DNA of 63,083 bases, from the NCBI GenBank assembly GCA_005889135.1, contig VBEK01000120.1, positions 1 to 63,083 on the forward strand. The letters run 5' to 3'. Both the position numbers and the translations under genes were made by a program. The stretch comes from Chloroflexota bacterium. GTDB taxonomy: Bacteria; Chloroflexota; Dormibacteria; Dormibacterales; Dormibacteraceae. Below, one piece after another: positions 1 to 63,083 of this stretch (positions are counted from its first letter, which is position 1; each line of letters begins with the position of its first letter). Below the pieces are notes generated by a model that worked only from the letters and a program-made list of their open reading frames with translations, had not been told where the DNA came from and did not search any database.

Positions 1-321
1 GTCCTTGACCGGCGGGCGGAAGCGCAGGAAGTCTTGCACCAGCTTCTCGCCTGGGTCCTCGTCCCGGTTTAGCCCGGTCTCGACGGTGGAGCGACTGATC
101 ACGCTCAGCCCGGAGTGCGGACGCACGAGGTTGAAGTAGTGGACGTTGTTGCCGAAGCCGTCCACGTACGAGCGCGCCTTCACCCCGTGGCTGAGCTCGA
201 GGCTGAAGTCGGCGCAGCGCTGGCCGTTGCCGTCCATCGGCCGCAGGCGCACCTCCATCACCGTCTCGGCGATGGGGGCGGTGTAGCGGTAGCGCGTGCT
301 GTGCACGATCTCGAGTTTCAC
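1..321 (-). CDS. Transglutaminase-like protein, N-terminal part (cut by window edge)
   Basis: The minus strand stays open from a GTG at 321 to the window edge, giving the first 107 residues. They begin VKLEIVHSTRYRYTAPI and continue with VMEVRLRP and DGFGNNVHYFN, the pattern of the beta-rich N-terminal domain found ahead of bacterial transglutaminase cores. The catalytic Cys-His-Asp part would lie beyond position 1. The GTG overlaps the stop of the alpha-E gene by 4 bp (GTGA), so it is third in an operon after the ATP-grasp and alpha-E genes. That ATP-grasp/alpha-E/transglutaminase trio is a recurrent bacterial neighbourhood, thought to make or process a peptide-like product. The family call is fairly sure; the substrate is unknown. 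Confidence 0.8.
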   Translation of the reverse strand, partial: MKLEIVHSTRYRYTAPIAETVMEVRLRPMDGNGQRCADFSLELSHGVKARSYVDGFGNNVHYFNLVRPHSGLSVISRSTVETGLNRDEDPGEKLVQDFLRFRPPVKD

Positions 322-1283
322 GACCGCACCTGCCGCTGCTGTTGCTGCTGCGGCATCCCTCGCCCTTCCTCGCCCGCCACTGTGGCCGGCACCTTGCTCG
401 GGTGGAAGTACGTCTCGCGCAGCGCGACCTCGAGCGTGCGCAGGATGCTCCGGACATCGCCCTCGAAGTCGAGCGGCGTCTCGGCGATCGACTGCGTGTT
501 CGCCTGCTGGTACATGCCGCTGAGGCGGATCAGCAGCCGTAAAGGTTTCGACCGCCGCGACTTGCCCTCAATACGCGCTACCGCCTCGAGCGCGCTCGAG
601 GCGGCAAACCTGGCCGAGCGCGGCAGCGCGCCGTCGAGCATCAGGCACTCGATCACGCTGTCTTCGGTGACGCCGCCCCCGTACCGGGCCTGGTAGGACT
701 CGAACGCGAAGCACGACTTCAGCACCGCCGTCCATTCGAGCGAGTCCTCGGGCGTGTCGTGCAGCTCCGCCGCTTTGTGGGTGACCACCGCCGTCACGTT
801 GGCCGTGCGCTCGATGAACTTACCAAGGCGCACGAAGTCGCGCGCCTCGTCGTGGAACATCGTGTCCTCGATCAGCCCGTCCACGAGCCGGATGCTCATC
901 TGCACGTCCATGAGGAAGCGGTAGAGGTCGGGCTGCCACACCGCCTCCTGCACCCGCCAGTGAAGGGCGTTGACCTGCTCGTACAGCTCGCTTGGCACCG
1001 AAGGCCGAACGGCCTGCGCCGCGACCCGAGCCGAGGCGATGCTCGCGCGCACCGATGGGCCAAGCGTGCCCGCGACCACCATCTCCACGGCCTGCTCGCG
1101 ACGACCGGTGTCGCTGCCTCGCCAGCCCGCGAGCTCCATGAACCGAACCCAGAACTCCGGCCCGGGCTCGTCGGTGCGGTCGAGCGAAAGGGCGACGTGC
1201 ACCCCGAGGATGCGGGCCAGGTGGTCGGCGCGCTCGAGGTGGCGGCCGAGCAGGGTCAGCGACGTGGCGGCCCGGCTAAGCAT
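318..1283 (-). CDS. Alpha-E domain protein (DUF403)
   Basis: A 321-residue, mostly helical protein opening MLSRAATSLTLLGRHLERAD, which matches the family start (LSR-A-LWLGRYLERAE). Its length is normal for the DUF403/alpha-E family. The ATG at 1283 overlaps the end of the ATP-grasp gene by 8 bp and the stop overlaps the next transglutaminase by 4 bp, so the three are translationally coupled. Alpha-E proteins are known only from context, nearly always next to circularly permuted ATP-grasp ligases and transglutaminase-fold proteins. A role in forming or handling an amide-linked peptide is inferred. The C-terminus is Gln-rich (five Gln in a row), which looks unstructured. Confidence 0.88.
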   Translation of the reverse strand: MLSRAATSLTLLGRHLERADHLARILGVHVALSLDRTDEPGPEFWVRFMELAGWRGSDTGRREQAVEMVVAGTLGPSVRASIASARVAAQAVRPSVPSELYEQVNALHWRVQEAVWQPDLYRFLMDVQMSIRLVDGLIEDTMFHDEARDFVRLGKFIERTANVTAVVTHKAAELHDTPEDSLEWTAVLKSCFAFESYQARYGGGVTEDSVIECLMLDGALPRSARFAASSALEAVARIEGKSRRSKPLRLLIRLSGMYQQANTQSIAETPLDFEGDVRSILRTLEVALRETYFHPSKVPATVAGEEGRGMPQQQQQRQVRS

Positions 1284-2778
1284 TCGGTGGCTCCCCCGCG
1301 GCCCCGTCGTCCGCGATGACCCAGGTGTCGCGGCTGCCGCCGCCCTGCGAGCTGTTGACCACGAGCGAGCCCGGCTTCAGGGCGACCCGCGTCAGGCCGC
1401 CGGGGGTGACGTAGACGTCGGGACCGGTGAGGACGAAGGGGCGTAGGTCCTGGTGTCCGGGCCGCAGCCGGTCGCCGTCCAGCACGGGCTGGACCGACAG
1501 GCCGACCACGGGCTGGGCGATGAACGCGCGCGGCCTCTCCGTGATCCGGCGCCGGAACTCCTCGCGCTCCTCCCGCGTCGACTCCGGGCCGATCAGCATG
1601 CCGTACCCGCCCGACGCGTCGGTCGTCTTGACGACCAGCCTGTCGAGGTGCTGGAGCACGTACTTGCGGTCGGCGTCCAGCGCGCAGAGGTACGTCTCCA
1701 CGTTGGGCAGGATCGGATCCTCGCCCAGGTAGTAGCGGATGACCTTGGGCACGAACGCGTACACCGCCTTGTCGTCGGCGACCCCGTTGCCGAGCGCGTT
1801 GGCGATGGCCACGTTCCCGGCGCGGTAGGCGTTGACCAGGCCCGCCACCCCGACGAGCGACTCCTGACGGCCGAAGATCGGGTCCAGCCACTCGTCGTCG
1901 ATACGGCGGTAGATGACATGCACCGGGCGAAGGCCGCGGGTCGTGCGCATGAAGACCTTGTCCTCGTCGACGACCAGGTCTGAACCTTCGACCAGCTCCA
2001 CGCCCATCTGCTTGGCCAGGTACAGGTGCTCGTAGTACGCGGAGTTGTTGATGCCCGGCGTCAGCAGCACCACCGTCGGGTCGTCGACGCCTGCGGGCGC
2101 GAGCCAGCGCAGGTACCGCAGCAGCTCGTGGACGTAGCCCTCCACCGGGCGCACCGGGTAGCCCGCGAAAAGGTCGGGCAGGATCCGCTTCATCACGTAG
2201 CGGTTGGCCTGGACGTAGGACGCGCCGGACGGCGTGCGCAGGTTGTCCTCGAGCACGAAGAAGTCGCCTTTCTCGTCGCGCACCAGGTCGATGCCGGCGA
2301 TGTGGCAGTGGATGCCGTGGGGGACGGGCAGGCCCTCGATCTCGCGCAGGTAAAGCGAGCTGCTGAGCACGATCTCGGGCGGTATCGCCCCTTGCTTGAT
2401 GATCTGCTTGCGTCCGTACACGTCTTCCAGGAAGTGGTTCAGCGCCCGGATCCGCTGCTTAAGGCCTTCCTCCAGCCTGCGCCAGGTGTCCGCCTCGATC
2501 AGGCGCGGGATGACGTCGAAGGGAAACACCTTTTCGGTCCCCTGGGCGTCCGGGTAGACGGCGAACGTGATGCCGTGGTTGCGGAACATCTCCATGGCCA
2601 GCGCCCACCGCCGCTGGAGCTCGGCCGGACCGAGCCGGTTCAGCTGCTCGTAGAGTCGGGCGTAAGGAGGGCGCGGCCTGCCTGAGGCCGCAAGCATCTC
2701 GTCATAGAATCCGTTGACCTCGTAGTTGGCATCAAGATTCCGCAAAGCCACCGCTATAGTGTCTCCGCCATCCCGCAA
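1276..2778 (-). CDS. Circularly permuted ATP-grasp protein (DUF404/DUF407)
   Basis: About 490-500 residues with the family landmarks: GFYDEML followed by GRPRPPYARL near the N-terminus, LTPGINNSAYYEH in the middle, TDASGGYGMLIGP (nucleotide loop) and SQGGGSRDTWV near the C-terminus. These proteins use ATP to join a carboxylate to an amine; the substrate is unknown. The longest frame starts at a TTG at 2778. In-frame GTG (2751) or TTG (2745) starts leave a leader closer to the family (LDANYEVNGFYDEM), so the true start is uncertain. First gene of the minus-strand operon, read away from the transglutaminase at 2827. Confidence 0.9.
   Translation of the reverse strand: MRDGGDTIAVALRNLDANYEVNGFYDEMLAASGRPRPPYARLYEQLNRLGPAELQRRWALAMEMFRNHGITFAVYPDAQGTEKVFPFDVIPRLIEADTWRRLEEGLKQRIRALNHFLEDVYGRKQIIKQGAIPPEIVLSSSLYLREIEGLPVPHGIHCHIAGIDLVRDEKGDFFVLEDNLRTPSGASYVQANRYVMKRILPDLFAGYPVRPVEGYVHELLRYLRWLAPAGVDDPTVVLLTPGINNSAYYEHLYLAKQMGVELVEGSDLVVDEDKVFMRTTRGLRPVHVIYRRIDDEWLDPIFGRQESLVGVAGLVNAYRAGNVAIANALGNGVADDKAVYAFVPKVIRYYLGEDPILPNVETYLCALDADRKYVLQHLDRLVVKTTDASGGYGMLIGPESTREEREEFRRRITERPRAFIAQPVVGLSVQPVLDGDRLRPGHQDLRPFVLTGPDVYVTPGGLTRVALKPGSLVVNSSQGGGSRDTWVIADDGAAGEPPNA
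2755..2760 (+). promoter_or_regulatory. Possible -10 box (TATAGT) for the plus-strand transglutaminases
   Basis: TATAGT fits the TANNNT pattern seen before several genes here and is followed after 9 nt by an in-frame ATC at 2770. No clear -35 is visible. If used, the transcript would begin close to that ATC and include the conserved residues lying upstream of the GTG at 2827. Confidence 0.3.
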
Positions 2779-2826
2779 CCTGAGAAGACGATCAACTTAC
2801 GGGTCGGCTGCGAGTTCAGGTACGGC

Positions 2827-3603
2827 GTGAGCGCTCCGACCGTCGCGACCGTCCAGGTCCGCCCCCGTTCGGACTCCACCCACCAGCTCGTCACGGAGAC
2901 TTGGACCACGGAGCCGGCTGTGCCGATCGACGAGTACAGCGACTTCTACGGCAACCCGGTGAAGCGCCTGGTCATGCCCGCCGGCGCCCTCATGCTGCGC
3001 TACGACGCCGTCGTCTCGGCCCCGGACGCTCCCGACCTCGACGGCACCACGGCGCCCCAGGTCCCGGTGGACGACATCCCGGGCGACCTCCTCCACTTCA
3101 CCCTGCCCAGCCGCTACTGCCTCTCCGACCACCTGATGGGCATGGCCTGGGAGCTGTTCGGCCAGACCGAGCCCAGCGGCCGGCGGGTGCAGGCGATCTG
3201 CGACTGGGTGCACGAGAACATCACCTTTCAGTACGGCACCAGCAACCCCCTGACCACCGTGCTCGACGTCCTCGAGCAGCGCAAGGGGGTCTGCCGCGAC
3301 CTCGCCCACCTGGCGATCACGTTCTGCAGGGCGCTGAACATCCCCGCCCGCTACGTCTTCGGCTACCTTCCCGACCTGTACGTGGAGCCGCCCGACAGCC
3401 CGATGGACTTCGCCGCCTGGATGGAGGTCTACCTCGGCGACCGGTGGTGGACCTTCGACCCCCGCAACAACATGCGCCGGGTCGGCAGGGTGCTGATCGG
3501 GCGCGGCCGCGACGCCCTGGACGTGGCCATGCTAACCACCTTCGGCCCGGCGACGTTCAAGTCCATGACCGTGTGGGCGGACAGGGCGGCAGCCTCAAAC
3601 TGA
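2827..3603 (+). CDS. Transglutaminase-family protein, first copy
   Basis: A 258-residue transglutaminase-fold protein (COG1305 type). The nucleophile is Cys156 in RKGVCRDLAH, followed by ALNIPARYVFGYLPD and WWTFDPRNN, which supplies the Asp. The position usually held by His reads DFAAWMEVYL, so the canonical His is Ala; activity may be altered or absent. The first usable ATG/GTG/TTG is the GTG at 2827, but the same frame directly upstream (2791-2826) encodes INLRVGCEFRYG, which looks like the conserved family N-terminus. The real start may be a rare ATC (2791 or 2770). It ends in a 1-bp overlap with the next transglutaminase. Confidence 0.87.
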   Translation: MSAPTVATVQVRPRSDSTHQLVTETWTTEPAVPIDEYSDFYGNPVKRLVMPAGALMLRYDAVVSAPDAPDLDGTTAPQVPVDDIPGDLLHFTLPSRYCLSDHLMGMAWELFGQTEPSGRRVQAICDWVHENITFQYGTSNPLTTVLDVLEQRKGVCRDLAHLAITFCRALNIPARYVFGYLPDLYVEPPDSPMDFAAWMEVYLGDRWWTFDPRNNMRRVGRVLIGRGRDALDVAMLTTFGPATFKSMTVWADRAAASN

Positions 3604-4466
3604 TGGCGATAGATCCAGCTTCAGTCGACTGGCACACGGCCCGCCGCGCCTCCTACCAGGTGCGGCAGACCTTCCGCTACGAGTACCCGCAGCCGATCTG
3701 CGACCTGAGCCACCGCCTGATCGTCATCCCGCCCGAGCGCTTCGGCGACCAGCGCCGCCTGGCCCACAACGTCTCGGTGGGGCTCGACGGGGCCCGACTC
3801 GAGAGCCGGACCGACCGGTTCGGCAACATGATCGTGGACGTGTTCGCGCCCCAGGTGGCGGACGTGATCGAGTTCGTGGCCGAGGTGTCAGTGGAGCGCC
3901 GGGCCGCGCAGCCGAACCGCCTTGCCGACGGCTGGCTGGCGGACGGCTACCTGCTGCAGCCATCGCGCCTCACCGAGGCCGACGACGTCATCCTGCGCGC
4001 CGCCGACGACCTGGTCGAGGCGGGGGAGTGGGGGCTGCCGCTCGCCGACCGGATCAACGACTGGGTGTATCAGTCGATGACCTACCGCCACGGCGTCACC
4101 GGAGTCCGCACGACAGCGGCCGAGGCGCTCGCCCTCGGCGCGGGCGTGTGCCAGGACTACGCGCACGTGATGCTCGCCGTGTGCCGGGCCTGCGGGCTGC
4201 CGTCGCGATACGTGTCGGGACACCTCCTGGGCCAGGGCGGGACCCACGCCTGGGTCGAGGTGGTGCTGCCGACCCGCGACGGCACCGGCGACGCCGTCGC
4301 GCACGCCTTCGACCCCACGCACGCCAGCCGCGGGGGCCTTGGTTACGTGACGGTCGCGGTCGGCGCCGACTACTCCGACGTCGCTCCGACCTCGGGCACC
4401 TACCGGTCGGGCTCGAGCGGCACGCTCACGGCCAGCAAGCGGGTCACGCTCATGGACCTGGAATAG
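3603..4466 (+). CDS. Transglutaminase-family protein, second copy
   Basis: A 287-residue protein with an N-terminal beta domain (YQVRQTFRYEYPQPICDLSHRL) and a complete transglutaminase triad: Cys183 in GAGVCQDYAH, His215 in GGTHAWVEV and Asp237 in HAFDPTHA. No signal peptide is visible, so it is probably cytoplasmic. Its ATG overlaps the stop of the preceding gene (TGATG), so the two are coupled. With the truncated gene at 1-321 this locus holds three transglutaminase-fold proteins around one ATP-grasp. Unlike the first copy, this one keeps all catalytic residues and is the likely active enzyme. Amidase or ligase chemistry on a peptide-like substrate is inferred. Confidence 0.9.
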   Translation: MAIDPASVDWHTARRASYQVRQTFRYEYPQPICDLSHRLIVIPPERFGDQRRLAHNVSVGLDGARLESRTDRFGNMIVDVFAPQVADVIEFVAEVSVERRAAQPNRLADGWLADGYLLQPSRLTEADDVILRAADDLVEAGEWGLPLADRINDWVYQSMTYRHGVTGVRTTAAEALALGAGVCQDYAHVMLAVCRACGLPSRYVSGHLLGQGGTHAWVEVVLPTRDGTGDAVAHAFDPTHASRGGLGYVTVAVGADYSDVAPTSGTYRSGSSGTLTASKRVTLMDLE

Positions 4467-4493
4467 CTCTTATCGATTTCACATCCGGCGGGC

Positions 4494-4499
4494 TATAAA
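4494..4499 (+). promoter_or_regulatory. -10-like box (TATAAA) just before the response regulator
   Basis: TATAAA ends 8 nt before the ATG at 4508, which puts the expected transcription start at or next to the start codon. No Shine-Dalgarno sequence is present in between, in line with a leaderless mRNA. No convincing -35. Confidence 0.45.
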
Positions 4500-4507
4500 T
4501 CGACCGG

Positions 4508-5161
4508 ATGGCGTCCCGAATCCTCGTCGTCGAAGACGACCCGCGCCTGGCGGCGACGCTGGACCGCGTGCTCGCGGCGGAGGCGTACGACGTCGAGGTC
4601 GCAGGCGACGGCAACGAAGCGCTGCGTCGCGCCCGCGAGCGACCGTTCGACCTGGTCGTCCTCGACATCATGCTGCCCGGCCTGGACGGCATCGCCGTCT
4701 GCAAGCGACTGCGTGCCACCGGACCGCTGCCGATCCTGCTGCTCACCGCCCTCGGCGGCACCGAAGAGCGAGTCCGCGGACTCGACTCTGGCGCCGACGA
4801 CTACCTCGTCAAGCCATTCGCGTATGAAGAGCTGCTGGCGCGGGTGCGCGCCCTGCTGCGCCGGGCCGCGCCGCCCGACCACCTGCGCTTCGGCGACGTC
4901 CGGCTCGAGCCGGCCAGCCGCGCCGCCTGGCGCGCGGACCGCACCCTGGACCTGACCGCGACCGAGTTCGAGCTTTTGCGACACTTCCTCCGTCACCCGC
5001 GGCAGGTCCTCTCCCGCGAGCAGCTGCTCGACGCCGTCTGGGACGGGGAGGCCGACTCTGACAACGTCGTCGCCGTCTACGTCGGCTACCTGCGCCAGAA
5101 GCTCGGCGAGCCTAGGCTGCTCCACACGGTGCGTGGCGCTGGCTACTCCCTGCACGAGTAG
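4508..5161 (+). CDS. Two-component response regulator, OmpR/PhoB type
   Basis: 217 residues. The receiver domain (about 1-115) carries the acidic pair D10/D11, phospho-acceptor Asp53 in LVVLDIMLPG, Thr80 and Lys102 in YLVKPFAYEEL. The C-terminal winged helix (about 125-217) has the OmpR pattern LTATEFELLRHFLRHP ... VLSREQLLDAVW ... VYVGYLRQKL ... VRGAGYSL. It should bind DNA as a phosphorylated dimer. The stop is immediately followed by the ATG of the histidine kinase (0-bp gap), so the pair is one operon. The target genes are not evident; the two membrane proteins downstream are candidates. Confidence 0.96.
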   Translation: MASRILVVEDDPRLAATLDRVLAAEAYDVEVAGDGNEALRRARERPFDLVVLDIMLPGLDGIAVCKRLRATGPLPILLLTALGGTEERVRGLDSGADDYLVKPFAYEELLARVRALLRRAAPPDHLRFGDVRLEPASRAAWRADRTLDLTATEFELLRHFLRHPRQVLSREQLLDAVWDGEADSDNVVAVYVGYLRQKLGEPRLLHTVRGAGYSLHE

Positions 5162-6499
5162 ATGCCGCTCCGCCTCCGCCTCGCTCTTTTCGGCGCAGGC
5201 GTCGTCGCCCTAGCGCTCGCCGTGTTCGGGCTCCTGCTGTACGCGTTGCTCGCGAGGAGCGTGACCAGCAACCAGGACGACGCGCTGCGGACGCGGGCCG
5301 AAGACGCGGTCTTCGCGCTGCATGGAATGCCTTCCGCGCAGGCACCGGTGGCGCCGGTGGATCTCGACAAGAGCAATGACGTGTTCATCGAGCTGCTGGG
5401 AAGCGATGGATCGCTTCTCTACTCGACCGGCGCCCTCGACGGTGAGCCGCCCTCGATCCCGAAGTCTTTGCTCGACGACGCCCAGGCGCGCAAGGGCGCT
5501 TTCGCCACCATCGGATCGCTGCGCGTCTACGCGATGCCGTACTTCAGCAACGGCTACGTCGTCACCGGCCAGTCGACACGAGTGCCGCAGTCGAACCTTT
5601 CCGGGATCGTCGTGTTCCTCGTCGTGTCGGCGGTCCCGGCGCTGATCGCGGCGTGGATCGCGTCGTGGCTCGTGGCGGGCCGGGCGCTCCGGCCGCTCAA
5701 GGCCGTCGCCGTGGCGGCAGAGGACATCGGCCGAAGGCGCGACTTCGCGCGCCGCCTCCCCGTGCCACCAAGCCGCGACGAGGTGGCGGTGCTGGCGTCG
5801 AGCTTCAACGGCATGCTCAACCGGCTCCAGGAGGCATACGAAGCCCAGAAGCATTTCGTGTCCGACGCGTCGCATGAGCTGCGGACTCCGCTGACCACGA
5901 TCCAGGGCAACGCGGGCCTGCTCGCGTCGCGCCAGGTCAGCGACGAGGTGCGGACGGCCGCGGCCGCCGACGTGGTCCAGGAGAGCGGCCGCATGGCGAG
6001 GCTGGTCGATCGGCTGCTGACCCTCGCGCGCGCGGACTCGGGGCTGCAGCTTGCCCGCACCCCCGTGGAGATGAAGCCGCTCGTGGAGGAGGTCGGCCGG
6101 CAGGCCGCGGCGCTGCACCCGGGCCAGAAGCTCAATGTGTTCGCCGCCGAGGCGGTGATCGACGGCGACGAGGACGCGGTCCGCCAGCTGCTCTGGATCC
6201 TGCTCGACAACGCCTTTCGCTACGCCACCTCTGCGGTCGAGCTGCGGCTGGGTTCGGAGCACGGCTGGGCGCGGCTGGTGGTGGCCGACGACGGCCCCGG
6301 CGTACCGGCGCCCGACCGGGAGCGGATCTTCGAGCGGTTCTACCGCGTCGACCAGTCGCGCGCTGGAGCGAACGCAGGCCTCGGACTGTCGATCGCGCGC
6401 TGGATCGCCGGCCAGCACGGCGGCAGGATCGTCGCCGGCGAGGCGATCCTTGGCGGAGCTGCGTTCCTGGTCGACCTGCCTCTCTTATCGCGTTCTTAA
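5162..6499 (+). CDS. Sensor histidine kinase
   Basis: 445 residues: a TM helix near 8-33, an extracytoplasmic sensor of about 110 residues, a second TM near 143-168, a HAMP linker, then the dimerisation domain with His238 in SDASHELRTPLTTIQGN, and the ATPase domain with N box (LDNAFRYA), G1 (DDGPGVPAPDRERIFERFYR) and G2 (GLGLSIARWIAGQHGG). This is the EnvZ-like architecture paired with OmpR regulators, and the gene abuts the regulator at 4508. The sensed signal is unknown. ATG at 5162. Confidence 0.96.
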   Translation: MPLRLRLALFGAGVVALALAVFGLLLYALLARSVTSNQDDALRTRAEDAVFALHGMPSAQAPVAPVDLDKSNDVFIELLGSDGSLLYSTGALDGEPPSIPKSLLDDAQARKGAFATIGSLRVYAMPYFSNGYVVTGQSTRVPQSNLSGIVVFLVVSAVPALIAAWIASWLVAGRALRPLKAVAVAAEDIGRRRDFARRLPVPPSRDEVAVLASSFNGMLNRLQEAYEAQKHFVSDASHELRTPLTTIQGNAGLLASRQVSDEVRTAAAADVVQESGRMARLVDRLLTLARADSGLQLARTPVEMKPLVEEVGRQAAALHPGQKLNVFAAEAVIDGDEDAVRQLLWILLDNAFRYATSAVELRLGSEHGWARLVVADDGPGVPAPDRERIFERFYRVDQSRAGANAGLGLSIARWIAGQHGGRIVAGEAILGGAAFLVDLPLLSRS

Positions 6500-6505
6500 G
6501 CGGCC

Positions 6506-6520
6506 GGCCCAGGCTGGGCC
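6506..6520 (+). terminator. Short GC hairpin between the kinase and the next gene
   Basis: GGCCCA-GGC-TGGGCC forms a perfect 6-bp stem with a 3-nt loop but no T-tract follows, and the next ATG is only 3 nt downstream. It could attenuate read-through or mask translation of the gene at 6524; termination proper is doubtful. Confidence 0.3.
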
Positions 6521-6523
6521 TCG

Positions 6524-7600
6524 ATGTTCGACGTCAGCCCCGACCACGCCATCGGCTTGCTCGCCGGCCTCGTGGCCGCGCCGGTCGCGCTGGTCGTCCT
6601 GCCCCGGCAGCCAGGGTGGACGAAGGTGGCCGGGACGGTGCGCGGGGCGGCCGTGCTGTTGCTAGTGACGGGCGCGATCCACCTGGCGCTGATCCCGCCC
6701 CACCTCCAGACGGAGCCGCTCACGTCTTCGCTCTTCGCCGTCAACGGCGTCCTGTTCCTCGCCCTCGCCTTGCGCGTCAGCTGGCGGCGCTGGCGCGTCG
6801 CCGCGGCCGCGCTCCTCACGGCGACGATCCTGGGCTACCTCGTCTACCTGGTCGCCGGGCTCGAGGGCCCGGACCAGCTGGGGCTTGCGACCAAGCTGAT
6901 CGAGCTGCTCGCGCTGGCGCTCGTCCTCGTGCCCGTGCGCGGCGAGAGATCGTGGCGCGGGAGGCGGTGGACGATCCTCGGCGCTGCGCTGCCGGCGCTG
7001 ACGGTAGTGACCATGGCGACGGTGTGGATCGACAGCCTCGCCCGGCCCGACCCGCGACACGTCCACGCCGGCGCCGTGCTCCAGGCCACCAACCAGCTGC
7101 CGACGCCGCAGCAGCAGCTCGCCGCGAACGAGCTCTACCGCGCCACGAAGGCCGCGATCGCCCCCTACGAGGATTGGCGGAAGGCGTGGGCCGACGGCTA
7201 CCGGCCGGGCGGCTCGCAGAAGACTCCGTCGACGCACTGGATGAACGAGCGCTACGTCCAGGCGGGGTACGTGATGGATCCTCAGCATCCCCAGGGATTG
7301 GTCTACGCCAACACCAGACAGGGTCCGATGCTGCTCGGCGCGATGTTCCAGATGAAGAAGATCGGCGAGTTTGGCCCCGACCCGGGAGGTCCGCTGACGG
7401 CCTGGCACCAGCACGAGAACATCTGCTTCACACCTTTCGGCTTCGAGTTCAGCCTCATGACTCCGACGGGAACGTGCCCGGTCGGTGCGTTCGACATCAC
7501 GGCGCCCGCGATGCTGCACGTCTGGATCGTCGACAACCCCGCGGGCCCGTTTGCCGTCGACTTCGACGAGCAGCTGGTGAGGAAGATTGATCAGCGCTAG
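6524..7600 (+). CDS. Membrane protein with conserved extracytoplasmic C-terminal domain
   Basis: 358 residues. About six hydrophobic segments occupy residues 8-180 (for example LLAGLVAAPVALVVL and AAVLLLVTGAIHLALI). They are followed by a soluble domain of about 170 residues with SQKTPSTHWMNERYV, DPQHPQGLVYAN and a His-rich WHQHENICF patch near a Cys, which could bind a metal. I do not recognise a named family with a known function. It follows the two-component system on the same strand after a 24-bp gap with a hairpin, and its end overlaps the small membrane protein at 7587. Envelope location is inferred. Confidence 0.75.
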   Translation: MFDVSPDHAIGLLAGLVAAPVALVVLPRQPGWTKVAGTVRGAAVLLLVTGAIHLALIPPHLQTEPLTSSLFAVNGVLFLALALRVSWRRWRVAAAALLTATILGYLVYLVAGLEGPDQLGLATKLIELLALALVLVPVRGERSWRGRRWTILGAALPALTVVTMATVWIDSLARPDPRHVHAGAVLQATNQLPTPQQQLAANELYRATKAAIAPYEDWRKAWADGYRPGGSQKTPSTHWMNERYVQAGYVMDPQHPQGLVYANTRQGPMLLGAMFQMKKIGEFGPDPGGPLTAWHQHENICFTPFGFEFSLMTPTGTCPVGAFDITAPAMLHVWIVDNPAGPFAVDFDEQLVRKIDQR

Positions 7601-7964
7601 CGCCTCGTCACGTCCGGAGGCGGCTTTCGTGATGCTGCTCATGCAGGCGCTGTTCTGGCTGATCGCCGGCATCTCGGCCCTGCCGTTCGCGCTCGGTGGC
7701 GAGGTCTTCATGGCCGCGCTGGGCGTGGTCACGATGCTGCTCGCGCTGGCGACGCTGATGCTGGCGATCGGCGTCCTGTGGCGCCGGCGGCGAGCGCGCA
7801 GTCTCGTCCTCGCGCTCGAGGTGATGTGCCTGTTCGGCACCGCCGTCCTCCTCCTGCTGCCCTTCGGCTTCAACGGCGGCGTCGTGTCGCTGATGGTCAA
7901 CGTTGGCCTGCCCGTCGCCGTCATCGTCCTGCTCAGAAAGGAGCCCGGCGAAGCGTTTACATAG
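7587..7964 (+). CDS. Small four-helix membrane protein
   Basis: 125 residues, nearly all hydrophobic, with four probable TM helices (around 15-35, 38-62, 70-90 and 96-116) and a basic loop WRRRRARS that should face the cytoplasm. No recognised family. The longest frame uses TTG at 7587, overlapping the previous gene by 14 bp; a GTG at 7629 (VMLLMQALFW) would start right at the first helix and is equally plausible. The overlap suggests co-expression with the membrane protein before it. Confidence 0.62.
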   Translation: MISASASSRPEAAFVMLLMQALFWLIAGISALPFALGGEVFMAALGVVTMLLALATLMLAIGVLWRRRRARSLVLALEVMCLFGTAVLLLLPFGFNGGVVSLMVNVGLPVAVIVLLRKEPGEAFT

Positions 7965-7968
7965 AGCC

Positions 7969-8730
7969 GTGCTCTACGTCGGCACGTCGGGGTGGCAGTA
8001 CCCGCACTGGCGACGTGTCTTCTATCCGCAGAAGCTCCCGCAGCGCCTGTGGCTGCACTACTTCGCCGAGCGATTCCAGACCGTGGAAGTGAACAACACC
8101 TTCTACAACCTGCCCGAGAGGTCGGTCTTCGAAAGCTGGAGAAAGATGGCGCCCCCCGATTTCGTCTTCGCGCTGAAGATGAGCCGCTTCCTCACTCACC
8201 TCAAGCGCCTGCGCGATCCCGAGGAGCCGGTCCACCGTTTCCTCGAGCGGGCCCAGGCGTTGGGTCGCAAGCGAGGTCCGATCCTGATCCAGCTGCCGCC
8301 TCGCTTCTCGATTGACCTCGACCGGCTCGACGCCACGCTGCGGCGCTTCAGGCCATCGGTGCGAGTCGCGGTCGAGTTCCGCGACGAGACGTGGTTCACG
8401 CGCGAGACCGCAGACCTGCTCGAACGGCGAGGGGCCGCGCTTTGCCTCGCCGACTCGCCGCGGCGCAAGCAGCCGGCGTGGCGGACCGCGGACTGGGGAT
8501 TCGTGCGCTTCCACGAGGGCGCCGGTTCACACGCACCCGGATACGAGCGGGACGCGCTGAGGCGCTGGGCGGCGCGCATCGCGGAGCTGTGGTCGCGCGA
8601 CCACGACGTCTACGTCTACTTCAACAACGACGCCGCGGGCTACGCCATCCGAGACGCGATGACGTTCGCCGAGCTCGCGGCGGCTAGCGGCCTCCAGCCG
8701 ACGCGCGTGCCCGGAGCGGACGCCGCTTGA
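7969..8730 (+). CDS. DUF72 family protein (YecE-like)
   Basis: 253 residues with the DUF72 TIM-barrel signature: VLYVGTSGWQYPHW at the N-terminus, FQTVEVNNTFYNLP, FVFALKMSRFLTHLKRL, ILIQLPPRF, VAVEFRDETWF and VYVYFNNDAAGYA. The GTG at 7969 puts the family motif at residue 2, so frames extending further upstream are not needed. The biochemical function of DUF72 is not established. The 3' end overlaps the convergent HEXXH gene by 47 bp, so the two messages would be antisense to each other there. Confidence 0.92.
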   Translation: MLYVGTSGWQYPHWRRVFYPQKLPQRLWLHYFAERFQTVEVNNTFYNLPERSVFESWRKMAPPDFVFALKMSRFLTHLKRLRDPEEPVHRFLERAQALGRKRGPILIQLPPRFSIDLDRLDATLRRFRPSVRVAVEFRDETWFTRETADLLERRGAALCLADSPRRKQPAWRTADWGFVRFHEGAGSHAPGYERDALRRWAARIAELWSRDHDVYVYFNNDAAGYAIRDAMTFAELAAASGLQPTRVPGADAA

Positions 8731-9169
8731 GCGCCGCGTCCGCGTCGTCGGTCGTGACGTAGCGGCGGCGGAAGTTGCGCAGCGCAAAGCGGTCGCACGC
8801 GGTCTCCGCGGCCGCGACCTTGCCCAGCACTTCGTGCAGGTACCAGTGCATCCACTCGTGGCAGTAGAGAAACCGCAGGACGTCGCGCCGGCTGCGGAAG
8901 TACACGGTCTCCGAGGCCCACGCAAAGCGCATCCCCGCCCCGCGCTTGCGCCGCGCGGCGTAGACGACGGGCTCCTTGAACGCGCGGAATGGAATCGGCA
9001 CCTGGAGGACGATCCGGCGCTCCTCGAACTCGCAGCGGGCGGCGAGGTGGGGTCCCCAGCGGTAGCGGAGCGGCGTGACGACGACCTCGTAGTCACAGCG
9101 GGGCAGGCCTTCCAGGGCTCGCCTGGCTTCGGCGGAGCTGTAGCCGGCGAGCTTGGAGCGGATGGCCAT
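8684..9169 (-). CDS. Predicted zinc metalloprotein with HEXXH motif (SprT-like)
   Basis: 161 residues. The core is LYCHEWMHWYLHE with His104, Glu105 and His108, the zincin signature, and acidic/His residues further on (H112, E113, E122, D126) that could give the third ligand. The spacing and the ETACDRFAL segment resemble SprT/WLM-like small metallopeptidases, but the similarity is weak. No signal peptide, so cytoplasmic. ATG at 9169; on its coding strand TATCCT ends 10 nt upstream as a -10 candidate. The C-terminal 15 codons overlap the DUF72 gene in antisense. Confidence 0.68.
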   Translation of the reverse strand: MAIRSKLAGYSSAEARRALEGLPRCDYEVVVTPLRYRWGPHLAARCEFEERRIVLQVPIPFRAFKEPVVYAARRKRGAGMRFAWASETVYFRSRRDVLRFLYCHEWMHWYLHEVLGKVAAAETACDRFALRNFRRRYVTTDDADAALKRRPLRARASAGGR

Positions 9170-9214
9170 GGGGGAAAACAGGATAGGGGCTGCCGGTGGG
9201 CGTTACCTGTGTAA

Positions 9215-9718
9215 ATGCCAGATACTGTCGCGGGCCTGTTTCGCAGCCAATCGGAGGCCGACCAGGCCCTTCGAAAACTCGAGGAGGCGGGCTTCTTCCG
9301 GCCCGACCGGGTCTCGGTCTCGACCCCCCGGGTCGCACGCCGCGGCCACTACGGGACGAAGGTCCTGGCGGGGATCGTGGTCGGCGCTCTCCTGGGCGCC
9401 CTGGCTGGCGCCGTCGCCAGCGGGATGGTGCCGGGGGTCAAGCCCCTCCTGCCCGGCAACATGCTCGTCACGTTCCTCTTCGCCGCCGTCGCCGGGGCGG
9501 CCACCGGTGGCGTGGCCGGGGCGCTCCTCAGCATGGCCGCGTCGGGCGGCCGCGCCCTGTACTACGAGCAGGAGGTCGAGTCGGGGCGGGTGCTGATCAG
9601 CGTGACCGGGCCGCGGCTCGAAGAGGCCGTGGCGGTGATGCGCGAGGCCGGCGCCATGGAGGCCGCCCCGGTCGAGGCGCCCATCGAGAAGGGGAAGCCC
9701 CGACCGGAGTCCGGCTAG
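9215..9718 (+). CDS. General stress protein-like membrane protein
   Basis: 167 residues. The N-terminus (AGLFRSQSEADQALRKLEEAGF) is the short alpha/beta unit of general stress proteins of the YflT/DUF1269 kind. It is followed by a glycine-zipper double hydrophobic hairpin (LAGIVVGALLGALAGAVASG and FAAVAGAATGGVAGALL), then a second ferredoxin-like half (GRVLISVTGPRLEEAVAVMREAGA). Such proteins usually sit in the membrane and respond to envelope or osmotic stress; the role here is inferred. The array of 42-bp palindromic repeats begins 17 bp after its stop. Confidence 0.8.
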   Translation: MPDTVAGLFRSQSEADQALRKLEEAGFFRPDRVSVSTPRVARRGHYGTKVLAGIVVGALLGALAGAVASGMVPGVKPLLPGNMLVTFLFAAVAGAATGGVAGALLSMAASGGRALYYEQEVESGRVLISVTGPRLEEAVAVMREAGAMEAAPVEAPIEKGKPRPESG

Positions 9719-9735
9719 CGCCGGCTCAGCTCGGA

Positions 9736-9915
9736 TAGTCGCGACTATCCGCCCCCGTGGTTCCCGAGAAACCGCGTTAGTCGCGACTATCTGCGCCCGT
9801 GGTTCCCGAGAAGCCGCGTTAGTCGCGACTATCCGTGCATCTCGTGCCCCAAAAGGCGCGTTAGTCGCGACTAACTGCACGTTTGGTGCTCGAGAAGCGT
9901 CGTTAGTCGCGACTA
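9736..9915 (+). repeat. Array 1: five TAGTCGCGACTA palindromes at exact 42-bp period
   Basis: Perfect 12-bp palindromes lie at 9736-9747, 9778-9789, 9820-9831, 9862-9873 and 9904-9915, each start exactly 42 bp after the last. The first extends to an 18-bp palindrome, GGATAGTCGCGACTATCC (9733-9750). The 30-bp spacers are related to each other, most often starting TCCG/TCTG and ending in GCGT, so the real unit is a 42-bp tandem repeat whose palindrome is strictly conserved while the rest drifts. 42 bp is four turns of B-DNA, so all copies face one side of the helix. It lies between convergent genes (9718 and 10055). A binding site for an oligomeric protein is the simplest reading; the function is unknown. 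Confidence 0.95.
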
Positions 9916-10008
9916 TCCGACGTTCTTACTCCGCGCCGCGCATGCGCAGGCGCACGTCAAAAATTGCGTCAGTATTCCAGCTACCTGGCCCGTTAACGAG
10001 TTGGGGGA

Positions 10009-10046
10009 GCTTGGCCAGCAATGGCCGAGCCCTCCATTTCTTTCTT
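10009..10046 (+). terminator. Probable intergenic terminator hairpin
   Basis: GCTTGGCCA-GCAA-TGGCCGAGC (10009-10030) forms a 9-bp stem with one G-T wobble and a GCAA tetraloop, then a pyrimidine/T-rich run (10031-10046). It lies between the convergent genes ending at 9718 and 10055, downstream of palindrome array 1, and would stop plus-strand transcripts that cross the array. The rest of 9719-10054 holds only the array and no gene I can support. Confidence 0.5.
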
Positions 10047-10054
10047 GCCCCGGG

Positions 10055-10612
10055 CTAGATGGGCCGGGGCGTGCGCAGCACCGAGGCCACGGCTGTTCCG
10101 CTCGCCATGCCGAGCAGCGCCCCCACCGTGACGTCGCTCGGGAAGTGGTGTCCGAGGTGGACGCGCGACAGCGCTACGCCCGTCGCGAGCGCGAAGACGA
10201 GCGGTGCCGACCGCGGGTAGAACGTCGCGACGGCCGTCGCCGCGGCGAACGATGATGCGGCATGGCCCGATGGGAACGAGGCGTCGGTTGTCCTGACGCC
10301 GACCACCATCACGTCACGCGAGACCCACGGGCGTCTACGCCTGAAGACGGGCTTGACCAGGCGCTGGACGACGTACGTCGTGCCCAGCGAAGCGATCGTC
10401 GCCGCCACGCCGGCGCGACGGCCCCTGGCGCCGCCAAGCCAGGCGAGAGCCGCGCCGGCCGCCACCCAACCGAGCCCTTCACCGAGGTCGGACAGCGCGG
10501 TCACGTACCTGTCGCTGATCGGGGTGTGGGGGAGGCCGTGGATCATCTGGTAGACGCGCCGGTCGACGCTCTCGGGGAGTATCTTCGGCGGCTCCACCAC
10601 TGGTTTCTGCAT
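10055..10612 (-). CDS. PAP2-family membrane phosphatase
   Basis: 185 residues with all three acid phosphatase motifs: KPVFRRRRP (87-95), FPSGHAAS with His117, and SRVHLGHHFPSD with His156/Asp160. Several TM helices surround them (for example WVAAGAALAWLGG and LVFALATGVALS). These enzymes dephosphorylate lipid phosphates such as undecaprenyl pyrophosphate or phosphatidate on the outer face of the membrane; the substrate here cannot be told. Start ATG at 10612. A single gene, convergent with the stress protein and divergent from the BON-like gene. Confidence 0.92.
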   Translation of the reverse strand: MQKPVVEPPKILPESVDRRVYQMIHGLPHTPISDRYVTALSDLGEGLGWVAAGAALAWLGGARGRRAGVAATIASLGTTYVVQRLVKPVFRRRRPWVSRDVMVVGVRTTDASFPSGHAASSFAAATAVATFYPRSAPLVFALATGVALSRVHLGHHFPSDVTVGALLGMASGTAVASVLRTPRPI

Positions 10613-10668
10613 CCTCTAAGGAACGCGCGGGCCGGTCAAGGCTTGCAGGCGGGCGTTCTGGTTGTGGG

Positions 10669-11250
10669 ATGAGCAGAAAGGACGCCGCCCGAGCGCGTGT
10701 CGCCGCGTGGTGGGACGAGGTCATCGCCGGCGATGTCGAAGAGCCGCACCCGCTCCACGGCCACAACGTCAGGGTGCGCATCCACGACGGCGTCGCGGTG
10801 CTGTCGGGCCAGCTGCTGCGGGCCGATGACCGTGAGGAGCTCGTGCGCGAGGCGAAGCAGCGCATCGGACGCGGGCTTCGCGACGTCGACGCGGCCCGCC
10901 TGCGTCTCGAGGACGCGTCCGCGAAGGCCGGCGTCCTCGAGCAGACGGTCATGGCCGCCTACCCGGACGCAGCCACAGCTCGACGCGCGAGCCGTTTCGT
11001 CCTCCAGCACGCGCGTGTCACGCCGCGGCGGCACGCGGTCCTCGAGCCGGGGGCGAAGAACATTCGCGCCTTCGTGCCGGACGCGTACGTCGACGATGTC
11101 AAGGGTCGCCTCGACCACGACGAGTCGGTCCTCGTCATACGCGTCGACGAGACCGCGACCTTCGACGTGCGTGAGCTGATGGAGGAGGAGACGCGGAGCA
11201 CATGGACGGTCGCGGCGCCGCCTGAGCTGCCCGCGCCGGCCGCGCGTTAG
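10669..11250 (+). CDS. BON-domain-like protein
   Basis: 193 residues with no signal peptide. Residues about 30-75 (VRVRIHDGVAVLSGQLLRADDREELVREA) follow the BON pattern of strand-turn-strand VxLxGxV followed by a helix. The C-terminal half (about 85-175) is alpha/beta with no match I recognise. The ATG at 10669 follows GGTTGTGGG, a weak ribosome site. Its stop is immediately followed by the ATG of the NRAMP-like transporter, so they are co-transcribed. BON domains are linked to membrane or polymer binding under stress; here this is inference. Confidence 0.65.
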   Translation: MSRKDAARARVAAWWDEVIAGDVEEPHPLHGHNVRVRIHDGVAVLSGQLLRADDREELVREAKQRIGRGLRDVDAARLRLEDASAKAGVLEQTVMAAYPDAATARRASRFVLQHARVTPRRHAVLEPGAKNIRAFVPDAYVDDVKGRLDHDESVLVIRVDETATFDVRELMEEETRSTWTVAAPPELPAPAAR

Positions 11251-12546
11251 ATGGCCGAGGTGGAGAGCCGCCCCGTGCAGGCGAGCTCAAGCTCGGCGCG
11301 AGAGGCGGCACACCAGAGGCCCAGCCCCCGCGAGGTGGTTCGCGCACTCGGGCCGGGGCTGATCACCGGTGGCGCCGACAACGACCCGTCGGGCATCGCC
11401 AGCTACTCGATCGTCGGCGCCACCGCGGGTTTCGCCCAGAACTGGCTGCTACTGCTGTCGACGCCGATGCTGGTCGCGGTCATCGAGATGTCGGCGAGGG
11501 TCGCGAACGTGACCAAGAGCGACCTCGCGACGGTCCTGCGCACCACTTTTGGCAGGGCGGTGGCCACCCCGGCGGTGCTGCTGATGGTGATTCCGAGCGT
11601 GATCACCATGGGCGCTGACCTGCTGGCCATGGCTGCCGCGTTCCAGATCCTCACCGGCGTCCGCTACATCTACTCGGTCGTGCCCATGGCCGCGTTGATG
11701 GCGGTGGTCACGATCTTTCTCGACTACCGCATGGTGAGCCGCTACCTCTTGTGGCTCGTCGGCTTTCTCGGGATGTACATCGTGGCCGCGTTCCTCGCCC
11801 GGCCCGACTGGCTTGAGGTCCTGCGCAGCACCGTCGTGCCGCAGGTGAGCCTGACGCCGGCCTTCGCCTTCGCCGCCGTCGCGATGCTGGGCACGACGAT
11901 CACGCCCTATCTGTTCTTCTGGCAGGCGAGCGGCGAGGTCGAGGAGCGACGTGGCGTGCAGCGCCTGAGCCGGACGAAGATCGACATCGCGGCTGGGGCT
12001 GTGTGGTCGAACGTCACCGCCTTCTTCATCATCGTCGCCACCGGCGCGGTTCTCTATTCGCACCACGTCCAGATCCGCACCGCGAGCGACGCCGCCCGGG
12101 CGCTCGAGCCGTTCGCGGGACACTACGCGACGGTGATCTTTGCGGTCGGCATCATCGGCGCCGGCCTCCTTGCGATCCCGGTCCTCGCCGCCGCGTCGGC
12201 TTACGGCGTGGCCGGCCTGGCGGGATGGCGGCGCGGCCTGGGACGCGTCCCGCGCAACGCGCCGCAGTTCTACGTCGTCATCGGGCTGTCATTTCTGGTC
12301 GCGATGGAGATGGCCGTGTCCTCGATCGACCCGGTGAAAGCTCTGTTCTACTCCCAGGTGCTGAACGGCCTGATCTCGCCCGTCCTGATCGTCCTCATAC
12401 TGCTGCTCACCTCCAGCCGGAAGGTGATGGGCGACTTCGTCAACCGCCCTCTCAGCATCATCTTCGGCGGCGCCGCGGCTGTCGTGATGCTGCTCGCCGA
12501 CATCGCTCTCGTCGAGCAGGTCGCGACGAAGGGTCTGCCGGGCTAA
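11251..12546 (+). CDS. NRAMP-related divalent cation transporter
   Basis: 431 residues and about 11 TM helices. TM1 reads [20 protein letters not shown], where classical NRAMPs have DPGN. TM6 reads [18 protein letters not shown] where classical proteins have the metal-binding Met (MPHN). The fold is therefore NRAMP but the Mn/Fe selectivity residues are not conserved, as in the divergent NRAMP-related clades. Substrate could be Mg, Mn or something else. Starts at the ATG directly after the previous TAG, so expression is coupled to the BON-like gene. Confidence 0.88.
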
Positions 12547-12614
12547 GTCGCGAAGGACAAGATCTACTAACGCCTGCGCGTATGGCCAGTACCCGACGCG
12601 TTCCACATTTGAGA

Positions 12615-13013
12615 ATGGCGACCATCGAGAGAGAAAAGAGGCCACGTGTGCGCGGGCTGATGGCTTCCGTGATCAGCGATGCTCAGCGGCTCGTGGCGCT
12701 GGAGTTCGCGCTGGCCAAGCAGGAGGCCAAAGAGCTCGCGAAGGACAACGCCATCGCCGCGGGCCTCATGGCGTTCGGCGGACTGCTAATCGTGCTCGCG
12801 ATCCTGGTCGCAGTCCCGGTGCTCGTGATCATGCTCGTGCCCTGGAGATGGGAGGCGGCCGCGGTGTGGGTCGCCGCCTACGTCGTCATCGGGCTCGTGC
12901 TCGTGCTGGTCGGCAAGGCGCGCATGCGAATCGGGCTTCCGCCGCGGACCGTCGAGAGCTTGAAGGAGAACAAAGAATGGGCGCTTCGGCGCGTGAGATC
13001 GAACGGCAGATAA
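12615..13013 (+). CDS. Putative phage-holin-like membrane protein (DUF1469 type)
   Basis: 132 residues. A polar helix (LMASVISDAQRLVALEFALAKQE) comes first, then two TM helices (AAGLMAFGGLLIVLAILVAV and AAAVWVAAYVVIGLVLVLVG), a basic segment and ESLKENKEWALR. This is the pattern of actinobacterial holin-superfamily III/DUF1469 proteins, which are chromosomal and nearly always precede a DUF3618 gene as here; they are not evidence of a prophage. An in-frame ATG at 12582 is an alternative start. The 3' end overlaps the next gene by 37 bp. Confidence 0.82.
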   Translation: MATIEREKRPRVRGLMASVISDAQRLVALEFALAKQEAKELAKDNAIAAGLMAFGGLLIVLAILVAVPVLVIMLVPWRWEAAAVWVAAYVVIGLVLVLVGKARMRIGLPPRTVESLKENKEWALRRVRSNGR

Positions 13014-13423
13014 AAGAGACGCGCGCGCGCATGGACGACAACCTGACGCGGCTCGAGCGTCGCGCCGCGACCAGCGCGTGGCGCTACGGGCGAATCGCGG
13101 CGGCCGTCGCGGGCGTGGCCATCGTCGCGGGCGCGGGCCTGCTGATCTACCGGCGCATGCGCCGGCGGACGCTGCGCGACCGCCTGGACGACCTGTCGGT
13201 CGACAACCTCCGGACGCTGCTCGCGGAGACAGGCCAGCGGGTCCGCGACCGGATGCCCTCGGTGACCGTGCGCTTCAACGAGAAGACCGAGGAAGAGCCG
13301 GGGACTGTGGAGAGCATCCTGCGCAAGGCCGCGCCGGCGCTGGTGGGCACCGCGGGGACGGCGCTGCTGCAGCGCCTCTCGGACCCGCCCCACGACCGGC
13401 ACTCCGCGCCCCAGGCGGAATAA
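12977..13423 (+). CDS. DUF3618 membrane protein
   Basis: 148 residues. The N-terminal signature EIERQIKETRARMDDNLTRLERR defines DUF3618, followed by one TM helix (AVAGVAIVAGAGLLIY), a basic patch and a helical C-terminal tail. ATG at 12977 with a good ribosome site (AAGGAG, 12963-12968), located inside the end of the holin-like gene, so the two are translated together. The function of DUF3618 is unknown; it is an inner-membrane partner of DUF1469 proteins in many actinobacteria. Confidence 0.88.
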   Translation: MGASAREIERQIKETRARMDDNLTRLERRAATSAWRYGRIAAAVAGVAIVAGAGLLIYRRMRRRTLRDRLDDLSVDNLRTLLAETGQRVRDRMPSVTVRFNEKTEEEPGTVESILRKAAPALVGTAGTALLQRLSDPPHDRHSAPQAE

Positions 13424-13433
13424 TCAGGGCGCG

Positions 13434-14447
13434 GTGAAAGCGCGCGTACAACGACTGGTCCAGCGTGCCCAGGCCACCATGCCCGCGCGCGTGCTGGTCG
13501 CCTACGGAGACAGCCAGGCCAGCAGCTACGCGCTCGCGCTCGCCTTCGCCGGATTCATGGCGATGTTCCCCATGATCCTCGGCGCCCTGGCGGTCCTCGG
13601 CCTCGCGATCCGCGACCCAGCGACGGAGGCGCACTTCCAATCCCTGGTCCTGCAGGTGTTTCCCGCGAGCGCGCAGCCCGAGCTGCAGAAGGCGATGACC
13701 GGGGTCAAGCAGTCCGCGGGCTGGTTGGGGGTCATCTCGCTCGCCGGCCTCCTGTGGAGCGCGGGGAGCATCTTCGCCACCATGGAGTTCGCCCTCTCAC
13801 AGATCTTCGGCACCAGGCAGCGCGACATCTTCCGGCAGCGGCTGATGGGCCTGGTGATGATGCTCCTCCTCGTCGTCGCGATCGTCGTCACAGTCGCCAT
13901 CAACACGGCGCTCGCCTTCTTCCCTCTCGGCTCATGGATCACGTGGAGCGTGGGCTTCGTCGCCGGCGCGCTGGTGATGGTCGCGCTCCTCGTCGCCCTG
14001 TATCGCTTCGTGCCGAACCGAACCTTCCCGCTGCGCGACGTCCTTCCGGGTGCGCTCCTGGCCGGCGTCCTGATCGAGATCCTGTCCTTTGCCTTTCCGC
14101 TCTACGCCAGGATCGCGGGCGGATTCAACACGTACGGCGCCCAGTTCGCGCTGTTCTTCCTGCTCGCGACGTGGTTCTACCTGCTGAGCCAGCTCGTCCT
14201 GCTCGGCGCGGTGTTCAACCGCTTTCGCCTCGGCGAGCCGGCCAGGCTCGGCCTGGTCGCCAGCCCGATGCGCGAGTCGCGCGACAGGGGCAATCCGGTG
14301 GAGGCGATCGAGCAGCAGCAGGCGGAGAGCGCCCCGCCCGAGCCGCCCCGCCGCTCGATCTTCCAGCGAGCCGCCCTGGGGCTGGTCGTGGCGGTGGCCC
14401 TGGCGGCCGGCGTGGTGCGGCGGAGGCGGCCGAAAACCGCGATCTAG
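13434..14447 (+). CDS. YihY/BrkB-family membrane protein
   Basis: 337 residues, six predicted TM helices. Recognisable segments are ALAFAGFMAMFPMILG, LAGLLWSAGSIFATMEFALSQIFGT, ALYRFVPNRTFPLRDVLPGALLAGVLIEI and NTYGAQFALFFLLATWFYLLSQLVLLGAVFN, all hallmarks of YihY/UPF0761. Start GTG at 13434, 10 nt after the DUF3618 stop, so it ends the 12.6-14.4 kb operon. Despite old names (ribonuclease BN, virulence factor) the biochemical role is not established. The C-terminus is a Pro/Gln-rich linker and one extra hydrophobic segment with a basic tail (VVRRRRPKTAI). Confidence 0.92.
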   Translation: MKARVQRLVQRAQATMPARVLVAYGDSQASSYALALAFAGFMAMFPMILGALAVLGLAIRDPATEAHFQSLVLQVFPASAQPELQKAMTGVKQSAGWLGVISLAGLLWSAGSIFATMEFALSQIFGTRQRDIFRQRLMGLVMMLLLVVAIVVTVAINTALAFFPLGSWITWSVGFVAGALVMVALLVALYRFVPNRTFPLRDVLPGALLAGVLIEILSFAFPLYARIAGGFNTYGAQFALFFLLATWFYLLSQLVLLGAVFNRFRLGEPARLGLVASPMRESRDRGNPVEAIEQQQAESAPPEPPRRSIFQRAALGLVVAVALAAGVVRRRRPKTAI

Positions 14448-14570
14448 GCCGAATTCGGCTCGAATTGGGCCGAAGGTAGTCGCCCGGCCCCTGGGCGTTA
14501 CCGAAGCGAGCGGCCCAAAGCCACTCGTCGAGGAAGCGAGGGTCGTACTGATCTCAAAGGAGGTTCGCTT

Positions 14571-14900
14571 TTGGGAACTCTGCTATTCATCCTGCTCGTC
14601 ATCCTCGTTCTCGCCGTGCTCCTCGGAGCGGGCGGATACAGCGTCCGCCGGTACTGGAGTCCGGCGGGCTCAGAGGTGGTCGAGACGGGCGGCGACACCG
14701 GAGCCGGTGCGGGGGCGGGCATCGCGGCCGCCGTCCTGGCGATGCTGGTCCTGATCCTTCTGTTCTTCGGCTTCACGCAGTGGAACTGGTTCGGCACCAC
14801 GTCAGGCGGCCCGACGACGATCAACAACCCGAGCGTGGCGTCGCCGCTGCCCAGTGGCGGCGGGCAGGCCTCGCCAAGCGCCAAGCCGTCTCCTTCGTAG
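14571..14900 (+). CDS. Small membrane protein with two TM helices
   Basis: 109 residues: TM1 (LLFILLVILVLAVLLGAGGY), a polar loop with a Gly-rich turn, TM2 (GIAAAVLAMLVLILLFFGF) and a Ser/Pro-rich tail. The start is TTG at 14571, placed by a near-perfect ribosome site (AAAGGAGGT) a few bases upstream. No recognised family. Two hairpins follow the stop, the second a strong terminator, so this gene closes the transcription unit. Confidence 0.68.
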   Translation: MGTLLFILLVILVLAVLLGAGGYSVRRYWSPAGSEVVETGGDTGAGAGAGIAAAVLAMLVLILLFFGFTQWNWFGTTSGGPTTINNPSVASPLPSGGGQASPSAKPSPS

Positions 14901-14902
14901 AA

Positions 14903-14918
14903 GTCAGGTCTCCCTGAC
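14903..14918 (+). terminator. Hairpin directly after the small membrane protein
   Basis: GTCAGG-TCTC-CCTGAC is a perfect 6-bp stem with a 4-nt loop, 2 nt after the stop codon. No T-tract follows, so it probably stabilises the mRNA end or works together with the stronger terminator 18 bp further on. Confidence 0.4.
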
Positions 14919-14936
14919 CTCCTCAGGGGAGCTGCG

Positions 14937-14970
14937 GGGCCGCGTCCTTCGGGACCGGCCCTTCTTCTTT
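14937..14970 (+). terminator. Strong intrinsic terminator with C(TTCG)G tetraloop
   Basis: GGGCCG (bulged C) GTCC-TTCG-GGACCGGCCC forms a 10-bp stem with a single bulge and the extra-stable C(UUCG)G tetraloop, followed by TTCTTCTTT. This is the clearest plus-strand intrinsic terminator in the window. It ends the unit running into 14900. Confidence 0.8.
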
Positions 14971-14996
14971 CCGACCTCTGCCGCGCCGGGCAAACT

Positions 14997-15024
14997 TTGA
15001 GTCCTCAACCAGAACTTTTACGAT
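14997..15024 (+). promoter_or_regulatory. Predicted promoter: TTGAGT - 16 bp - TACGAT
   Basis: TTGAGT (14997-15002) and TACGAT (15019-15024) are separated by 16 bp, a fair sigma-70-type match and the best -35/-10 pair I found. The start point would fall near 15031, inside the hairpin at 15027-15046. It lies just after a strong terminator, as expected for a new transcription unit serving the zinc-ribbon ORF and proline dehydrogenase. Confidence 0.5.
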
Positions 15025-15026
15025 GC

Positions 15027-15046
15027 GTAGGAGCCTTGTCTCCTAC
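15027..15046 (+). promoter_or_regulatory. Leader inverted repeat
   Basis: GTAGGAG-CCTTGT-CTCCTAC, perfect 7-bp arms with a 6-nt loop, sits 3-22 bp after the predicted -10 box. It could be an operator overlapping the transcription start or a hairpin at the 5' end of the mRNA. Confidence 0.4.
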
Positions 15047-15195
15047 AAACGTACGGTGACATGATCTACGCGCCGCCGATACTTCTCCTAGCGAGAGTTC
15101 CAGGCCTGGGGGGCGGAATGGGGATCGTGCAGTTCCCGGTGGGGAGGTTGGCGGGCCATGGCGAGCGGCTCGCGTTCCGTCGGGGCTTGGCCGGC

Positions 15196-15354
15196 ATGAG
15201 CACGACAGCGCGACCGCCGCTGCAGGTCGTCGTGAGCGGGACGCCGGCTTTCTGCGCCTCGTGCGCCGCGCCCATCGAGTCCGGTGCGGTCTGGCGGGGG
15301 GTGGAGGTCTTCTGCAGCGTCGAGTGCTCGTTGAGGGGCGGCCGACCTGCATAA
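15196..15354 (+). CDS. Small zinc-ribbon-like protein
   Basis: 52 residues with TPAFCASCAAPIESGAVWRG followed by VEVFCSVECSLR: two Cys pairs (CxxC and CxxxC) about 20 residues apart, as in FCS-type or TRASH-like zinc ribbons. ATG at 15196. The same frame is open from an ATG at 15061, giving a 97-residue version, but the extra N-terminus looks random. It lies between a predicted promoter and proline dehydrogenase on the same strand, 54 bp before it. Function unknown. Confidence 0.5.
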   Translation: MSTTARPPLQVVVSGTPAFCASCAAPIESGAVWRGVEVFCSVECSLRGGRPA

Positions 15355-15408
15355 GCCGTGAGCGGGCCGCCGCCTGCGTGGCGCCCGCTCATTACCCTTT
15401 GCTGAGCC

Positions 15409-16320
15409 ATGCGTGGCCTGCTGCTCTGGTGCGCTCAGAACCCCTGGCTGGCGACGCACGTGCCGCGCTGGCGGTTCGCCCGCCGCGCCGTGAGGAGGTT
15501 TCTTCCCGGCGAAGGCTTTGAGGCGGCCCTGAAGGCGGCGACCGAGTTCCGGGCCAGGGGAGTCGCATCGCTGTTCACGCTCCTCGGCGAGAACGTCACG
15601 GACCTGGCGGACGCGAACAAGGTCGTCGAGCACTACGAGGAGGTCCTCGCCGCCTCGGCCGGCGTGCAGGCGGAGGTCTCTGTCAAGCCGACGCAGCTCG
15701 GCCTCGACATCGACCCCGACGCGGCCTACGACAACCTCCAGCGCCTCACCCGGGCCGCAGCCAACGCCAGGACCTTCCTCTGGATCGACATGGAGGGCAG
15801 CGCCTACACCGAGCGCACCCTCGACCTCTACAAGACGCTCCGGGCGGAGCACGCCAACGTCGGCCTGGCCTTGCAGGCGTACCTGCACCGGACGGTGACG
15901 GATGTCGCCAGCCTGATGCCCGTGAAGCCCGCGATCCGCCTGGTGAAGGGCGCCTACGCGGAGTCGCCGGAGATCGCTTTCACGGCCAAGCGCGAGGTCG
16001 ACGAGAACTACCTGGCCCTGTGCTCGCTCATGCTGCCCGAGGTCAAGCGCCGCAACCTCCGTCTCGTGCTCGCGACCCACGACACAGTGCTGATCGCCAA
16101 GGCGTGGAGGTTCGGGCAGGCGCTCGGCATGGAGCGCCAGCAGTTCGAGGTCGCGATGCTGTACGGGATCCGCACCGACGAGCAGCTTCGCCTGGCGCGC
16201 GAGGGGTTTGCGGTGCGCGACCTGATCTCGTGGGGGGACGCCTGGTACGCGTGGTACCTGCGCCGCCTGGCGGAGCGCCCGGCCAACATGTGGTTCGTGG
16301 CGAGACAGCTGCTTCCGTAG
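15409..16320 (+). CDS. Proline dehydrogenase
   Basis: 303 residues, the size of a monofunctional PRODH. FAD/substrate motifs of the PutA TIM barrel are visible: SVKPTQLGLDID, FLWIDMEGSAYTERTLDLY, GLALQAYLHRT, IRLVKGAYAESPEIAF, LVLATHD and FEVAMLYGIR. It oxidises L-proline to pyrroline-5-carboxylate and passes electrons to the membrane quinone pool. No P5C dehydrogenase lies nearby in this window, so the second step must be encoded elsewhere. ATG at 15409. Confidence 0.95.
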   Translation: MRGLLLWCAQNPWLATHVPRWRFARRAVRRFLPGEGFEAALKAATEFRARGVASLFTLLGENVTDLADANKVVEHYEEVLAASAGVQAEVSVKPTQLGLDIDPDAAYDNLQRLTRAAANARTFLWIDMEGSAYTERTLDLYKTLRAEHANVGLALQAYLHRTVTDVASLMPVKPAIRLVKGAYAESPEIAFTAKREVDENYLALCSLMLPEVKRRNLRLVLATHDTVLIAKAWRFGQALGMERQQFEVAMLYGIRTDEQLRLAREGFAVRDLISWGDAWYAWYLRRLAERPANMWFVARQLLP

Positions 16321-16456
16321 CGCCCTCATGTTTTTCGGTCGCCCAGTCGTGTGGCTTTGCGGCCTAGACTGGCGGCGGCCGCTCAGGAGGCCTTGGGAAG
16401 GGGCCGGAGCAGTGTTTCGGTTGTCTACCGCTGGCGCTTTTTCGTAGGGGTTGGAT

Positions 16457-17395
16457 ATGAGCTTCAGCATCGAGCGCTACAAAGAAGAGTCGAAGAAGGT
16501 CGACGTCACGGGCGTGGCGTGGGACCAGGTAACCGCGCACCCGCTGTCCAAGGGCGACCTCTTCTGCCTGCACTACATGATGGACATCGAGAACCACGTC
16601 CCTCTCTACCTCTCGCACCTGCTCGTCACGCGCGCGTGCATGGACCCCATCCTCACCGCCTTCCTCGCGTGCTGGAACTACGAGGAGCTCTGGCACGGTG
16701 AGAACCTCGGTCGCCTGCTGAACCTCTACGGCATCGAGTTCGACGCCCAGGAGCGGATCGCCAACGTACGCGCGAATCTCGGTTTCCAGAACAGCGTCAG
16801 CATCCTCTCCACGATGACCGGGTCATGGCTGCTGAAGGATTTCTCCTCCGTCTACCTGACCATCGGCGCGATCAACGAGCTGTCGACGCTGACGGGCTAC
16901 GGCGCCCTCATCCGCAAGTCGGGCCACCCGGTGCTCAAGGACCTGCTGGGCCGGATCATCAAGGACGAGCGCAGGCACTTCGCCTTCTACTTCAACTCCG
17001 CCAAGGAGTGGCTGAGCGGCAACGAGCGGGCGCAGAAGGTCGACCGCTGGATGCTGAACCGCGTCTGGGTCCCCGTCGGGCAGGGTGTGAAGAAGCAGGA
17101 GGAGGTCGACGCGCTGGCCCTGTACCTGTTCGACGACGAGCAGGGCGAGGAGGAGCTGCTGGAGCTCGACGCGAAGATCGGCAAGCTCCCAGGCCTGGCC
17201 GGGATCAAGCTCATGTCGAAGGCGCTCTACGCCGCGCGCGAGCGCGTGAAGCGCAACCCCAGGTGGGCCTGGCGGTTGATCGACAACGAAGAGTGGGCGA
17301 TCACGCCGCCGAAGAAGTCGCCGGTCGGAGAGCTGACCACCCGCCGGGCTCCGGTGACCGACGCCGAACCGGTGGAGGCGGGTACTTCCTCCTGA
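16457..17395 (+). CDS. Diiron ferritin-like/acyl-ACP-desaturase-like protein
   Basis: 312 residues, all helical. Two carboxylate-His iron motifs are visible: Glu76/Glu77 and His80 in NYEELWHGENLG, and Glu171/His174 in KDERRHFAFY; Glu45 and Glu141 (INELSTLTGY) complete a plausible diiron site. The EExxH/DExRH pattern is that of fatty-acid desaturase type 2 and related ferritin-like oxygenases. The substrate is unknown. ATG at 16457 chosen because GTAGGGG lies 6 nt upstream; a TTG at 16451 is also in frame. A strong bidirectional terminator follows. The 136 bp before it hold no gene I can support. Confidence 0.8.
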   Translation: MSFSIERYKEESKKVDVTGVAWDQVTAHPLSKGDLFCLHYMMDIENHVPLYLSHLLVTRACMDPILTAFLACWNYEELWHGENLGRLLNLYGIEFDAQERIANVRANLGFQNSVSILSTMTGSWLLKDFSSVYLTIGAINELSTLTGYGALIRKSGHPVLKDLLGRIIKDERRHFAFYFNSAKEWLSGNERAQKVDRWMLNRVWVPVGQGVKKQEEVDALALYLFDDEQGEEELLELDAKIGKLPGLAGIKLMSKALYAARERVKRNPRWAWRLIDNEEWAITPPKKSPVGELTTRRAPVTDAEPVEAGTSS

Positions 17396-17414
17396 CGGCC
17401 TGAGAAACACAAAA

Positions 17415-17441
17415 GCCGGCGGCGCATTTCACGCCGCCGGC
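17415..17441. terminator. Bidirectional intrinsic terminator
   Basis: GCCGGCGGCG-CATTTCA-CGCCGCCGGC is a perfect 10-bp GC stem with a 7-nt loop. Read on the minus strand it is followed by TTTTGTGTTT, an excellent U-tract for the zinc-finger gene ending at 17462. Read on the plus strand it ends the diiron gene with a weaker tail (CCTTGACCCTT). Confidence 0.85.
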
Positions 17442-17461
17442 CCTTGACCCTTGTGGCCTAC

Positions 17462-17626
17462 CTAGTTCTTACCCGGAATGATCGTGGCTCCTTTCTCTTG
17501 CTGCTCGAGCATGTCGGGCGCCTCGAGCTCCTCGTCCCCTTCCTCGCCCAGAGGGTGCTCACGCTCCATGTGAGCCTTCAGCTCTTCTGAGTTCGCAAGC
17601 TCAGCGTCGCAAACCTCACATCGCAT
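17462..17626 (-). CDS. C2H2-type zinc-finger mini-protein
   Basis: 54 residues: MRCEVCDAELANSEELKAHM, with Cys3, Cys6, His19 and His24 in a C-x2-C-x12-H-x4-H finger, then a very acidic tail. The ATG at 17626 is fixed by a strong ribosome site on the coding strand (GGAGGTG, 9 nt upstream); the in-frame GTG at 17680 is less likely. Classical fingers of this kind are rare in bacteria. One finger plus an acidic tail suggests a protein-binding or small regulatory role rather than sequence-specific DNA binding. It has its own terminator and a 17-bp palindrome in its leader. Confidence 0.75.
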   Translation of the reverse strand: MRCEVCDAELANSEELKAHMEREHPLGEEGDEELEAPDMLEQQEKGATIIPGKN

Positions 17627-17658
17627 GGGGGTTTCACCTCCCAAAAGTCGGGTTCGCA

Positions 17659-17675
17659 CCGCGAGAATCTCGCGG
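17659..17675. promoter_or_regulatory. 17-bp palindrome in a divergent intergenic region
   Basis: CCGCGAGA-A-TCTCGCGG is a perfect inverted repeat with 8-bp arms. It lies 33 bp before the zinc-finger ATG (17626, minus) and 76 bp before the ATG at 17752 (plus), so it could control either or both genes as an operator. Confidence 0.5.
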
Positions 17676-17751
17676 CTCACCTAGAAAACGCCGTCTGCTT
17701 CGCCGCTACTGGCTTCAAGTTCGTTCTCACCTTGGGAGGGACTGGCTCGTG

Positions 17752-18195
17752 ATGAAAGAGGAGAATGCGATGAGCACCATGGCCGGCGACGAGATCAACG
17801 ATCGGGTCAATGCGGGCCGACAGACGATCGAGATGGCGCCCGAGGACGGCGCCGAGCTCGAGCCGCGGCGCGTGCCACCAACGGTGGTCGTGGCGGGGAT
17901 CGGGGCCGCTCTGCTGGGCGTAGGGCTGCTCGCCTACCTGCTGTACCGCAACCGGCGCCGGCGTACGACGCTGGAGCAGTTGCGCGCGGCGCTCCCGGAG
18001 CGCATGAGCGAGCTGCGGCACCAGGGCGTCGAGAGGATGGGCGACCTGCGAGAGCTCGGTCGAGAACGAGTGGGCGACCTGCGAGAGCTCGGTCGAGGAC
18101 GAATGGGCGACCTGCGGGAGCTCGGTCGAGGACGAATGGGCGAGCTGCGCGACCTGGGTGACGAGCTGCGCGCCCGGCTGAAGAAGGCGCTCTAA
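17752..18195 (+). CDS. Single-TM protein with 11-residue repeats
   Basis: 147 residues: a polar N-terminus, one TM helix (TVVVAGIGAALLGVGLLAYLLY) with a basic flank (RNRRRRTT), then a charged helical tail. The tail contains four tandem 11-residue units at 18028-18159 of the form R-G-R-M-G-D-L-R-E-L-G, a 33-bp DNA repeat. Hendecad repeats favour a right-handed coiled coil or a surface-lying amphipathic helix. The overall plan resembles the DUF3618-like protein at 12977. GTG 17749 or ATG 17770 (after GAGGAG) are alternative starts. No known function. Confidence 0.72.
   Translation: MKEENAMSTMAGDEINDRVNAGRQTIEMAPEDGAELEPRRVPPTVVVAGIGAALLGVGLLAYLLYRNRRRRTTLEQLRAALPERMSELRHQGVERMGDLRELGRERVGDLRELGRGRMGDLRELGRGRMGELRDLGDELRARLKKAL
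18028..18159 (+). repeat. Four 33-bp in-frame tandem repeats
   Basis: Units at 18028-18060, 18061-18093, 18094-18126 and 18127-18159 each encode 11 residues ending in GDLRELG (last unit GELRDLG). Units 2-3 are nearly identical at DNA level, suggesting recent slippage or unequal recombination. Confidence 0.85.
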
Positions 18196-19139
18196 GCCGC
18201 GCGCGGAGAGGGATCGAGGCGCAGGGTGCGCCGCGCCTTCTCCGGCATCACGCCACGCCCGTTCGCCGCCGAGCCCAGATAGCGCCGCGCCGCGCGGTAG
18301 CCCCAGTCGATGAGCTCGTTCGTGTGGCTGAAGTCCGCGGGCGAGACGTCCGCGAGGTCGAGAGCCGGTAGGACGTGGATGTCGGCCACGTCCCGGTTGG
18401 CCGCGACCTCGGCGTCGAGCTTCTGCTCGACGATCCGGGCTAGCGCGTGCAGCGCCATGCCGAGCGCGTTGGTCGGCTCGCGGTTGAGCCACGGGTAGCC
18501 GACGGGGAGGACGTAGATCTTGGTCGCGCCCAGCTCGATCGCGACCGTGATCGGCGTGTGGTTGGCGACGCCGCCGTCTACATACTCACGGCGTCCGATC
18601 GTCACCGGGGGAAAGACGCCAGGGATCGCGCAGCTGGCGAGCAGGGCCGGCACAGCCGGTCCCGAGGCCAGGGTCGCGGCCCGGCCGCTCTTCAGCTCGG
18701 TGGCCACCACGTGCAGCGGCACCGTCGCCTCCTCCAGGCGCTTGAACGGGATGTGGCGTTCGAGGACTGCGCGCAGGCTGTCGTTGCCGATGAAGTGGTT
18801 GCTGCGGCCGATCAAGCCTCTCGCGCCCGTGATCGGGCTCAGCGGGAACACGTCGTGCCGGCGCAGGCCCATCCAGATCTCGCCGAGCTCGACGGCCCCG
18901 TCGGGATCCGGGCGGCCTGCGACCCAGGCCGCGTTCACCGCGCCGACGGACGTGCCGATCAGGAGGTCTGGGCACGCGCCCATCTCGAAGAGCGCTCGAA
19001 GCATCCCAACCTGGACGGCGCCGAGGCTGCCGCCGCCGGAGAGGACGAACGCGCATCTGCCCCTCGCGCCACTGGTGGCGGGGGAGTCGCTCATCGCGAG
19101 CGCCGGGTGAGCCTCATCCTCAGGCCGCCTTCTCGACAT
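18192..19139 (-). CDS. Patatin-like phospholipase
   Basis: 315 residues. Oxyanion loop GGGSLG (35-40), nucleophile Ser64 in GTSVG, and catalytic Asp188 in YVDGGV give the Ser-Asp dyad of patatin/RssA-like lipid acyl hydrolases. No signal peptide, so cytoplasmic or peripheral on the membrane. An internal ATG at 19094 (MSDSPATSG) would remove 15 weakly conserved residues and is a reasonable alternative. The 3' end overlaps the convergent hendecad-repeat gene by 4 bp. The start at 19139 overlaps the small upstream gene by 20 bp. Confidence 0.9.
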   Translation of the reverse strand: MSRRRPEDEAHPALAMSDSPATSGARGRCAFVLSGGGSLGAVQVGMLRALFEMGACPDLLIGTSVGAVNAAWVAGRPDPDGAVELGEIWMGLRRHDVFPLSPITGARGLIGRSNHFIGNDSLRAVLERHIPFKRLEEATVPLHVVATELKSGRAATLASGPAVPALLASCAIPGVFPPVTIGRREYVDGGVANHTPITVAIELGATKIYVLPVGYPWLNREPTNALGMALHALARIVEQKLDAEVAANRDVADIHVLPALDLADVSPADFSHTNELIDWGYRAARRYLGSAANGRGVMPEKARRTLRLDPSPRAA

Positions 19140-19311
19140 CGCGGTCGTCTGTGTCCTTGGCGCGCTGCTCGCGCAGGTTCTCGCGCTTGACCGCGGCGTC
19201 GAGGCGGTCCCACAACCGCCAGTCGGCCTCCGACCGCCACACCTGGTCGAGCATCGACTCGAGCTGCGTGTGCAGGTCGGGCGCGTCGGACTTGGATCTG
19301 AACCTCACCAC
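19120..19311 (-). CDS. Small charged hypothetical protein
   Basis: 63 residues beginning VVRFRSKSDAPDLHTQLESM and ending in a highly charged helix (AVKRENLREQRAKDTDDRDVEKAA), with three Trp in the middle (QVWRSEADWRLWDRL). On the coding strand a GTG-GTG start follows TAGGAGAAGAGT, a good ribosome site. Directly upstream of the patatin gene, with a short overlap. I do not recognise the family; soluble and helical is all the sequence shows. Confidence 0.55.
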   Translation of the reverse strand: MVRFRSKSDAPDLHTQLESMLDQVWRSEADWRLWDRLDAAVKRENLREQRAKDTDDRDVEKAA

Positions 19312-19403
19312 TCTTCTCCTACCGAGAAAACGCGCACGCAGCCACCTGGCTACTACCACTATTGGACGGTTCTTGGATTCCACGGATGGATGGCCTTGGC
19401 CCT

Positions 19404-20411
19404 CTAGCCGATCCAGACCGGCGCCGACGCCGAGTCGAGCGCCAGGTCGGAGGTGATCTGACGCAGCGAGGCCGGGCCTGACGAGCCCACAGTCCACAGC
19501 TGGAAGTGGCCGCCCGGGCTTGCCGGGGCGAGAAATGCGATCGTCTTGCCGTCCGGCGAGAAGGCTGGAGACGCGACCATGCGGCCGGTCACGAGGGTGG
19601 CGGGTGAGCCGAGGGTCAGGTTGACGCCGTCGAAGCTCGCGACGTCGAGCTCCCCCGCCGTGCTGGAGCCCCTGGTGCAGACCATCGCGATCAGCTTCTC
19701 GTCTGGGGACACCGCCGGCTGCCCGCAGCCCGCTTCGGGCGTGGTGAGCGCGACGCCGGGAGTGCCCGGCCGGCGCTGGATCCAGACCTGGGAGTGGACC
19801 TGGTAGGAGTCGTCGATCGAGTACTTGGTGTAGATCAGGCTGCCGTCGCGGAGCGGCACCGGCTGCACGTCGCCGCCGGTGAACTCGTTGGGCGATGTCC
19901 AGATGTGGGCCCGACCTCCCGTGGTCATCTGGCTGGCGAAGATGGCGAGGTCGACGCGAAAGCTGTTGAAAGAGTCCTTGGGATCCAGGTCGTAGAACAG
20001 CGACTGGCCGTCCGGGCTGAAGCGCGGGTAGAACGTCCAGTGGTTGTCCTCGACGGCGCGCGTCGACGAGTTGTGGGACAGCTGGCTGACAACCTTGCCG
20101 TTGCCGTCGAGCAGGTAGAGGTCGGAGAAGTTCGGCTGCCGGCTGACCGCGACCAGCCGCCCGTCGGGCGCTGCGCTGGGCTGCATCCACCCGCTCTCGT
20201 CGGTGATCTGCTTGAAGGCCCCATGCTGGAAGCGGTAGATCGCGCCGGCCTGGACGACATACATCGTTCCAGGCAGCGCCGGCGCGGAGACCTCGGTCGG
20301 CCGGTGCACCGTGTGATGGCCCGCGCGCAGCATTGCCGCCGTCGCGTAGACACCGGCGCCGAAGGCGAGCATCGCGGCCACGAGACCGGCGGCGATCACC
20401 CAGCGCTTCAT
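19404..20411 (-). CDS. TolB/WD40-like beta-propeller protein, membrane-anchored
   Basis: 335 residues. A TM/signal-anchor helix (VIAAGLVAAMLAFGAGVYA) is followed by a run of propeller blades carrying TolB-type motifs: SAAPDGRLVAVS, PRFSPDGQSLFYDLD, PAVSPDEKLIAMVC and PAFSPDGKTIAFL. It should sit outside the membrane as a scaffold. Its ATG overlaps the stop of the LCP gene (ATGA), so it is translated with a cell-wall glycopolymer ligase, which suggests an envelope role. Confidence 0.85.
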   Translation of the reverse strand: MKRWVIAAGLVAAMLAFGAGVYATAAMLRAGHHTVHRPTEVSAPALPGTMYVVQAGAIYRFQHGAFKQITDESGWMQPSAAPDGRLVAVSRQPNFSDLYLLDGNGKVVSQLSHNSSTRAVEDNHWTFYPRFSPDGQSLFYDLDPKDSFNSFRVDLAIFASQMTTGGRAHIWTSPNEFTGGDVQPVPLRDGSLIYTKYSIDDSYQVHSQVWIQRRPGTPGVALTTPEAGCGQPAVSPDEKLIAMVCTRGSSTAGELDVASFDGVNLTLGSPATLVTGRMVASPAFSPDGKTIAFLAPASPGGHFQLWTVGSSGPASLRQITSDLALDSASAPVWIG

Positions 20412-21337
20412 GGGAAGGTCTGATGCACCATCGGGAGGATTCGGTCCCAGTCGGGTAAGACCACGCTCTGGTCGCCTGCGAATCCTTCAGAGGTGAACGG
20501 CGGGACGAGGACGACGTGGTGCACGTTGGGACCGCTGAAGTCGTTGGCGATGGAGAGCATCGCGCGCATCCTGTCGAGGCCCATGCTCGTCTTGATCTCT
20601 CCGTTGAACGCGCTCGCCAGCGAGGGCAGGTCGGCGACGTTGACGTGCGAAGCCTGGGCCTTGATCGCGAGCAGCAGTTGCTGCTGTCTCTCGGAGCGCG
20701 CAAAGTCGCCACGCACGTCGCCGTGGCGTGACCGCACGTACTGCAGGGCGTGGACACCGTCCATGTGCGTTGCACCCGGAAGCACCGCGACGCGGTAATA
20801 GCCATATGGATCCTCTCCGGCGTTCAGGTCGGCGGGGTAGTAGTCGTCCATGACAGGATTTGTGACTTGAAGGTTCACTCCGCCGAGCTTGTCGATGAGC
20901 CTGACGAGGCCGTTGAGGCCGATCCAGACGTAGTCGTCGATATGAACCTTGAAGGTGCTTTGAACGGCGTCGATCGCACCCTGCTCGCCTCCGTAGCGGT
21001 AGGCCCAGCTGATCTTGCCCATGCCATGGGCGGGAAGCTGCACCCACAGGTCGCGGGGGATCGAGAGCATCGTCGACTGCTTGGTCGTCGGATCGACGCG
21101 GACCAGGATCATCGACTGGGTGTTGAGCTGGCCGGGCTCGAACTTGGAGTCGTCGTCGGAGCCCAGGAGCAGGACGGTGAAGGGCTGGCTCGGAGCCTGA
21201 ACCGGGTTCAGGTTCGGCAGCGCGCCCGGACCCGCCGTCGCGGTGGCGGCGGTCTGGAAGAGCGGCAGGAAGTAAGCGCTGAGGCCGATGAGACCCGACA
21301 GCACGAATCCGAGGACGACCATCCAGATACGAGGCAT
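20408..21337 (-). CDS. LytR-CpsA-Psr (LCP) family glycopolymer transferase
   Basis: About 309 residues: a short N-terminus, a TM helix (WMVVLGFVLSGLIGLSAYFL), then the LCP domain with FTVLLLGSDD, MILVRVDPTTKQSTMLSIPR, GGVNLQVTNPV, MDGVHALQYVRSRHGDVRGD and RSERQQQLL, including the conserved Arg/Asp residues that bind polyprenyl pyrophosphate. LCP proteins attach teichoic acid-like or arabinogalactan-like polymers to the wall, so a polymer-decorated cell wall is implied. ATG at 21337 chosen with GGAGGT 12 nt upstream; a TTG at 21382 is an alternative. Operon with the beta-propeller gene. Confidence 0.93.
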   Translation of the reverse strand: MPRIWMVVLGFVLSGLIGLSAYFLPLFQTAATATAGPGALPNLNPVQAPSQPFTVLLLGSDDDSKFEPGQLNTQSMILVRVDPTTKQSTMLSIPRDLWVQLPAHGMGKISWAYRYGGEQGAIDAVQSTFKVHIDDYVWIGLNGLVRLIDKLGGVNLQVTNPVMDDYYPADLNAGEDPYGYYRVAVLPGATHMDGVHALQYVRSRHGDVRGDFARSERQQQLLLAIKAQASHVNVADLPSLASAFNGEIKTSMGLDRMRAMLSIANDFSGPNVHHVVLVPPFTSEGFAGDQSVVLPDWDRILPMVHQTFP

Positions 21338-21420
21338 GTAGGCGTCGGGACCTCCAGTCGAGCAACGCTTGAACGCAGCCAAAAACCCGTGCCCGACGAG
21401 GCCGCCGCGTTTCTCTCCAA

Positions 21421-22482
21421 GTGAGGGCGCTCGTTCCGCTCGCCGTGCTTGTGGCGGCAGCGCTCGGACTGGGAAGCGAATCGTGGCCCACCGCGGCGCC
21501 CGCGCCCCCGCTCGCGGGATTCAGCTTCAGCCCGATCACGTCCGAGTGGAACGGGCGCGACCCGATGCAGGACCTATCCGTGCTGCTCGAGACCACCAAC
21601 CCGGACCTGGTCCGCCTCCCGATCTACTGGGACGAGGTGCAGCCGACGCCGACGAGCCTCGACTTCACCTCCGTGGACTCGCTGCTCGGGGTCGTCTCCC
21701 GACACAACGCGACGGCCGAACGGCAGACGCGCGTGGTGCTCACCGTCGGCGCGCGCAACTTCCTCTACCCCGAGCTGCACCAACCCGAGTGGGCCGGACA
21801 ACGGAGCCAACCGTCGATCGGCGTCGCGCAGGCCGGGCACGCGTATCGCCACTACTTCGCTCAGAGCGTGAAGCGCTATCGATCGTCGCCGCTCCTCTAC
21901 GCGTGGCAGGTGGAGAACGAGCCACTGGACTCCGTCACCAACGACGTCACAGGCGACAACCGGATCAGCCCGGAGCAGCTCGCGTGGGAGATGGCGGAGG
22001 TGCACCGGCTCGACCCCAAGCACCAGGCGGTCACCACGACCTACAACGGGATCAACACGTCGGTCGACCTGCTCGAGCTTTGGGCCCCGCAGTTCGTCAA
22101 GCACATGGGCACCGTCGGCAGCCCCGAGGCTGCGCTGCAGATGGGCGATGCGCTGGGCCTCGACGTGTACGTCGACGGCCCAAGCGTCCCGCTGCGCGAT
22201 GTGACCACCGTCGACCTGCGGTCGAAGTGGAAGCAGCAGACCGTGGCGTTCTGGGCCGACCGCGCCCACACGGCGGGCAAAGGCCTCTGGCTCACGGAGG
22301 TGCAGGCGCAGCCGTGGGACGCGGCAACCAGGTTCGCGCCCCAAGACCTGATCGAGGGCGCCGTCAACTACCGGCAGGAGCCGGTGCAGGTCGTGTTGCT
22401 GTGGGGGGTGCAGACGTGGCTGGGCGACCCGGAGTGGATGGACGCCGGCACGCGTGCTCTGGACATCCTCCAGGCGGAGTAG
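21421..22482 (+). CDS. Secreted clan GH-A glycoside hydrolase-like protein
   Basis: 353 residues with a signal peptide (ALVPLAVLVAAALGLGSES). A TIM-barrel clan-A pattern is visible: DLVRLPIYWDEVQP, AWQVENEPLD with the acid/base Glu167 in the NEP motif, and LWLTEVQAQPW with the candidate nucleophile Glu293. I cannot place it in a single GH family; GH5/GH39/GH42-like distant members fit. It is transcribed away from the LCP operon, with 83 bp between the starts, and may remodel the same surface polymer. GTG at 21421. Confidence 0.78.
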   Translation: MRALVPLAVLVAAALGLGSESWPTAAPAPPLAGFSFSPITSEWNGRDPMQDLSVLLETTNPDLVRLPIYWDEVQPTPTSLDFTSVDSLLGVVSRHNATAERQTRVVLTVGARNFLYPELHQPEWAGQRSQPSIGVAQAGHAYRHYFAQSVKRYRSSPLLYAWQVENEPLDSVTNDVTGDNRISPEQLAWEMAEVHRLDPKHQAVTTTYNGINTSVDLLELWAPQFVKHMGTVGSPEAALQMGDALGLDVYVDGPSVPLRDVTTVDLRSKWKQQTVAFWADRAHTAGKGLWLTEVQAQPWDAATRFAPQDLIEGAVNYRQEPVQVVLLWGVQTWLGDPEWMDAGTRALDILQAE

Positions 22483-22484
22483 AC

Positions 22485-22958
22485 CTAGGCGGCGAGGATC
22501 TGGTGCGGGTTGGCGGCGTTGATGGAGTGCGCGCCGGCCGAGGTCACAAGGCGCACGGTCACGACGTAGCTGCCGGAGCTCGAGGCGTGCGGCCCCCACC
22601 GACCGCTCGTGCACGCGCTCGGGATGGTCACCGTCAGGGTGGACGTCGAGTTCGCCGCGATGGCCGTCGGCGCTACCTTCGCGCCCGCGTCGTACCGGTC
22701 CCCGACCCGCTCGAGCCAGGAGCCGCGGACCGACGTCAGCTTCATCTCGGCCGTGGCGGCAACGATCGCCACTGCCCTCGCGGTGCCGTTGTGGGCGACG
22801 ACGGTCGCGTGCAGGTCGTAACCGGCGTCTCTCGCGCCGCCGGGGCACCAGTACACGTCGTCGACGGTCGCGCTCTTCAGGGAGAAGGTCGGGTCCGCGG
22901 AGCTGCAGGCGAGGGCGGAACCGGCAAGCACGGCGACAGCGATCGCGCGAAACGACAC
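22485..22958 (-). CDS. Secreted, probably lipid-anchored protein
   Basis: 157 residues: signal peptide MSFRAIAVAVLAGSALAC with a Cys at 18 that could be lipidated (lipobox ALAC, not ideal), then a beta-rich domain with VYWCPGGARDAGYDLHATVV and STSTLTVTIPSACTSG. The pattern of alternating Val/Thr strands suggests an Ig-like or CARDB-like fold. No named family. Convergent with the glycosidase, 2 bp apart. Confidence 0.65.
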   Translation of the reverse strand: MSFRAIAVAVLAGSALACSSADPTFSLKSATVDDVYWCPGGARDAGYDLHATVVAHNGTARAVAIVAATAEMKLTSVRGSWLERVGDRYDAGAKVAPTAIAANSTSTLTVTIPSACTSGRWGPHASSSGSYVVTVRLVTSAGAHSINAANPHQILAA

Positions 22959-22987
22959 GACCGGGCATTATGCGGTGCCTTCCTTAT

Positions 22988-22993
22988 TAATCT
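22988..22993 (+). promoter_or_regulatory. -10 box TAATCT for a leaderless gene
   Basis: TAATCT is followed by 6 nt and then GTG at 23000. The identical hexamer recurs before the genes at 28560 and 29233. Such spacing puts the transcription start on the start codon. Confidence 0.55.
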
Positions 22994-22999
22994 GTGCGC

Positions 23000-23458
23000 G
23001 TGGGTCATCTGGAGTCGCAGCGGTCGCTGCCGGCGATGGGTCCCGACAAGAGCGGGTTCAGCCCCCTGGCCAAGAAGCTGCGCCTCACCGAGGGTGTCAG
23101 CGTCCTCGTCCTGAACGCGCCGCAGGGCTACGCGGCCTTGCTCCGACCCGGGCCCGCCGACCTGCAGAGCGAGCAGCAGGCTGGCCGCGCCTATGACGTC
23201 GTGCTGCTGTTCGTGAAGAGCGTCGAGGAGCTGCGCGAGCGCGGGGGCGCGGCGATCCGCGCCGGCAGGCAGGGCGGGCTGCTCTGGATCGCCTACCCGA
23301 AAGGCGGCCAGGCGGTCGGCGCCACCGACCTTCCGGCCACGCCCTGGTGGGTCCAGCGCGACGTCCTCGGCGAGGTCACCGGGGAGAAGGGCTACAAGCC
23401 CGTGGCGTTCGTCGCCGTCGACGAAACCTGGACGGCGCTCCGCTTCAAAAAGGTCTAG
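23000..23458 (+). CDS. DUF3052 family protein
   Basis: 152 residues with the DUF3052 pattern: SPLAKKLRLTEGVSVLVLNA, then QGYAALL, YDVVLLFVKSVEELRER, GGLLWIAYPK, and a C-terminal GYKPVAFVAVDETWTALRF. The fold resembles a methyltransferase-like alpha/beta domain with no demonstrated activity. GTG at 23000 fits leaderless initiation after TAATCT; GTG at 22994 and ATG at 23036 (closest to family starts) are in frame. Its TAG stop is directly followed, in the same frame, by the phosphoesterase reading frame. Confidence 0.85.
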   Translation: MGHLESQRSLPAMGPDKSGFSPLAKKLRLTEGVSVLVLNAPQGYAALLRPGPADLQSEQQAGRAYDVVLLFVKSVEELRERGGAAIRAGRQGGLLWIAYPKGGQAVGATDLPATPWWVQRDVLGEVTGEKGYKPVAFVAVDETWTALRFKKV

Positions 23459-24106
23459 CTGCAGGCCACGCGCATCCTCGCCGTCGCGGACGAGGTCGAC
23501 GAATCCTTCTACGGCGACCGGCTGCCGAGCCTCGAGCCTGACCTCGTCCTCGGCTGCGGGGACCTGCCGTTCGACTACCTCGAGTACCTCGTGAGCCGGC
23601 TCGACGTGCCCCTTCTCTACGTGCCCGGCAACCACGACCCGAGCCTGAAGCCGCCAGACCTGACGTGGACTCCCGCCCGGGCCCTCGACCTGCCCGTGCC
23701 CGGGCCTCCCGGCTGCGTCAACATCGATGGCCGCGTGGTTCAGGCCGCCGGGCTGCGCATCGCGGGCCTGGGCGGCAGCCTTCGCTACAAGGCGGGGCCG
23801 AACCAGTACTCGCAAGGGCAGATGGGCAGGCGCGCCCTGCGGCTCGAGCTGCGGTTGCGCCTGAACCGCGCACGCGACGGGCGCAAGCTCGACATCCTGG
23901 TCACCCACGCGCCGCCCTTCGGCGTCGCCGAGGCCGTGGACTCCGCCCACGTCGGCTTCGTCGCCTATCTGCGCCTGATCCGCAACTTCCAGCCGCTGCT
24001 GCACGTGCACGGCCACGTCCACCCGTACGGGCGCCTTATGCCGGAGAGCGTCGTCGGCGCGACCCGGATCGTGAACGTCGTGCCTTCGCGGATGATCGAG
24101 GTCTAG
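23459..24106 (+). CDS. Metallophosphoesterase, probable CTG start
   Basis: 215 residues from the CTG at 23459. Calcineurin-like motifs: ILAVADEVD (first metal motif, altered from D-x-H), LVLGCGDLPFDYL, VPGNHDP, VTHAPPFG and LLHVHGHVHPYG. The first in-frame ATG/GTG/TTG is at 23591, which would delete the GD motif, so that start cannot be right. The frame opens immediately after the DUF3052 TAG (23456-23458), and AAAAAGG lies 5 nt before the CTG as a ribosome site. Either CTG initiates or the TAG is read through to give a fusion. Substrate unknown. Confidence 0.85.
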   Translation: MQATRILAVADEVDESFYGDRLPSLEPDLVLGCGDLPFDYLEYLVSRLDVPLLYVPGNHDPSLKPPDLTWTPARALDLPVPGPPGCVNIDGRVVQAAGLRIAGLGGSLRYKAGPNQYSQGQMGRRALRLELRLRLNRARDGRKLDILVTHAPPFGVAEAVDSAHVGFVAYLRLIRNFQPLLHVHGHVHPYGRLMPESVVGATRIVNVVPSRMIEV

Positions 24107-25050
24107 AGAGGCAGCCTTGTCCCTGCTCCATCGCGAAGGGCGCGCTCGTACACGAGCCCCGCGGTGGCTGCGTCCTCGACGGCGATCCCGGTGGACTTGT
24201 ACAGCGTCAGCTCGTCGGCCGAGCGCCGGCCGGGCTTCGTCCCGGCGATCACCTCGCCAACCTCGGTGACGGAATTCGGGTCCAGGCCCTGCAGCTCGTG
24301 CGCGCCCGCGGGCGGGGCGCTCGTCACGGCGCCGCGCCACTCGACGAAGACGCTGCAGGCATGGACCGTGTCCGCGTCGAGCTCGGGACCGAAAGTGCCG
24401 CCGACCGCGCTGACGTGCACGCCGGGCTTCAGCCACTCGCGGTGCAGGATCGGCTCGCGCGCGTCGGTGCAGCAGGCGACCACGTCGGCCCCACGGACCG
24501 CGTCCTCGAAGGACAGCGCGGCGCGCGCGCGCGGGTTGCTGGCGGCGAGGTCGCTCGCCCGCTCGCTGCTGCGCGACGCGACGCGGATCTCTCCGAAGTC
24601 GCGGACGCGCGGAAAAATCTCCAGGTGCGAGCGACCCTGAACGCCCGCGCCGAGGATCGCGAGGACAGATGCGTCCTGGCGCGCGAGCACCCTCGCCGCC
24701 ACGGCGGCGGTGCCGCCGGTGCGGATGGCGGTGATGTAGGTGCCGTCCATCAGCGCGAGAGGCGTGCCGCGCTCCTCGTCGAACAGGGCAATCAATCCCT
24801 GGTGCGAGGGCAGGCCGTGTTCTTCGTTCTTGGGAAAAACCGACACCAGCTTGCTCTCGAGGGCGACGCCGGGGACGTAGCCGGGCATGACGCCGAGCAG
24901 CCCGCGCTCGACCCGCACCGCCGTGCGCGGGGGGGCCGACGCAAGGCCGGACGAGTAGGCGACCAGCGCCGCCGCCAGCGCGTCGAGCATGGCATCGACG
25001 TCGAGGAGTCGCTCGACGTCGGCGCGGCTGAGGTACAGGAGATCACCCAT
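24103..25050 (-). CDS. Ornithine cyclodeaminase/mu-crystallin family protein
   Basis: 315 residues. It has the family N-terminus (LYLSRADVERLLDVDAMLDAL), substrate segment (ESKLVSVFPKNEEHGLPSHQ), NAD(P) Rossmann loop (LAILGAGVQGRSHLEIF) and C-terminal LYKSTGIAVEDAATA. Members include ornithine cyclodeaminase, alanine dehydrogenase and ketimine reductase, which cannot be separated here. ATG at 25050 is preferred because the coding strand has TATGAT exactly 7 nt upstream; an ATG at 25062 is in frame but overlaps that box. The 3' end overlaps the phosphoesterase by 4 bp (convergent). Confidence 0.9.
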   Translation of the reverse strand: MGDLLYLSRADVERLLDVDAMLDALAAALVAYSSGLASAPPRTAVRVERGLLGVMPGYVPGVALESKLVSVFPKNEEHGLPSHQGLIALFDEERGTPLALMDGTYITAIRTGGTAAVAARVLARQDASVLAILGAGVQGRSHLEIFPRVRDFGEIRVASRSSERASDLAASNPRARAALSFEDAVRGADVVACCTDAREPILHREWLKPGVHVSAVGGTFGPELDADTVHACSVFVEWRGAVTSAPPAGAHELQGLDPNSVTEVGEVIAGTKPGRRSADELTLYKSTGIAVEDAATAGLVYERALRDGAGTRLPL

Positions 25051-25057
25051 CGCGGGG

Positions 25058-25063
25058 ATCATA
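25058..25063 (-). promoter_or_regulatory. -10 box TATGAT, minus strand
   Basis: On the minus strand TATGAT ends 7 nt before the ATG at 25050, the geometry of a leaderless promoter. The divergent MFS gene starts only 26 bp away, so both promoters must share this short gap. Confidence 0.5.
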
Positions 25064-25076
25064 GAAAGACAGCGCG

Positions 25077-26276
25077 ATGAGTGGGTTCCTCCGCAACGGC
25101 CGGCTGCTGACGCTCATGCTCGGCCACTTCACCGTCGACAGCTACGTCGGCGTCATCCCGGTCCTGTACCCGCTGCTGATCGGCAGGTTCCACCTGAGCC
25201 TCGCCACCGTCGGGCTGGTCAGCCTTGCGTACGGCGGCATGGCCGCGATCTCTCAGCCGCTGTTCGGCCTCATCGCCGACCGCTTCGGCACACGGTTCAC
25301 GGGCCTCGCGCTGGCATGGACGGCGGTCACCTTCGCCGTCGTCGGCTTCGTCAACAGCTTCCCCCTCCTGCTGGCGCTCGCCCTGGCCTCCGGCCTGGGG
25401 TCCGGCGCCTTCCATCCCCTGGGCGCGCTCGACGTGCGCGAGCTGCTCCCCGCCTGGCGGCGGAGCCTGGGCATGTCGGTGTACGTGACCGCGGGCACCG
25501 TCGGCGTCGCGGCCGGGCCGCTTATCGGCATCCTGCTCTTCGGCGCCTTCGGCATCCACGGCACCGGCTGGCTGGTCCTGCCGGGCCTGGCCACCGGGGG
25601 ATACCTGCTGTGGCGGATGCGCAACCGCGCGGCCGCCGCCACCGCGGCCGTGCGCCAGGCGGTCGGGCGCCAGGCAGTGCCGATATTCGCGCTGGCCGCG
25701 GTGATCGGCGTGATGATGTCGCGCAGCTGGACGGTCAACGTCTTCCAGGCCTTCACGCCGACCTGGTACCGGGAGCTCGGCTACGGGCCCGCGTTCTACG
25801 GCCCGCTCGCGACCACGTTGGTGCTCGCAAGCGCTGTGGGCACGGTGGGCTGCGGGTCGCTCGCCGACCGCTACGGGAGGCGCACAGTGATCATCGTCAC
25901 CCTGGTGCTGACGATCCCGGCCGTCCTCCTGTTCACGCTCTATCCCGGCCCATGGGCCTTCGGGTCGGCCATCCTCATCGGCTTTCTCGCCGCCTCAACC
26001 GCTCCGCTGCTGCTGCTCATGGCGCAGCAGCTGATGGCCGCGCGGGCCGGCCTCGCGTCCGGGCTCGTCATGGGCCTCGGGTTCGTCACCGGCGCGATCG
26101 GCGTGCCCATCAACGGCGCGATCGCGGACGCCGTCGGCCTGCAGAAGTCGCTGATGAGCCACGTCCTCCTCGTCATCGTGACCATCGCCCTCGCCTGGTT
26201 CCTCCCGAGCGAGGACGAGATCGAACGTTACGCGTCGCGGCCGGAGGCGCTGCGCGCAACTGCCGAGCAGGCATGA
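25077..26276 (+). CDS. MFS transporter, fosmidomycin-resistance-like
   Basis: 399 residues, 12 TM helices. The N-terminus (LMLGHFTVDSYVGVIPVLYP) with LSLATVGLVSLAYGGMAAISQPLFG and SGAFHPLGA is the pattern of the Fsr/YfnC-type MFS group. It is likely a drug or metabolite/H+ antiporter in the cytoplasmic membrane; the substrate is unknown. The stop overlaps a 35-codon ORF (ATGA), which in turn overlaps the hemoglobin gene, so the three form one translation-coupled unit. Confidence 0.92.
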   Translation: MSGFLRNGRLLTLMLGHFTVDSYVGVIPVLYPLLIGRFHLSLATVGLVSLAYGGMAAISQPLFGLIADRFGTRFTGLALAWTAVTFAVVGFVNSFPLLLALALASGLGSGAFHPLGALDVRELLPAWRRSLGMSVYVTAGTVGVAAGPLIGILLFGAFGIHGTGWLVLPGLATGGYLLWRMRNRAAAATAAVRQAVGRQAVPIFALAAVIGVMMSRSWTVNVFQAFTPTWYRELGYGPAFYGPLATTLVLASAVGTVGCGSLADRYGRRTVIIVTLVLTIPAVLLFTLYPGPWAFGSAILIGFLAASTAPLLLLMAQQLMAARAGLASGLVMGLGFVTGAIGVPINGAIADAVGLQKSLMSHVLLVIVTIALAWFLPSEDEIERYASRPEALRATAEQA

Positions 26277-26380
26277 ACATATCCCTGACGACGGACGACC
26301 AGATCGAGATCGACGTCCACGACGACGCCGCCGCGGTCGCGCGCATCCTGACGCTGCGGCCGGCGCGCACAGCGTCGTGA
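26273..26380 (+). CDS. 35-residue acidic mini-protein between MFS and hemoglobin genes
   Basis: ATG at 26273 overlaps the MFS stop (ATGA) and its own TGA overlaps the hemoglobin GTG (GTGA, 26377-26380). It encodes MNISLTTDDQIEIDVHDDAA followed by AVARILTLRPARTAS: an acidic beta-like half and a basic half. The exact fit at both ends argues it is translated, perhaps only to carry ribosomes into the next gene. No family recognised. Confidence 0.5.
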   Translation: MNISLTTDDQIEIDVHDDAAAVARILTLRPARTAS

Positions 26381-26784
26381 AGTCGCTCGAGCCGCGCAGC
26401 GTGTTCGAGCTGGCCGGAGGCGAGGAGACGTTTCGCCTGCTGGTCCGGCGCTTCTACGCCGCGGTCGCCGCCGACCCGATCCTCCGCGCCGTCTACCCCG
26501 AAGAGGACCTCTCCGGCGCCACTGAGCGGCTGACGCTCTTCCTCATCCAGTACTGGGGCGGTCCGGCCACGTACAGCGAGAGGCGCGGCCACCCGCGACT
26601 GCGACTGCGGCACCAGCCTTTCGCCATCGGCCGGCGGGAGCGGGACGCCTGGCTGCGGCACATGACCGAAGCCGTGACGTCACTGCCGCTGGCGCCCGCG
26701 GTGCGCAAGGCGATGCTCGACTACTTCGAGACGGCGTCCACCGCGATGATCAACCGGCCATCCCCGGGACCCGACCTCGGATAG
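26377..26784 (+). CDS. glbO: Truncated hemoglobin, group II (trHbO)
   Basis: 135 residues. 2/2 globin pattern: FELAGGEETFRLLVRRFYAAVAADP (Tyr27 at B10), LIQYWGGPATYSERRGHP, then LRLRHQPFAI with His79 as the proximal haem ligand, and Trp92 (DAWL) at the group II G8 position. Group II globins bind O2 tightly and are linked to redox or NO handling. GTG start overlaps the mini-ORF. The TAG stop (26782-26784) is the first three bases of the second palindrome array. Confidence 0.93.
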   Translation: MKSLEPRSVFELAGGEETFRLLVRRFYAAVAADPILRAVYPEEDLSGATERLTLFLIQYWGGPATYSERRGHPRLRLRHQPFAIGRRERDAWLRHMTEAVTSLPLAPAVRKAMLDYFETASTAMINRPSPGPDLG

Positions 26785-26877
26785 TCGCGACTAACGAGGG
26801 TTTTGGGGCGCGAGATGCACGGATAGTCGCGACTATCGCGCGTTTTCGTGCGCGGCGTGTGTGGATAGTCGCGACTA
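26782..26877 (-). repeat. Array 2: three TAGTCGCGACTA palindromes at exact 42-bp period
   Basis: Copies at 26782-26793, 26824-26835 and 26866-26877, again exactly 42 bp apart. On the minus strand the spacer at 26794-26823 matches the third spacer of array 1 (9832-9861) at 26 of 30 positions, so the arrays are related and inverted relative to each other. The first palindrome supplies the TAG stop of the hemoglobin gene. The last supplies, on the other strand, the TAG stop of the DUF2254 gene. The 96-bp array therefore fills the convergent junction from stop codon to stop codon. Confidence 0.95.
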
Positions 26878-28533
26878 TCCCGGGGTTTGGACCGCCGGAT
26901 TGGGAGCCGTCGGCTTCACGAGGTCCTCGCTGACGACGGGAGCGTCTTCGAGCTCGGCCACGGCGCCGTTGCCCGAGGATTTGGCCTTGCGCAGCGCCCC
27001 CCGGAGGCGCGGGATCTCGTCGCGCAGGGGGTGGTCGAGCCAGTCGAAGGAGATGACGCGCTCGTTGACCTCCCAGAAGAGGCCGTTCTGCAGTCCCTCC
27101 ATGCGGCTGAGCGCGGCGTCGACGAAGTCCGGCGGCGCCGCCGCGATGCCCTCGACCAGCACGTGGGCGATGTCCTTCTCCTCCGCGGCCATCGCCCAGC
27201 AGGTCAGCTTGGCGACGCCCTTGAACAGGCCGTTCAAGCCGATGGGCCGGGCGTCCGGGATCAGGTCGAGCAGGTTGCGGACGAGCAGCTGCGCGAGCCG
27301 GAACGAGACCTGCGGGTCGCGCACGCGTGCCTCGATCGCCAGGTCGGCGACGTCCTCGGCGGCGGCGCCGAACACGGCGGGCATCCCGGCCTCGTCGAAG
27401 TGGCGCCCGTAGCGGAGAAGATGCGCGGCCGCCTCGACGGCGAGGTCGCGGCGCCACTCCAGCGCGCCGATGGCGAAGCGCCGGTACTCGTTCATGATCC
27501 CGGACGCGAAGGTAGGCGCCGAGCGGTTGATGGCCGCGCGCAGATACGTGTTGAAAAAGCGCAGCGACAGCTCGGCCGCCTCGGAGTCGCCGGCGTCGAT
27601 GGCGGCGAGCCCGAAGTCCCGCGTCGCCACCGCGATCTCGTGCACCGCCTCTTTGCGATGCGCGGGCGTCAGCCCCACCATGTCGTTGAAGCTCGCCAGC
27701 ACCATGTAGGCGAACCACGTCTTCGCCCGGTTGACCTCGGCGATGATCTGGTCCGAGGCGCCCGGCATCTCGGCGTGCCCCACCTTGAACCAGTCCGCGG
27801 GCAGCTTCTTTCTCACCGGCATGTAATCGCGGGCCAGGAACTGGCCCAGAACCTGGATGCTCAGCACACATACCGGCATGTCGCCGAGCTGCATCGAGCC
27901 GTAGGCGATGTCGGTGACCTGGGCGACGCAGGTCATCAGGTTGTTGCGGTGCCGCACGCCGTCGCGTCCGCTCGTCGCGCGGCGCAGCTCACGCCGGGCG
28001 CGCCGCATGATGCCCGAGACCAGGGTCTCCGCGCGCATCACCTCGAAGGTGTAGAGGACGTACGGGAAGAGGAGGGCGAAGTTGATCAACGCCAGCGCCT
28101 CGGCGACGAGGACGCTCGCCATCGGTACGTAGTTGACCTTGACCTCGGAGCGGACAAGGAACGTGTAGAGGATCGACGCCAGAGCAAAGCTGAGGACGAG
28201 GGCGTTGAGCGGGTTGCGCGTGAAGATGCCGATGATGCGTGGCGAGTAGCGCGACGAGCTCGTCTGGATGCCGAACATCACGCCCAAAAGGACGATGCTC
28301 AGGGTCACGCCCTCGGCGCCTCCTACCAGGCCGAGGGTGCCGGCCGCGGCCGCCGGGTCGGGGGTGAAGAAGTCGGCGACCGAGGTGTAGTGCTGGGCGT
28401 CGAGGAAGCCGAACAGGACGACGAGCATGAGCGCGACGGCGACCAGCGCCAGGCCCGAGAGGATGGCTCCCATCCACCCGATGGACGTCGCCTGCGGCGG
28501 CTGCGCGTGACCCTTCGACTTCGTTTCCGGCAT
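26875..28533 (-). CDS. DUF2254-like membrane protein
   Basis: 552 residues. Four TM helices lie in the first third (around 20-45, 68-92, 108-128 and 138-160) with SSRYSPRIIGIFTRNPLN, the DUF2254 landmark after TM2. The remaining ~390 residues are helical and cytoplasmic, ending in a low-complexity tail. The function of DUF2254 is unknown. ATG at 28533 lies 8 nt after a TAGGAT box on the coding strand, with no ribosome site, suggesting a leaderless mRNA. The stop codon lies within the palindrome array. Confidence 0.78.
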   Translation of the reverse strand: MPETKSKGHAQPPQATSIGWMGAILSGLALVAVALMLVVLFGFLDAQHYTSVADFFTPDPAAAAGTLGLVGGAEGVTLSIVLLGVMFGIQTSSSRYSPRIIGIFTRNPLNALVLSFALASILYTFLVRSEVKVNYVPMASVLVAEALALINFALLFPYVLYTFEVMRAETLVSGIMRRARRELRRATSGRDGVRHRNNLMTCVAQVTDIAYGSMQLGDMPVCVLSIQVLGQFLARDYMPVRKKLPADWFKVGHAEMPGASDQIIAEVNRAKTWFAYMVLASFNDMVGLTPAHRKEAVHEIAVATRDFGLAAIDAGDSEAAELSLRFFNTYLRAAINRSAPTFASGIMNEYRRFAIGALEWRRDLAVEAAAHLLRYGRHFDEAGMPAVFGAAAEDVADLAIEARVRDPQVSFRLAQLLVRNLLDLIPDARPIGLNGLFKGVAKLTCWAMAAEEKDIAHVLVEGIAAAPPDFVDAALSRMEGLQNGLFWEVNERVISFDWLDHPLRDEIPRLRGALRKAKSSGNGAVAELEDAPVVSEDLVKPTAPNPAVQTPG

Positions 28534-28541
28534 GCGCCGCG

Positions 28542-28551
28542 ATCCTAATCT
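28542..28551. promoter_or_regulatory. Overlapping divergent -10 boxes
   Basis: Plus-strand TAATCT (28546-28551) ends 8 nt before the TTG at 28560; minus-strand TAGGAT (28542-28547) ends 8 nt before the ATG at 28533. The two boxes overlap by 2 bp, so the promoters for DUF2254 and HAD cannot be used at the same moment. Confidence 0.55.
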
Positions 28552-28559
28552 GTAGGGCC

Positions 28560-29222
28560 TTGATTCGAGCCATCGTCTTCGACTTCGACGGCCTCATCCT
28601 CGACACCGAAGAGCCCGTCTACCGCTCCTGGCTCGAGGTCTACGAGGCACACGGCGAGGAGCTGCCGTTCGAGAGGTGGATCCAGACCGTGGGCTCGACC
28701 ACGACCGGATTTCATCCGCAGCACCACCTCGAGGAGCGGCTCGGACGGCCGCTGCCCAAGGATGTTCTCGACCGCCGCCTGGGCCGGCGCACGGAGATGA
28801 TCCTCGCCAACGCCGTCCTGCCCGGCGTCGTCCAGCACCTGGACGCGGCGCGGGAGCGCGGGCTCGAGCTCGGGGTCGCGTCGAGCTCGACCCAGGAGTG
28901 GGTGCGCGGGCACCTCGCGCGCCTCGGCATCCTCGACCGCTTCCGCTGCGTGCGGTGTCGCGACGACGTCGCCCACGCCAAGCCGGAGCCCGACCTCTAC
29001 CTCGCCGTGCTCGATTGCCTGGGCGTGCTCGCCACGGAGGCGATCGCCATCGAGGACTCGCCCAATGGCGTGGCGGCGGCCAAGCGCGCCGGGATGAGGT
29101 GCGTCGCAGTGCCGAACTCGATCACGGCGCGCCTGGACATGAGCCAGGCGGATCTGGTCCTCAATTCCCTGGCCGAGGTGTCTATGGCCGAGCTACTAGA
29201 GAGAGTTTCGGCGAGCGCTTAA
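28560..29222 (+). CDS. HAD-family hydrolase, beta-phosphoglucomutase-like
   Basis: 220 residues. HAD motif I IVFDFDGLILDTE (nucleophile Asp8, acid Asp10), cap domain about 15-85, motif II VASSSTQEW, motif III Lys in DDVAHAKPEPDLYL, motif IV IAIEDSPNGVAAAKRAGM. The DFDG(L/V)ILDTE plus KPEPD pattern is that of the phosphoglucomutase/phosphatase subfamily. Sugar phosphate substrates are likely. Start TTG at 28560, fixed by a TAATCT box 8 nt upstream. The next gene, phosphofructokinase, is 10 bp on, which fits sugar-phosphate metabolism. Confidence 0.92.
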   Translation: MIRAIVFDFDGLILDTEEPVYRSWLEVYEAHGEELPFERWIQTVGSTTTGFHPQHHLEERLGRPLPKDVLDRRLGRRTEMILANAVLPGVVQHLDAARERGLELGVASSSTQEWVRGHLARLGILDRFRCVRCRDDVAHAKPEPDLYLAVLDCLGVLATEAIAIEDSPNGVAAAKRAGMRCVAVPNSITARLDMSQADLVLNSLAEVSMAELLERVSASA

Positions 29223-29225
29223 TCT
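29220..29225 (+). promoter_or_regulatory. -10 box TAATCT before phosphofructokinase
   Basis: TAATCT overlaps the TAA stop of the HAD gene and ends 7 nt before the GTG at 29233. Third occurrence of this hexamer in leaderless position in the window. Confidence 0.55.
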
Positions 29226-29232
29226 GTTCGCC

Positions 29233-30267
29233 GTGCGCATCGGGATCCTCACCGGCGGTGGCGACGCGCCCGGGCTCAACGCGGCGATCCGGGCGGTGGC
29301 GCGGCGCGCCTTCCAGCTCGGGCACCAGGTCAGCGGCGTCAAGAACGGCTGGGCGGGCTGCCTCGAGGAAGGCCTGATCGACGAGCTGACTCCGGCCGAC
29401 GTGCGCGGCATCCTGCCCACGGGCGGCACCATCCTCGGCACCTCGCGCACCAACCCGGCCAAGGAGAAGGACGGGATCGAGCGCGTCATCAAGGCGCTGC
29501 GACATCACGGCGTCACAGCTCTCGTACCCATCGGTGGCGACGACACGCTCGGCGTCGCAGCCAAGCTGCACGAGGCCGGCTTTCCCACCGTCGGCGTGCC
29601 GAAGACGATCGACAACGACCTGGCCACGACCGAGTTCTGCATCGGCTTCGACACCGCCGTGGGCGTCGTCACCGAGGCGCTCGACCGCCTGCACACAACC
29701 GCCTCCGCGCATCACCGCGTGATGGTCGTCGAGGTCATGGGACGCGACACGGGCTGGGTCGCCCTGATGGGGGGCGTGGCTGGCGGGGCAGACCTGGTCA
29801 TCATCCCGGAGTTCGAAATCACGCTCCCCGACGTGGTCGCCCATCTCTACCGGCGCCGCGGCGAGGGCAAGCTGTTCAGCATCATCGTCGTGGCCGAGGG
29901 GGCGCACATCCCCGAGCTGGACCGGGAGCTGGGCGGCGAGGCGGAGAAGGACGCCTTCGGGCACGTCCGCCTTGCCAAGCGGGGAGTCGGTGACATCCTC
30001 GCCAGCGCGGTGGAGCATGAGACGGGATTCGAGACCCGCGTCACCGTGCTGGGCCACCTGCAGCGGGGTGGATCGCCTTCCCCGGTCGACAGGATCTGGG
30101 CCACGCGCCTCGGTGTAGCGGCGGTGGAGCTGATCGTCCAGGGCAAGAGCGGCGTGATCCCCATCCGCCGCAACGGCGAGGTCGAGGTCGTGCCGCTCAC
30201 CGAGGTGATCAAGGAGACCCGGCGCGTGCCCAAGGAGCTCTACGAGCTCACGCAAGTCTTCGTCTAA
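29233..30267 (+). CDS. pfp: 6-phosphofructokinase, PPi-type signature
   Basis: 344 residues. PFK motifs: ILTGGGDAPGLNAAIR, GTSRTNP, PIGGDDTLG (101-107), VPKTIDNDL with catalytic Asp127, VEVMGRDTGWVAL and VLGHLQRGGSPSPVDR. Asp104 and Lys124 replace the Gly/Gly of ATP-dependent enzymes; this pair marks pyrophosphate-using PFKs. It probably runs fructose-6-P to fructose-1,6-bisphosphate reversibly with PPi. GTG start 7 nt after a TAATCT box. Substrate choice is a prediction from two residues. Confidence 0.93.
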   Translation: MRIGILTGGGDAPGLNAAIRAVARRAFQLGHQVSGVKNGWAGCLEEGLIDELTPADVRGILPTGGTILGTSRTNPAKEKDGIERVIKALRHHGVTALVPIGGDDTLGVAAKLHEAGFPTVGVPKTIDNDLATTEFCIGFDTAVGVVTEALDRLHTTASAHHRVMVVEVMGRDTGWVALMGGVAGGADLVIIPEFEITLPDVVAHLYRRRGEGKLFSIIVVAEGAHIPELDRELGGEAEKDAFGHVRLAKRGVGDILASAVEHETGFETRVTVLGHLQRGGSPSPVDRIWATRLGVAAVELIVQGKSGVIPIRRNGEVEVVPLTEVIKETRRVPKELYELTQVFV

Positions 30268-30289
30268 GCGCTCGAAGCGACTCGCCGAC

Positions 30290-30844
30290 CTGGCGGGGAG
30301 CGGGGACGACGGCACCACCGGGCTTCTGGGCGGCGGCCGTGTCGCCAAAGACGACCTGCGAGTCGAGGCCTATGGAACGCTCGACGAGGCATCGAGCGCC
30401 CTGGGTCTGGCGCGAGCGCTCACGGCCGACCGCCGCGTCCAGGAGGTGTGCGAGGAGCTCCAGCGCGGGTTGTACGCCGTCGGCTCCGAGCTGGGCACCA
30501 ACCCCGAGGCGGGGAAGGAGTTCGTCGTGACAGGGCCCGCGGAGGTGGCGCGCCTCGAGGTCCTGATGCGCGAGCTCGAGGAGGCCGCGCCCATGCCCCG
30601 CGAGTTCATCCTGCCCGGCGCCACGCCCGCCTCTGCCGCGCTCGACCTGGCCCGCGCGATCACCCGCCGGGCGGAGCGGCGCTGCGTCACCCTCGCTCGC
30701 GAGGGTGGCCTCACCAACAGGGACGTCGGGCGGTGGCTCAACCGGCTGAGCCTTCTCCTCTTCGTCCTCGGACGGTACGAGGAGAGCGCGGCCGGCAGGC
30801 GCGCGGAAGCCGCCAGAAGCTCACCTCCGGGGCGTTCTAATTAA
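30290..30844 (+). CDS. pduO: Cob(I)alamin adenosyltransferase, PduO type, non-canonical start
   Basis: About 184 residues, family length. The ATP-binding N-terminus GSGDDGTTGLLGGGRVAKDD and EAYGTLDEASSALGLARA are intact, as is the C-terminal RAERRCVTLAREGG ... NRLSLLLFVLGRYEE. The frame has no ATG/GTG/TTG before 30446, which would remove the ATP site. The frame is open from inside the PFK gene, and the CTG at 30290 gives the expected length, so CTG initiation, or a lost start, is proposed. It converts cobalamin to adenosylcobalamin, so a B12-dependent enzyme should exist elsewhere. Confidence 0.82.
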   Translation: MAGSGDDGTTGLLGGGRVAKDDLRVEAYGTLDEASSALGLARALTADRRVQEVCEELQRGLYAVGSELGTNPEAGKEFVVTGPAEVARLEVLMRELEEAAPMPREFILPGATPASAALDLARAITRRAERRCVTLAREGGLTNRDVGRWLNRLSLLLFVLGRYEESAAGRRAEAARSSPPGRSN

Positions 30845-30861
30845 GCTTCGAGCCCAGTGAA

Positions 30862-31797
30862 GTGAGCCCTCTCGCCTTCGGGATCCTGGTCGCGGTCGGT
30901 CTGGCGCTGCTCTATGTCGCCGTGTCGTTCCAGGTTTACAGGCAGGCGTTCCTGCCCCCTCGGCCGGTCTGGCTGGACGACTTCACGTTCACGCCGTTCG
31001 AGTTCCAGGCCGATTACGAGGACGTCGACCTGGTCGCCGCGGATGGCATCAACTTCGGCGCGTGGCATTTTCGCCAGCCCGGGTCTCCGCAGACCGTGAT
31101 CGTCTCCGGGGGCCACAAGGGTCAGCGCCAGGGCGCGATGGGGATCGCCGTCGCGCTGTGGCGGAAAGGATTCAACGTGATCCTGTACTCGTACCGCGGC
31201 ATGCCCGGCAGCGACCGCGCGCCGATCACGTTCGGCATCAAGGAAGTGCTCGAGCTGCAGGCGGTGATCGCCTTCGCGCGCAAGCGCATCCCCAACGCGC
31301 GCATAGGCCTCCTCGGCTACTCCATGGGCGCCGTCGTCTCTCTCCTCGGGGCGGCCGGCGAGCCCGGCGTCCAGGCGCTCGTGCTCGACAGCCCGTTCAG
31401 CGACCTGCGCAGGCTGCTCGTCGAGAACGTGCGCAGCGGGAGCAAGCTTCCGGGGACGCCGTTCGTGTGGCTGGCCGGTCTGATGTTCTGGCTCCGCACC
31501 CGCTCGACCCTCGCCGCGTGCCGGCCGCTGGACGTGCTGTCGGCGCTCGAGCCGCGGCCGCTCTTCTTCATCCATGGCGGCGCGGACGCGATCACCAACG
31601 TCAACCACAGCCGCCGTCTCTACGACGCCTACCGCGGGCCGCGCGAGATCTGGATCGTGCAGGGCGCGCCGCACACCGGCGCCTACTTCGCCGACCGGCC
31701 GCTCTACGTGGAGCGGGTGGCCGGCTTCTTCGCCCGGCACCTGGGCCTGGACGTCAGCAGCCACCTGCGGCTGGTGGAGGAAGAGGAAGTCTCCTAG
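30862..31797 (+). CDS. Membrane-anchored alpha/beta hydrolase
   Basis: 311 residues. One N-terminal TM helix (LAFGILVAVGLALLYVAVSF) and then an alpha/beta hydrolase domain: VIVSGGHKGQRQG (oxyanion region), nucleophile Ser154 in LLGYSMGAVVS, Asp in FIHGGADAITN and His in GAPHTGAYF. The layout matches membrane-bound serine hydrolases of the BEM46/DUF-like group; the substrate is unknown. GTG at 30862. The end overlaps the convergent Hint-domain gene by 4 bp. Confidence 0.88.
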   Translation: MSPLAFGILVAVGLALLYVAVSFQVYRQAFLPPRPVWLDDFTFTPFEFQADYEDVDLVAADGINFGAWHFRQPGSPQTVIVSGGHKGQRQGAMGIAVALWRKGFNVILYSYRGMPGSDRAPITFGIKEVLELQAVIAFARKRIPNARIGLLGYSMGAVVSLLGAAGEPGVQALVLDSPFSDLRRLLVENVRSGSKLPGTPFVWLAGLMFWLRTRSTLAACRPLDVLSALEPRPLFFIHGGADAITNVNHSRRLYDAYRGPREIWIVQGAPHTGAYFADRPLYVERVAGFFARHLGLDVSSHLRLVEEEEVS

Positions 31798-32654
31798 CGC
31801 AGGGTCGAGGCGAGGGGGATGCCGTCCGCCCAGTAGTACCCCGTCGGTCCCGCGGGAAGAAGGTCGTAGGTCCGCGAGCCCGCGTACGGGACGAGCTCCC
31901 AGAGCGCCACGGTCGAGCCGTCAAGTGGATCGCCGGTCTTGAGGGCGCCAAGCGGGCGACCGTCAGCGGTCCTGTGCCCGGGCGACGCATAAAGCTCGCG
32001 GCTGTCGGCGAGCGCAAGGTGGACCATGCGGTGGCCGTCTGGCGCTTCCATGGAGCCGACCTCCAGCACCGGTTCAGCGACCCGCCGTCCTGCCGCGTCC
32101 TGGCTCCAGACGATCGCGCCGACGCGCAGCTCGGTGACCCGAACCGCCCCCCCGGGGGTCGCGATCATGGTCGACGCGGCGAGGCAGATCGGGCAGTTGG
32201 GCCGCTGCCCGGGCGCGCGTGACCGGACGGTGACTATGCCATCGATCGCGACCGTGCCCGACACGCGCTCATAAGAGGTCTGGCCCGCGACCGTGTAGTC
32301 GAACGTGTAGTGGTCGCCATCCCGGGCGAGGCTCACCGGGCGCAGCAGCTTCCAGGCCCGATAGACGGTGAGCTTCTGCTCGTCGGTCAGGCTCCCGGAC
32401 GGCAGGTGCTCGTGCTCCACGATGGCGGCGTAGGTCGCCGTGTCGGCCTTGATGGCCGGGTACTGAGCGATCGCGTTGGGCATCTCCGGATGCCCGAGCG
32501 GGTAGAAGTCGGGGTCGCACCAGGCGGGCTTGCCCACGGCGTCCAGGACGCGGAACTGAAGCTGTGGCACGCTCAGCGGGCTTCCGATGGGCCCGGGGGT
32601 GGCCGACCCGCACGCAAGCGTCAAGAGCATGACCAGCGCAAGCGCAGCCTTCAT
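31794..32654 (-). CDS. Lipoprotein with a C-terminal Hint (hedgehog/intein) domain
   Basis: 286 residues. Signal peptide MKAALALVMLLTLACGS has a clean lipobox (LTLAC, Cys15). A globular region of about 120 residues follows, then a Hint-like module starting at a Cys: CLAASTMIATPGGAVRVTEL, with VGAIVWSQDAAGRRV, then LALADSRELYASPGHRTADG (block with the key Thr/His-type residues), DLLPAGPTGYYWADGI. It ends without the C-terminal His-Asn and following nucleophile needed for splicing. It may therefore self-cleave, as hedgehog or BIL domains do, or be inert. ATG at 32654. Convergent with the hydrolase. Confidence 0.75.
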   Translation of the reverse strand: MKAALALVMLLTLACGSATPGPIGSPLSVPQLQFRVLDAVGKPAWCDPDFYPLGHPEMPNAIAQYPAIKADTATYAAIVEHEHLPSGSLTDEQKLTVYRAWKLLRPVSLARDGDHYTFDYTVAGQTSYERVSGTVAIDGIVTVRSRAPGQRPNCPICLAASTMIATPGGAVRVTELRVGAIVWSQDAAGRRVAEPVLEVGSMEAPDGHRMVHLALADSRELYASPGHRTADGRPLGALKTGDPLDGSTVALWELVPYAGSRTYDLLPAGPTGYYWADGIPLASTLR

Positions 32655-32732
32655 CTGTGTGACCTTACGTACGGGCGCGCCCGCCGGTAACGCCGCTGCA
32701 ACGAAACTCGCCGCGCGACACAGCATCGGGAA

Positions 32733-32918
32733 GTGGTGCTGGACACGAGCAACCCGCCGGCGGACACCAACCCTCCAGAGGTGTACTTCCAGGGCTCGGA
32801 GAATTACGTCGCCTGGCAGGTCAACGTCGGACTTCCGGCCGGCTCGTCCGGATGCGTGGCCTTTCAGTTCGACGGTCCCGGATTCAGTGAGGTCTTCGTA
32901 ATCCCGCCGGCGTCGTGA
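32733..32918 (+). CDS. Short unassigned ORF in the 32.7-33.0 kb gap
   Basis: 61 residues from GTG-GTG, containing NPPEVYFQGSENYVAWQVNV and a Cys in SSGCVAFQF. It is beta-like and Trp/Phe-bearing, with codon usage similar to its neighbours. No ribosome site, no recognised family, and the frame continues upstream without a start, so it may be a gene remnant. It is the only coding candidate in the 347-bp gap between the lipoprotein start (32654) and MoxR (33002). Confidence 0.3.
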   Translation: MVLDTSNPPADTNPPEVYFQGSENYVAWQVNVGLPAGSSGCVAFQFDGPGFSEVFVIPPAS

Positions 32919-32985
32919 CGCCATGCGGAACCGAACGCAACCCACGACCGTATTGACCTGAGATGGGGCTCCAAGATGGCGCACC

Positions 32986-32991
32986 TATAAT
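32986..32991 (+). promoter_or_regulatory. Consensus -10 box TATAAT before moxR-like gene
   Basis: A perfect TATAAT ends 10 nt before the ATG at 33002, giving a predicted leader of only 3-4 nt. This box lies downstream of the alternative in-frame ATG at 32963, so it favours the shorter protein. Confidence 0.55.
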
Positions 32992-33001
32992 CCCGAGAGG
33001 A

Positions 33002-33961
33002 ATGGGGGCCGCGGAGATCGTCAACAGGGTCGCCGACTCGTTCATGGAGAACGTGAGTCGCGCCATCGTCAACAAGGAGGAGGAGGTCAAGCTGTGCCTG
33101 GTGACCCTCCTCTGCGAGGGTCATCTGTTGATCGAGGACGTCCCCGGCGTTGGCAAGACGATGCTCGCCAAATCGTTGGCCCGGTCCCTCGACTGCACCT
33201 TCCGCCGCATCCAGTTCACCCCCGACCTTCTGCCATCGGACGTGACCGGCGTGCGGGCCTTCAACCAGAAGACCAACGAGTTCGAGTTCCGGCCGGGGCC
33301 CGTGTTCGCGCAGATCCTGCTCGCCGACGAGATCAACCGCGCCTCGCCCAAGACCCAGGCGGCGCTGCTGGAGGCCATGGAGGAGCGGCAGGTCACGATC
33401 GACGGCGACACGCACGTCCTGCCCAAGCCGTTCATGGTCATGGCGACCCAGAACCCCGTCGAGTACTCGGGCACGTTCCCGCTGCCCGAGGCGCAGCTCG
33501 ACCGGTTCTTGATGAAGGTGAGGCTCGGCTACCTCAGCGAGAAGGAGGAGGCGAACCTCCTCAACCAGCACAAGGTCGAGTCGCCGATGGAGGAGCTGCA
33601 GCCCGTCGTCTCGCCCAACGAGCTGACGTCAGCGCAGAGCGCGGTTCGCGAAGTCTTCGTCAAGCCTGAGCTGCGCGAGTACATCGCGCGCCTGGTCGGC
33701 CGGACCCGCGGCAACCCCGAGGTCGCGCTCGGCGCGAGCACCCGCGGCACGCTGCACCTCTACCACGCGAGCCAGGCGCTGGCCGCGATCGAGGGCCGCA
33801 ACTACGTGCTCCCGGACGACGTCAAGAAGCTGGCGGAGAGCGTGCTCGCGCACCGCATCATCCTGCGGCCGAATGCGGAGATGCAGGGCCAGAGCGCCGG
33901 CAAGCTCGTCGCCGGGCTGCTCGAGCGCGAGCACGTGCCCCAGATGGCCTACGACGGGTAA
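33002..33961 (+). CDS. MoxR-family AAA+ ATPase
   Basis: 319 residues from the ATG at 33002 (an ATG at 32963 is in frame but precedes the -10 box). Walker [13 protein letters not shown] (45-56), Walker [11 protein letters not shown] (105-114), sensor 1 [19 protein letters not shown] and the MoxR C-terminal region ([29 protein letters not shown]). MoxR ATPases act as chaperones that mature or regulate partner proteins, usually ones carrying VWA domains. It heads the MoxR-DUF58-TgpA cluster, a very common trio. Confidence 0.96.
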
Positions 33962-33981
33962 CCCTAGAACGGCTTAGCCGC

Positions 33982-35172
33982 ATGAGCAAGGTCGCCCTCG
34001 CCGGTGCGCTCAGCCTGCTCCTCTTCTTTACGTACCTCACCGCGATCAGGCCCGCGTACGCGTTCGCCTACGCGCTTTGCCTGCTCTTTGTGATTGCGTT
34101 TCTCTGGCCGCGGCTGGCGATGCGCGGCGTCACGGTCTCGCGACGCGTCGATCCGGGCACGCCGACTGTGGGCGAGGTGTTCGAGGAGGTCTTCGAGGTC
34201 CAGCGCAAGGGCTGGGTGCCGGCGCCCTGGGTCGAGGTCCGCGACCTGAGCCAGATCCCCGACTACCAGCCCGGCCGCGTCATCTCGCTGGGGCACGAGC
34301 TGGTGCGCTGGAAGGCGCGCGGGGTCTACCGCCGGCGCGGCTGGATGGCGCTGGGTCCGACGTCGCTTCGCGTGCGCGAGCCGTTCGGCCTCTTCGACCG
34401 CGAGATGAAGCTCAACCAGCGCACCTCGATCCTCGTCTACCCGCGGGTGCGGCCGATCCCCGACCTGGTCACGCCCAGCTCGCAGCAGGCCGGCACCTCG
34501 ACCGCCTTCGGGGCGTGGGCGGACTACCCGCCCGAGACAGGCGGCGTGCGCGACTATGCGACCGGGGACAGCTTCGGCCGCATCCACTGGCCGCTCTCGG
34601 CCAAGCACCAGCGGCTGATGTCCAAGACCTTCGAGCTGCCGCTGACCACCGACCTCTGGATCCTCCTCGACCTCGACCGCGGTGTGCACTTCGGCGACGG
34701 CGAGGAGTCGACGGTCGAGTACGCCGTTAGCCTCGCCGCCTCGATGGCCTCTCAGGTACACAGCCGCGGCCGCCAGGTCGGGCTGATCGCCAACGACTCG
34801 CGCGGCACCATCCTCGAGCCGCACCGCGCGGTGCGCCAGGACCGGCTGATCCTGGACTACCTCGCTGTCTGCCAGGCCGACGGGCGGACGCCCCTCACCC
34901 AGACGCTGGCGTGGGACCGCATCCGGCGACTGCCCCGGCGGGCGATCGCCGTCATCACGCCCAGCGCCGACCCCGACTGGGTGCGGCTGATGCAGGCCGT
35001 CCGCGGCCGCCGGTCGAGCCTGATCGTCTTCTACCTCGACGCCTCCAGCTTCGGCGGACCGGACCAGAACCCCAGCTTTGACCTGGGCCAGGACGTCGAC
35101 CTCTACGTGGTGCGCGCGGGCGACGACTTCGCGCGGCTCGTGAGGACCAGGGATGCGATACGTATCGCCTGA
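33982..35172 (+). CDS. DUF58 domain protein (VWA-like partner of MoxR)
   Basis: 396 residues. Two TM helices at the N-terminus (ALAGALSLLLFFTYLTAI and AFAYALCLLFVIAFLWP), an intermediate beta domain, then the DUF58 core GVRDYATGDSFGRIHWPLSAKHQRLMSKTFE and the VWA-like WILLDLDRGVHFG. Membrane-anchored on the cytoplasmic side. Likely the substrate or partner of the MoxR ATPase 20 bp upstream. Its 3' end overlaps the TgpA gene by 20 bp, so expression of the three is tied together. Confidence 0.93.
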   Translation: MSKVALAGALSLLLFFTYLTAIRPAYAFAYALCLLFVIAFLWPRLAMRGVTVSRRVDPGTPTVGEVFEEVFEVQRKGWVPAPWVEVRDLSQIPDYQPGRVISLGHELVRWKARGVYRRRGWMALGPTSLRVREPFGLFDREMKLNQRTSILVYPRVRPIPDLVTPSSQQAGTSTAFGAWADYPPETGGVRDYATGDSFGRIHWPLSAKHQRLMSKTFELPLTTDLWILLDLDRGVHFGDGEESTVEYAVSLAASMASQVHSRGRQVGLIANDSRGTILEPHRAVRQDRLILDYLAVCQADGRTPLTQTLAWDRIRRLPRRAIAVITPSADPDWVRLMQAVRGRRSSLIVFYLDASSFGGPDQNPSFDLGQDVDLYVVRAGDDFARLVRTRDAIRIA

Positions 35173-37555
35173 GACGCGGCTCGTAGGTCCGGAGGCCGCG
35201 TTCGCGGAGCGCACCGGCCGCGTGGCCCAACTCTGGGAGAACGCGCGCGAGTCGATGGACGGCGGCCGGTTCTGGACGGCCGCGCTCGTCCTCCTGCTGA
35301 CGATCACGGTCGCTCGCTCGACGACCACCGTCAACTGGGTGCCCGGCATCGAAGTCATCACCCCGATCGCGCTTGCCGGCGCGCTCCTGATGGGCGTGCT
35401 GGCGTTGACCCCTGTTCGCGACTTCATCGCCCTCGGCCTGGCATTTGTGCTCGCGCCGGTGGTGGCGTTCGCGGGCGCGTGGCCGCAGATCCACGCCCGC
35501 CACCCGACCGACGTCCCTGGCCTGCAGCTCGTCAACGTCTGGTGGCAGCGCGTCACCGACGGCGCCGCGGGCCAGGACCCTTCGTTCTTCCTGGTTCTCA
35601 TCTGCCTGCTCATGTGGGTGACCGGCGCGTGGCTGAGCTGGTGCGTCCTGCGCTGGCGCAAGCCGATGCTCGGCCTGATCCCCGGCGCGGCGGCTTTCGC
35701 GACCAACGTGCTCAACGTCCCCGACGACCAGAACGGCTACACGCTGGCGATGCTCGTCCTCACGCTCGCTCTGCTGCTGTGGAGCAACTACACCGGCTCG
35801 ATCGCCAGCGCGGCGCGCGCGAGCGTGAAGCTGACGGGCGACGCGCGCTGGGATTTCTGGGAGAGCGGACTGGTGGCGATGGCGGGACTGATCGTCGTCG
35901 GCATCATGCTGCCGCCGCTCTCGACGGCCGACAGGACCCTCGACGTCACCTCGGGCCTCTTCTCGAGCTGGGCGCAGCTCCAGCAGCGGCTCAGCCACCC
36001 GGGCTTCGTCGGCACCCGCGGCGGCGCCGGGGTCACGGGCTTCAGCGACGACGTCAAGCTGAACGGCTCGCTGACGAGGACGCGCGACGTGGTCTTCACC
36101 TACACGGTGATCGGCGATTACGCCGGCCCGCTGTACTTCCGCGGCGTCGACGAGACGCTCACGTTCGGCGGGGAGTGGCGCTATCCCAACCAGGCCGGGC
36201 TGAAGCAGCTGGTGGGCAAGAACCAGACCTACCTCTACGCGGAGGACTACCAGAAGCTCGCGATCGCCGGTGTGCAGGTGAGGATGCTGCGTCCGCCGAT
36301 CGGCAACTCCGACATCGTCTTCTATCCGGGGCAGCTGGACAAGGTCGATCGGGTGACCATGGGCAGCCAGGTCCCGATCACAGGGCGCGATCCTCAGAGC
36401 GCCCTCCTTTACTCCGTCGACCGCCTGAGCAGCGTCCAGCCGAACAGCTCCGCGGGCGTGTACACCGCGACGGTCGCGTACTCGACCGCCAACACCTCCG
36501 AGCTCGAGGCCGCGGGCACGAGCTACCCGGCGTGGCTCGACCAGTACTCGCACCTGCCGCAGCGCGGCTACCGCGCGCCTGCCGTGATCGACAAGATCCA
36601 CGCGCTCGCGCAGAGCATCGTCGACGCCGCGGGGGCCAGGACTCCCTACGACCAGGCTGCCGCGATCGAGGCCTACCTCCGTGACTCGCGCAACTTCGAG
36701 TACTCCCTCGATGCGAGGACGCCCGACGGCTTCGACCCGATCGACTACTTCCTCTTCACTTCGCACAAGGGCTACTGCGAGTTCTTCGCCACGGCGATGG
36801 GGGACATGCTCCGCTCGCTGGGCATCCCGACCCGCCTCGTCAACGGGTTCGGCAAGGGCACCTTCGACACCACCGTCAACGCGTTCGTGGTCCGCGGCGA
36901 GGACGCCCATACCTGGGTTGAGGTCTACTTCCCGAACTACGGCTGGATTCCCTTCGAGCCGACCGCCGACACCCTGAACGTGTACCAGGTGATCCAGCGC
37001 GGCCAGACCGGCCTCAACCCCTGCTTCCGCGACAACGGGTGCGACACCCCGATCGGCCCGGGGGGCACCACCACCGGCCCGACACCCGGCGACGGCTCGG
37101 CCCGCGGCGAGCGCAACCTCGGCGGGGACTCCGCCCTGGGCGGCAACGGGTTCCACATCGGCGCCCTCGACGCGACCGCGCTGATGCGCATCTTCGGCGT
37201 CTTCGTCGCCCTCCTGCTCCTGCTGCTCGTGGTGCTCTCGCGCTACCTGCGCCCGCGCACGGTGACGACGGTGTGGAAGCGCATGCTCACCCTTGCGAGC
37301 CTCGCCGGCGCCAGGCGGCGGCCGGGCGAGACGCCTCTGGAGCTCGGTCGCCGGCTGCAGCGCACCTTCCCGGAGGCGGCCCAACCCGTCGGCCAGCTGG
37401 CGAGCGGATTCGTGGTGGCGGCATACGCGCCGCCCGACGTCGCGGCCACGTCGCGCGCCTCGATCATGGAGGCGTGGACGGCGCTGCGGCCGATGCTGGT
37501 GCGCCGCGTGCTGGCGCGCTTCCGCCGGCCGGGTCGCAGCACGACGCTCGATTAG
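35153..37555 (+). CDS. TgpA-like membrane transglutaminase (DUF3488/DUF4129)
   Basis: 800 residues. Six or so TM helices in the first ~245 residues, a large external region, then a transglutaminase core with Cys542 in HKGYCEFFATAMG, His586 in GEDAHTWVEVYFP and Glu602 in PFEPTAD (Glu in place of the usual Asp, frequent in TgpA). A final TM (LMRIFGVFVALLLLLLVVLS) and a DUF4129-like cytoplasmic tail with TPLELGRRLQ follow. The enzyme domain faces outside the membrane. Together with MoxR and DUF58 it makes the conserved trio; substrate unknown. Confidence 0.94.
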   Translation: MRYVSPETRLVGPEAAFAERTGRVAQLWENARESMDGGRFWTAALVLLLTITVARSTTTVNWVPGIEVITPIALAGALLMGVLALTPVRDFIALGLAFVLAPVVAFAGAWPQIHARHPTDVPGLQLVNVWWQRVTDGAAGQDPSFFLVLICLLMWVTGAWLSWCVLRWRKPMLGLIPGAAAFATNVLNVPDDQNGYTLAMLVLTLALLLWSNYTGSIASAARASVKLTGDARWDFWESGLVAMAGLIVVGIMLPPLSTADRTLDVTSGLFSSWAQLQQRLSHPGFVGTRGGAGVTGFSDDVKLNGSLTRTRDVVFTYTVIGDYAGPLYFRGVDETLTFGGEWRYPNQAGLKQLVGKNQTYLYAEDYQKLAIAGVQVRMLRPPIGNSDIVFYPGQLDKVDRVTMGSQVPITGRDPQSALLYSVDRLSSVQPNSSAGVYTATVAYSTANTSELEAAGTSYPAWLDQYSHLPQRGYRAPAVIDKIHALAQSIVDAAGARTPYDQAAAIEAYLRDSRNFEYSLDARTPDGFDPIDYFLFTSHKGYCEFFATAMGDMLRSLGIPTRLVNGFGKGTFDTTVNAFVVRGEDAHTWVEVYFPNYGWIPFEPTADTLNVYQVIQRGQTGLNPCFRDNGCDTPIGPGGTTTGPTPGDGSARGERNLGGDSALGGNGFHIGALDATALMRIFGVFVALLLLLLVVLSRYLRPRTVTTVWKRMLTLASLAGARRRPGETPLELGRRLQRTFPEAAQPVGQLASGFVVAAYAPPDVAATSRASIMEAWTALRPMLVRRVLARFRRPGRSTTLD

Positions 37556-37558
37556 TCT
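37553..37558 (+). promoter_or_regulatory. -10 box TAGTCT before acyl-CoA operon
   Basis: TAGTCT overlaps the TAG stop of the TgpA gene (37553-37555) and ends 7 nt before the GTG at 37566, in leaderless geometry. It would give the fatty-acid operon its own promoter. Confidence 0.5.
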
Positions 37559-37565
37559 TCTTCCC

Positions 37566-37952
37566 GTGGGCGTTGTCGCCGGCCGGACGTATCCGGCGGT
37601 GAGCTTCGAGATCGAGCGCGAGCGTGTCGACGCGTTTGCGCGCGCCATCGGCGCCGACCCGGCGGACGGCGTGCCGCCGACGTTCGCCACCGTCTACTCG
37701 CTAGGGACGACCGCACCGCAGCTCTTCGGCGACGAAGACGCGGCGGTCGATCTCGCCCGCCTGCTGCACGCCGAGCAGGAGTTCGAGTGGACGCGACATC
37801 CCCGGGTGGGGGAGACGGTCACGTCGCGCGCGCACGTGGCGTCGGACACGAGCCGAAGGGGAATGCGCTTCGTGTCCCTGGAGACGGAGACCAGCGACGC
37901 GCGAAACGAGCCGGTCTGCCGTTCGCGTGCCCTCTTTGTGATTCGCTCGTGA
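37566..37952 (+). CDS. MaoC-like dehydratase, N-terminal (FAS1-type) half
   Basis: 128 residues: hot-dog fold with AGRTYPAVSFEIERERVDAFARAIG, TFATVYSLG, LLHAEQEFEWTRHPRVGETV and RFVSLETETSD. This is the non-catalytic hot-dog half that pairs with a MaoC subunit to hydrate long-chain or bulky enoyl-CoA (HadA/HadB-like heterodimer). GTG at 37566 gives the family N-terminus. Its stop overlaps the GTG of the second subunit (GTGA), as expected for a heterodimer made in equal amounts. Confidence 0.86.
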   Translation: MGVVAGRTYPAVSFEIERERVDAFARAIGADPADGVPPTFATVYSLGTTAPQLFGDEDAAVDLARLLHAEQEFEWTRHPRVGETVTSRAHVASDTSRRGMRFVSLETETSDARNEPVCRSRALFVIRS

Positions 37953-38302
37953 GCGAACGCCAGGTGACGTTCACCAGGGACCAGATCGCGGCGTACGCCC
38001 AGGCCTCGGGCGACCACAACCCGATCCACCTCGACGAGGACTTCGCCCGCTCGGTCGGCCTTCCGGGCCTGATCGCTCACGGCATGCTCCAGATGGGCAT
38101 CGCCGCGACCGTCGCGGCCGAGGCCGCGGGTGGGCCGCAGCGGCTGCGCAGGCTCGCGGTGCGATTCGCCGGCATGGTTGCGCCGGGCGACACGGTGACG
38201 TTCTCGGCCGAGCCGGCGGGCGAAGGCAGGCTGGAGCTGAAGGCGGTCAACCAGCGCGGCGAGACGGTGCTCACGAAGGCGGCGGCGGAGTACGAACCGT
38301 GA
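37949..38302 (+). CDS. MaoC-like dehydratase, catalytic half
   Basis: 117 residues with the hydratase 2 motif: QIAAYAQASGDHNPIHLDEDFARSVGLPGLIAHGM, giving the catalytic Asp/His pair (SGDHNPIH), then RRLAVRFAGMVAPGDTVTF. The active subunit of the predicted (R)-specific enoyl-CoA hydratase with the 37566 protein. GTG overlaps the previous stop by 4 bp and its own stop overlaps the acyl-CoA dehydrogenase GTG by 4 bp, so four genes are tightly coupled. Confidence 0.92.
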   Translation: MSERQVTFTRDQIAAYAQASGDHNPIHLDEDFARSVGLPGLIAHGMLQMGIAATVAAEAAGGPQRLRRLAVRFAGMVAPGDTVTFSAEPAGEGRLELKAVNQRGETVLTKAAAEYEP

Positions 38303-39498
38303 CCCTCGAGTTCTCGCTGTCGGACGAGCAGAAGGCGATCCAGGCGCTGGCCCACGATTTCGCCGAGAGGGAGATCCGGCCGGTCGCGGCTGAATTTGAC
38401 GAGTCCGAGGAGTTTCCCTACGAGGTCGTCACGAAGGCGCACCGGCTCGGCCTGAGCCCGGCGGCGTTTCTACCCGAGGAGTACGGCGGGCAGGGGTTCG
38501 ACTTCTTGACCGAGCTGATCCTCAACGAGGAGCTGAGCTGGGGGTGCGCCGGCATCGCGGTGTGCATCCAGTCGATGGCGCTGGCGATGGCTGGCATCCG
38601 TGCGAGCGGCACGGACGAGCAGAAGAGGCGCTGGCTGCCCGAGTTCACCAACCCCGACAGGCTGGTGCTCGGCGGGCTGGGACTGACCGAGCCGGACTCG
38701 GGCTCCGACGCGCTGGCGATGAAGACGCGCGCGACGCGCGTGAGCGACGGCTACGTGCTCAACGGCACCAAGCAGTTCTGCACCAACGGCGGCATCGCCG
38801 ACTACCACGTCATCTACGCCAACACCGACCCGTCGAAAGGCCCGGCGGGGATCGCCTCGTTCCTGGTCGAGAAGGACACGCCGGGGCTGCGCATGGGCCG
38901 CAAGGAGAAGAAGCTGGGCGTCCGCGCCAGCCACACCGCGCAGGTCATCCTTGAGGACTGCCACGTTCCGCTCGACCACCGCCTCGGCGGCGAGCCGGGC
39001 GCAGACGGTGCGGGCCCTGGAGCGCTCGGCGCCTTGGCGACGTTGGAGGCGACGCGTCCGGGGGTAGCCGCCGGCGCGCTCGGCATCGCGCGCGCGGCCT
39101 ACGAGTTCGCCCTCGAGTACGCCCAGGACCGCAAGCAGTTCGGCAAGCCCCTCTGGCAGCACGAGGCTGTGGGCTTCAAGCTCGCCGACATGGCGATGAA
39201 GATCGACGCCGCACGCCTGCTCATCTGGCGCGCCGGCTGGATGGCCACGCGGGGCGACGCGTTCGAGCGCGCCGAGGGTTCGATGGCCAAGTGCTTCGCC
39301 GCCGACGTGGCGATGGAGGTCACGACCGACGCCATCCAGGTTCTCGGCGGCTACGGGTACATCAAGGAGTACCCAGTCGAGAAGTGGTTTCGGGACGCCA
39401 AGATCTACCAGATCTGGGAGGGCACGGCGGAGATCCAGAGGCTTGTCATCTCGCGCGCCATCGCCGGCCAGCGCGCGGCCATCAAATTGAGAGGCTGA
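38299..39498 (+). CDS. Acyl-CoA dehydrogenase
   Basis: 399 residues. Signatures: FAEREIRPVAAEFDESEEFP, LGGLGLTEPDSGSDALAMKT (FAD/substrate loop), NGTKQFCTNGGIADYHVIYA, and C-terminal QVLGGYGYIKEYPVEKWFRDAKIYQIWEGTAEIQ with the catalytic Glu in YQIWEGT. FAD enzyme for the first beta-oxidation step, needing an electron-transfer flavoprotein not present in this window. GTG overlaps the MaoC stop. Chain-length preference cannot be told. Confidence 0.96.
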   Translation: MTLEFSLSDEQKAIQALAHDFAEREIRPVAAEFDESEEFPYEVVTKAHRLGLSPAAFLPEEYGGQGFDFLTELILNEELSWGCAGIAVCIQSMALAMAGIRASGTDEQKRRWLPEFTNPDRLVLGGLGLTEPDSGSDALAMKTRATRVSDGYVLNGTKQFCTNGGIADYHVIYANTDPSKGPAGIASFLVEKDTPGLRMGRKEKKLGVRASHTAQVILEDCHVPLDHRLGGEPGADGAGPGALGALATLEATRPGVAAGALGIARAAYEFALEYAQDRKQFGKPLWQHEAVGFKLADMAMKIDAARLLIWRAGWMATRGDAFERAEGSMAKCFAADVAMEVTTDAIQVLGGYGYIKEYPVEKWFRDAKIYQIWEGTAEIQRLVISRAIAGQRAAIKLRG

Positions 39499-39501
39499 TG
39501 A

Positions 39502-40341
39502 ATGTTTGACCTGACAGGCAAGGTCGCGGTCGTCACCGGTGCGTCGCGCGGCCTCGGCCGCCAGGACGCGCTGACGCTCGCGAGCATGGGCGCCGACGTC
39601 GTCATCACGGACGTCCTCGTCGAGGACGACCCCAACCTGCAGCAAACGGCCGAGTCGCAGGGCAGCATGCTGGCCCAGGTCGCGGTGTCGCAGGGCTGGG
39701 TTCACTCCAACGCAACCGCCGAGGAGATCCGGAAGATGGGACGCAAGTCCCTCGCCATCAAGATGGACGTCACCAACCGCGACCAGGTCAAAGAGGTCTT
39801 CAAGAAGGTCAAGGACGAGTTCGGCAAGATCGACATCCTGATCAACAACGCGGCCACGCTCGACCACGCGGCCCAGATCCCCAACCAGTCCTACGAGCTG
39901 TGGGACCGCGATGTGAAGGTCAACCTCACCGGCGCCTTCAACTGCACGAAAGAGGTATGGCCTTACATGGTCGAGAACAAGTGGGGCAGGCTGATCTTCA
40001 TGTCCTCGGTCGCCGGCACCCTTGGCGGTTTCGGCCAGGCGAGCTACTCGTCGACCAAGGCCGGCCTGATCGGCCTGGCCAGGACGGCCGCGCTTGAGGG
40101 CGGCCGGCACAACATCACGTCCAACGCGATCGCGCCGGGCATCATCGAGTCCGAGGCGGGCAAGGCTGCCGCCGCCAACAACCCGATGTACGAGCGCTTC
40201 AAGTCGAGGACCGTTTTCAAGCGCTTCGGCCAGCCCGAGGACATCGCCAGCACGATCGCGTTCCTGTGCACCGAGGAGGCCGGCTACATCACGGGCGCGG
40301 TGATCGAGGTCGCGGGCGGCATCCCGCTGTTCACGGCCTAG
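39502..40341 (+). CDS. Short-chain dehydrogenase (3-hydroxyacyl-CoA type)
   Basis: 279 residues. NAD(P) loop VVTGASRGLGRQDAL, NNAA motif ILINNAATLDHA, catalytic Ser in FMSSVAGTLGG, Tyr/Lys in ASYSSTKAGLIGL, and C-terminal YITGAVIEVAGG. An insertion around 35-75 (TAESQGSMLAQVAVSQGWVH) is typical of the peroxisomal-type multifunctional hydroxyacyl-CoA dehydrogenases. In this operon it fits oxidation of the (R)-3-hydroxyacyl-CoA made by the MaoC pair. ATG at 39502 right after the previous stop. Confidence 0.93.
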   Translation: MFDLTGKVAVVTGASRGLGRQDALTLASMGADVVITDVLVEDDPNLQQTAESQGSMLAQVAVSQGWVHSNATAEEIRKMGRKSLAIKMDVTNRDQVKEVFKKVKDEFGKIDILINNAATLDHAAQIPNQSYELWDRDVKVNLTGAFNCTKEVWPYMVENKWGRLIFMSSVAGTLGGFGQASYSSTKAGLIGLARTAALEGGRHNITSNAIAPGIIESEAGKAAAANNPMYERFKSRTVFKRFGQPEDIASTIAFLCTEEAGYITGAVIEVAGGIPLFTA

Positions 40342-40348
40342 GCCGGCG

Positions 40349-41149
40349 ATGGGCGAGCTCGTCGACGTCAGGCGCGAGGGCGCTGTCGCCCGCGTCGTCA
40401 TGCACCGCAAGGGCAACAACGCGATCGCTGAAGACCTGATGCAGGAGCTCGCGGCCGCGTTCGACGAGCTGGGCAAGGACGCGTCGGTCCGCGTCGTGGT
40501 GCTGGCGTCGGAGTACGAGAAGTACTTTAGCGTCGGCGCCGACCTGACCTCGATGATGGGCATCGACCGCGAGGCGCCGGACGCCACCGACCAGATAGCG
40601 CTGTTCATGCGCCGGATGAACCACCACTTCATGGCCATCGAGCGGTGTCCGAAGCCGGTGATCGCGGCCATCAACGGCCACGCGCTCGGCGGCGGCAGCG
40701 AGCTGACGCTTTGCTGCGACTTTCGGGTCATGGTCGAGGACGGGCGCTCCAAGATCGGCCAGACCGAGTCTTCGCTGGGCATCATCCCCGGCGCCGGAGG
40801 CACCCAGCGCCTGCCGCGCCTGATCGGCAAGGCGCGTGCCCTTCCTTACCTCATCCTGTCGACGCGACTGTCGGCGAAAGAGGCCGAGGCCGCGGGCTGG
40901 GTCGACCGCGCCGTGTCCCCCGATGAGTTCCAGGCCACGGTGGAGGAGCTCGCCGGCCGGCTCGCCAAGGCGCCGACGTTTGCGATCGCGATGATCAAGG
41001 ACGCGGTTCGCCGGGGCCAGGACCTCCGCCTGGACGACGCGCTGAACATCGAGTCCGAAGACTTCGCCCGCGCGGCCCTGAGCATGGATGCCGCGATCGG
41101 CATCATGTCCTTTCTGAGCAAGCAAGAGCCGGAGTTCACCGGCTCGTAG
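40349..41149 (+). CDS. Enoyl-CoA hydratase/isomerase
   Basis: 266 residues. Crotonase fold: oxyanion segment KYFSVGADLTSMMG, INGHALGGGSELTLCCDFRV, then TESSLGIIPGAGGTQRLPRL with the two conserved Glu region, and KEAEAAGWVDRAV. Crotonases hydrate 2-enoyl-CoA with (S) stereochemistry, so the operon seems to carry both hydratase types (see MaoC pair). 7 bp after the SDR stop, ATG at 40349; end of the acyl-CoA operon. Confidence 0.94.
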   Translation: MGELVDVRREGAVARVVMHRKGNNAIAEDLMQELAAAFDELGKDASVRVVVLASEYEKYFSVGADLTSMMGIDREAPDATDQIALFMRRMNHHFMAIERCPKPVIAAINGHALGGGSELTLCCDFRVMVEDGRSKIGQTESSLGIIPGAGGTQRLPRLIGKARALPYLILSTRLSAKEAEAAGWVDRAVSPDEFQATVEELAGRLAKAPTFAIAMIKDAVRRGQDLRLDDALNIESEDFARAALSMDAAIGIMSFLSKQEPEFTGS

Positions 41150-41195
41150 TCGATTTCCCCTAGCGCTCTTCGTCGTACTGGGCAGGAGGTAAGCC

Positions 41196-41567
41196 ATGAA
41201 ATACGTTTTGTTGTTCGGCGGCACGATGGAGGGTGCGGACCAGCTCGAGGGCGCGGCCAAAGAGCAGACGATGGCCGACTACGAGAAGTCGGGGCAGTGG
41301 TTCGAGAAGTACTCGAAGTCCGGAAAGATCGTCGGCGGCCACGAGCTGCAGGGCCCGAGCACCGCAACCACGGTCTCGCGCAGAAACGGCAAGGTCACGG
41401 TCACTGACGGTCCGTTCATCGAGTCCAAAGAGGTGATCGGCGGCTACGCCGAGATCGAGGTGGCCGACCTCGACGAGGCGCTGGCCATGGCCAAGGAGTG
41501 GCCGGGCACGGTCGAGATCCGGCCGGTCGTCGACCACTCGCAGGACCAGGAGAGGGCGCGGTCATGA
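41196..41567 (+). CDS. DGPF/YCII-domain protein 1
   Basis: 123 residues: MKYVLLFGGTMEGADQLEGA at the start and VTDGPFIESKEVIGGYAEIE, the DGPF motif, then DEALAMAKEWPGTVEIRPV. The ATG follows a textbook ribosome site (AGGAGGT). DGPF proteins are the usual partners of ECF42 sigma factors and may act as their sensors, though no activity has been shown. The stop overlaps the ATG of a second DGPF protein (ATGA). Confidence 0.93.
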   Translation: MKYVLLFGGTMEGADQLEGAAKEQTMADYEKSGQWFEKYSKSGKIVGGHELQGPSTATTVSRRNGKVTVTDGPFIESKEVIGGYAEIEVADLDEALAMAKEWPGTVEIRPVVDHSQDQERARS

Positions 41568-41911
41568 AATACGTCCTGATGTTCGTCGGCACCCAGGAAG
41601 ACCAGGACCGGTGGGACCGCCACTCGAAGGAAGAGCGTGCCGCCGCCATGGCTGCGGCCGGCCAATGGTTCGGCCGCTACATGGGCGACGGCAAGGTCGT
41701 CGGCGGCGAGCAGCTCCAGGGCCCGCACACAGTCACCACCGTGCGTGGACCGAGCGGAAACCGTGTCGTCGTCGATGGTCCGTTCATCGAGTCCAAGGAG
41801 ATCATCGGGGGCTTTGCGATCGTCGAGGTCAAGGATCGGGACGAGGCCCTCGAGATGGCCAAGGCATGGCCCTCGGGACCGGTCGAGGTCTGGCCGGCGG
41901 CGGAGCGATAG
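41564..41911 (+). CDS. DGPF/YCII-domain protein 2
   Basis: 115 residues: MKYVLMFVGTQEDQDRWDRH and VVDGPFIESKEIIGGFAIVE, clearly a paralogue of the gene just before it. ATG at 41564 has GGAGAGGG upstream and overlaps the first copy's stop. Two DGPF genes followed by one ECF42 sigma gene is a common arrangement. The TAG stop is followed, in the same frame and after one codon, by the CTG proposed to start the sigma factor. Confidence 0.93.
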   Translation: MKYVLMFVGTQEDQDRWDRHSKEERAAAMAAAGQWFGRYMGDGKVVGGEQLQGPHTVTTVRGPSGNRVVVDGPFIESKEIIGGFAIVEVKDRDEALEMAKAWPSGPVEVWPAAER

Positions 41912-41914
41912 GGA

Positions 41915-43129
41915 CTGAGCGGCCCACGAAACGCGACGGAGGCAGCCGTCGTCGCGGTCTTCCGCGAGGAGGCCGGGCGCCTGACAGCCGCGCTGGTGCG
42001 GATCCTGGGCAACTTCGACATCGCCGAGGAGGTGGTCCAGGACAGCCTCGTCACGGCGCTGGAGAGATGGCCGGACCAGGGCATACCCGACAACCCCGGC
42101 GCGTGGTTGATGACGACCGCGCGCCGGCGCGCCATCGACCTGCTGCGCCGCGACAGGCGGTATGCCGAGAAGGTCCTGATCCTGGAGCGTTCGAGCGTGG
42201 TTGGTGACCCGGTGGAGGCGGACGACCGGCTGCGCCTGATCTTCACCTGCTGCCACCCCGCGCTTCCCCAGGAGGCCCAGGTCGCGCTCACGCTGCGCGC
42301 GGTCGCCGGCTTCACCACCCAGGAGATCGCGGCCGCGTTCCTCGTCTCCGAGCCGGCGATGGCCCAGCGCATCGTCCGGGCCAAGCGCAAGATCGTCGCC
42401 GCAAACATTCCGTATCGCGTGCCTGAAGGCGCTGAGCTTCCGGCGCGCCTGGAAGCCGTGCTCGCGGTCCTCTACCTGATGTTCAACGAGGGCTACTTGA
42501 GCCGCGGCACGGGGGCCGGGATGAGGCGCGACCTCGCCGACGACGCGCTGTGGCTAACCAGGCTCCTCGACCGCCTCCTGCCCAGCCAGGCCGAGGTGCT
42601 CGGACTGCTCGCGCTGATGAAGCTGCACCTGGCCCGCTCGGCCGCGCGCTTCGACGCGGCCGGGGAGATGGTCCTGCTTCCTGAGCAGGACCGCTCGCGT
42701 TGGGACCAGGAGGCGATCGCCGAGGGACTGCGCACGCTCGACACGGCCGCGCTGATGCGGCGCCCTGGTCCGTACCAGCTCCAGGCCGCGATCGCGGCGG
42801 TGCACGCCGAGGCGCCCTCGTGGGAGACGACCGACTGGGAGCAGGTGGTGACCCTGTACGACGCTCTGCTCCGATCCGCGAACTCGCCTGTGGTGCGCCT
42901 GAACCGGGCGGTGGCATTGAGCCACGTCCGCGGCGCGCAGGTGGCCCTGGGCGAGGTCAACGACCTCGCGCTGGCGCTCGGCGACTACCACCTCTTCCAC
43001 GCCACGCGCGCCGAGCTCCTGGACGAGTTGGGCGAGGCCGCGCTGGCCACAGAGGCGCGCAGACGGGCGCTCGAGCTGTGCCAGAACCCGGCGGAGCGCG
43101 CCCTGCTCCTACGGAAGCTGGGGCACTAG
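41915..43129 (+). CDS. ECF RNA polymerase sigma factor, ECF42 group, probable CTG start
   Basis: 404 residues from the CTG at 41915. Region 2: AVFREEAGRLTAALVRILGN and DIAEEVVQDSLVTALERWP. Region 4: PQEAQVALTLRAVAGFTTQEIAAAFLVSEPAMAQRIVRAK. A ~220-residue C-terminal extension with TPR-like repeats follows, the ECF42 hallmark. The first in-frame ATG/GTG/TTG (GTG 41996) would cut region 2. The CTG gives a protein starting SGPRNATEAAV, which fits the family, and GGAG lies 9 nt upstream. No anti-sigma gene is nearby, as usual for ECF42. Confidence 0.9.
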   Translation: MSGPRNATEAAVVAVFREEAGRLTAALVRILGNFDIAEEVVQDSLVTALERWPDQGIPDNPGAWLMTTARRRAIDLLRRDRRYAEKVLILERSSVVGDPVEADDRLRLIFTCCHPALPQEAQVALTLRAVAGFTTQEIAAAFLVSEPAMAQRIVRAKRKIVAANIPYRVPEGAELPARLEAVLAVLYLMFNEGYLSRGTGAGMRRDLADDALWLTRLLDRLLPSQAEVLGLLALMKLHLARSAARFDAAGEMVLLPEQDRSRWDQEAIAEGLRTLDTAALMRRPGPYQLQAAIAAVHAEAPSWETTDWEQVVTLYDALLRSANSPVVRLNRAVALSHVRGAQVALGEVNDLALALGDYHLFHATRAELLDELGEAALATEARRRALELCQNPAERALLLRKLGH

Positions 43130-43879
43130 CTCCTCGGCCCGCCGCCAGTGCTCGAGCAGCAGCCGCACGTGGTCGGGCGTGTAGATCATCTCCGGCGGCA
43201 CGAAGTGATGGACGCCGGCGTACCTGTGGACCCGGATGTCCGCGAACAGCTGCGCGAGTATCCCCGCCTTCAGGGCTTGCTCCGGATGCGACAGGTCGCC
43301 GTAGCCGTAAAAAACTGGGAAGGGCGCCGCCCGCAGCATCTCGCGGTCGAATTCATACGCCTCGAACGCGCGGATCAGGGCGGCGATGCCGGCGGGCCGC
43401 TTCTGCATCTCGGGCGAAACCGGCCCTGGCGGCGGCGGGGCCAGCACGGCGCCCGGTTTCACCTGCTCGCGCACGAAGGCCGCCATGAACTGGTCGCCTT
43501 CCAGGCCGTCGAGCTTCTGTCTCAGCGCCGCGAAGAAAGCCTCCTCCGCCTCGGTCAAGGTGCCCGGGATCTGGGCCGGCTCGAAGAGGGAGAGGCTCAG
43601 GATCCGCTTCGGTCGCGTGCCCGCGTAGGCGAGGGAGATGAAGCCCCCGCCTGAATAACCGAGGAGGTGAAACCGGTCCAGCCCGAGGCCGTCGGCCAGC
43701 CGGTCGACGGCGCTCAGCTCCTCGTCGATCGAGTAGCCGGCCGGCGGCTTCGCCTCCCGGTAGACCTCGAGGTCCTTGAGGTGGAGGTCGGCCTCCCCGG
43801 CGACGCCGTCGAGGAGCGGCTTGTAGCGCTGCGCCGCCGGCGCGACGCTGCCTGGCACACAGATGACTCGAGGTTTCAT
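43109..43879 (-). CDS. Alpha/beta hydrolase
   Basis: 256 residues: VICVPGSVAPAAQRYKPLLD at the N-terminus, nucleophile Ser in LLGYSGGGFISLAYAG, a long lid (about 120-190), and His in YAGVHHFVPPEMIY near the end. No signal peptide; cytoplasmic esterase or lyase type, substrate unknown. It is convergent with the sigma gene (21-bp overlap) and its ATG overlaps the stop of the CinA-like gene on the same strand. Confidence 0.85.
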   Translation of the reverse strand: MKPRVICVPGSVAPAAQRYKPLLDGVAGEADLHLKDLEVYREAKPPAGYSIDEELSAVDRLADGLGLDRFHLLGYSGGGFISLAYAGTRPKRILSLSLFEPAQIPGTLTEAEEAFFAALRQKLDGLEGDQFMAAFVREQVKPGAVLAPPPPGPVSPEMQKRPAGIAALIRAFEAYEFDREMLRAAPFPVFYGYGDLSHPEQALKAGILAQLFADIRVHRYAGVHHFVPPEMIYTPDHVRLLLEHWRRAEELVPQLP

Positions 43880-44637
43880 ACGGGCGCCTTCCTCCTGATC
43901 ACGTCCAACGCTTCATCGACGCGCTTGGGGTCAAGCCCAAGCACACGGATCACCAGCTCCTTGGTTTCGAAGTTGGGATACGACCCGACCGAGACGTCGG
44001 GGTATCTCTCCTCGAGGTCGCGCATCAGGGGGTAGAAGCGCGCCTCGACGGCGAAGGTGAACCTCAGCTCCCGCACCGTGGCGGCGTTGCCGGAAGTCAG
44101 GAACTCGGGCTCGATCTCCTCGGTGAAGATGCCCTTCATCTCCATGGGCACCCCAGGCAGGACGAAGATCCGCTTGCCCTTCACCTCGTAGAGCGCCCCG
44201 GGCGCCATCCCGCGCCGGTTTCTGAAGACGTGGTTCGGGTGCGCAGGGATGCGCGCCATGCGCAGGTTGCCCTCGGTCACGTCGGGCGACTCGAGCAGGC
44301 CCATCGCGTGCATTCGCTGCACCCTCCGCTCGATGCGCGCGCGGGTCTCGTCCCAGACGACCAGCTCCCTGCCCAGCGCTTCGGCGAGCGCTGCAAAAGT
44401 CCGATCGTCGGGCGTGGGCCCGAGGCCGCCGCTGAGAAAGACGTCGGTGAGGTCGGGGTCTTCGAGCTCGCGGCCCAGCTGCTCCATGATCTCGCCGGGC
44501 TTGTCGCGGATCTGGGTCACTCGCTTGACCGGATAGCCGAGCAGGCGAAGGCGCTCCGCCATCCAGTGCGAGTTGGTGTCTACGGTGAAACCGCCCACGA
44601 GCTCGTCGCCAATCGCAACGATGCTCGATTGCGGCAT
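43876..44637 (-). CDS. CinA-like/MoaB-type molybdopterin-binding domain protein
   Basis: 253 residues. N-terminal MoCF-like domain: SIVAIGDELVGGFTVDTNSH, DVFLSGGLGPTPDDRTFAAL, IFVLPGVPMEMKGIF. This is the CinA N-terminal half (COG1058) without the C-terminal nicotinamide-nucleotide amidase domain. COG1058 domains can hydrolyse ADP-ribose or NAD-related pyrophosphates; the role of the stand-alone form is uncertain. ATG at 44637; the adjacent acylphosphatase is divergent, with only 17 bp between the start codons. Confidence 0.9.
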   Translation of the reverse strand: MPQSSIVAIGDELVGGFTVDTNSHWMAERLRLLGYPVKRVTQIRDKPGEIMEQLGRELEDPDLTDVFLSGGLGPTPDDRTFAALAEALGRELVVWDETRARIERRVQRMHAMGLLESPDVTEGNLRMARIPAHPNHVFRNRRGMAPGALYEVKGKRIFVLPGVPMEMKGIFTEEIEPEFLTSGNAATVRELRFTFAVEARFYPLMRDLEERYPDVSVGSYPNFETKELVIRVLGLDPKRVDEALDVIRRKAPV

Positions 44638-44654
44638 CGGTGCAGCATAGAGAC

Positions 44655-44927
44655 ATGGAGCGATTGCACGCCGTCGTCCACGGCGACGTGCAGGGTGTGG
44701 GGTTCCGCTACTTCCTCCAGCACAAAGCGAGGGAGCTCGACTTGCGCGGCTGGGTGCGCAACAACGACGACGGCACGGTGGAGCTGGTCGCCGAGGGGCC
44801 GCGAGACCGCCTCGAGGAGCTCAGGCGCGCCGCCGAGCAAGGCCCGAGGATGGCCCGCGTCGACCGCGTCGACACCCGGTGGTCGAGCGCGTCCGGAAAG
44901 CTCGATCGGTTTGAGCTCGCCTGGTGA
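44655..44927 (+). CDS. acyP: Acylphosphatase
   Basis: 90 residues with both signature motifs: HGDVQGVGFRYFLQ (Arg18) and GWVRNNDDGTVELVAEG (Asn36). Small cytoplasmic enzyme hydrolysing acyl phosphates. ATG at 44655 gives the normal length. A single gene, divergent from the CinA-like gene; the pyrophosphatase gene starts 66 bp downstream. Confidence 0.96.
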   Translation: MERLHAVVHGDVQGVGFRYFLQHKARELDLRGWVRNNDDGTVELVAEGPRDRLEELRRAAEQGPRMARVDRVDTRWSSASGKLDRFELAW

Positions 44928-44993
44928 TCCTTGCGGTTCCTTTAACATCGGTCGGCGCGGCGATCTCTTCGCTCCGCGACTAGAGGGAGGTAG

Positions 44994-47033
44994 ATGGACC
45001 CAAGTACAGCCTGGTTTGGCGTGGCCGGGGGACTGGCCGCGGTTGTCTTTGCCGTCGTCCTGATCTACCTCGTCCTCAACCAGCCGACGGGCAACGACCG
45101 CATGCGCGAGATCGCCTCGGCCATCCAGGAAGGGGCAGCCGCCTACCTGAACCGCCAGTACACGGTCATCGCGATCATCGGCGTGGTCATCGCGATCGTC
45201 ATCGGCTTCTTCATCGACTGGACGACGGCCGGTCTCTACATCGTCGGCGCGGTGCTCTCGGCTGCCGCCGGCTACGTCGGCATGAACATCGCGGTCCGCT
45301 CGAACCTACGCACAGCGGAGGCGGCGCGCCGCGGTCTGAACGCCGCGCTCGAGGTCGCCTTCCGCGGTGGCGCCGTGACCGGGTTCATGGTCGTCGGACT
45401 CGGACTGTTGGGCGTCGCTGCCGCGTATCTCGTCTTCAAGAAGCCCGAGGCGCTGGTCGGCCTCGCCTTTGGCGCGAGCCTCGTCTCGGTCTTTGCCCGG
45501 TTGGGCGGCGGGATCTACACCAAGGCCGCGGATGTCGGTGCGGACCTGGTGGGCAAGGTGGAGGCCGGGATCCCCGAGGACGATCCGCGCAACCCCGCCG
45601 TCATCGCCGACAACGTGGGTGACAACGTCGGCGACTGTGCGGGCATGGCGGCCGACCTGTTCGAGACCTACGCGGTGACCATGATCGCGGCCATGCTGCT
45701 CGGCTCGCTGCTGTTCCCGGGCCAGGTCGGCTGGGTCGTCTATCCGTTGCTGCTGGGGGCGGTCAGCGTGGTCGGCTCGATCGCCGGAACTTTCTTCGTC
45801 CGCATCTTCAACCCGCGCTGGATCATGGGCGCGTTGTACGCCGGCCTGCTGGTCGCGGTCGCGATCGCGGTCGTCGGGTTCTGGATCGTCACTGCGTACA
45901 TGAAGGGCGGTGGATATCTGGCCGGTGGCTCGGCGCACGGCGTCCACGACCCGGCAAACCTTTTCTTCGCGGCCCTGGTCGGCGTCGTGATCACGGTGCT
46001 CATCGTCGCCATCACCGAGTTCTTCACCGAGACCGCCTACTGGCCCGTGCACCTGATCGCCAAGGCCTCGGTGACCGGGCACGCGACGAACATCATCGCG
46101 GGGCAGGCGATCGGCATGATGGCCACCGCGCTCCCGGTGGTGGTGATCGCCGCGGGCATCCTGATCAGCTATGGGCTCGGCGGTCTGTACGGGATCGCGA
46201 TCGCTGCGACGGCCATGCTCTCGATGACGGGCATCATCGTCGCCATCGACTCCTACGGACCCATCACCGACAACGCAGGCGGCATCGCCGAGATGGCCAA
46301 GCTGCCGAGCGAGGTCCGCGCCATCACCGACCCGCTCGACGCGGTCGGCAACACGACCAAGGCTGTGACCAAGGGCTACGCCATCGGCTCGGCGGGACTG
46401 GCAGCCCTGGTGCTCTTCGCGTCCTACAACGAGGAGCTGGTGAAAGCCGGCCATGCGGTCCAGTTCCAGCTGACCGACCCAACCGTCATCGCCGGCATCT
46501 TCATCGGCGGCATCCTTCCGTTCCTGTTCGGATCGCTGGCGATGCTCGCCGTGGGACGCGCGGGTGGGCTGGTCGTCGAGGAGGTCCGCAGGCAGTTTCG
46601 GGACATCAAGGGAATCCTCGAGGGCACCGGCCGGCCGGAGTACGGCACGGCAGTACGCATCGTGACGGCCGCAGCTCAGCGGGAGATGATCCTGCCCGGC
46701 GTCATTCCAGTGATCGCGCCGATCGCCGTCGGCTTCATCCTCGGACCAAAAGGCCTGGGCGGAATGCTGCTCGGCGCGATCGTGACCGGGCTGTTTCTCG
46801 CGCTTCAGATGACCAGCGGTGGTGCCGCGTGGGACAACGCCAAGAAGTACATCGAGGAAGGGCACCTCGGCGGCAAGGGGTCGGAGGCGCACAAGGCGGC
46901 GGTCACCGGGGACACGGTCGGCGACCCCAACAAGGACACCGCCGGACCCGCGATCAACCCGATGATCAAGGTCGTCAACATCATCGCCATCCTCATCGCG
47001 GCAGCGATCTCGACCAACTACCTGATCCACTAG
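44994..47033 (+). CDS. hppA: Membrane-bound proton-pumping pyrophosphatase, K+-independent type
   Basis: 679 residues, about 16 TM helices. PPi-binding motifs: [56 protein letters not shown] and a C-terminal [17 protein letters not shown]. The segment [16 protein letters not shown] carries Lys and Thr where K+-dependent enzymes have Ala and Gly, so it should be the K+-independent H+-pump. It recovers energy from PPi as a proton gradient. Ribosome site AGGGAGGT before the ATG; a TAACAT box (44943-44948) is a possible -10. Confidence 0.97.
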
Positions 47034-47042
47034 CGACCGTCT

Positions 47043-47048
47043 TAAACT
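47043..47048 (+). promoter_or_regulatory. -10-like box TAAACT
   Basis: TAAACT lies 10 nt before the GTG at 47059, in the gap after the pyrophosphatase stop (47033). It fits the TANNNT pattern and would give a leader of about 3 nt. Confidence 0.4.
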
Positions 47049-47058
47049 CGTTCGTGAG

Positions 47059-47388
47059 GTGGACGACTACCAGAAGGAGATCGCCGACCTCGAAGCCCAG
47101 GTCGAGCAGATGGTCGAAGAAGAGGGCGACGCCAAGACCATCGCCGAGCTGAGCATGCAGCTCGACATCCTGAAGGCGATCTACGCCCGCGCCACCGACC
47201 TGCACGCCCGCGGGCTGAAAGACGAGGGCCTCCGTTACGGCCTTCGCATCCAGGGCTATGGCGACTGGACGCTCGACAACGTCTACGCCTTCGTCTACGA
47301 GCGATCGGTAGAGCTCGAGCCGCGGGCCCACAGCGCGTTTGTCGGCGGCATCCGGTCGACCGACTTCGCGCTCATGCTGAATCCCTGA
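47059..47388 (+). CDS. Hypothetical protein with N-terminal coiled coil
   Basis: 109 residues. Residues 1-50 form an acidic amphipathic helix (DYQKEIADLEAQVEQMVEEE) likely to be a coiled coil. The rest is mixed, with GLRYGLRIQGYGDWTLDNVY. No recognised family. It lies between pyrophosphatase and acyl-CoA synthetase on the same strand, 13 bp before the latter. Soluble; nothing in the sequence points to a function. Confidence 0.65.
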   Translation: MDDYQKEIADLEAQVEQMVEEEGDAKTIAELSMQLDILKAIYARATDLHARGLKDEGLRYGLRIQGYGDWTLDNVYAFVYERSVELEPRAHSAFVGGIRSTDFALMLNP

Positions 47389-47401
47389 ACAGGAGGGGCA
47401 C

Positions 47402-48976
47402 ATGGAGACGCCGCTCACACCTCTGGAGTTCGCGAGACGGACGCGCAAGCTGTACGGCGACCGTGTCGGCGCCGTCGACGGCGAGCTGCGCCTGACCTAC
47501 GAGCAGTTCTTCGACCGGTGCGACCGCTGGTCGGCGGCGCTGCAGGGGATGGGCGTGCGCAAGGGCGACCGCCTCGCCTACATCGCCCCGAATACGCACG
47601 AGCAGCTCGAGTCGTTCTACGCCGTACCCCAGATCGGAGCCGTCCTCGTGCCGATCAACTTCCGCCTCACGGCGGACGACTTCGTGTACATCACCTCCCA
47701 CTCGGGGGCGAAGGTGCTGTGCGTGCACCCGGACTACGTGTCCGCGATCGACGGGGTGCGCGATGAGCTGAAGGGTGTGGAGCACTTCGTCGTCCTCGGG
47801 CCGGCGCCGGACAAACGCTGGCTCGGCTACGAGGCGGCGATCGCCGGCGCAAGGCCGGAGTTCAAGCGACCTGAGATCGACGAGAGCGACCTGCTCGCCC
47901 TGAACTACACGAGCGGCACGACCGCGAAGCCGAAGGGCGTGATGATCACTCACCGCAACGCCTGGATGAACGTGATGGACACGCTCGTCCACTTCCACAT
48001 CACCGTCGACGACACGTACCTGTGGACGCTGCCGATGTTCCACGCCAACGGCTGGACCTTCGTGTGGATCATCACGGCGGTGGGCGGGCGGCACATCTGC
48101 CTGCCCAAGGTCGAGCCGGCGCGCGTGTTCGACCTGATCCGCAAGGAGAAGGTCGGCTGGCTGTGCGCCGCGCCGACGGTGCTGATCTCGCTTGCCAACG
48201 CGCCGGCCGAGGTGCGAGGACAGGTGCCCCGCGGCGTGCACGTCGTCACCGCCGGCGCGCCCCCGGCCGCGGCGACGATCGAGCGCATGGAGGGCGAGCT
48301 CGGGTGGGAGGTCACCCAGGTCTACGGCCTGACGGAGACGTCGCCCTTCCTCACCATCTGCGAGCCCCGACCCGAGCATACCTCCATGAGCGCGGCGGAC
48401 CGCGCCGTGATCAAGGCGCGGACCGGTGTGGAGATGATCGGCGCCGGCGAGATGCGCGTCGTGGACGACAAGGGTCAGGACGTTCCGGCTGACGGCCAGA
48501 CGCTCGGCGAGATCGTCTTCCGCGGCAACGTCATCCTCAAGGGCTACTACAACGACAAGGAGGCGACCGAGAAGGTCATGGGCGACGGCTGGTTCCACAC
48601 CGGCGACGCAGCCGTGCTTCACCCCGATGGTTACGTCGAGATCCGCGACCGGATCAAGGACGTGATCATCAGCGGCGGCGAGAACATCTCCTCGATCGAG
48701 GTCGAGGGCGTCCTGCTCCGCCACCCGGCCGTCCAGGAGGCGGCCATCGTGGGCCTGCCGCACGAGAAGTGGGGGGAGGCGCCGTTCGCCTACGTGGTTT
48801 TGAAGCCGGGGGCGTCGGCGACCGAGGCCGAGCTGATCGCGTTCACCCGCGAGCGGCTGGCGCACTTCAAGGCGCCGCACGGGGTCACTTTCGTGCCGGA
48901 GCTGCCGAAGACCGCGACCGGAAAGATCCAGAAGTACGTGCTGAGGAAGGGCGCCGCGGCGATCGTCCGCCAGTAA
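47402..48976 (+). CDS. Acyl-CoA synthetase (AMP-forming, FadD-like)
   Basis: 524 residues. ATP motif LALNYTSGTTAKPKGVMITH, A5 motif VTQVYGLTETSPF, A7/A8 GWFHTGDAAVLHPDGYVEIRDRIKDVIISGGENI and the catalytic A10 Lys in LPKTATGKIQKYVLR. The sequence resembles medium/long-chain or aromatic acyl-CoA ligases. It would activate substrates for the beta-oxidation operon at 37.6-41.1 kb. ATG at 47402 with AACAGGAGGGGCAC as ribosome site. The stop abuts the convergent oxidase gene. Confidence 0.95.
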   Translation: METPLTPLEFARRTRKLYGDRVGAVDGELRLTYEQFFDRCDRWSAALQGMGVRKGDRLAYIAPNTHEQLESFYAVPQIGAVLVPINFRLTADDFVYITSHSGAKVLCVHPDYVSAIDGVRDELKGVEHFVVLGPAPDKRWLGYEAAIAGARPEFKRPEIDESDLLALNYTSGTTAKPKGVMITHRNAWMNVMDTLVHFHITVDDTYLWTLPMFHANGWTFVWIITAVGGRHICLPKVEPARVFDLIRKEKVGWLCAAPTVLISLANAPAEVRGQVPRGVHVVTAGAPPAAATIERMEGELGWEVTQVYGLTETSPFLTICEPRPEHTSMSAADRAVIKARTGVEMIGAGEMRVVDDKGQDVPADGQTLGEIVFRGNVILKGYYNDKEATEKVMGDGWFHTGDAAVLHPDGYVEIRDRIKDVIISGGENISSIEVEGVLLRHPAVQEAAIVGLPHEKWGEAPFAYVVLKPGASATEAELIAFTRERLAHFKAPHGVTFVPELPKTATGKIQKYVLRKGAAAIVRQ

Positions 48977-49471
48977 CTAGGTCCAGACCTCGGTCTTCAC
49001 CCACTCGAGGCCGGTCCGCGTGACTCGCGCGGTGACCAGCGTGCCGCCGGCCAGCGACCGCTCGTCGAACAGCTTCAACGTCCGCGGCCGGAAGCGGTAG
49101 CAGGGAAGGTCGTTGGCCTCGGCGTCGAACGCCTTGAACCGCCTGGCGTAAGGCTCCGCGCTCCTGGTCACGCCGGCGGTCCCGAAGAGCTGGATGCCCC
49201 GGTCCGGCCTGCCCCAGACCTGGTTGGACGCGTACACGGTCACTGCCGCAGAAGGATTTCGCGCGAGGTTGCGCGAATGGATGGAGTCCGCGTCCGAGAT
49301 CCAGAAAACCTCGAAGAGTTGGTTCCACGCGAAGTACATGTGGTTGATGTGCGCGCGGCCGCGCGGCGACACCGTCGCAAGCGAGCAGAGGGGAGAAGCG
49401 TCCATCAACCGCCGGGCGACACGTTGCAGCTGCAGGGAGGAGAACCGACGCGCTCGCCGCTCGACCGTCAT
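48977..49471 (-). CDS. Pyridoxamine 5'-phosphate oxidase-family protein
   Basis: 164 residues with the split-barrel FMN/F420 fold pattern: ASPLCSLATVSPRGRAHINH, MYFAWNQLFEVFWISDADSIHSRNLARNP and VYASNQVWGRPDRGIQLFG. Such small proteins bind FMN, F420 or haem; which one is not clear. ATG at 49471, 6 bp downstream of the HNH gene stop on the same strand; the 3' end abuts the acyl-CoA synthetase. Confidence 0.85.
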   Translation of the reverse strand: MTVERRARRFSSLQLQRVARRLMDASPLCSLATVSPRGRAHINHMYFAWNQLFEVFWISDADSIHSRNLARNPSAAVTVYASNQVWGRPDRGIQLFGTAGVTRSAEPYARRFKAFDAEANDLPCYRFRPRTLKLFDERSLAGGTLVTARVTRTGLEWVKTEVWT

Positions 49472-49477
49472 CGACTC

Positions 49478-50620
49478 TTAGTCTGGCCCTCGCGGCAGGC
49501 CGAACGTGACCGTCGGGGCGATGCTCACGATCTTGCCCTCGACTTTGATCAGCTTCCATCCACCCTCGTGGACCATGCGGTGGTGGCGCTTGCAGAGCAG
49601 GACCGTGTTCTCGAGGTTGGTCTCGCCGCCGTCCACCCAGTGCACCACGTGATGGCCGTCGCACCAGGAGGCCGGACGCTCGCAGCCCGGCCACTGGCAG
49701 TGCTTGTCGCGCACCGCCAGGGCCTTGCGCAAGCCGCCGTCGACCAGGCGCCGGGAGCGGCCGACGTCGACCGGCAGCGAGTCGGCCGCGAAGAGCACGC
49801 GCATGACGCTGGAGTCGCAGGCCAGGCGCTGCACCGTCGCCGAGGGCAGGGGCAGGGAGAACTCCATCTCCCCGCCCGCCGCCCCGGCCATCGCGCGCAA
49901 GGTCTCGACCGTGGCCGTGACCTGCACGTTGGCCGGTCCTCCCGCGGTCAGCTGCTCGTAGAAGGCGTCTGCCATGCGCTGGTCGCGGGTCCGGTCATCG
50001 TGCGCGCCCGACGGCCGGGCAAGAGGTTCGAGTACGCCCCGCACCTCACCACCCCTGGCCGGGTCGAGCACGCCGTTGATCAGCAGGCAGCCATCCTCGG
50101 CCGTGCTCAGGCGCAGGTAGCTCTCCTCCACCAGCTGCTCTTGCTCGCGGTTGTAGGCCTTGCTGTCGCGGGCATGTCGGTAGTGCATGACCTTGTAGTG
50201 GAACTTGCCTGGCGAGTGCTCCCTGGCCAGAGGCAGGAGCTCTGACTCCTCGAAGCCCGTGACCTTGTCGGCCGTGTTGGCGATGGTCGTCAGGTGGGCG
50301 TAGCCGATGTCGCCAGAGCTCAACGCCTCCAGGCTCTGCGGCAGCTCCTCCATGTGCTTGCCCACCTGGAGCGCCCTCCAGGCGGCGCTGGAGGTCATGT
50401 GGCAGTTGAAGCGCATCCAGTCTGCGGCCGAGTTGAGCCCCTCGTCGTCCCACTGCTCGCCTTGAGCGAACTCGGCCGCGAAGCGGGCGAACTCGAGCTC
50501 GAGCTTGTCGATGGCGTGGCGCAGGCCCTGCAGGACAAAGCCCACGTCGCGTTCCTCCGACTGGATCGCAACCATGCCGAAATCGTGGCAAAAAAACGTT
50601 CGTACGTCCAGTTCAATCAT
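49478..50620 (-). CDS. DUF222 domain protein with C-terminal HNH endonuclease
   Basis: 380 residues. A long helical DUF222 (13E12-repeat-like) region is followed by an HNH motif near 315-360: CQWPGCERPASWCDGHHVVH, GGETNLENTVLLCKRHHRMVHE, with two Cys pairs for zinc and the metal-binding His/Asn. This family is expanded in actinobacterial genomes and often linked to mobile DNA, but no terminal repeats are visible here. ATG at 50620 (an ATG at 50575 is in frame). The 98 bp before it, shared with the divergent CoA ligase, are AT-richer than the surroundings. Confidence 0.9.
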   Translation of the reverse strand: MIELDVRTFFCHDFGMVAIQSEERDVGFVLQGLRHAIDKLELEFARFAAEFAQGEQWDDEGLNSAADWMRFNCHMTSSAAWRALQVGKHMEELPQSLEALSSGDIGYAHLTTIANTADKVTGFEESELLPLAREHSPGKFHYKVMHYRHARDSKAYNREQEQLVEESYLRLSTAEDGCLLINGVLDPARGGEVRGVLEPLARPSGAHDDRTRDQRMADAFYEQLTAGGPANVQVTATVETLRAMAGAAGGEMEFSLPLPSATVQRLACDSSVMRVLFAADSLPVDVGRSRRLVDGGLRKALAVRDKHCQWPGCERPASWCDGHHVVHWVDGGETNLENTVLLCKRHHRMVHEGGWKLIKVEGKIVSIAPTVTFGLPRGPD

Positions 50621-50718
50621 GTAAATTCATTATTCACATCAGCACCTCCAACGGCCACCAGGCCCACCCCCGTCACCCCCTTCACCGTCTCGTCCGTAGA
50701 AGTGCCAAGATTTCGAAA

Positions 50719-52224
50719 GTGGAACTACCGGACCGCTACAACATCGGCGCCGACCTCCTCACCCGCAACCTCGAGGCCGGCCGCGAGAGCAAGGTCGCGA
50801 TCCACTCGGCAGCCGGAGACGTCACTTACGGCGCCCTCGCCGGCCTCGCCTCCGGCGCCGCCCAGCAGTTCCTCGACCACGGCGTCCGGCGTGAAGAACG
50901 AATCCTGATCGTCGGCTTCGACTCCCCCGGGTGGGTGGCCTCCTTCCTCGGCGCCATCCGCATCGGCGCGGTCCCGGTCCCGGTCAATCCCCTCTTGCAG
51001 CGAAGCGAGGACTACGTCCACTACATCGAGGACTCGCTCACGCGCGTGATCGTCGTCGACCAGAACAGCGAGGAGAAGCTGAAGGCCGCCGCCAAAGACC
51101 AGAGCCTGCTGCGCGCCGACCAGCTCGAGCCGGCGGACGAGGTCCCGCCCGCGCCCACGCGCAAAGACGACATGGCCTTCTGGCTCTACAGCTCGGGCAG
51201 CACCGGCAAGCCCAAGGCCGTCGTCCACCTGCAGCACGACATCCCCTACACGTGCGTCACCTATGCGGAGCAGGTCCTGGGCATCACCGCAGAGGACACG
51301 ACCTTCTCCACGACCGGCCTCTTCCACGCCTACGGCTTCGGCAACAACCTCACCTTTCCTTACTGGGTCGGCGCCAGCACCGTGCTGCACGCGGGCCGGC
51401 ACACGCCGCAGACCGTCCTCGACACCATCGAGGTGCACAAGCCGACGCTCTTCTTCAGCGCCCCCACCCTCTACAACGCGATCCTCAACTTCGAGGGGGC
51501 GAAGTCGAGGAACCTGTCCAGCATCCGCCTCTGCGTGGCCGCCGCCGAGGCGCTGCCGGCTGAGGTCTGGCGGCGGTGGAAGGACGCATTCGGGCTGACC
51601 ATCCTCGACGGCGTCGGCTCCACCGAGATGCTGCACATCTACTGCTCCAACCGGCTCGACGACTTGAAGCCCGGGAGCAGCGGTAAGCCGGTGCCCGGCT
51701 ACGAGCTGAAGATCCTCGACGACGAGGACAACCCGGTGAAGCCGGGCGAGGCGGGCGACCTCTACGTCAAGGGCGACAGCGCGCTCGCCCTGTACTGGGC
51801 GCAGCACGAGAAGTCCAAACGCAGCATCCTCGGCGAGTGGTTCTTCAGCGGCGACCGCTACCGCGTCGACGAGGACGGCTTCTACTGGTACGAGGGCCGC
51901 TCCGACGACATGATCAAGGTCAGCGGGCTGTGGGTCTCGCCGATCGAGATCGAGTCGGCCCTGCTCGAGCACACCGCCGTCGCCGAGAGCGCGGTGGTCG
52001 GGATCACCCTCGACGGCTTCACGAAGATCAAGGCGTTCGTGATCGCCAGGCCAGGCGCGGTCACGGGCGACGCGCTCGTGAGCGAGCTGCAGGAGCACTG
52101 CAAGTCGCGCCTGCAGCGCTTCCAGTACCCGCACCTGATCGAGTTCGTGGCCGAGCTGCCGAAGACCGTGACCGGCAAGATCCAGCGCTACAAGCTGCGC
52201 GAGAAGGAAGCCGCTCCTGCGTAG
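50719..52224 (+). CDS. Benzoate-CoA ligase-family AMP-forming ligase
   Basis: 501 residues. ATP loop AFWLYSSGSTGKPKAVVHLQ, TTGLFHAYGFGNNLTFPYWVG (benzoate-CoA ligase family), LTILDGVGSTEMLHIYCSN, WFFSGDRYRVDEDGFYWYEGRSDDMIKVSG and the catalytic Lys in LPKTVTGKIQRYKLRE. Substrates in this family are aromatic or short branched acids. Start GTG at 50719. Its 3' end overlaps the 3-isopropylmalate dehydrogenase-like gene, so it is read with the chain-elongation genes. Confidence 0.93.
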   Translation: MELPDRYNIGADLLTRNLEAGRESKVAIHSAAGDVTYGALAGLASGAAQQFLDHGVRREERILIVGFDSPGWVASFLGAIRIGAVPVPVNPLLQRSEDYVHYIEDSLTRVIVVDQNSEEKLKAAAKDQSLLRADQLEPADEVPPAPTRKDDMAFWLYSSGSTGKPKAVVHLQHDIPYTCVTYAEQVLGITAEDTTFSTTGLFHAYGFGNNLTFPYWVGASTVLHAGRHTPQTVLDTIEVHKPTLFFSAPTLYNAILNFEGAKSRNLSSIRLCVAAAEALPAEVWRRWKDAFGLTILDGVGSTEMLHIYCSNRLDDLKPGSSGKPVPGYELKILDDEDNPVKPGEAGDLYVKGDSALALYWAQHEKSKRSILGEWFFSGDRYRVDEDGFYWYEGRSDDMIKVSGLWVSPIEIESALLEHTAVAESAVVGITLDGFTKIKAFVIARPGAVTGDALVSELQEHCKSRLQRFQYPHLIEFVAELPKTVTGKIQRYKLREKEAAPA

Positions 52225-53248
52225 CCACATCGCCGTCCTGCCCTGCGACGGCGCGGGCAAGGAGGTCGTGCCGGAGGCGATCAAGGTCCTGAAGGCGGCC
52301 GGGGCCGACCTCGAGTTCCAGGAGTACGACGTCAACGCCGACCAGTACATCCGCACCCGAGAGCCCATCCCCGCGCAGACCTGGAGCGAGCTCGTCAAGG
52401 CCGACTCCATCCTCTTCGGCGCCGTCGGCGATCCGCGCGTCGACGACGCCGCCTACCTGGCCGGAGTGCTTCTGCGCCTGCGGTTCGAGCTCGACCTCTA
52501 CGTCAACCTGCGGCCGGCGAAGCTTTACGACGACCGCCTGTCACCCCTGCGCCGCGAGGACCGTCGCGGCATCGACCTCCTCATCGTGCGCGAGAACACC
52601 GAGGGCCTCTATGTCGGCATGGGCGGCCGTTTCAAGAAGGGCACACAGGAGGAGGTGGCGATCCAGGAGGACCTGAACACCCACCTCGGCGTGACCAGGA
52701 TCATCGAGTACGCCTTCGGGGTCGCCGAGCGCGAGGTGGTCATGGTCGACAAGGCCAACGCCATGACCTACGCCGGCGCGCTGTGGCAGGAGCGGTGGAA
52801 GGCGGTCGCGAAGCAGCATCCACAGGTCAAGACGCGTCACCTGTACGTGGACGCCGCGGCGATGCAGCTCGTGCGCGACCCGACGCAGTTCGACGTCATC
52901 GTCACCGGCAACCTCTTCGGCGACATCCTCTCCGACCTGACCGCGGAGCTGATCGGCGGCATGGGCATCGCGCCGTCCGGCAACATCAACCCGGCCACGA
53001 AGCGCGGCCTGTTCGAGCCCGTGCACGGGACTGCTCCCGATATCGCCGGCAAGGGCATCGTCAACCCGGTGGGGGCGATTTTGAGCGCCTCTATGATGGT
53101 TAGACACCTGGGTCACAAAGAGATGGCGGACGCGATCGAGGGTGCGGTCGAGTCGGCTCTGCGCGCGGGCGAATGCACCCGCGACCTCGGCGGCAGCCTC
53201 TCCACCAGTGAAGTCGGTGACGCGGTTGCGAAGAGGTTGCACGACTAG
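52217..53248 (+). CDS. leuB: Isopropylmalate/isocitrate-type dehydrogenase, probable CTG start
   Basis: 343 residues from the CTG at 52217. Family motifs: HIAVLPCDGAGKEVVPEAIK (N-terminus), LFGAVGDPRV, YVNLRPAKLY, IVRENTEGLYVG, MVDKANAM, IVTGNLFGDILSDL and EPVHGTAPDIAGKG. The first ATG/GTG/TTG in frame (GTG 52268) would remove the first strand of the Rossmann-like fold. CTG 52217 gives a normal start, has AAGGA about 8 nt upstream and overlaps the ligase gene. LeuB, homoisocitrate or tartrate dehydrogenase cannot be separated. Confidence 0.92.
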   Translation: MRSHIAVLPCDGAGKEVVPEAIKVLKAAGADLEFQEYDVNADQYIRTREPIPAQTWSELVKADSILFGAVGDPRVDDAAYLAGVLLRLRFELDLYVNLRPAKLYDDRLSPLRREDRRGIDLLIVRENTEGLYVGMGGRFKKGTQEEVAIQEDLNTHLGVTRIIEYAFGVAEREVVMVDKANAMTYAGALWQERWKAVAKQHPQVKTRHLYVDAAAMQLVRDPTQFDVIVTGNLFGDILSDLTAELIGGMGIAPSGNINPATKRGLFEPVHGTAPDIAGKGIVNPVGAILSASMMVRHLGHKEMADAIEGAVESALRAGECTRDLGGSLSTSEVGDAVAKRLHD

Positions 53249-54538
53249 ATGGGCATGACCATGACCGAGAAGATCCTGGCGCGCGGGGCCGGGCGCGAAT
53301 CCGTGCGCCCGGGCGACCTCGTCCTGGCCAGGGTCGACTTCGCGATGGGCCACGACCTCACGATCCCGCCGGCCGGCAAGATCATGCGCGAGCAGATGGG
53401 GGCGGAGAAGATCTGGGACCCGGAGCGTGTGGCCGTCACCCAGGACCACTTCCAGCCGGCGAAGGACGCGGCCAGCGCCACCCTCGGTCGCCTCACGCGC
53501 GAGTTCTCGCACTCGATGGGGATCAAGTGGTACTTCGAGGTCGGGCAGGGCGGCATCTGCCACACCGTCCTCCCCGAGAACGGCCTGGTCCTGCCGGGCG
53601 AGCTGGTCGTCGGCGCCGACTCCCACTCGTGCACGTACGGAGCGTTGAACAACTTCGCCACCGGCATCGGCTCGACCGATCTCGCCTGCGTGCTCGCGCT
53701 CGGCGAGCTGTGGTTCCGCGTCCCCGAGACGCTGAAGTTCGTCTACCACAACCGTCTCAAGGAGTGGGTCGAGGCGAAGGACCTCATCCTGTACGTCATC
53801 GGTCAGATCGGCGTCGACGGCGCGCGCTCCAAGGCGATGGAGCACACCGGCGAGGCGCTGCGCCACATCGACATGGAGGCGCGGCTGACGATGACCAACA
53901 TGGCGATCGAGGCCGGCGCGAAGAACGGGATCATGGAGTTCGACGAGGTCACGAAGGAATACCTCGACGGCCGCGCCAAGCGCCCCTACACGCCGGTCTC
54001 GTCGGACTCCGACGCGGAGTACGAGAAGGTGTTCGAGTTCGACGTCGAGAAGGTCGAGCTCGGCGTTGCCAAGCCGATGTCGCCGGACAACTACGCGCCC
54101 CTGTCCGAGGTCGCCGGGACAAGGCTCGACCAGGTCTTCATCGGCTCGTGCACCAACTCGCGCATCACCGACCTGCGGCGCGCGGCGGCGGTGCTCGAGA
54201 ACCACAAGGTCGCGCCGGGCGTCCGCCTCATCATCACCCCCTCCTCGCACCAGGTCGCGATCCAGGCGGAGAAGGAAGGCTTGATCCGCACGTTCCTCGC
54301 CGCGGGGGCGGCGTGGACGACCGCGACGTGCGGCGCGTGCCTGGGCGGCCACATGGGCGTGCTGGGCGAGGGCGAGGTCTGCTTGAGCACGACGAACCGC
54401 AACTTCCCAGGGCGCATGGGGCACCCGAAGGCCCAGGTCTATCTCTCCAACCCGGCCGTCGCGGCGGCCAGCGCGGTCACCGGCGTGATCAGCCACCCGA
54501 GCGAGGTGCTCAAACACATGCCCGCGGAAATTGCGTGA
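53249..54538 (+). CDS. leuC: 3-isopropylmalate dehydratase/homoaconitase large subunit
   Basis: 429 residues, the short archaeal/bacterial LeuC2-type length. Motifs: VDFAMGHDLT, GQGGICHTVLPE, VVGADSHSCTYGAL, TGIGSTDLACVLALGELW. The [4Fe-4S] Cys are in IGSCTNSRITDLR and ATCGACLGGHMG, plus the earlier Cys. ATG at 53249 directly after the dehydrogenase stop. This clade includes both isopropylmalate and homoaconitate isomerases. Works with the small subunit at 54582. Confidence 0.95.
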   Translation: MGMTMTEKILARGAGRESVRPGDLVLARVDFAMGHDLTIPPAGKIMREQMGAEKIWDPERVAVTQDHFQPAKDAASATLGRLTREFSHSMGIKWYFEVGQGGICHTVLPENGLVLPGELVVGADSHSCTYGALNNFATGIGSTDLACVLALGELWFRVPETLKFVYHNRLKEWVEAKDLILYVIGQIGVDGARSKAMEHTGEALRHIDMEARLTMTNMAIEAGAKNGIMEFDEVTKEYLDGRAKRPYTPVSSDSDAEYEKVFEFDVEKVELGVAKPMSPDNYAPLSEVAGTRLDQVFIGSCTNSRITDLRRAAAVLENHKVAPGVRLIITPSSHQVAIQAEKEGLIRTFLAAGAAWTTATCGACLGGHMGVLGEGEVCLSTTNRNFPGRMGHPKAQVYLSNPAVAAASAVTGVISHPSEVLKHMPAEIA

Positions 54539-54556
54539 TTAAGCCCCTCACCCCGA

Positions 54557-54579
54557 CCCTCTCCCCGAGGGGGAGAGGG
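54557..54579 (+). repeat. REP-like hairpin carrying the leuD ribosome-binding site
   Basis: CCCTCTCCCC-GAG-GGGGAGAGGG is a perfect 10-bp inverted repeat preceded by CCCTCACCCCGA. This whole pattern resembles a palindromic element scattered in many bacterial genomes. The right arm (GGGGAGAGGGAG) lies immediately before the leuD ATG and must act as its Shine-Dalgarno sequence, so folding would hide the ribosome site. Confidence 0.75.
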
Positions 54580-54581
54580 AG

Positions 54582-55124
54582 ATGAGCCTGCCGAAGGTCG
54601 TTCGCGGCCGGGCCTGGAAGTTCGGCGACAACATCGACACCGACCAGATCATCCCAGCCAAGTACGCGATCTATTCCCTGGACGAAACGGAGCTCGGCAA
54701 GCACGCCATGGAGGGCGTGCCCGGCCACGAGACGTGGGCGGGCGGCGTGACCCGGGGCGACATCCTCGTCGGCGGCTCCAACTTCGGGTGCGGCTCGTCG
54801 CGCGAGATCGCGCCAGTCGCGATCCGCGGCGCAGGGATCTCGCTCGTCGTCGCCGACTCGTTCGCTCGGATCTTCTTTCGCAACGCCATCAACATGGGCT
54901 ACCCGATCCTGCAGTCGCCGCAGGCGGCGGAGGCGGTGGAGGAAGGCGATGAGCTCGAGGTCGACCTCGAGGAAGGCATCATCCGCAACTTGACCAAGGG
55001 CGACGAATACCGCGCCGAGGCCTTCCCGCAGTTCATGACCGACCTGTTGAAGATGGGCGGGCTCGTGCCCTGGGTGCGCAAACGTCTCGAAGAGCGCCGG
55101 CAAAGGGCCGCCGTGCGTGGATGA
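54582..55124 (+). CDS. leuD: 3-isopropylmalate dehydratase/homoaconitase small subunit
   Basis: 180 residues: GRAWKFGDNIDTDQIIPAKY, DILVGGSNFGCGSSREIAP (swivel-domain substrate loop), SFARIFFRNAINMGYPIL. Pairs with LeuC. The ATG at 54582 follows the purine-rich arm of a REP-like hairpin. Its 3' end overlaps the condensing enzyme gene by 8 bp. The C-terminal tail (LGRRRQRAAV-like, basic) is slightly longer than in the usual archaeal-type protein. Confidence 0.95.
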   Translation: MSLPKVVRGRAWKFGDNIDTDQIIPAKYAIYSLDETELGKHAMEGVPGHETWAGGVTRGDILVGGSNFGCGSSREIAPVAIRGAGISLVVADSFARIFFRNAINMGYPILQSPQAAEAVEEGDELEVDLEEGIIRNLTKGDEYRAEAFPQFMTDLLKMGGLVPWVRKRLEERRQRAAVRG

Positions 55125-56493
55125 CATCAAGCCCGTAGAGCTCCAGGAGCCGCTCGAGGAGCTGGCGCGCGACCCCAAACGCTTCTCTCACGACCTCAAA
55201 TTCCCCCCGCCAGAAAAGATCCGCATCTACGACGACACGCTGCGTGACGGCGAGCAGATGCCCGGCGTCGCCATCACGCCGAAGAACAAGTACGAGCTCG
55301 CGCGCGAGCTGTCGGACATCGGCGTGCACGTCATGGACGTCGGCTTCCCGTACGTGTCCGAAGGCGAGCAAGAAACCCTGCGCCTGGTGCTCGGCGGCCG
55401 CAAACGCGGAGAGCTCCGCCCCGACCTCGAGGTCGTCTGCATGATGCGCTCCACCAAAGGCGACATCGACGCCACGGTGCGCGTCATCGATCAGCTGGGC
55501 TATCGGCGCGACGAGGTGACCTACTTCATCTTCACCTCGGCGTCCGACCTGCACGTCAAGTACAAGCTGGGCAAGACGCTGCTCCACCGCGACGGCATCC
55601 CCGAGTCGGAGTGGCTCGAATTGCCCGTCAAGTACTACCGCGAGGCCAACATCCGGATGATGTGCGAGGCGATCGCCTACGCGCGGGAACAGGGCGCGAC
55701 GTCGATCGAGTTCGGCGGGGAGGACGGAAGCCGCGCCGACGTCGACTACATCGCCGAGATCCACCGCCAGGGGCTGAAGGCGGGCGGGACGCGGCCTTCG
55801 ACGCCCGACACCGTCGGCTGCTACTCGCCGTTCGCGGTGCGTGAGTACATCCCGGCGATCAAGGCTGCCGCGCCCGAGGCGCCGCTTGTCGTGCACTTCC
55901 ACAACGACCTCGGTCTCGGCGCGTGGAACACGGTGATGGCGCTGGGGAGCGGGGCGGAGGTCTTCACCACCAGCGTCAACGGCATCGGCGAGCGCACTGG
56001 CAACGCGCCGATGCACCAGGTGCTGCTTCAGCTCCGCTACCTGTTCGGGATCGAGATCCCGAATTTCAAGTACGAGAAGCTGCGCACGCTGGCCCGCCAC
56101 CTCGAGCAGATGAGCGGGGTGCCGGTCCAGCCGACCGAGCCAGGCATCGGGCTCAACGTCTTCAGCCACGAGTCCGGCATCCACACGGCCGGGATGCTGA
56201 TCCATCCGGCGATCTACCAGTTCATCCCTCCGGCCGACCTCGGAGCCGAGATCTCCTACGTCTACGGGAAGCACTCGGGCACGCTGGCGATCGAGCACGC
56301 GCTCCGGCACGCCGGGATCAGGCCCGAACCCGAGCTCGTCAACAGGGTGCTGGCCGAGGTCAAACGCATCCGCGAGGAGCGCGCCGAGCGCAGCGACTTC
56401 TCAGATTTCCACCGCCGGTACTACGATCACCTCAACCGCATGGGACTCACGGCGGACGAGGTGGTCGACATCGCCAAGGCATTGACCGCGTAG
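55117..56493 (+). CDS. Isopropylmalate/homocitrate synthase-family condensing enzyme
   Basis: 458 residues. HMGL-like barrel: IRIYDDTLRDGEQMPGVAIT (catalytic Arg/Asp), GATSIEFGGEDGSRADVDYI, TVGCYSP, LVVHFHNDLGLGAWNT (metal-binding His pair), SVNGIGERTGNAPMHQV. A C-terminal linker region follows (HESGIHTAGMLI, YGKHSGTLAIEHAL), but there is no room for a full LeuA allosteric domain, so it is closer to the homocitrate synthase/NifV/AksA plan with an N-terminal extension of about 30 residues. It condenses acetyl-CoA with a 2-oxoacid; which one is not determined. GTG at 55117. Confidence 0.93.
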   Translation: MDDIKPVELQEPLEELARDPKRFSHDLKFPPPEKIRIYDDTLRDGEQMPGVAITPKNKYELARELSDIGVHVMDVGFPYVSEGEQETLRLVLGGRKRGELRPDLEVVCMMRSTKGDIDATVRVIDQLGYRRDEVTYFIFTSASDLHVKYKLGKTLLHRDGIPESEWLELPVKYYREANIRMMCEAIAYAREQGATSIEFGGEDGSRADVDYIAEIHRQGLKAGGTRPSTPDTVGCYSPFAVREYIPAIKAAAPEAPLVVHFHNDLGLGAWNTVMALGSGAEVFTTSVNGIGERTGNAPMHQVLLQLRYLFGIEIPNFKYEKLRTLARHLEQMSGVPVQPTEPGIGLNVFSHESGIHTAGMLIHPAIYQFIPPADLGAEISYVYGKHSGTLAIEHALRHAGIRPEPELVNRVLAEVKRIREERAERSDFSDFHRRYYDHLNRMGLTADEVVDIAKALTA

Positions 56494-57480
56494 GTGGCGA
56501 CAACGACGAGGGCCGACATCGCGACGAGGGAGGAGTACCTCCAGCTGCATCGGTGGATGTGCATGGCCAAGGCGCTCGACGACCGCATGCACATCCTCGT
56601 CAAGCAGGGCCGCGCGCCGTTCGTAGGCTCGAGCCGCGGCCACGAGGGCATCCAGGTCGCGTCGACCGCCGCGATCGGGAATGACGACTGGCTGGTGCCT
56701 CACTACCGCGGGCTCGCGAACGCCATCGTGCGCGGCCTGACCATGAAGGAGTGGATGCTCGCCGTCTTCGCCAAGGCGGGCGACCCGCTGTCCGCCGGCC
56801 GGAACATCCCCGGCGGCTGCTACAGCTACCACCGGCTCAAGATCGCGCCGGTTTCGCAGGTCGTGGCGAGCTGGATCCCCAAGGCCGCGGGCATCGCCTA
56901 CGCGGCCAAGCTCCGGGGCGAGGACACGGTCGCTCTGTGCACGTTCGGCGACGGGGCGACGAGCCAGGGTGAGTTCCACGAAGGCGTGAACTTTGCGGCC
57001 GTGCACCGGCTGGCGGTCGTTTTCGTGTGCGAGAACAACGGTTATGCGATCTCGGTGCCGATGCGGCTGCAGACCGCAAACCCCAACATCGCCGACCGTG
57101 CGGCGGGCTATGGAATCGTGGGCGTGACCGTCGACGGGGCCGACGTGCCCGCCTGCTACCACGCCTGCAGAGAGGCGGTCGCGCGCGCGCGCCGGGGCGA
57201 AGGACCGACGCTCATCGACGCCAAGATCTGGCGCATCAACTCCCACACTTCCGAGGACAACCAAGCCAAGTACAGGACCAAGGAGGAGATGGAGGAGGCC
57301 GCGCGCCACGACCCCATCGCGCACTTCGTGGCCATGCTGGTCGAGCGGCGGTGGATCACGAGCGAGGCGGCGGCCGAGGTCCAGGCGGAGTGCGACCGGG
57401 AGGCGTCGGAGGCCGCCGACTGGGCCGAGCAGCAGCCCGACCCACTGCCGGAAGACGCGCTGAAGAACCTCTTCGGCTGA
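56494..57480 (+). CDS. Thiamine-diphosphate dehydrogenase E1 component, alpha subunit
   Basis: 328 residues. ThDP motif CTFGDGATSQGEFHEGVNFA ... CENNGYAIS, and the phosphorylation-loop region INSHTSEDNQAKYRTKEEM. These are features of the alpha subunit of branched-chain or pyruvate dehydrogenase E1. No E1-beta, E2 or E3 gene follows (the next gene is the low-complexity protein), so it is an orphan alpha in this window. Start GTG at 56494 immediately after the condensing enzyme stop, hence co-translated with the chain-elongation genes. Oxidative decarboxylation of the elongated 2-oxoacid is the inferred use. Confidence 0.93.
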   Translation: MATTTRADIATREEYLQLHRWMCMAKALDDRMHILVKQGRAPFVGSSRGHEGIQVASTAAIGNDDWLVPHYRGLANAIVRGLTMKEWMLAVFAKAGDPLSAGRNIPGGCYSYHRLKIAPVSQVVASWIPKAAGIAYAAKLRGEDTVALCTFGDGATSQGEFHEGVNFAAVHRLAVVFVCENNGYAISVPMRLQTANPNIADRAAGYGIVGVTVDGADVPACYHACREAVARARRGEGPTLIDAKIWRINSHTSEDNQAKYRTKEEMEEAARHDPIAHFVAMLVERRWITSEAAAEVQAECDREASEAADWAEQQPDPLPEDALKNLFG

Positions 57481-57525
57481 TCTCGATCCAAACCTGACAA
57501 CGCATCGTTAGACTGACGAGCGATT

Positions 57526-59370
57526 TTGGACAAGGAGCCTGCCGCTTCCGACGACGATTCGACGCCGCCCGAGGCTGAGCCCGAGGAGCCTGTAGCCGCA
57601 GTCCCGACCAGCGAGACGACGCCGGTTTGGGCCCAGACTCGGCCCGTCGCGCCGGCGGAAGATCCCGCGGACGCGCACGCCGAGGCCGAGGACCAGGCGC
57701 AGGATTCGCTGCCGCCGTCGCCGGAGTCGGGGAAAGGCGCGACGCCCGACTGGTCGCGCACGGAGAGCTCGTCCAACGGCGACGTCAAGAAGGCGCCTGA
57801 TTGGGCGCGGACGGTGCCCACCTCGCCAGGCGATCCGAACTCCGAGGAGGAGGCGCCCGCGGCGCAGGCAGAGCAGGTGGTGGAGTCCGAGGCGGTGGCC
57901 GAGCCCGAGGCGGTGGCCGAGTCTGAGGCGGTGGCCGACTCCGAGGCGGTGGCCGAATCCGAGGCGGTGGCCGAGTCCGAAGCGGTGGCCGAGCCGGAGC
58001 CGTTGGTCGAGCCCGAGCCGTTGATCGAGTCCGAGGCTGTGGCCGAGCCCCCGGCTGCGGTCGAGCCCCCGGCTGCGGTCGAGCCTCCGGCTGCGGTCGA
58101 GGTCGAGCCGGCTCCCGAGCCCGAACCGGTGCAGGCGGCGGAGGCCGCCGAGGTGACGCCGGCGCCGCTGACCGAGCCGCCCAAGGCCGTCGCCGCCGAC
58201 GCCTTGAAGTCGACCTGGCCGCCGCGTGCGGAAGCCTCGCCCGCGCCGCCTCAGGAGACCGACATCTGGCCGCCCGAGCCGCCGACCGAGCACACCATGC
58301 CGGCCTGGCCACCCCAGCCCACGGCTCGCGGAGAGGAAGAGCCCGCGACTCCCGCCCAGGCCATCCCTGCCTGGCCCGATTCGTTCGACTCGACGCCGGC
58401 CGCCGCGGCGTCCGCGCCCATCGTGGCGCCGAAGCCATCCGCGCCGCCCGCGAGCGTCGCCCATGTCCCGCCCGCGGCGCCGGCCGCCCAGGTCACACAG
58501 CCCGCGCCGGCGCCACCGAACCCGGCCCGCGCCACCCCTGCGCCGCCACAGCGTGCGCACCCCGACACCGCGCCCCCGACGGAGCCCAAGACCATCCCGC
58601 CGGCGGAGCAGTCCCACCCGGCGCCGGCCGCACCTGTCGCGCCGTCGCACGGCGGCCCACCAGCGCGCCCGGCGTGGGCACCTGGAGCGCCGGCCGAGAC
58701 ACCCGTCGCGGCCCCCCACGACACGTCCGGACCGTCGCCCTATCAGGTCCCGGCGTGGGCGCCGCGAGTGCCGCTGGCCGCCGAGCCCGGAACGCCGACC
58801 TGGTTCTCGCCCAAGGAGCAGATCCCGCACGCGACCGCGCAGCCGGCCGCCCAGCCACCCAAGCCGCAGCCGCCACCGACGGCCACGCCGCCGGCCGAGG
58901 GAGGTCACCTGCCCGTGGCCCAGATCCCCTCCGCGCCCGCTGCGGGCAAGCCCGCCGAGGCGAAGCCGAAGTGGCAGGTCGTCGAGCAGGCCAGGCCGGC
59001 GGGCATGCGGCCGGCGGCGCCGACGGCCGAGGACCGCTCCTACGCGGAGTGGTTCGCGTGGGCCAAGCGAGGTGGCGCGCCGGCGAGTGCGTGCCACGCG
59101 GCGGCGCAGGGCGCGTTCAAGGCCCTCTCGTCAGGCAAGGACGTGCAGACCGCGGTGCAGTGGGCGACCGCGGCGATGAGCCGGCCGCCCGAGAACGTGA
59201 CCTACGCGCGCCAGACCTACTGCGCCTGGTTCGCGCTCGCGAACATCGACCTGAACCTCGACCAGCACCGCGCCCACGCCTTCGCCGGCGCCGCCGTGCA
59301 CGCCCTCGACGTGGGCCAGGACGCGTCGCAGGCGCACGCCGCCGGCCTGGCCGCGGCGGGTATCCGCTAG
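57526..59370 (+). CDS. Pro/Ala/Glu-rich protein with PxW motifs and a conserved C-terminal domain
   Basis: 614 residues from TTG. Residues 1-480 are low complexity: about ten short Trp motifs of the type TPVWAQT, TPDWSRT, APDWART, MPAWPPQ, IPAWPDS, RPAWAPG and VPAWAPR, and two hexapeptide tracts (EAVAES repeats, then EPPAAV repeats). The last ~120 residues (SYAEWFAWAKRGG ... FAGAAVHALDVGQDASQAH) form a compact Ala-rich helical domain with its own Trp/Cys. No TM or signal peptide. Function unknown; a scaffold with repeated Trp docking sites fits. TAGACT (57510-57515) is a possible -10. Confidence 0.75.
   Translation: MDKEPAASDDDSTPPEAEPEEPVAAVPTSETTPVWAQTRPVAPAEDPADAHAEAEDQAQDSLPPSPESGKGATPDWSRTESSSNGDVKKAPDWARTVPTSPGDPNSEEEAPAAQAEQVVESEAVAEPEAVAESEAVADSEAVAESEAVAESEAVAEPEPLVEPEPLIESEAVAEPPAAVEPPAAVEPPAAVEVEPAPEPEPVQAAEAAEVTPAPLTEPPKAVAADALKSTWPPRAEASPAPPQETDIWPPEPPTEHTMPAWPPQPTARGEEEPATPAQAIPAWPDSFDSTPAAAASAPIVAPKPSAPPASVAHVPPAAPAAQVTQPAPAPPNPARATPAPPQRAHPDTAPPTEPKTIPPAEQSHPAPAAPVAPSHGGPPARPAWAPGAPAETPVAAPHDTSGPSPYQVPAWAPRVPLAAEPGTPTWFSPKEQIPHATAQPAAQPPKPQPPPTATPPAEGGHLPVAQIPSAPAAGKPAEAKPKWQVVEQARPAGMRPAAPTAEDRSYAEWFAWAKRGGAPASACHAAAQGAFKALSSGKDVQTAVQWATAAMSRPPENVTYARQTYCAWFALANIDLNLDQHRAHAFAGAAVHALDVGQDASQAHAAGLAAAGIR
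57883..58100 (+). repeat. 18-bp in-frame tandem repeats (EAVAES and EPPAAV tracts)
   Basis: About seven imperfect copies of GAGGCGGTGGCCGAGTCC encode EAVAE(S/P), then EPLVEP/EPLIES, then three EPPAAV copies. Simple slippage-prone tract inside the 57526 gene; copy number is likely to vary between strains. Confidence 0.8.
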
Positions 59371-60626
59371 ACGAGCGTGCGGACCTGACGGCTGGCGGCC
59401 GTCACGAGGCCGCACAGCGTCGCCATCGTCCCCGCGAGCACGAACAGGACGGTCGGGTTGACCTGGGCGACGGCACCCGACAGCACGTAGGCGACCGGCG
59501 TCAGGCCCATCGAAGCCAGCATCACGAGTGACATGACGCGGCCCTGCATGCTCGGCAGCGTCCGGCGCTGGAGCCAGCTCAGGCCGTAGGTGTTGACGAC
59601 GCCGGTGCCGACGCCGGAGATGGTCATGACGATCGCGGCGGGCGTGAGCGCCGGCAGCAGCCCGACCGCGACGGTGCCCAGTCCGAACCAGACGCAGAGC
59701 AAAGAGAGAAGCGGACCGAAGCGCTTCGGCGGCGGCACCATTCCTGCGGCCAGCGCGCCGAGCGCCGCGCCGAGGCCCCACGCGCCGAGCATGACGCCGA
59801 GCCCCGCGGCCCCCGCACCGTACCGGTCGTGGGCGAGCGTCGGCAGGCCGACGCCGTACGCGCCGTTGGCCGCGAAGTCGATCACGGCGACGACGATGAG
59901 GGTGACGCGGATGCCCACGTCGCTCCAGGCGTAACGAAGGCCGTCCAGGATCTGGCCGCCGAGGCGCCTGCCGGCTTGCGCGCCGGTGATCGCTTTCGCC
60001 ACCGGCAGCCACAGCACGAAGAGGAACCCGACTGCGAAGGACGCCGCGTCGACGGCAAACGCCCAGCCGATGCCGAAGGCGGCGATGACGAGGCCGCCCA
60101 GCACCGGGCCGACGATGAACGCGGCCTGGGAGGTGAGGTTCAGCAGCGCGTTGCCGGGCTCCAGCTCACGGTCGGCGACGACCGCGGGGAGGATCGACAT
60201 GCGCGCCGGCATGAAGAACGCGTCGACCACGCCGAACACGGCCGCGATCACGTAGACCTGCCACAGCTGGACGTGGCCCGTGAGCACGAGCAGGGCCAGC
60301 GGCCCGACAGCAAGCGCGCGCAGGCCCATCGACCCGAGCATCGTCAGGCGGGGGGAGAGGCGGTCGGCGAGCGCGCCACCCACCACCATCAGAACCGCCC
60401 GAGGCAAGGCCTGGATGACGAGCACCGTGCCGAGGGCGAGGCTGGAACCGGTCAGCTGCAGGACCAGCCACGCCATCGCGACGTAGCTGAAGAAATCGCC
60501 GAAGAGCGACAGCATCGTCGCGAGCCACAGCTTGCGGAACGGTCCGGACGAAAAGACCGACCAGGGGCGCCGGCGCGCGACCGCAGCCACCGGAGCCTCC
60601 ACCGGCTCTTCGAGCGTCTGCATCAC
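59367..60626 (-). CDS. MFS transporter, DHA3/EntS-like
   Basis: 419 residues, 12 TM helices: LWLATMLSLFGDFFSYVAMAWL at TM1, RAVLMVVGGALADRLSPRLTM (MFS motif A region), FMPARMSILPAVV, and a second-half motif MLGAWGLGAALGAL. This is the EntS/DHA3 export group, whose members expel siderophores, macrolides or other metabolites. ATG at 60626 overlaps the stop of the 61-residue gene upstream (ATGA). The 3' end overlaps the low-complexity gene by 4 bp (convergent). Confidence 0.93.
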   Translation of the reverse strand: MMQTLEEPVEAPVAAVARRRPWSVFSSGPFRKLWLATMLSLFGDFFSYVAMAWLVLQLTGSSLALGTVLVIQALPRAVLMVVGGALADRLSPRLTMLGSMGLRALAVGPLALLVLTGHVQLWQVYVIAAVFGVVDAFFMPARMSILPAVVADRELEPGNALLNLTSQAAFIVGPVLGGLVIAAFGIGWAFAVDAASFAVGFLFVLWLPVAKAITGAQAGRRLGGQILDGLRYAWSDVGIRVTLIVVAVIDFAANGAYGVGLPTLAHDRYGAGAAGLGVMLGAWGLGAALGALAAGMVPPPKRFGPLLSLLCVWFGLGTVAVGLLPALTPAAIVMTISGVGTGVVNTYGLSWLQRRTLPSMQGRVMSLVMLASMGLTPVAYVLSGAVAQVNPTVLFVLAGTMATLCGLVTAASRQVRTLV

Positions 60627-60808
60627 CGGAGATCCCGACGCGCGCGACCGGTCGGGTCGATGCGGTTGGCGAGCCGGCGCAGATAGCTAATGAGAAGGCC
60701 CGTGCGCGAGTGCGCATAGCGTGCGTAGGCGCGCGCGTCATCCATCTGGGCGCGGCGCTCCGCAAGGATCCGCGCCATGTCCTCTGGTCCGGGTTCCATC
60801 GGGATCAT
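60623..60808 (-). CDS. Small basic hypothetical protein
   Basis: 61 residues, MIPMEPGPEDMARILAERRA then a helix rich in Arg/Tyr and a basic C-terminus (RIDPTGRARRDLR). Start overlaps the DUF2089 stop by 4 bp and the stop overlaps the MFS ATG by 4 bp, so it sits in a fully coupled four-gene operon (61967 to 59367). No recognised family; amphipathic helix, possibly a membrane-associated partner of the transporter. Confidence 0.65.
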   Translation of the reverse strand: MIPMEPGPEDMARILAERRAQMDDARAYARYAHSRTGLLISYLRRLANRIDPTGRARRDLR

Positions 60809-61194
60809 CTCTCGCCTCCATCAGCCAGTCTCTTCATCGCTTCGTCGACGTCGATCTCCCCGCGTGCGACCTGCTCCATCAGCTCGATCCGCGACTGCGC
60901 AGGGGACGCCGGAGCGCGCTCGATGCCGAGCTTCCCGAGCAGCGCGTCGAAGCGCGCCCGCGCGGTGGGGTAGCTCACCCCGAGATGCCGCTCGAGGTCT
61001 TTCATGTTTCCTCGCGAGGCGAGAAAGACACGCAGCACCTCGCGGTCCTCGTCGGTCAGGACGCAGAACTCGCACTGCGCGAACGCGCCCGACAGCTCGG
61101 TCTCGCACGACGGGCACGACAGCCGGGTCAGGGCGAGACGGGAGCTGCATACGGGGCAGTTCGACGGTGGTCGCCGGCCGGTGGTGCGCGCCAT
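60805..61194 (-). CDS. DUF2089-like regulator: zinc ribbon plus helix-turn-helix
   Basis: 129 residues. A zinc ribbon comes first (NCPVCSSRLALTRLSCPSCE, two CxxC pairs, plus CEFC further on). Then an HTH region (FLASRGNMKDLERHLGVSYP then TARARFDALLGKLG), and a short C-terminal hairpin VARGEIDVDEAMKRL. This matches DUF2089, a predicted transcription regulator. ATG at 61194 overlaps the stop of the next gene upstream (TGATG). It probably controls its own operon. Confidence 0.86.
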   Translation of the reverse strand: MARTTGRRPPSNCPVCSSRLALTRLSCPSCETELSGAFAQCEFCVLTDEDREVLRVFLASRGNMKDLERHLGVSYPTARARFDALLGKLGIERAPASPAQSRIELMEQVARGEIDVDEAMKRLADGGER

Positions 61195-61967
61195 CAGCCG
61201 ACCACCACCTTGACGTTGCCCATCGTGCACTCGATGTCGAGCGAGCCGGCGCCGCTGCCGACCGTTACCTGCGTCGCGTTCTTGCGCATGCCGTCACCCT
61301 CGATGGCGACCTTGCCCATCGTCGTGCGCGCGTTGATGCGCACGTTCGAGCCGCGCGCGAGCCCCACCTTCACCTGGCCCATCTCGCAGCGAATGGAGCT
61401 CTCGCCGGAGTCGATGCGGCCGAACGCGTCGATGTTGCCGGCCATGACCGTGAGCTTCACGGGGGCTCTGAAGTCGCCCAGCTTGCAGTTGCCGGCCTGG
61501 ACGTCCGCGACGATCGGGCCGTTGACGCCCTGGACGCGAAGGTTGCCGGCCTGGACGCTCGCGACAAGCGGCAGCGCCGGGTTCATCCTGACGGTCACGC
61601 GGCGGCCGAAGTCGAAACCGTTGACGATGACGCGCGAGTGAGGTCGGCTGAACTCGAAGGTGGTGTCCTCGCTGACCGGCGTCTGCTCGATGACGAGCGT
61701 GTCGCCCTCTTGACGCGCCTTGTGCGGCCCATCGGCCACGGCGCCGGTGACGGAAGGGTCGCCGACGACCTCGGCGCTGCCGAACTTCGACACCACCTTG
61801 ACCTGCCGGACCTCGCCGGCCGGGTCGGGCGCGACGGGGGTGGGGGCCGCCGGTTCCACCGAGCTCTGGGCGTCCAGGGCTTCCAGGCGGGCGGCGCCCT
61901 CCTCGGCCGTGATCTTCCCGGCCGCCACCTGGCTCAAGATTTCGCGCTGCAGGTCTTTCGTGCCCAT
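61194..61967 (-). CDS. SHOCT-like hairpin plus DUF4097-type beta-solenoid protein
   Basis: 257 residues. The N-terminal hairpin (LSQVAAGKITAEEGAARLEALD) is the same short helix pair found at the end of the DUF2089 protein. A Pro/Ala linker follows, then a right-handed beta-solenoid with repeated G-N/Q/K-(V/L/I) turns: VQAGNLRVQG, VQAGNCKLGD, VMAGNIDAFG, EMGQVKVGL, TMGKVAIEG, TMGNVKVVVG. This is the DUF4097/adhesin-like pattern with no signal peptide. Function unknown. ATG at 61967, first gene of a four-gene operon. Confidence 0.82.
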   Translation of the reverse strand: MGTKDLQREILSQVAAGKITAEEGAARLEALDAQSSVEPAAPTPVAPDPAGEVRQVKVVSKFGSAEVVGDPSVTGAVADGPHKARQEGDTLVIEQTPVSEDTTFEFSRPHSRVIVNGFDFGRRVTVRMNPALPLVASVQAGNLRVQGVNGPIVADVQAGNCKLGDFRAPVKLTVMAGNIDAFGRIDSGESSIRCEMGQVKVGLARGSNVRINARTTMGKVAIEGDGMRKNATQVTVGSGAGSLDIECTMGNVKVVVG

Positions 61968-62026
61968 AATTAGAAACCGTCCCTTGCTAATTTGTCAAGT
62001 CTTGGCGTGAAATTGGAACTTTCGAA

Positions 62027-62047
62027 CTCGGCTAAGCTAACGCCGAG
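62027..62047 (+). promoter_or_regulatory. Inverted repeat in the divergent promoter region
   Basis: CTCGGC-TAAGCTAAC-GCCGAG, 6-bp arms with a 9-nt loop, 13 bp before the phosphoesterase ATG at 62061. It could be an operator or an mRNA hairpin. The 93-bp gap 61968-62060 is AT-rich compared with the genes and serves both directions. Confidence 0.35.
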
Positions 62048-62060
62048 GGTGGGGGACGGA

Positions 62061-62681
62061 ATGACGACCATCGGCGTCCTCGCCGACACCCACTGCCCCG
62101 AGTTCATCGAGCAAATTCCCGAGGCGGTGTTCCGGGCCTTCGAGGGCGTGGCGCGAATCCTCCACGCGGGCGACGTCAATGCCCGGTCGACGCTCGACGA
62201 GCTGGCCCGGATCGCACCCGTCGACGCGGTCCGCGGCGACCACGACGAGGCGCTCAGCGAGCTGCCGCTCACGCGCGAGCTGACGGTCGACGGCAAGCGA
62301 ATCGTGGTCGTGCACGGCAACCGCTCGAGGTGGGTCGAGGAGCCGCACACCCTGCTTTGGACGCTGAGCCTGGGCGTGTTCCGCGCGCACTTCGACCTGC
62401 CCCGAAGCCTGCGCCGCAGGTTCCCGGACGCCGACGTGATCGTCTACGGCCACACGCACCGCGCCGATGCGCGCACGATCGACGGGGCGCTCCTCTTCAA
62501 CCCTGGCGGCGTGCACCAGTGGAACAACGCGACCGCGGTGCGCCGGCTCGACCAGAAGCCCGGTTGGTTCGAGTGGTGCTGGCTCCAGGTCGCGCGCCAC
62601 CTCGTCCGGAGCGAGCCACCCACGGTCGGCATACTCCAGCTCGAAGGAGGGCAGGTCATCCCGCGAATCGTCGGGCTGTAG
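62061..62681 (+). CDS. YfcE/MJ0936-like metallophosphoesterase
   Basis: 206 residues. Five phosphoesterase motifs: IGVLADTHCP (D-x-H), ILHAGDVN, VRGDHDE (GDHDE in place of GNHDE), IVVVHGNR and IVYGHTHRADA, giving a dimetal site. Homologues are phosphodiesterases, substrate unclear. ATG at 62061 with GGGGGACGGA upstream. Divergent from the DUF4097-like operon. Confidence 0.93.
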   Translation: MTTIGVLADTHCPEFIEQIPEAVFRAFEGVARILHAGDVNARSTLDELARIAPVDAVRGDHDEALSELPLTRELTVDGKRIVVVHGNRSRWVEEPHTLLWTLSLGVFRAHFDLPRSLRRRFPDADVIVYGHTHRADARTIDGALLFNPGGVHQWNNATAVRRLDQKPGWFEWCWLQVARHLVRSEPPTVGILQLEGGQVIPRIVGL

Positions 62682-62684
62682 ATT
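62679..62684 (+). promoter_or_regulatory. -10 box TAGATT before the acetyltransferase
   Basis: TAGATT overlaps the TAG stop of the phosphoesterase and ends 8 nt before the ATG at 62693, the leaderless geometry seen elsewhere in the window. Confidence 0.45.
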
Positions 62685-62692
62685 TCCCTGTC

Positions 62693-63083
62693 ATGGCCGT
62701 GACCTACAGGTCCGCGACGCTGGACGACGCGACGCTCGCCGCCGATGTGATGACGCGCGCGTATCCGCGCCTGCCGCAAGATCCGGTGCTGACGCGCTAC
62801 CGCTGGGAGCGGGTGCGCAGCGGCTACCGCGCCGCGCGCTTTCTCGCCGAGCGGGACGGCGCCGCGGTCGCGTTTCTCGGCTGGATCCACGGTCCATGGA
62901 CCAGGCTGCCGGACCGGCACTGCGAGGTCGAGGTGTGGCTCGACATGGCGGAACAGGAGGCATCGCTGGTGAGCGAGATGTGGTCGTGGATCGCCGACCA
63001 GGCGTTGGCCGAAGAAGCCGGCGTGCTGCTCGCGTACTGCGGTGAGGACGAGCCGGTGATGCTCGAGTCGCTGGCCAGCCTCG
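62693..63083 (+). CDS. GNAT-like acetyltransferase, 3' end outside window
   Basis: 130 residues visible: VTYRSATLDDATLAADVMTR opens like a GNAT domain (beta1-alpha1), followed by FLAERDGAAVAFLGWIHGPW and CEVEVWLDMAEQEASLVSEM; the acetyl-CoA loop region would be in the last visible part (DQALAEEAGVLLAYC). ATG at 62693. The gene runs off the window end, so length and specificity are unknown. Confidence 0.75.
   Translation, partial: MAVTYRSATLDDATLAADVMTRAYPRLPQDPVLTRYRWERVRSGYRAARFLAERDGAAVAFLGWIHGPWTRLPDRHCEVEVWLDMAEQEASLVSEMWSWIADQALAEEAGVLLAYCGEDEPVMLESLASL

Follow-up and report, generated by a model that had tools for sequence, protein, structure and literature searches.

What places identical palindromes at an exact 42-bp step between two genes of a bacterium, and what keeps the step? 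The window, meaning the whole 63,083-nucleotide stretch of DNA that was analysed, comes from a soil Chloroflexota lineage. It carries the 12-mer TAGTCGCGACTA at 9736, 9778, 9820, 9862, and 9904, and the strict step of 42 bp described in an earlier note is exact at all five starts. A second array of the same 12-mer starts at 26782, 26824, and 26866, likewise with a step of 42 bp. Both arrays lie between convergent genes:

9215–9718, plus strand: gene left of array 1, encoding a glycine/alanine-rich membrane protein, syntenic in relatives; its stop lies about 15 bp before the array
9734–9917: array 1, five sites and four 26-bp spacers that fit the genus-wide spacer consensus
9734–9749: array 1, site 1, GATAGTCGCGACTATC
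9776–9791: array 1, site 2, GTTAGTCGCGACTATC
9818–9833: array 1, site 3, GTTAGTCGCGACTATC
9860–9875: array 1, site 4, GTTAGTCGCGACTAAC
9902–9917: array 1, site 5, GTTAGTCGCGACTATC
10055–10612, minus strand: gene right of array 1, convergent, a PAP2-like phosphatase (by inspection of the sequence)
26377–26784, plus strand: gene left of array 2, globin-like (by inspection), ending inside the first palindrome
26780–26879: array 2, three sites at 42-bp steps, with convergent neighbours
26875–28533, minus strand: gene right of array 2, ending inside the last palindrome

With up to two mismatches allowed, the window holds 8 matches to the 12-mer where 1.57 are expected, and none of 100 shuffles reaches 8. 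The conserved site is longer than the 12-mer. It spans 16 bp, GWTAGTCSSGACTAWC, and G(A/T) outside the 12-mer is kept in 69 of 69 sampled sites, giving the pattern GWTAGTC-SS-GACTAWC. The core of these 69 sites is mostly GC, with CG in the minority. In array 2, the outer palindromes contribute the final bases and the stop codons of both neighbours. A search against Rfam gave zero matches within the window. Two tandem repeats of the window, at 57876–58122 and 18037–18149, have periods of 18 bp and 33 bp; these are multiples of three, and the repeats are probably intragenic.

The 12-mer is present in 242 exact copies in the whole genome (2.95 Mb, 221 contigs), against 0 for the reversed control. 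Copy numbers are whole-genome counts, while spacing and placement statistics come from 811,571 sampled bases of the genome. These bases hold 63 exact sites in arrays of one to five. Neighbouring sites are 42 bp apart in 47 of 49 sampled spacings, the remaining two being 43 and 27 bp. Spacing in other copies is not random, and the constraint on palindrome and step while the spacers drift, which the earlier note had read from a single array, is real genome-wide. Positions relative to gene ends, another check proposed in that note, are uneven as well. Of 24 sampled arrays, 23 are extragenic, overlapping no gene by more than 30 bp. Where both neighbours are available (n = 22), 10 arrays are in convergent gaps, 12 in tandem gaps, and none in divergent gaps, the neighbour genes having been called with a home-made gene caller. 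Arrays are enriched in convergent gaps when tested against gap length (p = 0.007), and doublets stand mostly immediately 3′ of stop codons. A regulatory hub, as once suggested for this locus, does not agree with arrays that are missing from divergent gaps, which is where promoters are located.

P-26-P, a doublet of two sites with 26 bp between them (58 bp in all), is the basic unit. The doublet has polarity, with outer flanks GATAG/CTATC and AAC at one inner flank. The genus-wide spacer consensus is weak, T-rich at about positions 6–9 and A-rich at about 18–21, and A/T-rich positions consequently repeat every ~10.5 bp across the 42-bp unit. A distance of 42 bp between centres amounts to four helical turns. 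The ~10.5-bp recurrence agrees with a protein that holds one face of double-stranded DNA. A CRISPR array was ruled out, because the spacers share a consensus and neighbouring spacers in an array are homologous.

Across 17 congeners, the 16-mer is present in 0 to 252 copies, and other genera in the family have next to none; the genomes compared are MAGs, in fragmented assemblies. The doublet also occurs in a record labelled Candidatus Dormiibacterota. Within each of G008, G003, and G016, doublets of almost the same sequence have unrelated flanks. The two genes beside array 1 are syntenic across the genus, but no site occurs between them in any of the 14 relatives that are readable through the gap. 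Near-identical doublets in unrelated surroundings, together with the empty site in these 14 relatives, indicate that doublets spread. Copies sometimes also share 5–40 bp outside the outer site, which leaves the boundaries of the mobile unit blurred. Neither a target duplication nor an excision product was seen, the flanks being ~75–88% identical and too diverged to resolve a duplication.

Several side observations belong to these gaps and to the pattern searches. In roughly half of the relatives, the gap that holds array 1 here is occupied by a CBS-domain gene, which this genome lacks. Behind the PAP2-like gene (window 10000–10045) lies GTTAACGAGTTGGGGGAGCTTGGCCAGCAATGGCCGAGCCCTCCA, a hairpin-forming motif of 34–45 nt that hardly varies among the orthologous gaps of all congeners read, in contrast to the sequence around it. 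RNAalifold gives it a stem of 15 pairs, with no covariation and no Rfam match; it could be a terminator or a small RNA. Pattern matches in Lentzea, Actinomadura, Bacteroidales, and Anaerolineae were set aside because of their different spacings and flanks. Among them, pairs of CTTAGTCGCGACTAAG in Lentzea terrae and Actinomadura formosensis (29 and 27 bp, no DUF559 gene in the piece examined) are probably the operator of an unrelated regulator. A viral origin was rejected, as three IMG/VR pattern matches differ in spacing and flanks; the nuclease described below, used as a query, returned neither a phage nor a viral relative.

In several genomes, site pairs ~1.05 kb apart enclose a single gene. 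It encodes a roughly 290-residue AbiEi-like protein with a C-terminal DUF559 nuclease domain (PD-(D/E)XK, Vsr-like). The copy in this genome lies outside the window:

Contig C200, 5680–6594: parent nuclease gene (subfamily 1)

The nuclease matches the PF04480 (DUF559) domain with E = 1e-8, and a profile match to the solved relative 3hrl has E = 2e-8. PADLOC AbiEi matches have E values of 1e-15 to 3e-17 in two Chloroflexota members and are weaker in actinobacterial ones. The conserved residues of the nuclease domain are E190, D223, and E234-x-D236-G-x2-H240. Across 19 sequences, D223, D236, G237, and H240 are invariant and E234 is nearly so.

A doublet is found on each side of the nuclease gene in 10 of 10 full-length subfamily-1 loci, from ten genomes, with up to two mismatches allowed; in G000 the flanking sites form triplets. 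The space between the doublets is large enough for just one gene of about 0.9 kb. No known transposase lies between the element ends, and each enclosed gene examined proved to be the nuclease. The left and right flanks resemble each other at 36–111 bits in the ten complete loci, whereas 124 random ORFs reach 31 bits at most.

The subfamily-1 gene occupies four chromosomal locations. At location A, the same two genes are 3–268 bp apart in twelve relatives but about 1.15–1.18 kb apart in G000 and G009. In different congeners, this gap, which is convergent, contains other dispersed palindromic repeats, for example CCCTCTCCCCCCAGGGGAGAGGG and CTCCTCCCCATTCATGGGGAGG; four such gaps were noted. The G000 and G009 nucleases form one clade (support 98/97) and have CGCG sites, while the other eight have CCGG sites. 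Away from the nuclease gene, most arrays of a genome have the core type found at its nuclease. Sites are present in G008 (68 sites, 95% complete), G013, and G002, whose assemblies contain no intact subfamily-1 gene, so the gene is not needed for sites to persist.

The same arrangement recurs with other palindromes. Paralogues in the genus (subfamily 2) have unrelated palindromes that are again paired about 42 bp apart, of the CCGCGANNGCCGGCNNTCGCGG type, the GCCATTCGNGCACGAATGGC type, and others. The CCGCGANNGCCGGCNNTCGCGG-type palindrome of one paralogue clade likewise occurs as scattered doublets with an exact 42-bp step in G006, G009, and G011, and in G006 and G009 such doublets stand away from the nuclease gene. 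Nine subfamily-2 genes have a promoter-like motif, roughly TTAACAGNCTGGGTTG, between doublet and start codon.

The link between nuclease and paired sites extends to a second phylum. Five actinobacterial homologues (~30% identity; three Arthrobacter, two Tsukamurella) have a gene-specific inverted pair on both sides. Left–right flank similarity is 52–80 bits in 5 of 5 of these loci, against no more than 31 bits in the 124 random ORFs. When flanks of mismatched genes are compared, only 2 of 342 pairs score above 40 bits, and both involve two sister genes that share a site type. The inverted pairs are also dispersed, at 20 strand-counted places in Tsukamurella and at 10 and 16 in Arthrobacter; these counts take in both strands of near-palindromic matches, and true copy numbers are about half. 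All three Tsukamurella copies inspected start 2–8 bp behind a stop codon in a convergent gap, with no nuclease nearby. The equivalent arrangement in unrelated actinobacteria suggests a previously undescribed kind of miniature mobile DNA.

We consider it probable that the doublets are non-autonomous dispersed elements and that the gene for the AbiEi-like protein with its DUF559 nuclease is the master unit, whose protein would bind and mobilise them. In the proposed pathway, the AbiEi-like part would bind the dyads in pairs (step 1). AbiEi antitoxins bind paired inverted repeats, and by analogy with this family the AbiEi-like part should probably bind doublets. The nuclease part would then cut or nick at or beside the doublet (step 2), a probable activity given its domain content and the genome comparison. 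Repair or strand transfer would copy the doublet into new intergenic positions (step 3); on the same grounds we infer such copying, which the dispersal pattern implies. Arrays longer than two would come from duplication of the unit (step 4), and insertions would survive mainly right behind stop codons and between convergent genes (step 5). The earlier note had aligned the sites on one DNA face for a protein. The A/T phasing is as expected for such an alignment, and the likely binder, judging from its relatives, would be the AbiEi-like part.

Could the doublets instead be nothing but operators? The nuclease would then be an autoregulated AbiEi-type repressor or antitoxin-like protein, and the dispersed copies would be regulon or titration sites spread by ordinary recombination. 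A precedent comes from AbiEi of S. agalactiae and Rv2827c of M. tuberculosis, each of which binds paired inverted repeats of 23 bp in its own promoter (PMC7319586). Doublets of subfamily-2 genes lie about 80–150 bp upstream, and several genes have them upstream only, which fits a plain operator. The A/T phasing would also suit DNA bending. However, doublets are found downstream of the gene too, in both subfamilies and in actinobacteria. Divergent gaps contain none of the dispersed copies, which are found at 3′ ends, and near-identical copies at unrelated loci require a copying process. We regard operators alone as an unlikely account. An operator role of the upstream doublet is compatible with mobilisation, and the two may coexist.

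Somewhat less likely again is a role as terminator or 3′ stabiliser, in which selection would keep tandem sites for the long hairpins that they form between convergent genes. In the two window arrays, P pairs with P in a 12–16-bp stem of about −25 to −32 kcal/mol per 58-mer, and the position of arrays directly behind stop codons and in convergent gaps would suit this role. Yet no T-run follows the window arrays. The spacers show no covariation, as facing columns pair no better than column composition predicts; on this basis we rejected an RNA hairpin inside the spacer, which we read as two half-sites of an extended dyad. Doublets in G006, G007, and G008 mix one CGCG and one CCGG site, which reduces site-to-site pairing while each dyad is perfect. 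The constraint is therefore on each dyad and not on a long hairpin. Orthologous gaps of relatives manage without arrays, and the function would not need the exact 42-bp spacing. A terminator or 3′-end effect may be a side effect of the arrays.

The two weakest alternatives are both highly improbable. A host protein that binds the sites at four-turn intervals and so organises the nucleoid or chromosome would account for the hundreds of copies, helical phasing, and perfect dyads, but not for 0 to 252 copies among species of one genus, presence or absence at single loci, and a dedicated parent gene with the same ends; the mark of chromosome structure, origin, or segregation considered in the earlier note gives way to an element that is dispersed and has a parent gene. 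A Y1 (RAYT) transposase that escaped detection, moving the doublets as REPINs with the nuclease as passenger, would explain the strong formal likeness of extragenic palindrome doublets and a single-copy gene flanked by them (PMC3116915), but Y1_Tnp (PF01797) matches 0 of 17 genus genomes against 5 of 14 control genomes, which led us to reject RAYT/IS200 as the mobiliser, and the gene between doublets is the nuclease at all loci examined.

Mobilisation of doublets by the nuclease gene may have a wider reach, which we put forward tentatively and with less confidence than the local reading. The system might represent a broadly distributed class of mobile DNA whose enzyme, an AbiEi-type paired-dyad binder joined to a PD-(D/E)XK nuclease, copies its own four-turn doublet around the genome, independently of Y1, DDE, serine-recombinase, and tyrosine-recombinase enzymes, with a palindrome for each nuclease lineage. 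To our knowledge, the annotation of DUF559/AbiEi genes goes no further than unknown function or likeness to an antitoxin. We found no earlier link of these genes to dispersed palindromes in the open-licence literature searched. If they drive REPIN-like repeats, an uncharacterised bacterial gene family gains a role, and the gene-specific palindromes are ready predictions of each enzyme's DNA specificity. How paired dyads direct a nuclease could be tested cleanly with the fixed four-turn doublet.

How does the system compare with known ones? With DUF559/Vsr-like nucleases (PF04480; 3hrl) it shares the C-terminal domain and the conserved acidic active-site residues, whereas the literature found does not connect the known members with dispersed repeats. 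Like MITEs and other non-autonomous insertion elements, the doublets are short dispersed copies with unrelated flanks, empty sites, and ends in common with a gene-bearing relative. They differ in the multimeric 42-bp arrays, in a parent gene that is not of a known transposase family, and in the lack of a visible target duplication at the flank divergence given above. The AbiE type IV toxin–antitoxin systems, whose toxin is a cotranscribed AbiEii nucleotidyltransferase, have in common with it the AbiEi-like N-terminal and middle region and the paired inverted repeats, putative binding sites, upstream of subfamily-1 and subfamily-2 genes. Here, in contrast, the AbiEi-like part is fused to a nuclease domain, the architecture needs no partner toxin gene, and sites also lie behind the gene and throughout the genome.

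REPIN–RAYT systems combine REP doublets with REP-associated tyrosine transposases (PMC3116915). The likeness extends to short extragenic palindromes that act as doublets in many copies per genome, to a single-copy enzyme gene flanked by the same repeats (here in all ten subfamily-1 loci), to the co-divergence of repeat and enzyme, and to occasional tandem arrays. The enzyme here, however, is AbiEi-like with a PD-(D/E)XK (DUF559) domain and not a Y1 HUH transposase, and none of the 17 genus genomes has a RAYT match. As the defining Y1/HUH enzyme is not the one found, we do not assign the doublet system to REPIN–RAYT. In addition, each site here is itself a perfect dyad, the spacing is fixed at four helical turns, and the parent gene stands at different chromosomal locations in related species. 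If the proposed mobilisation is true, it would be a second, independent route to dispersed palindromes beside that of the RAYTs.
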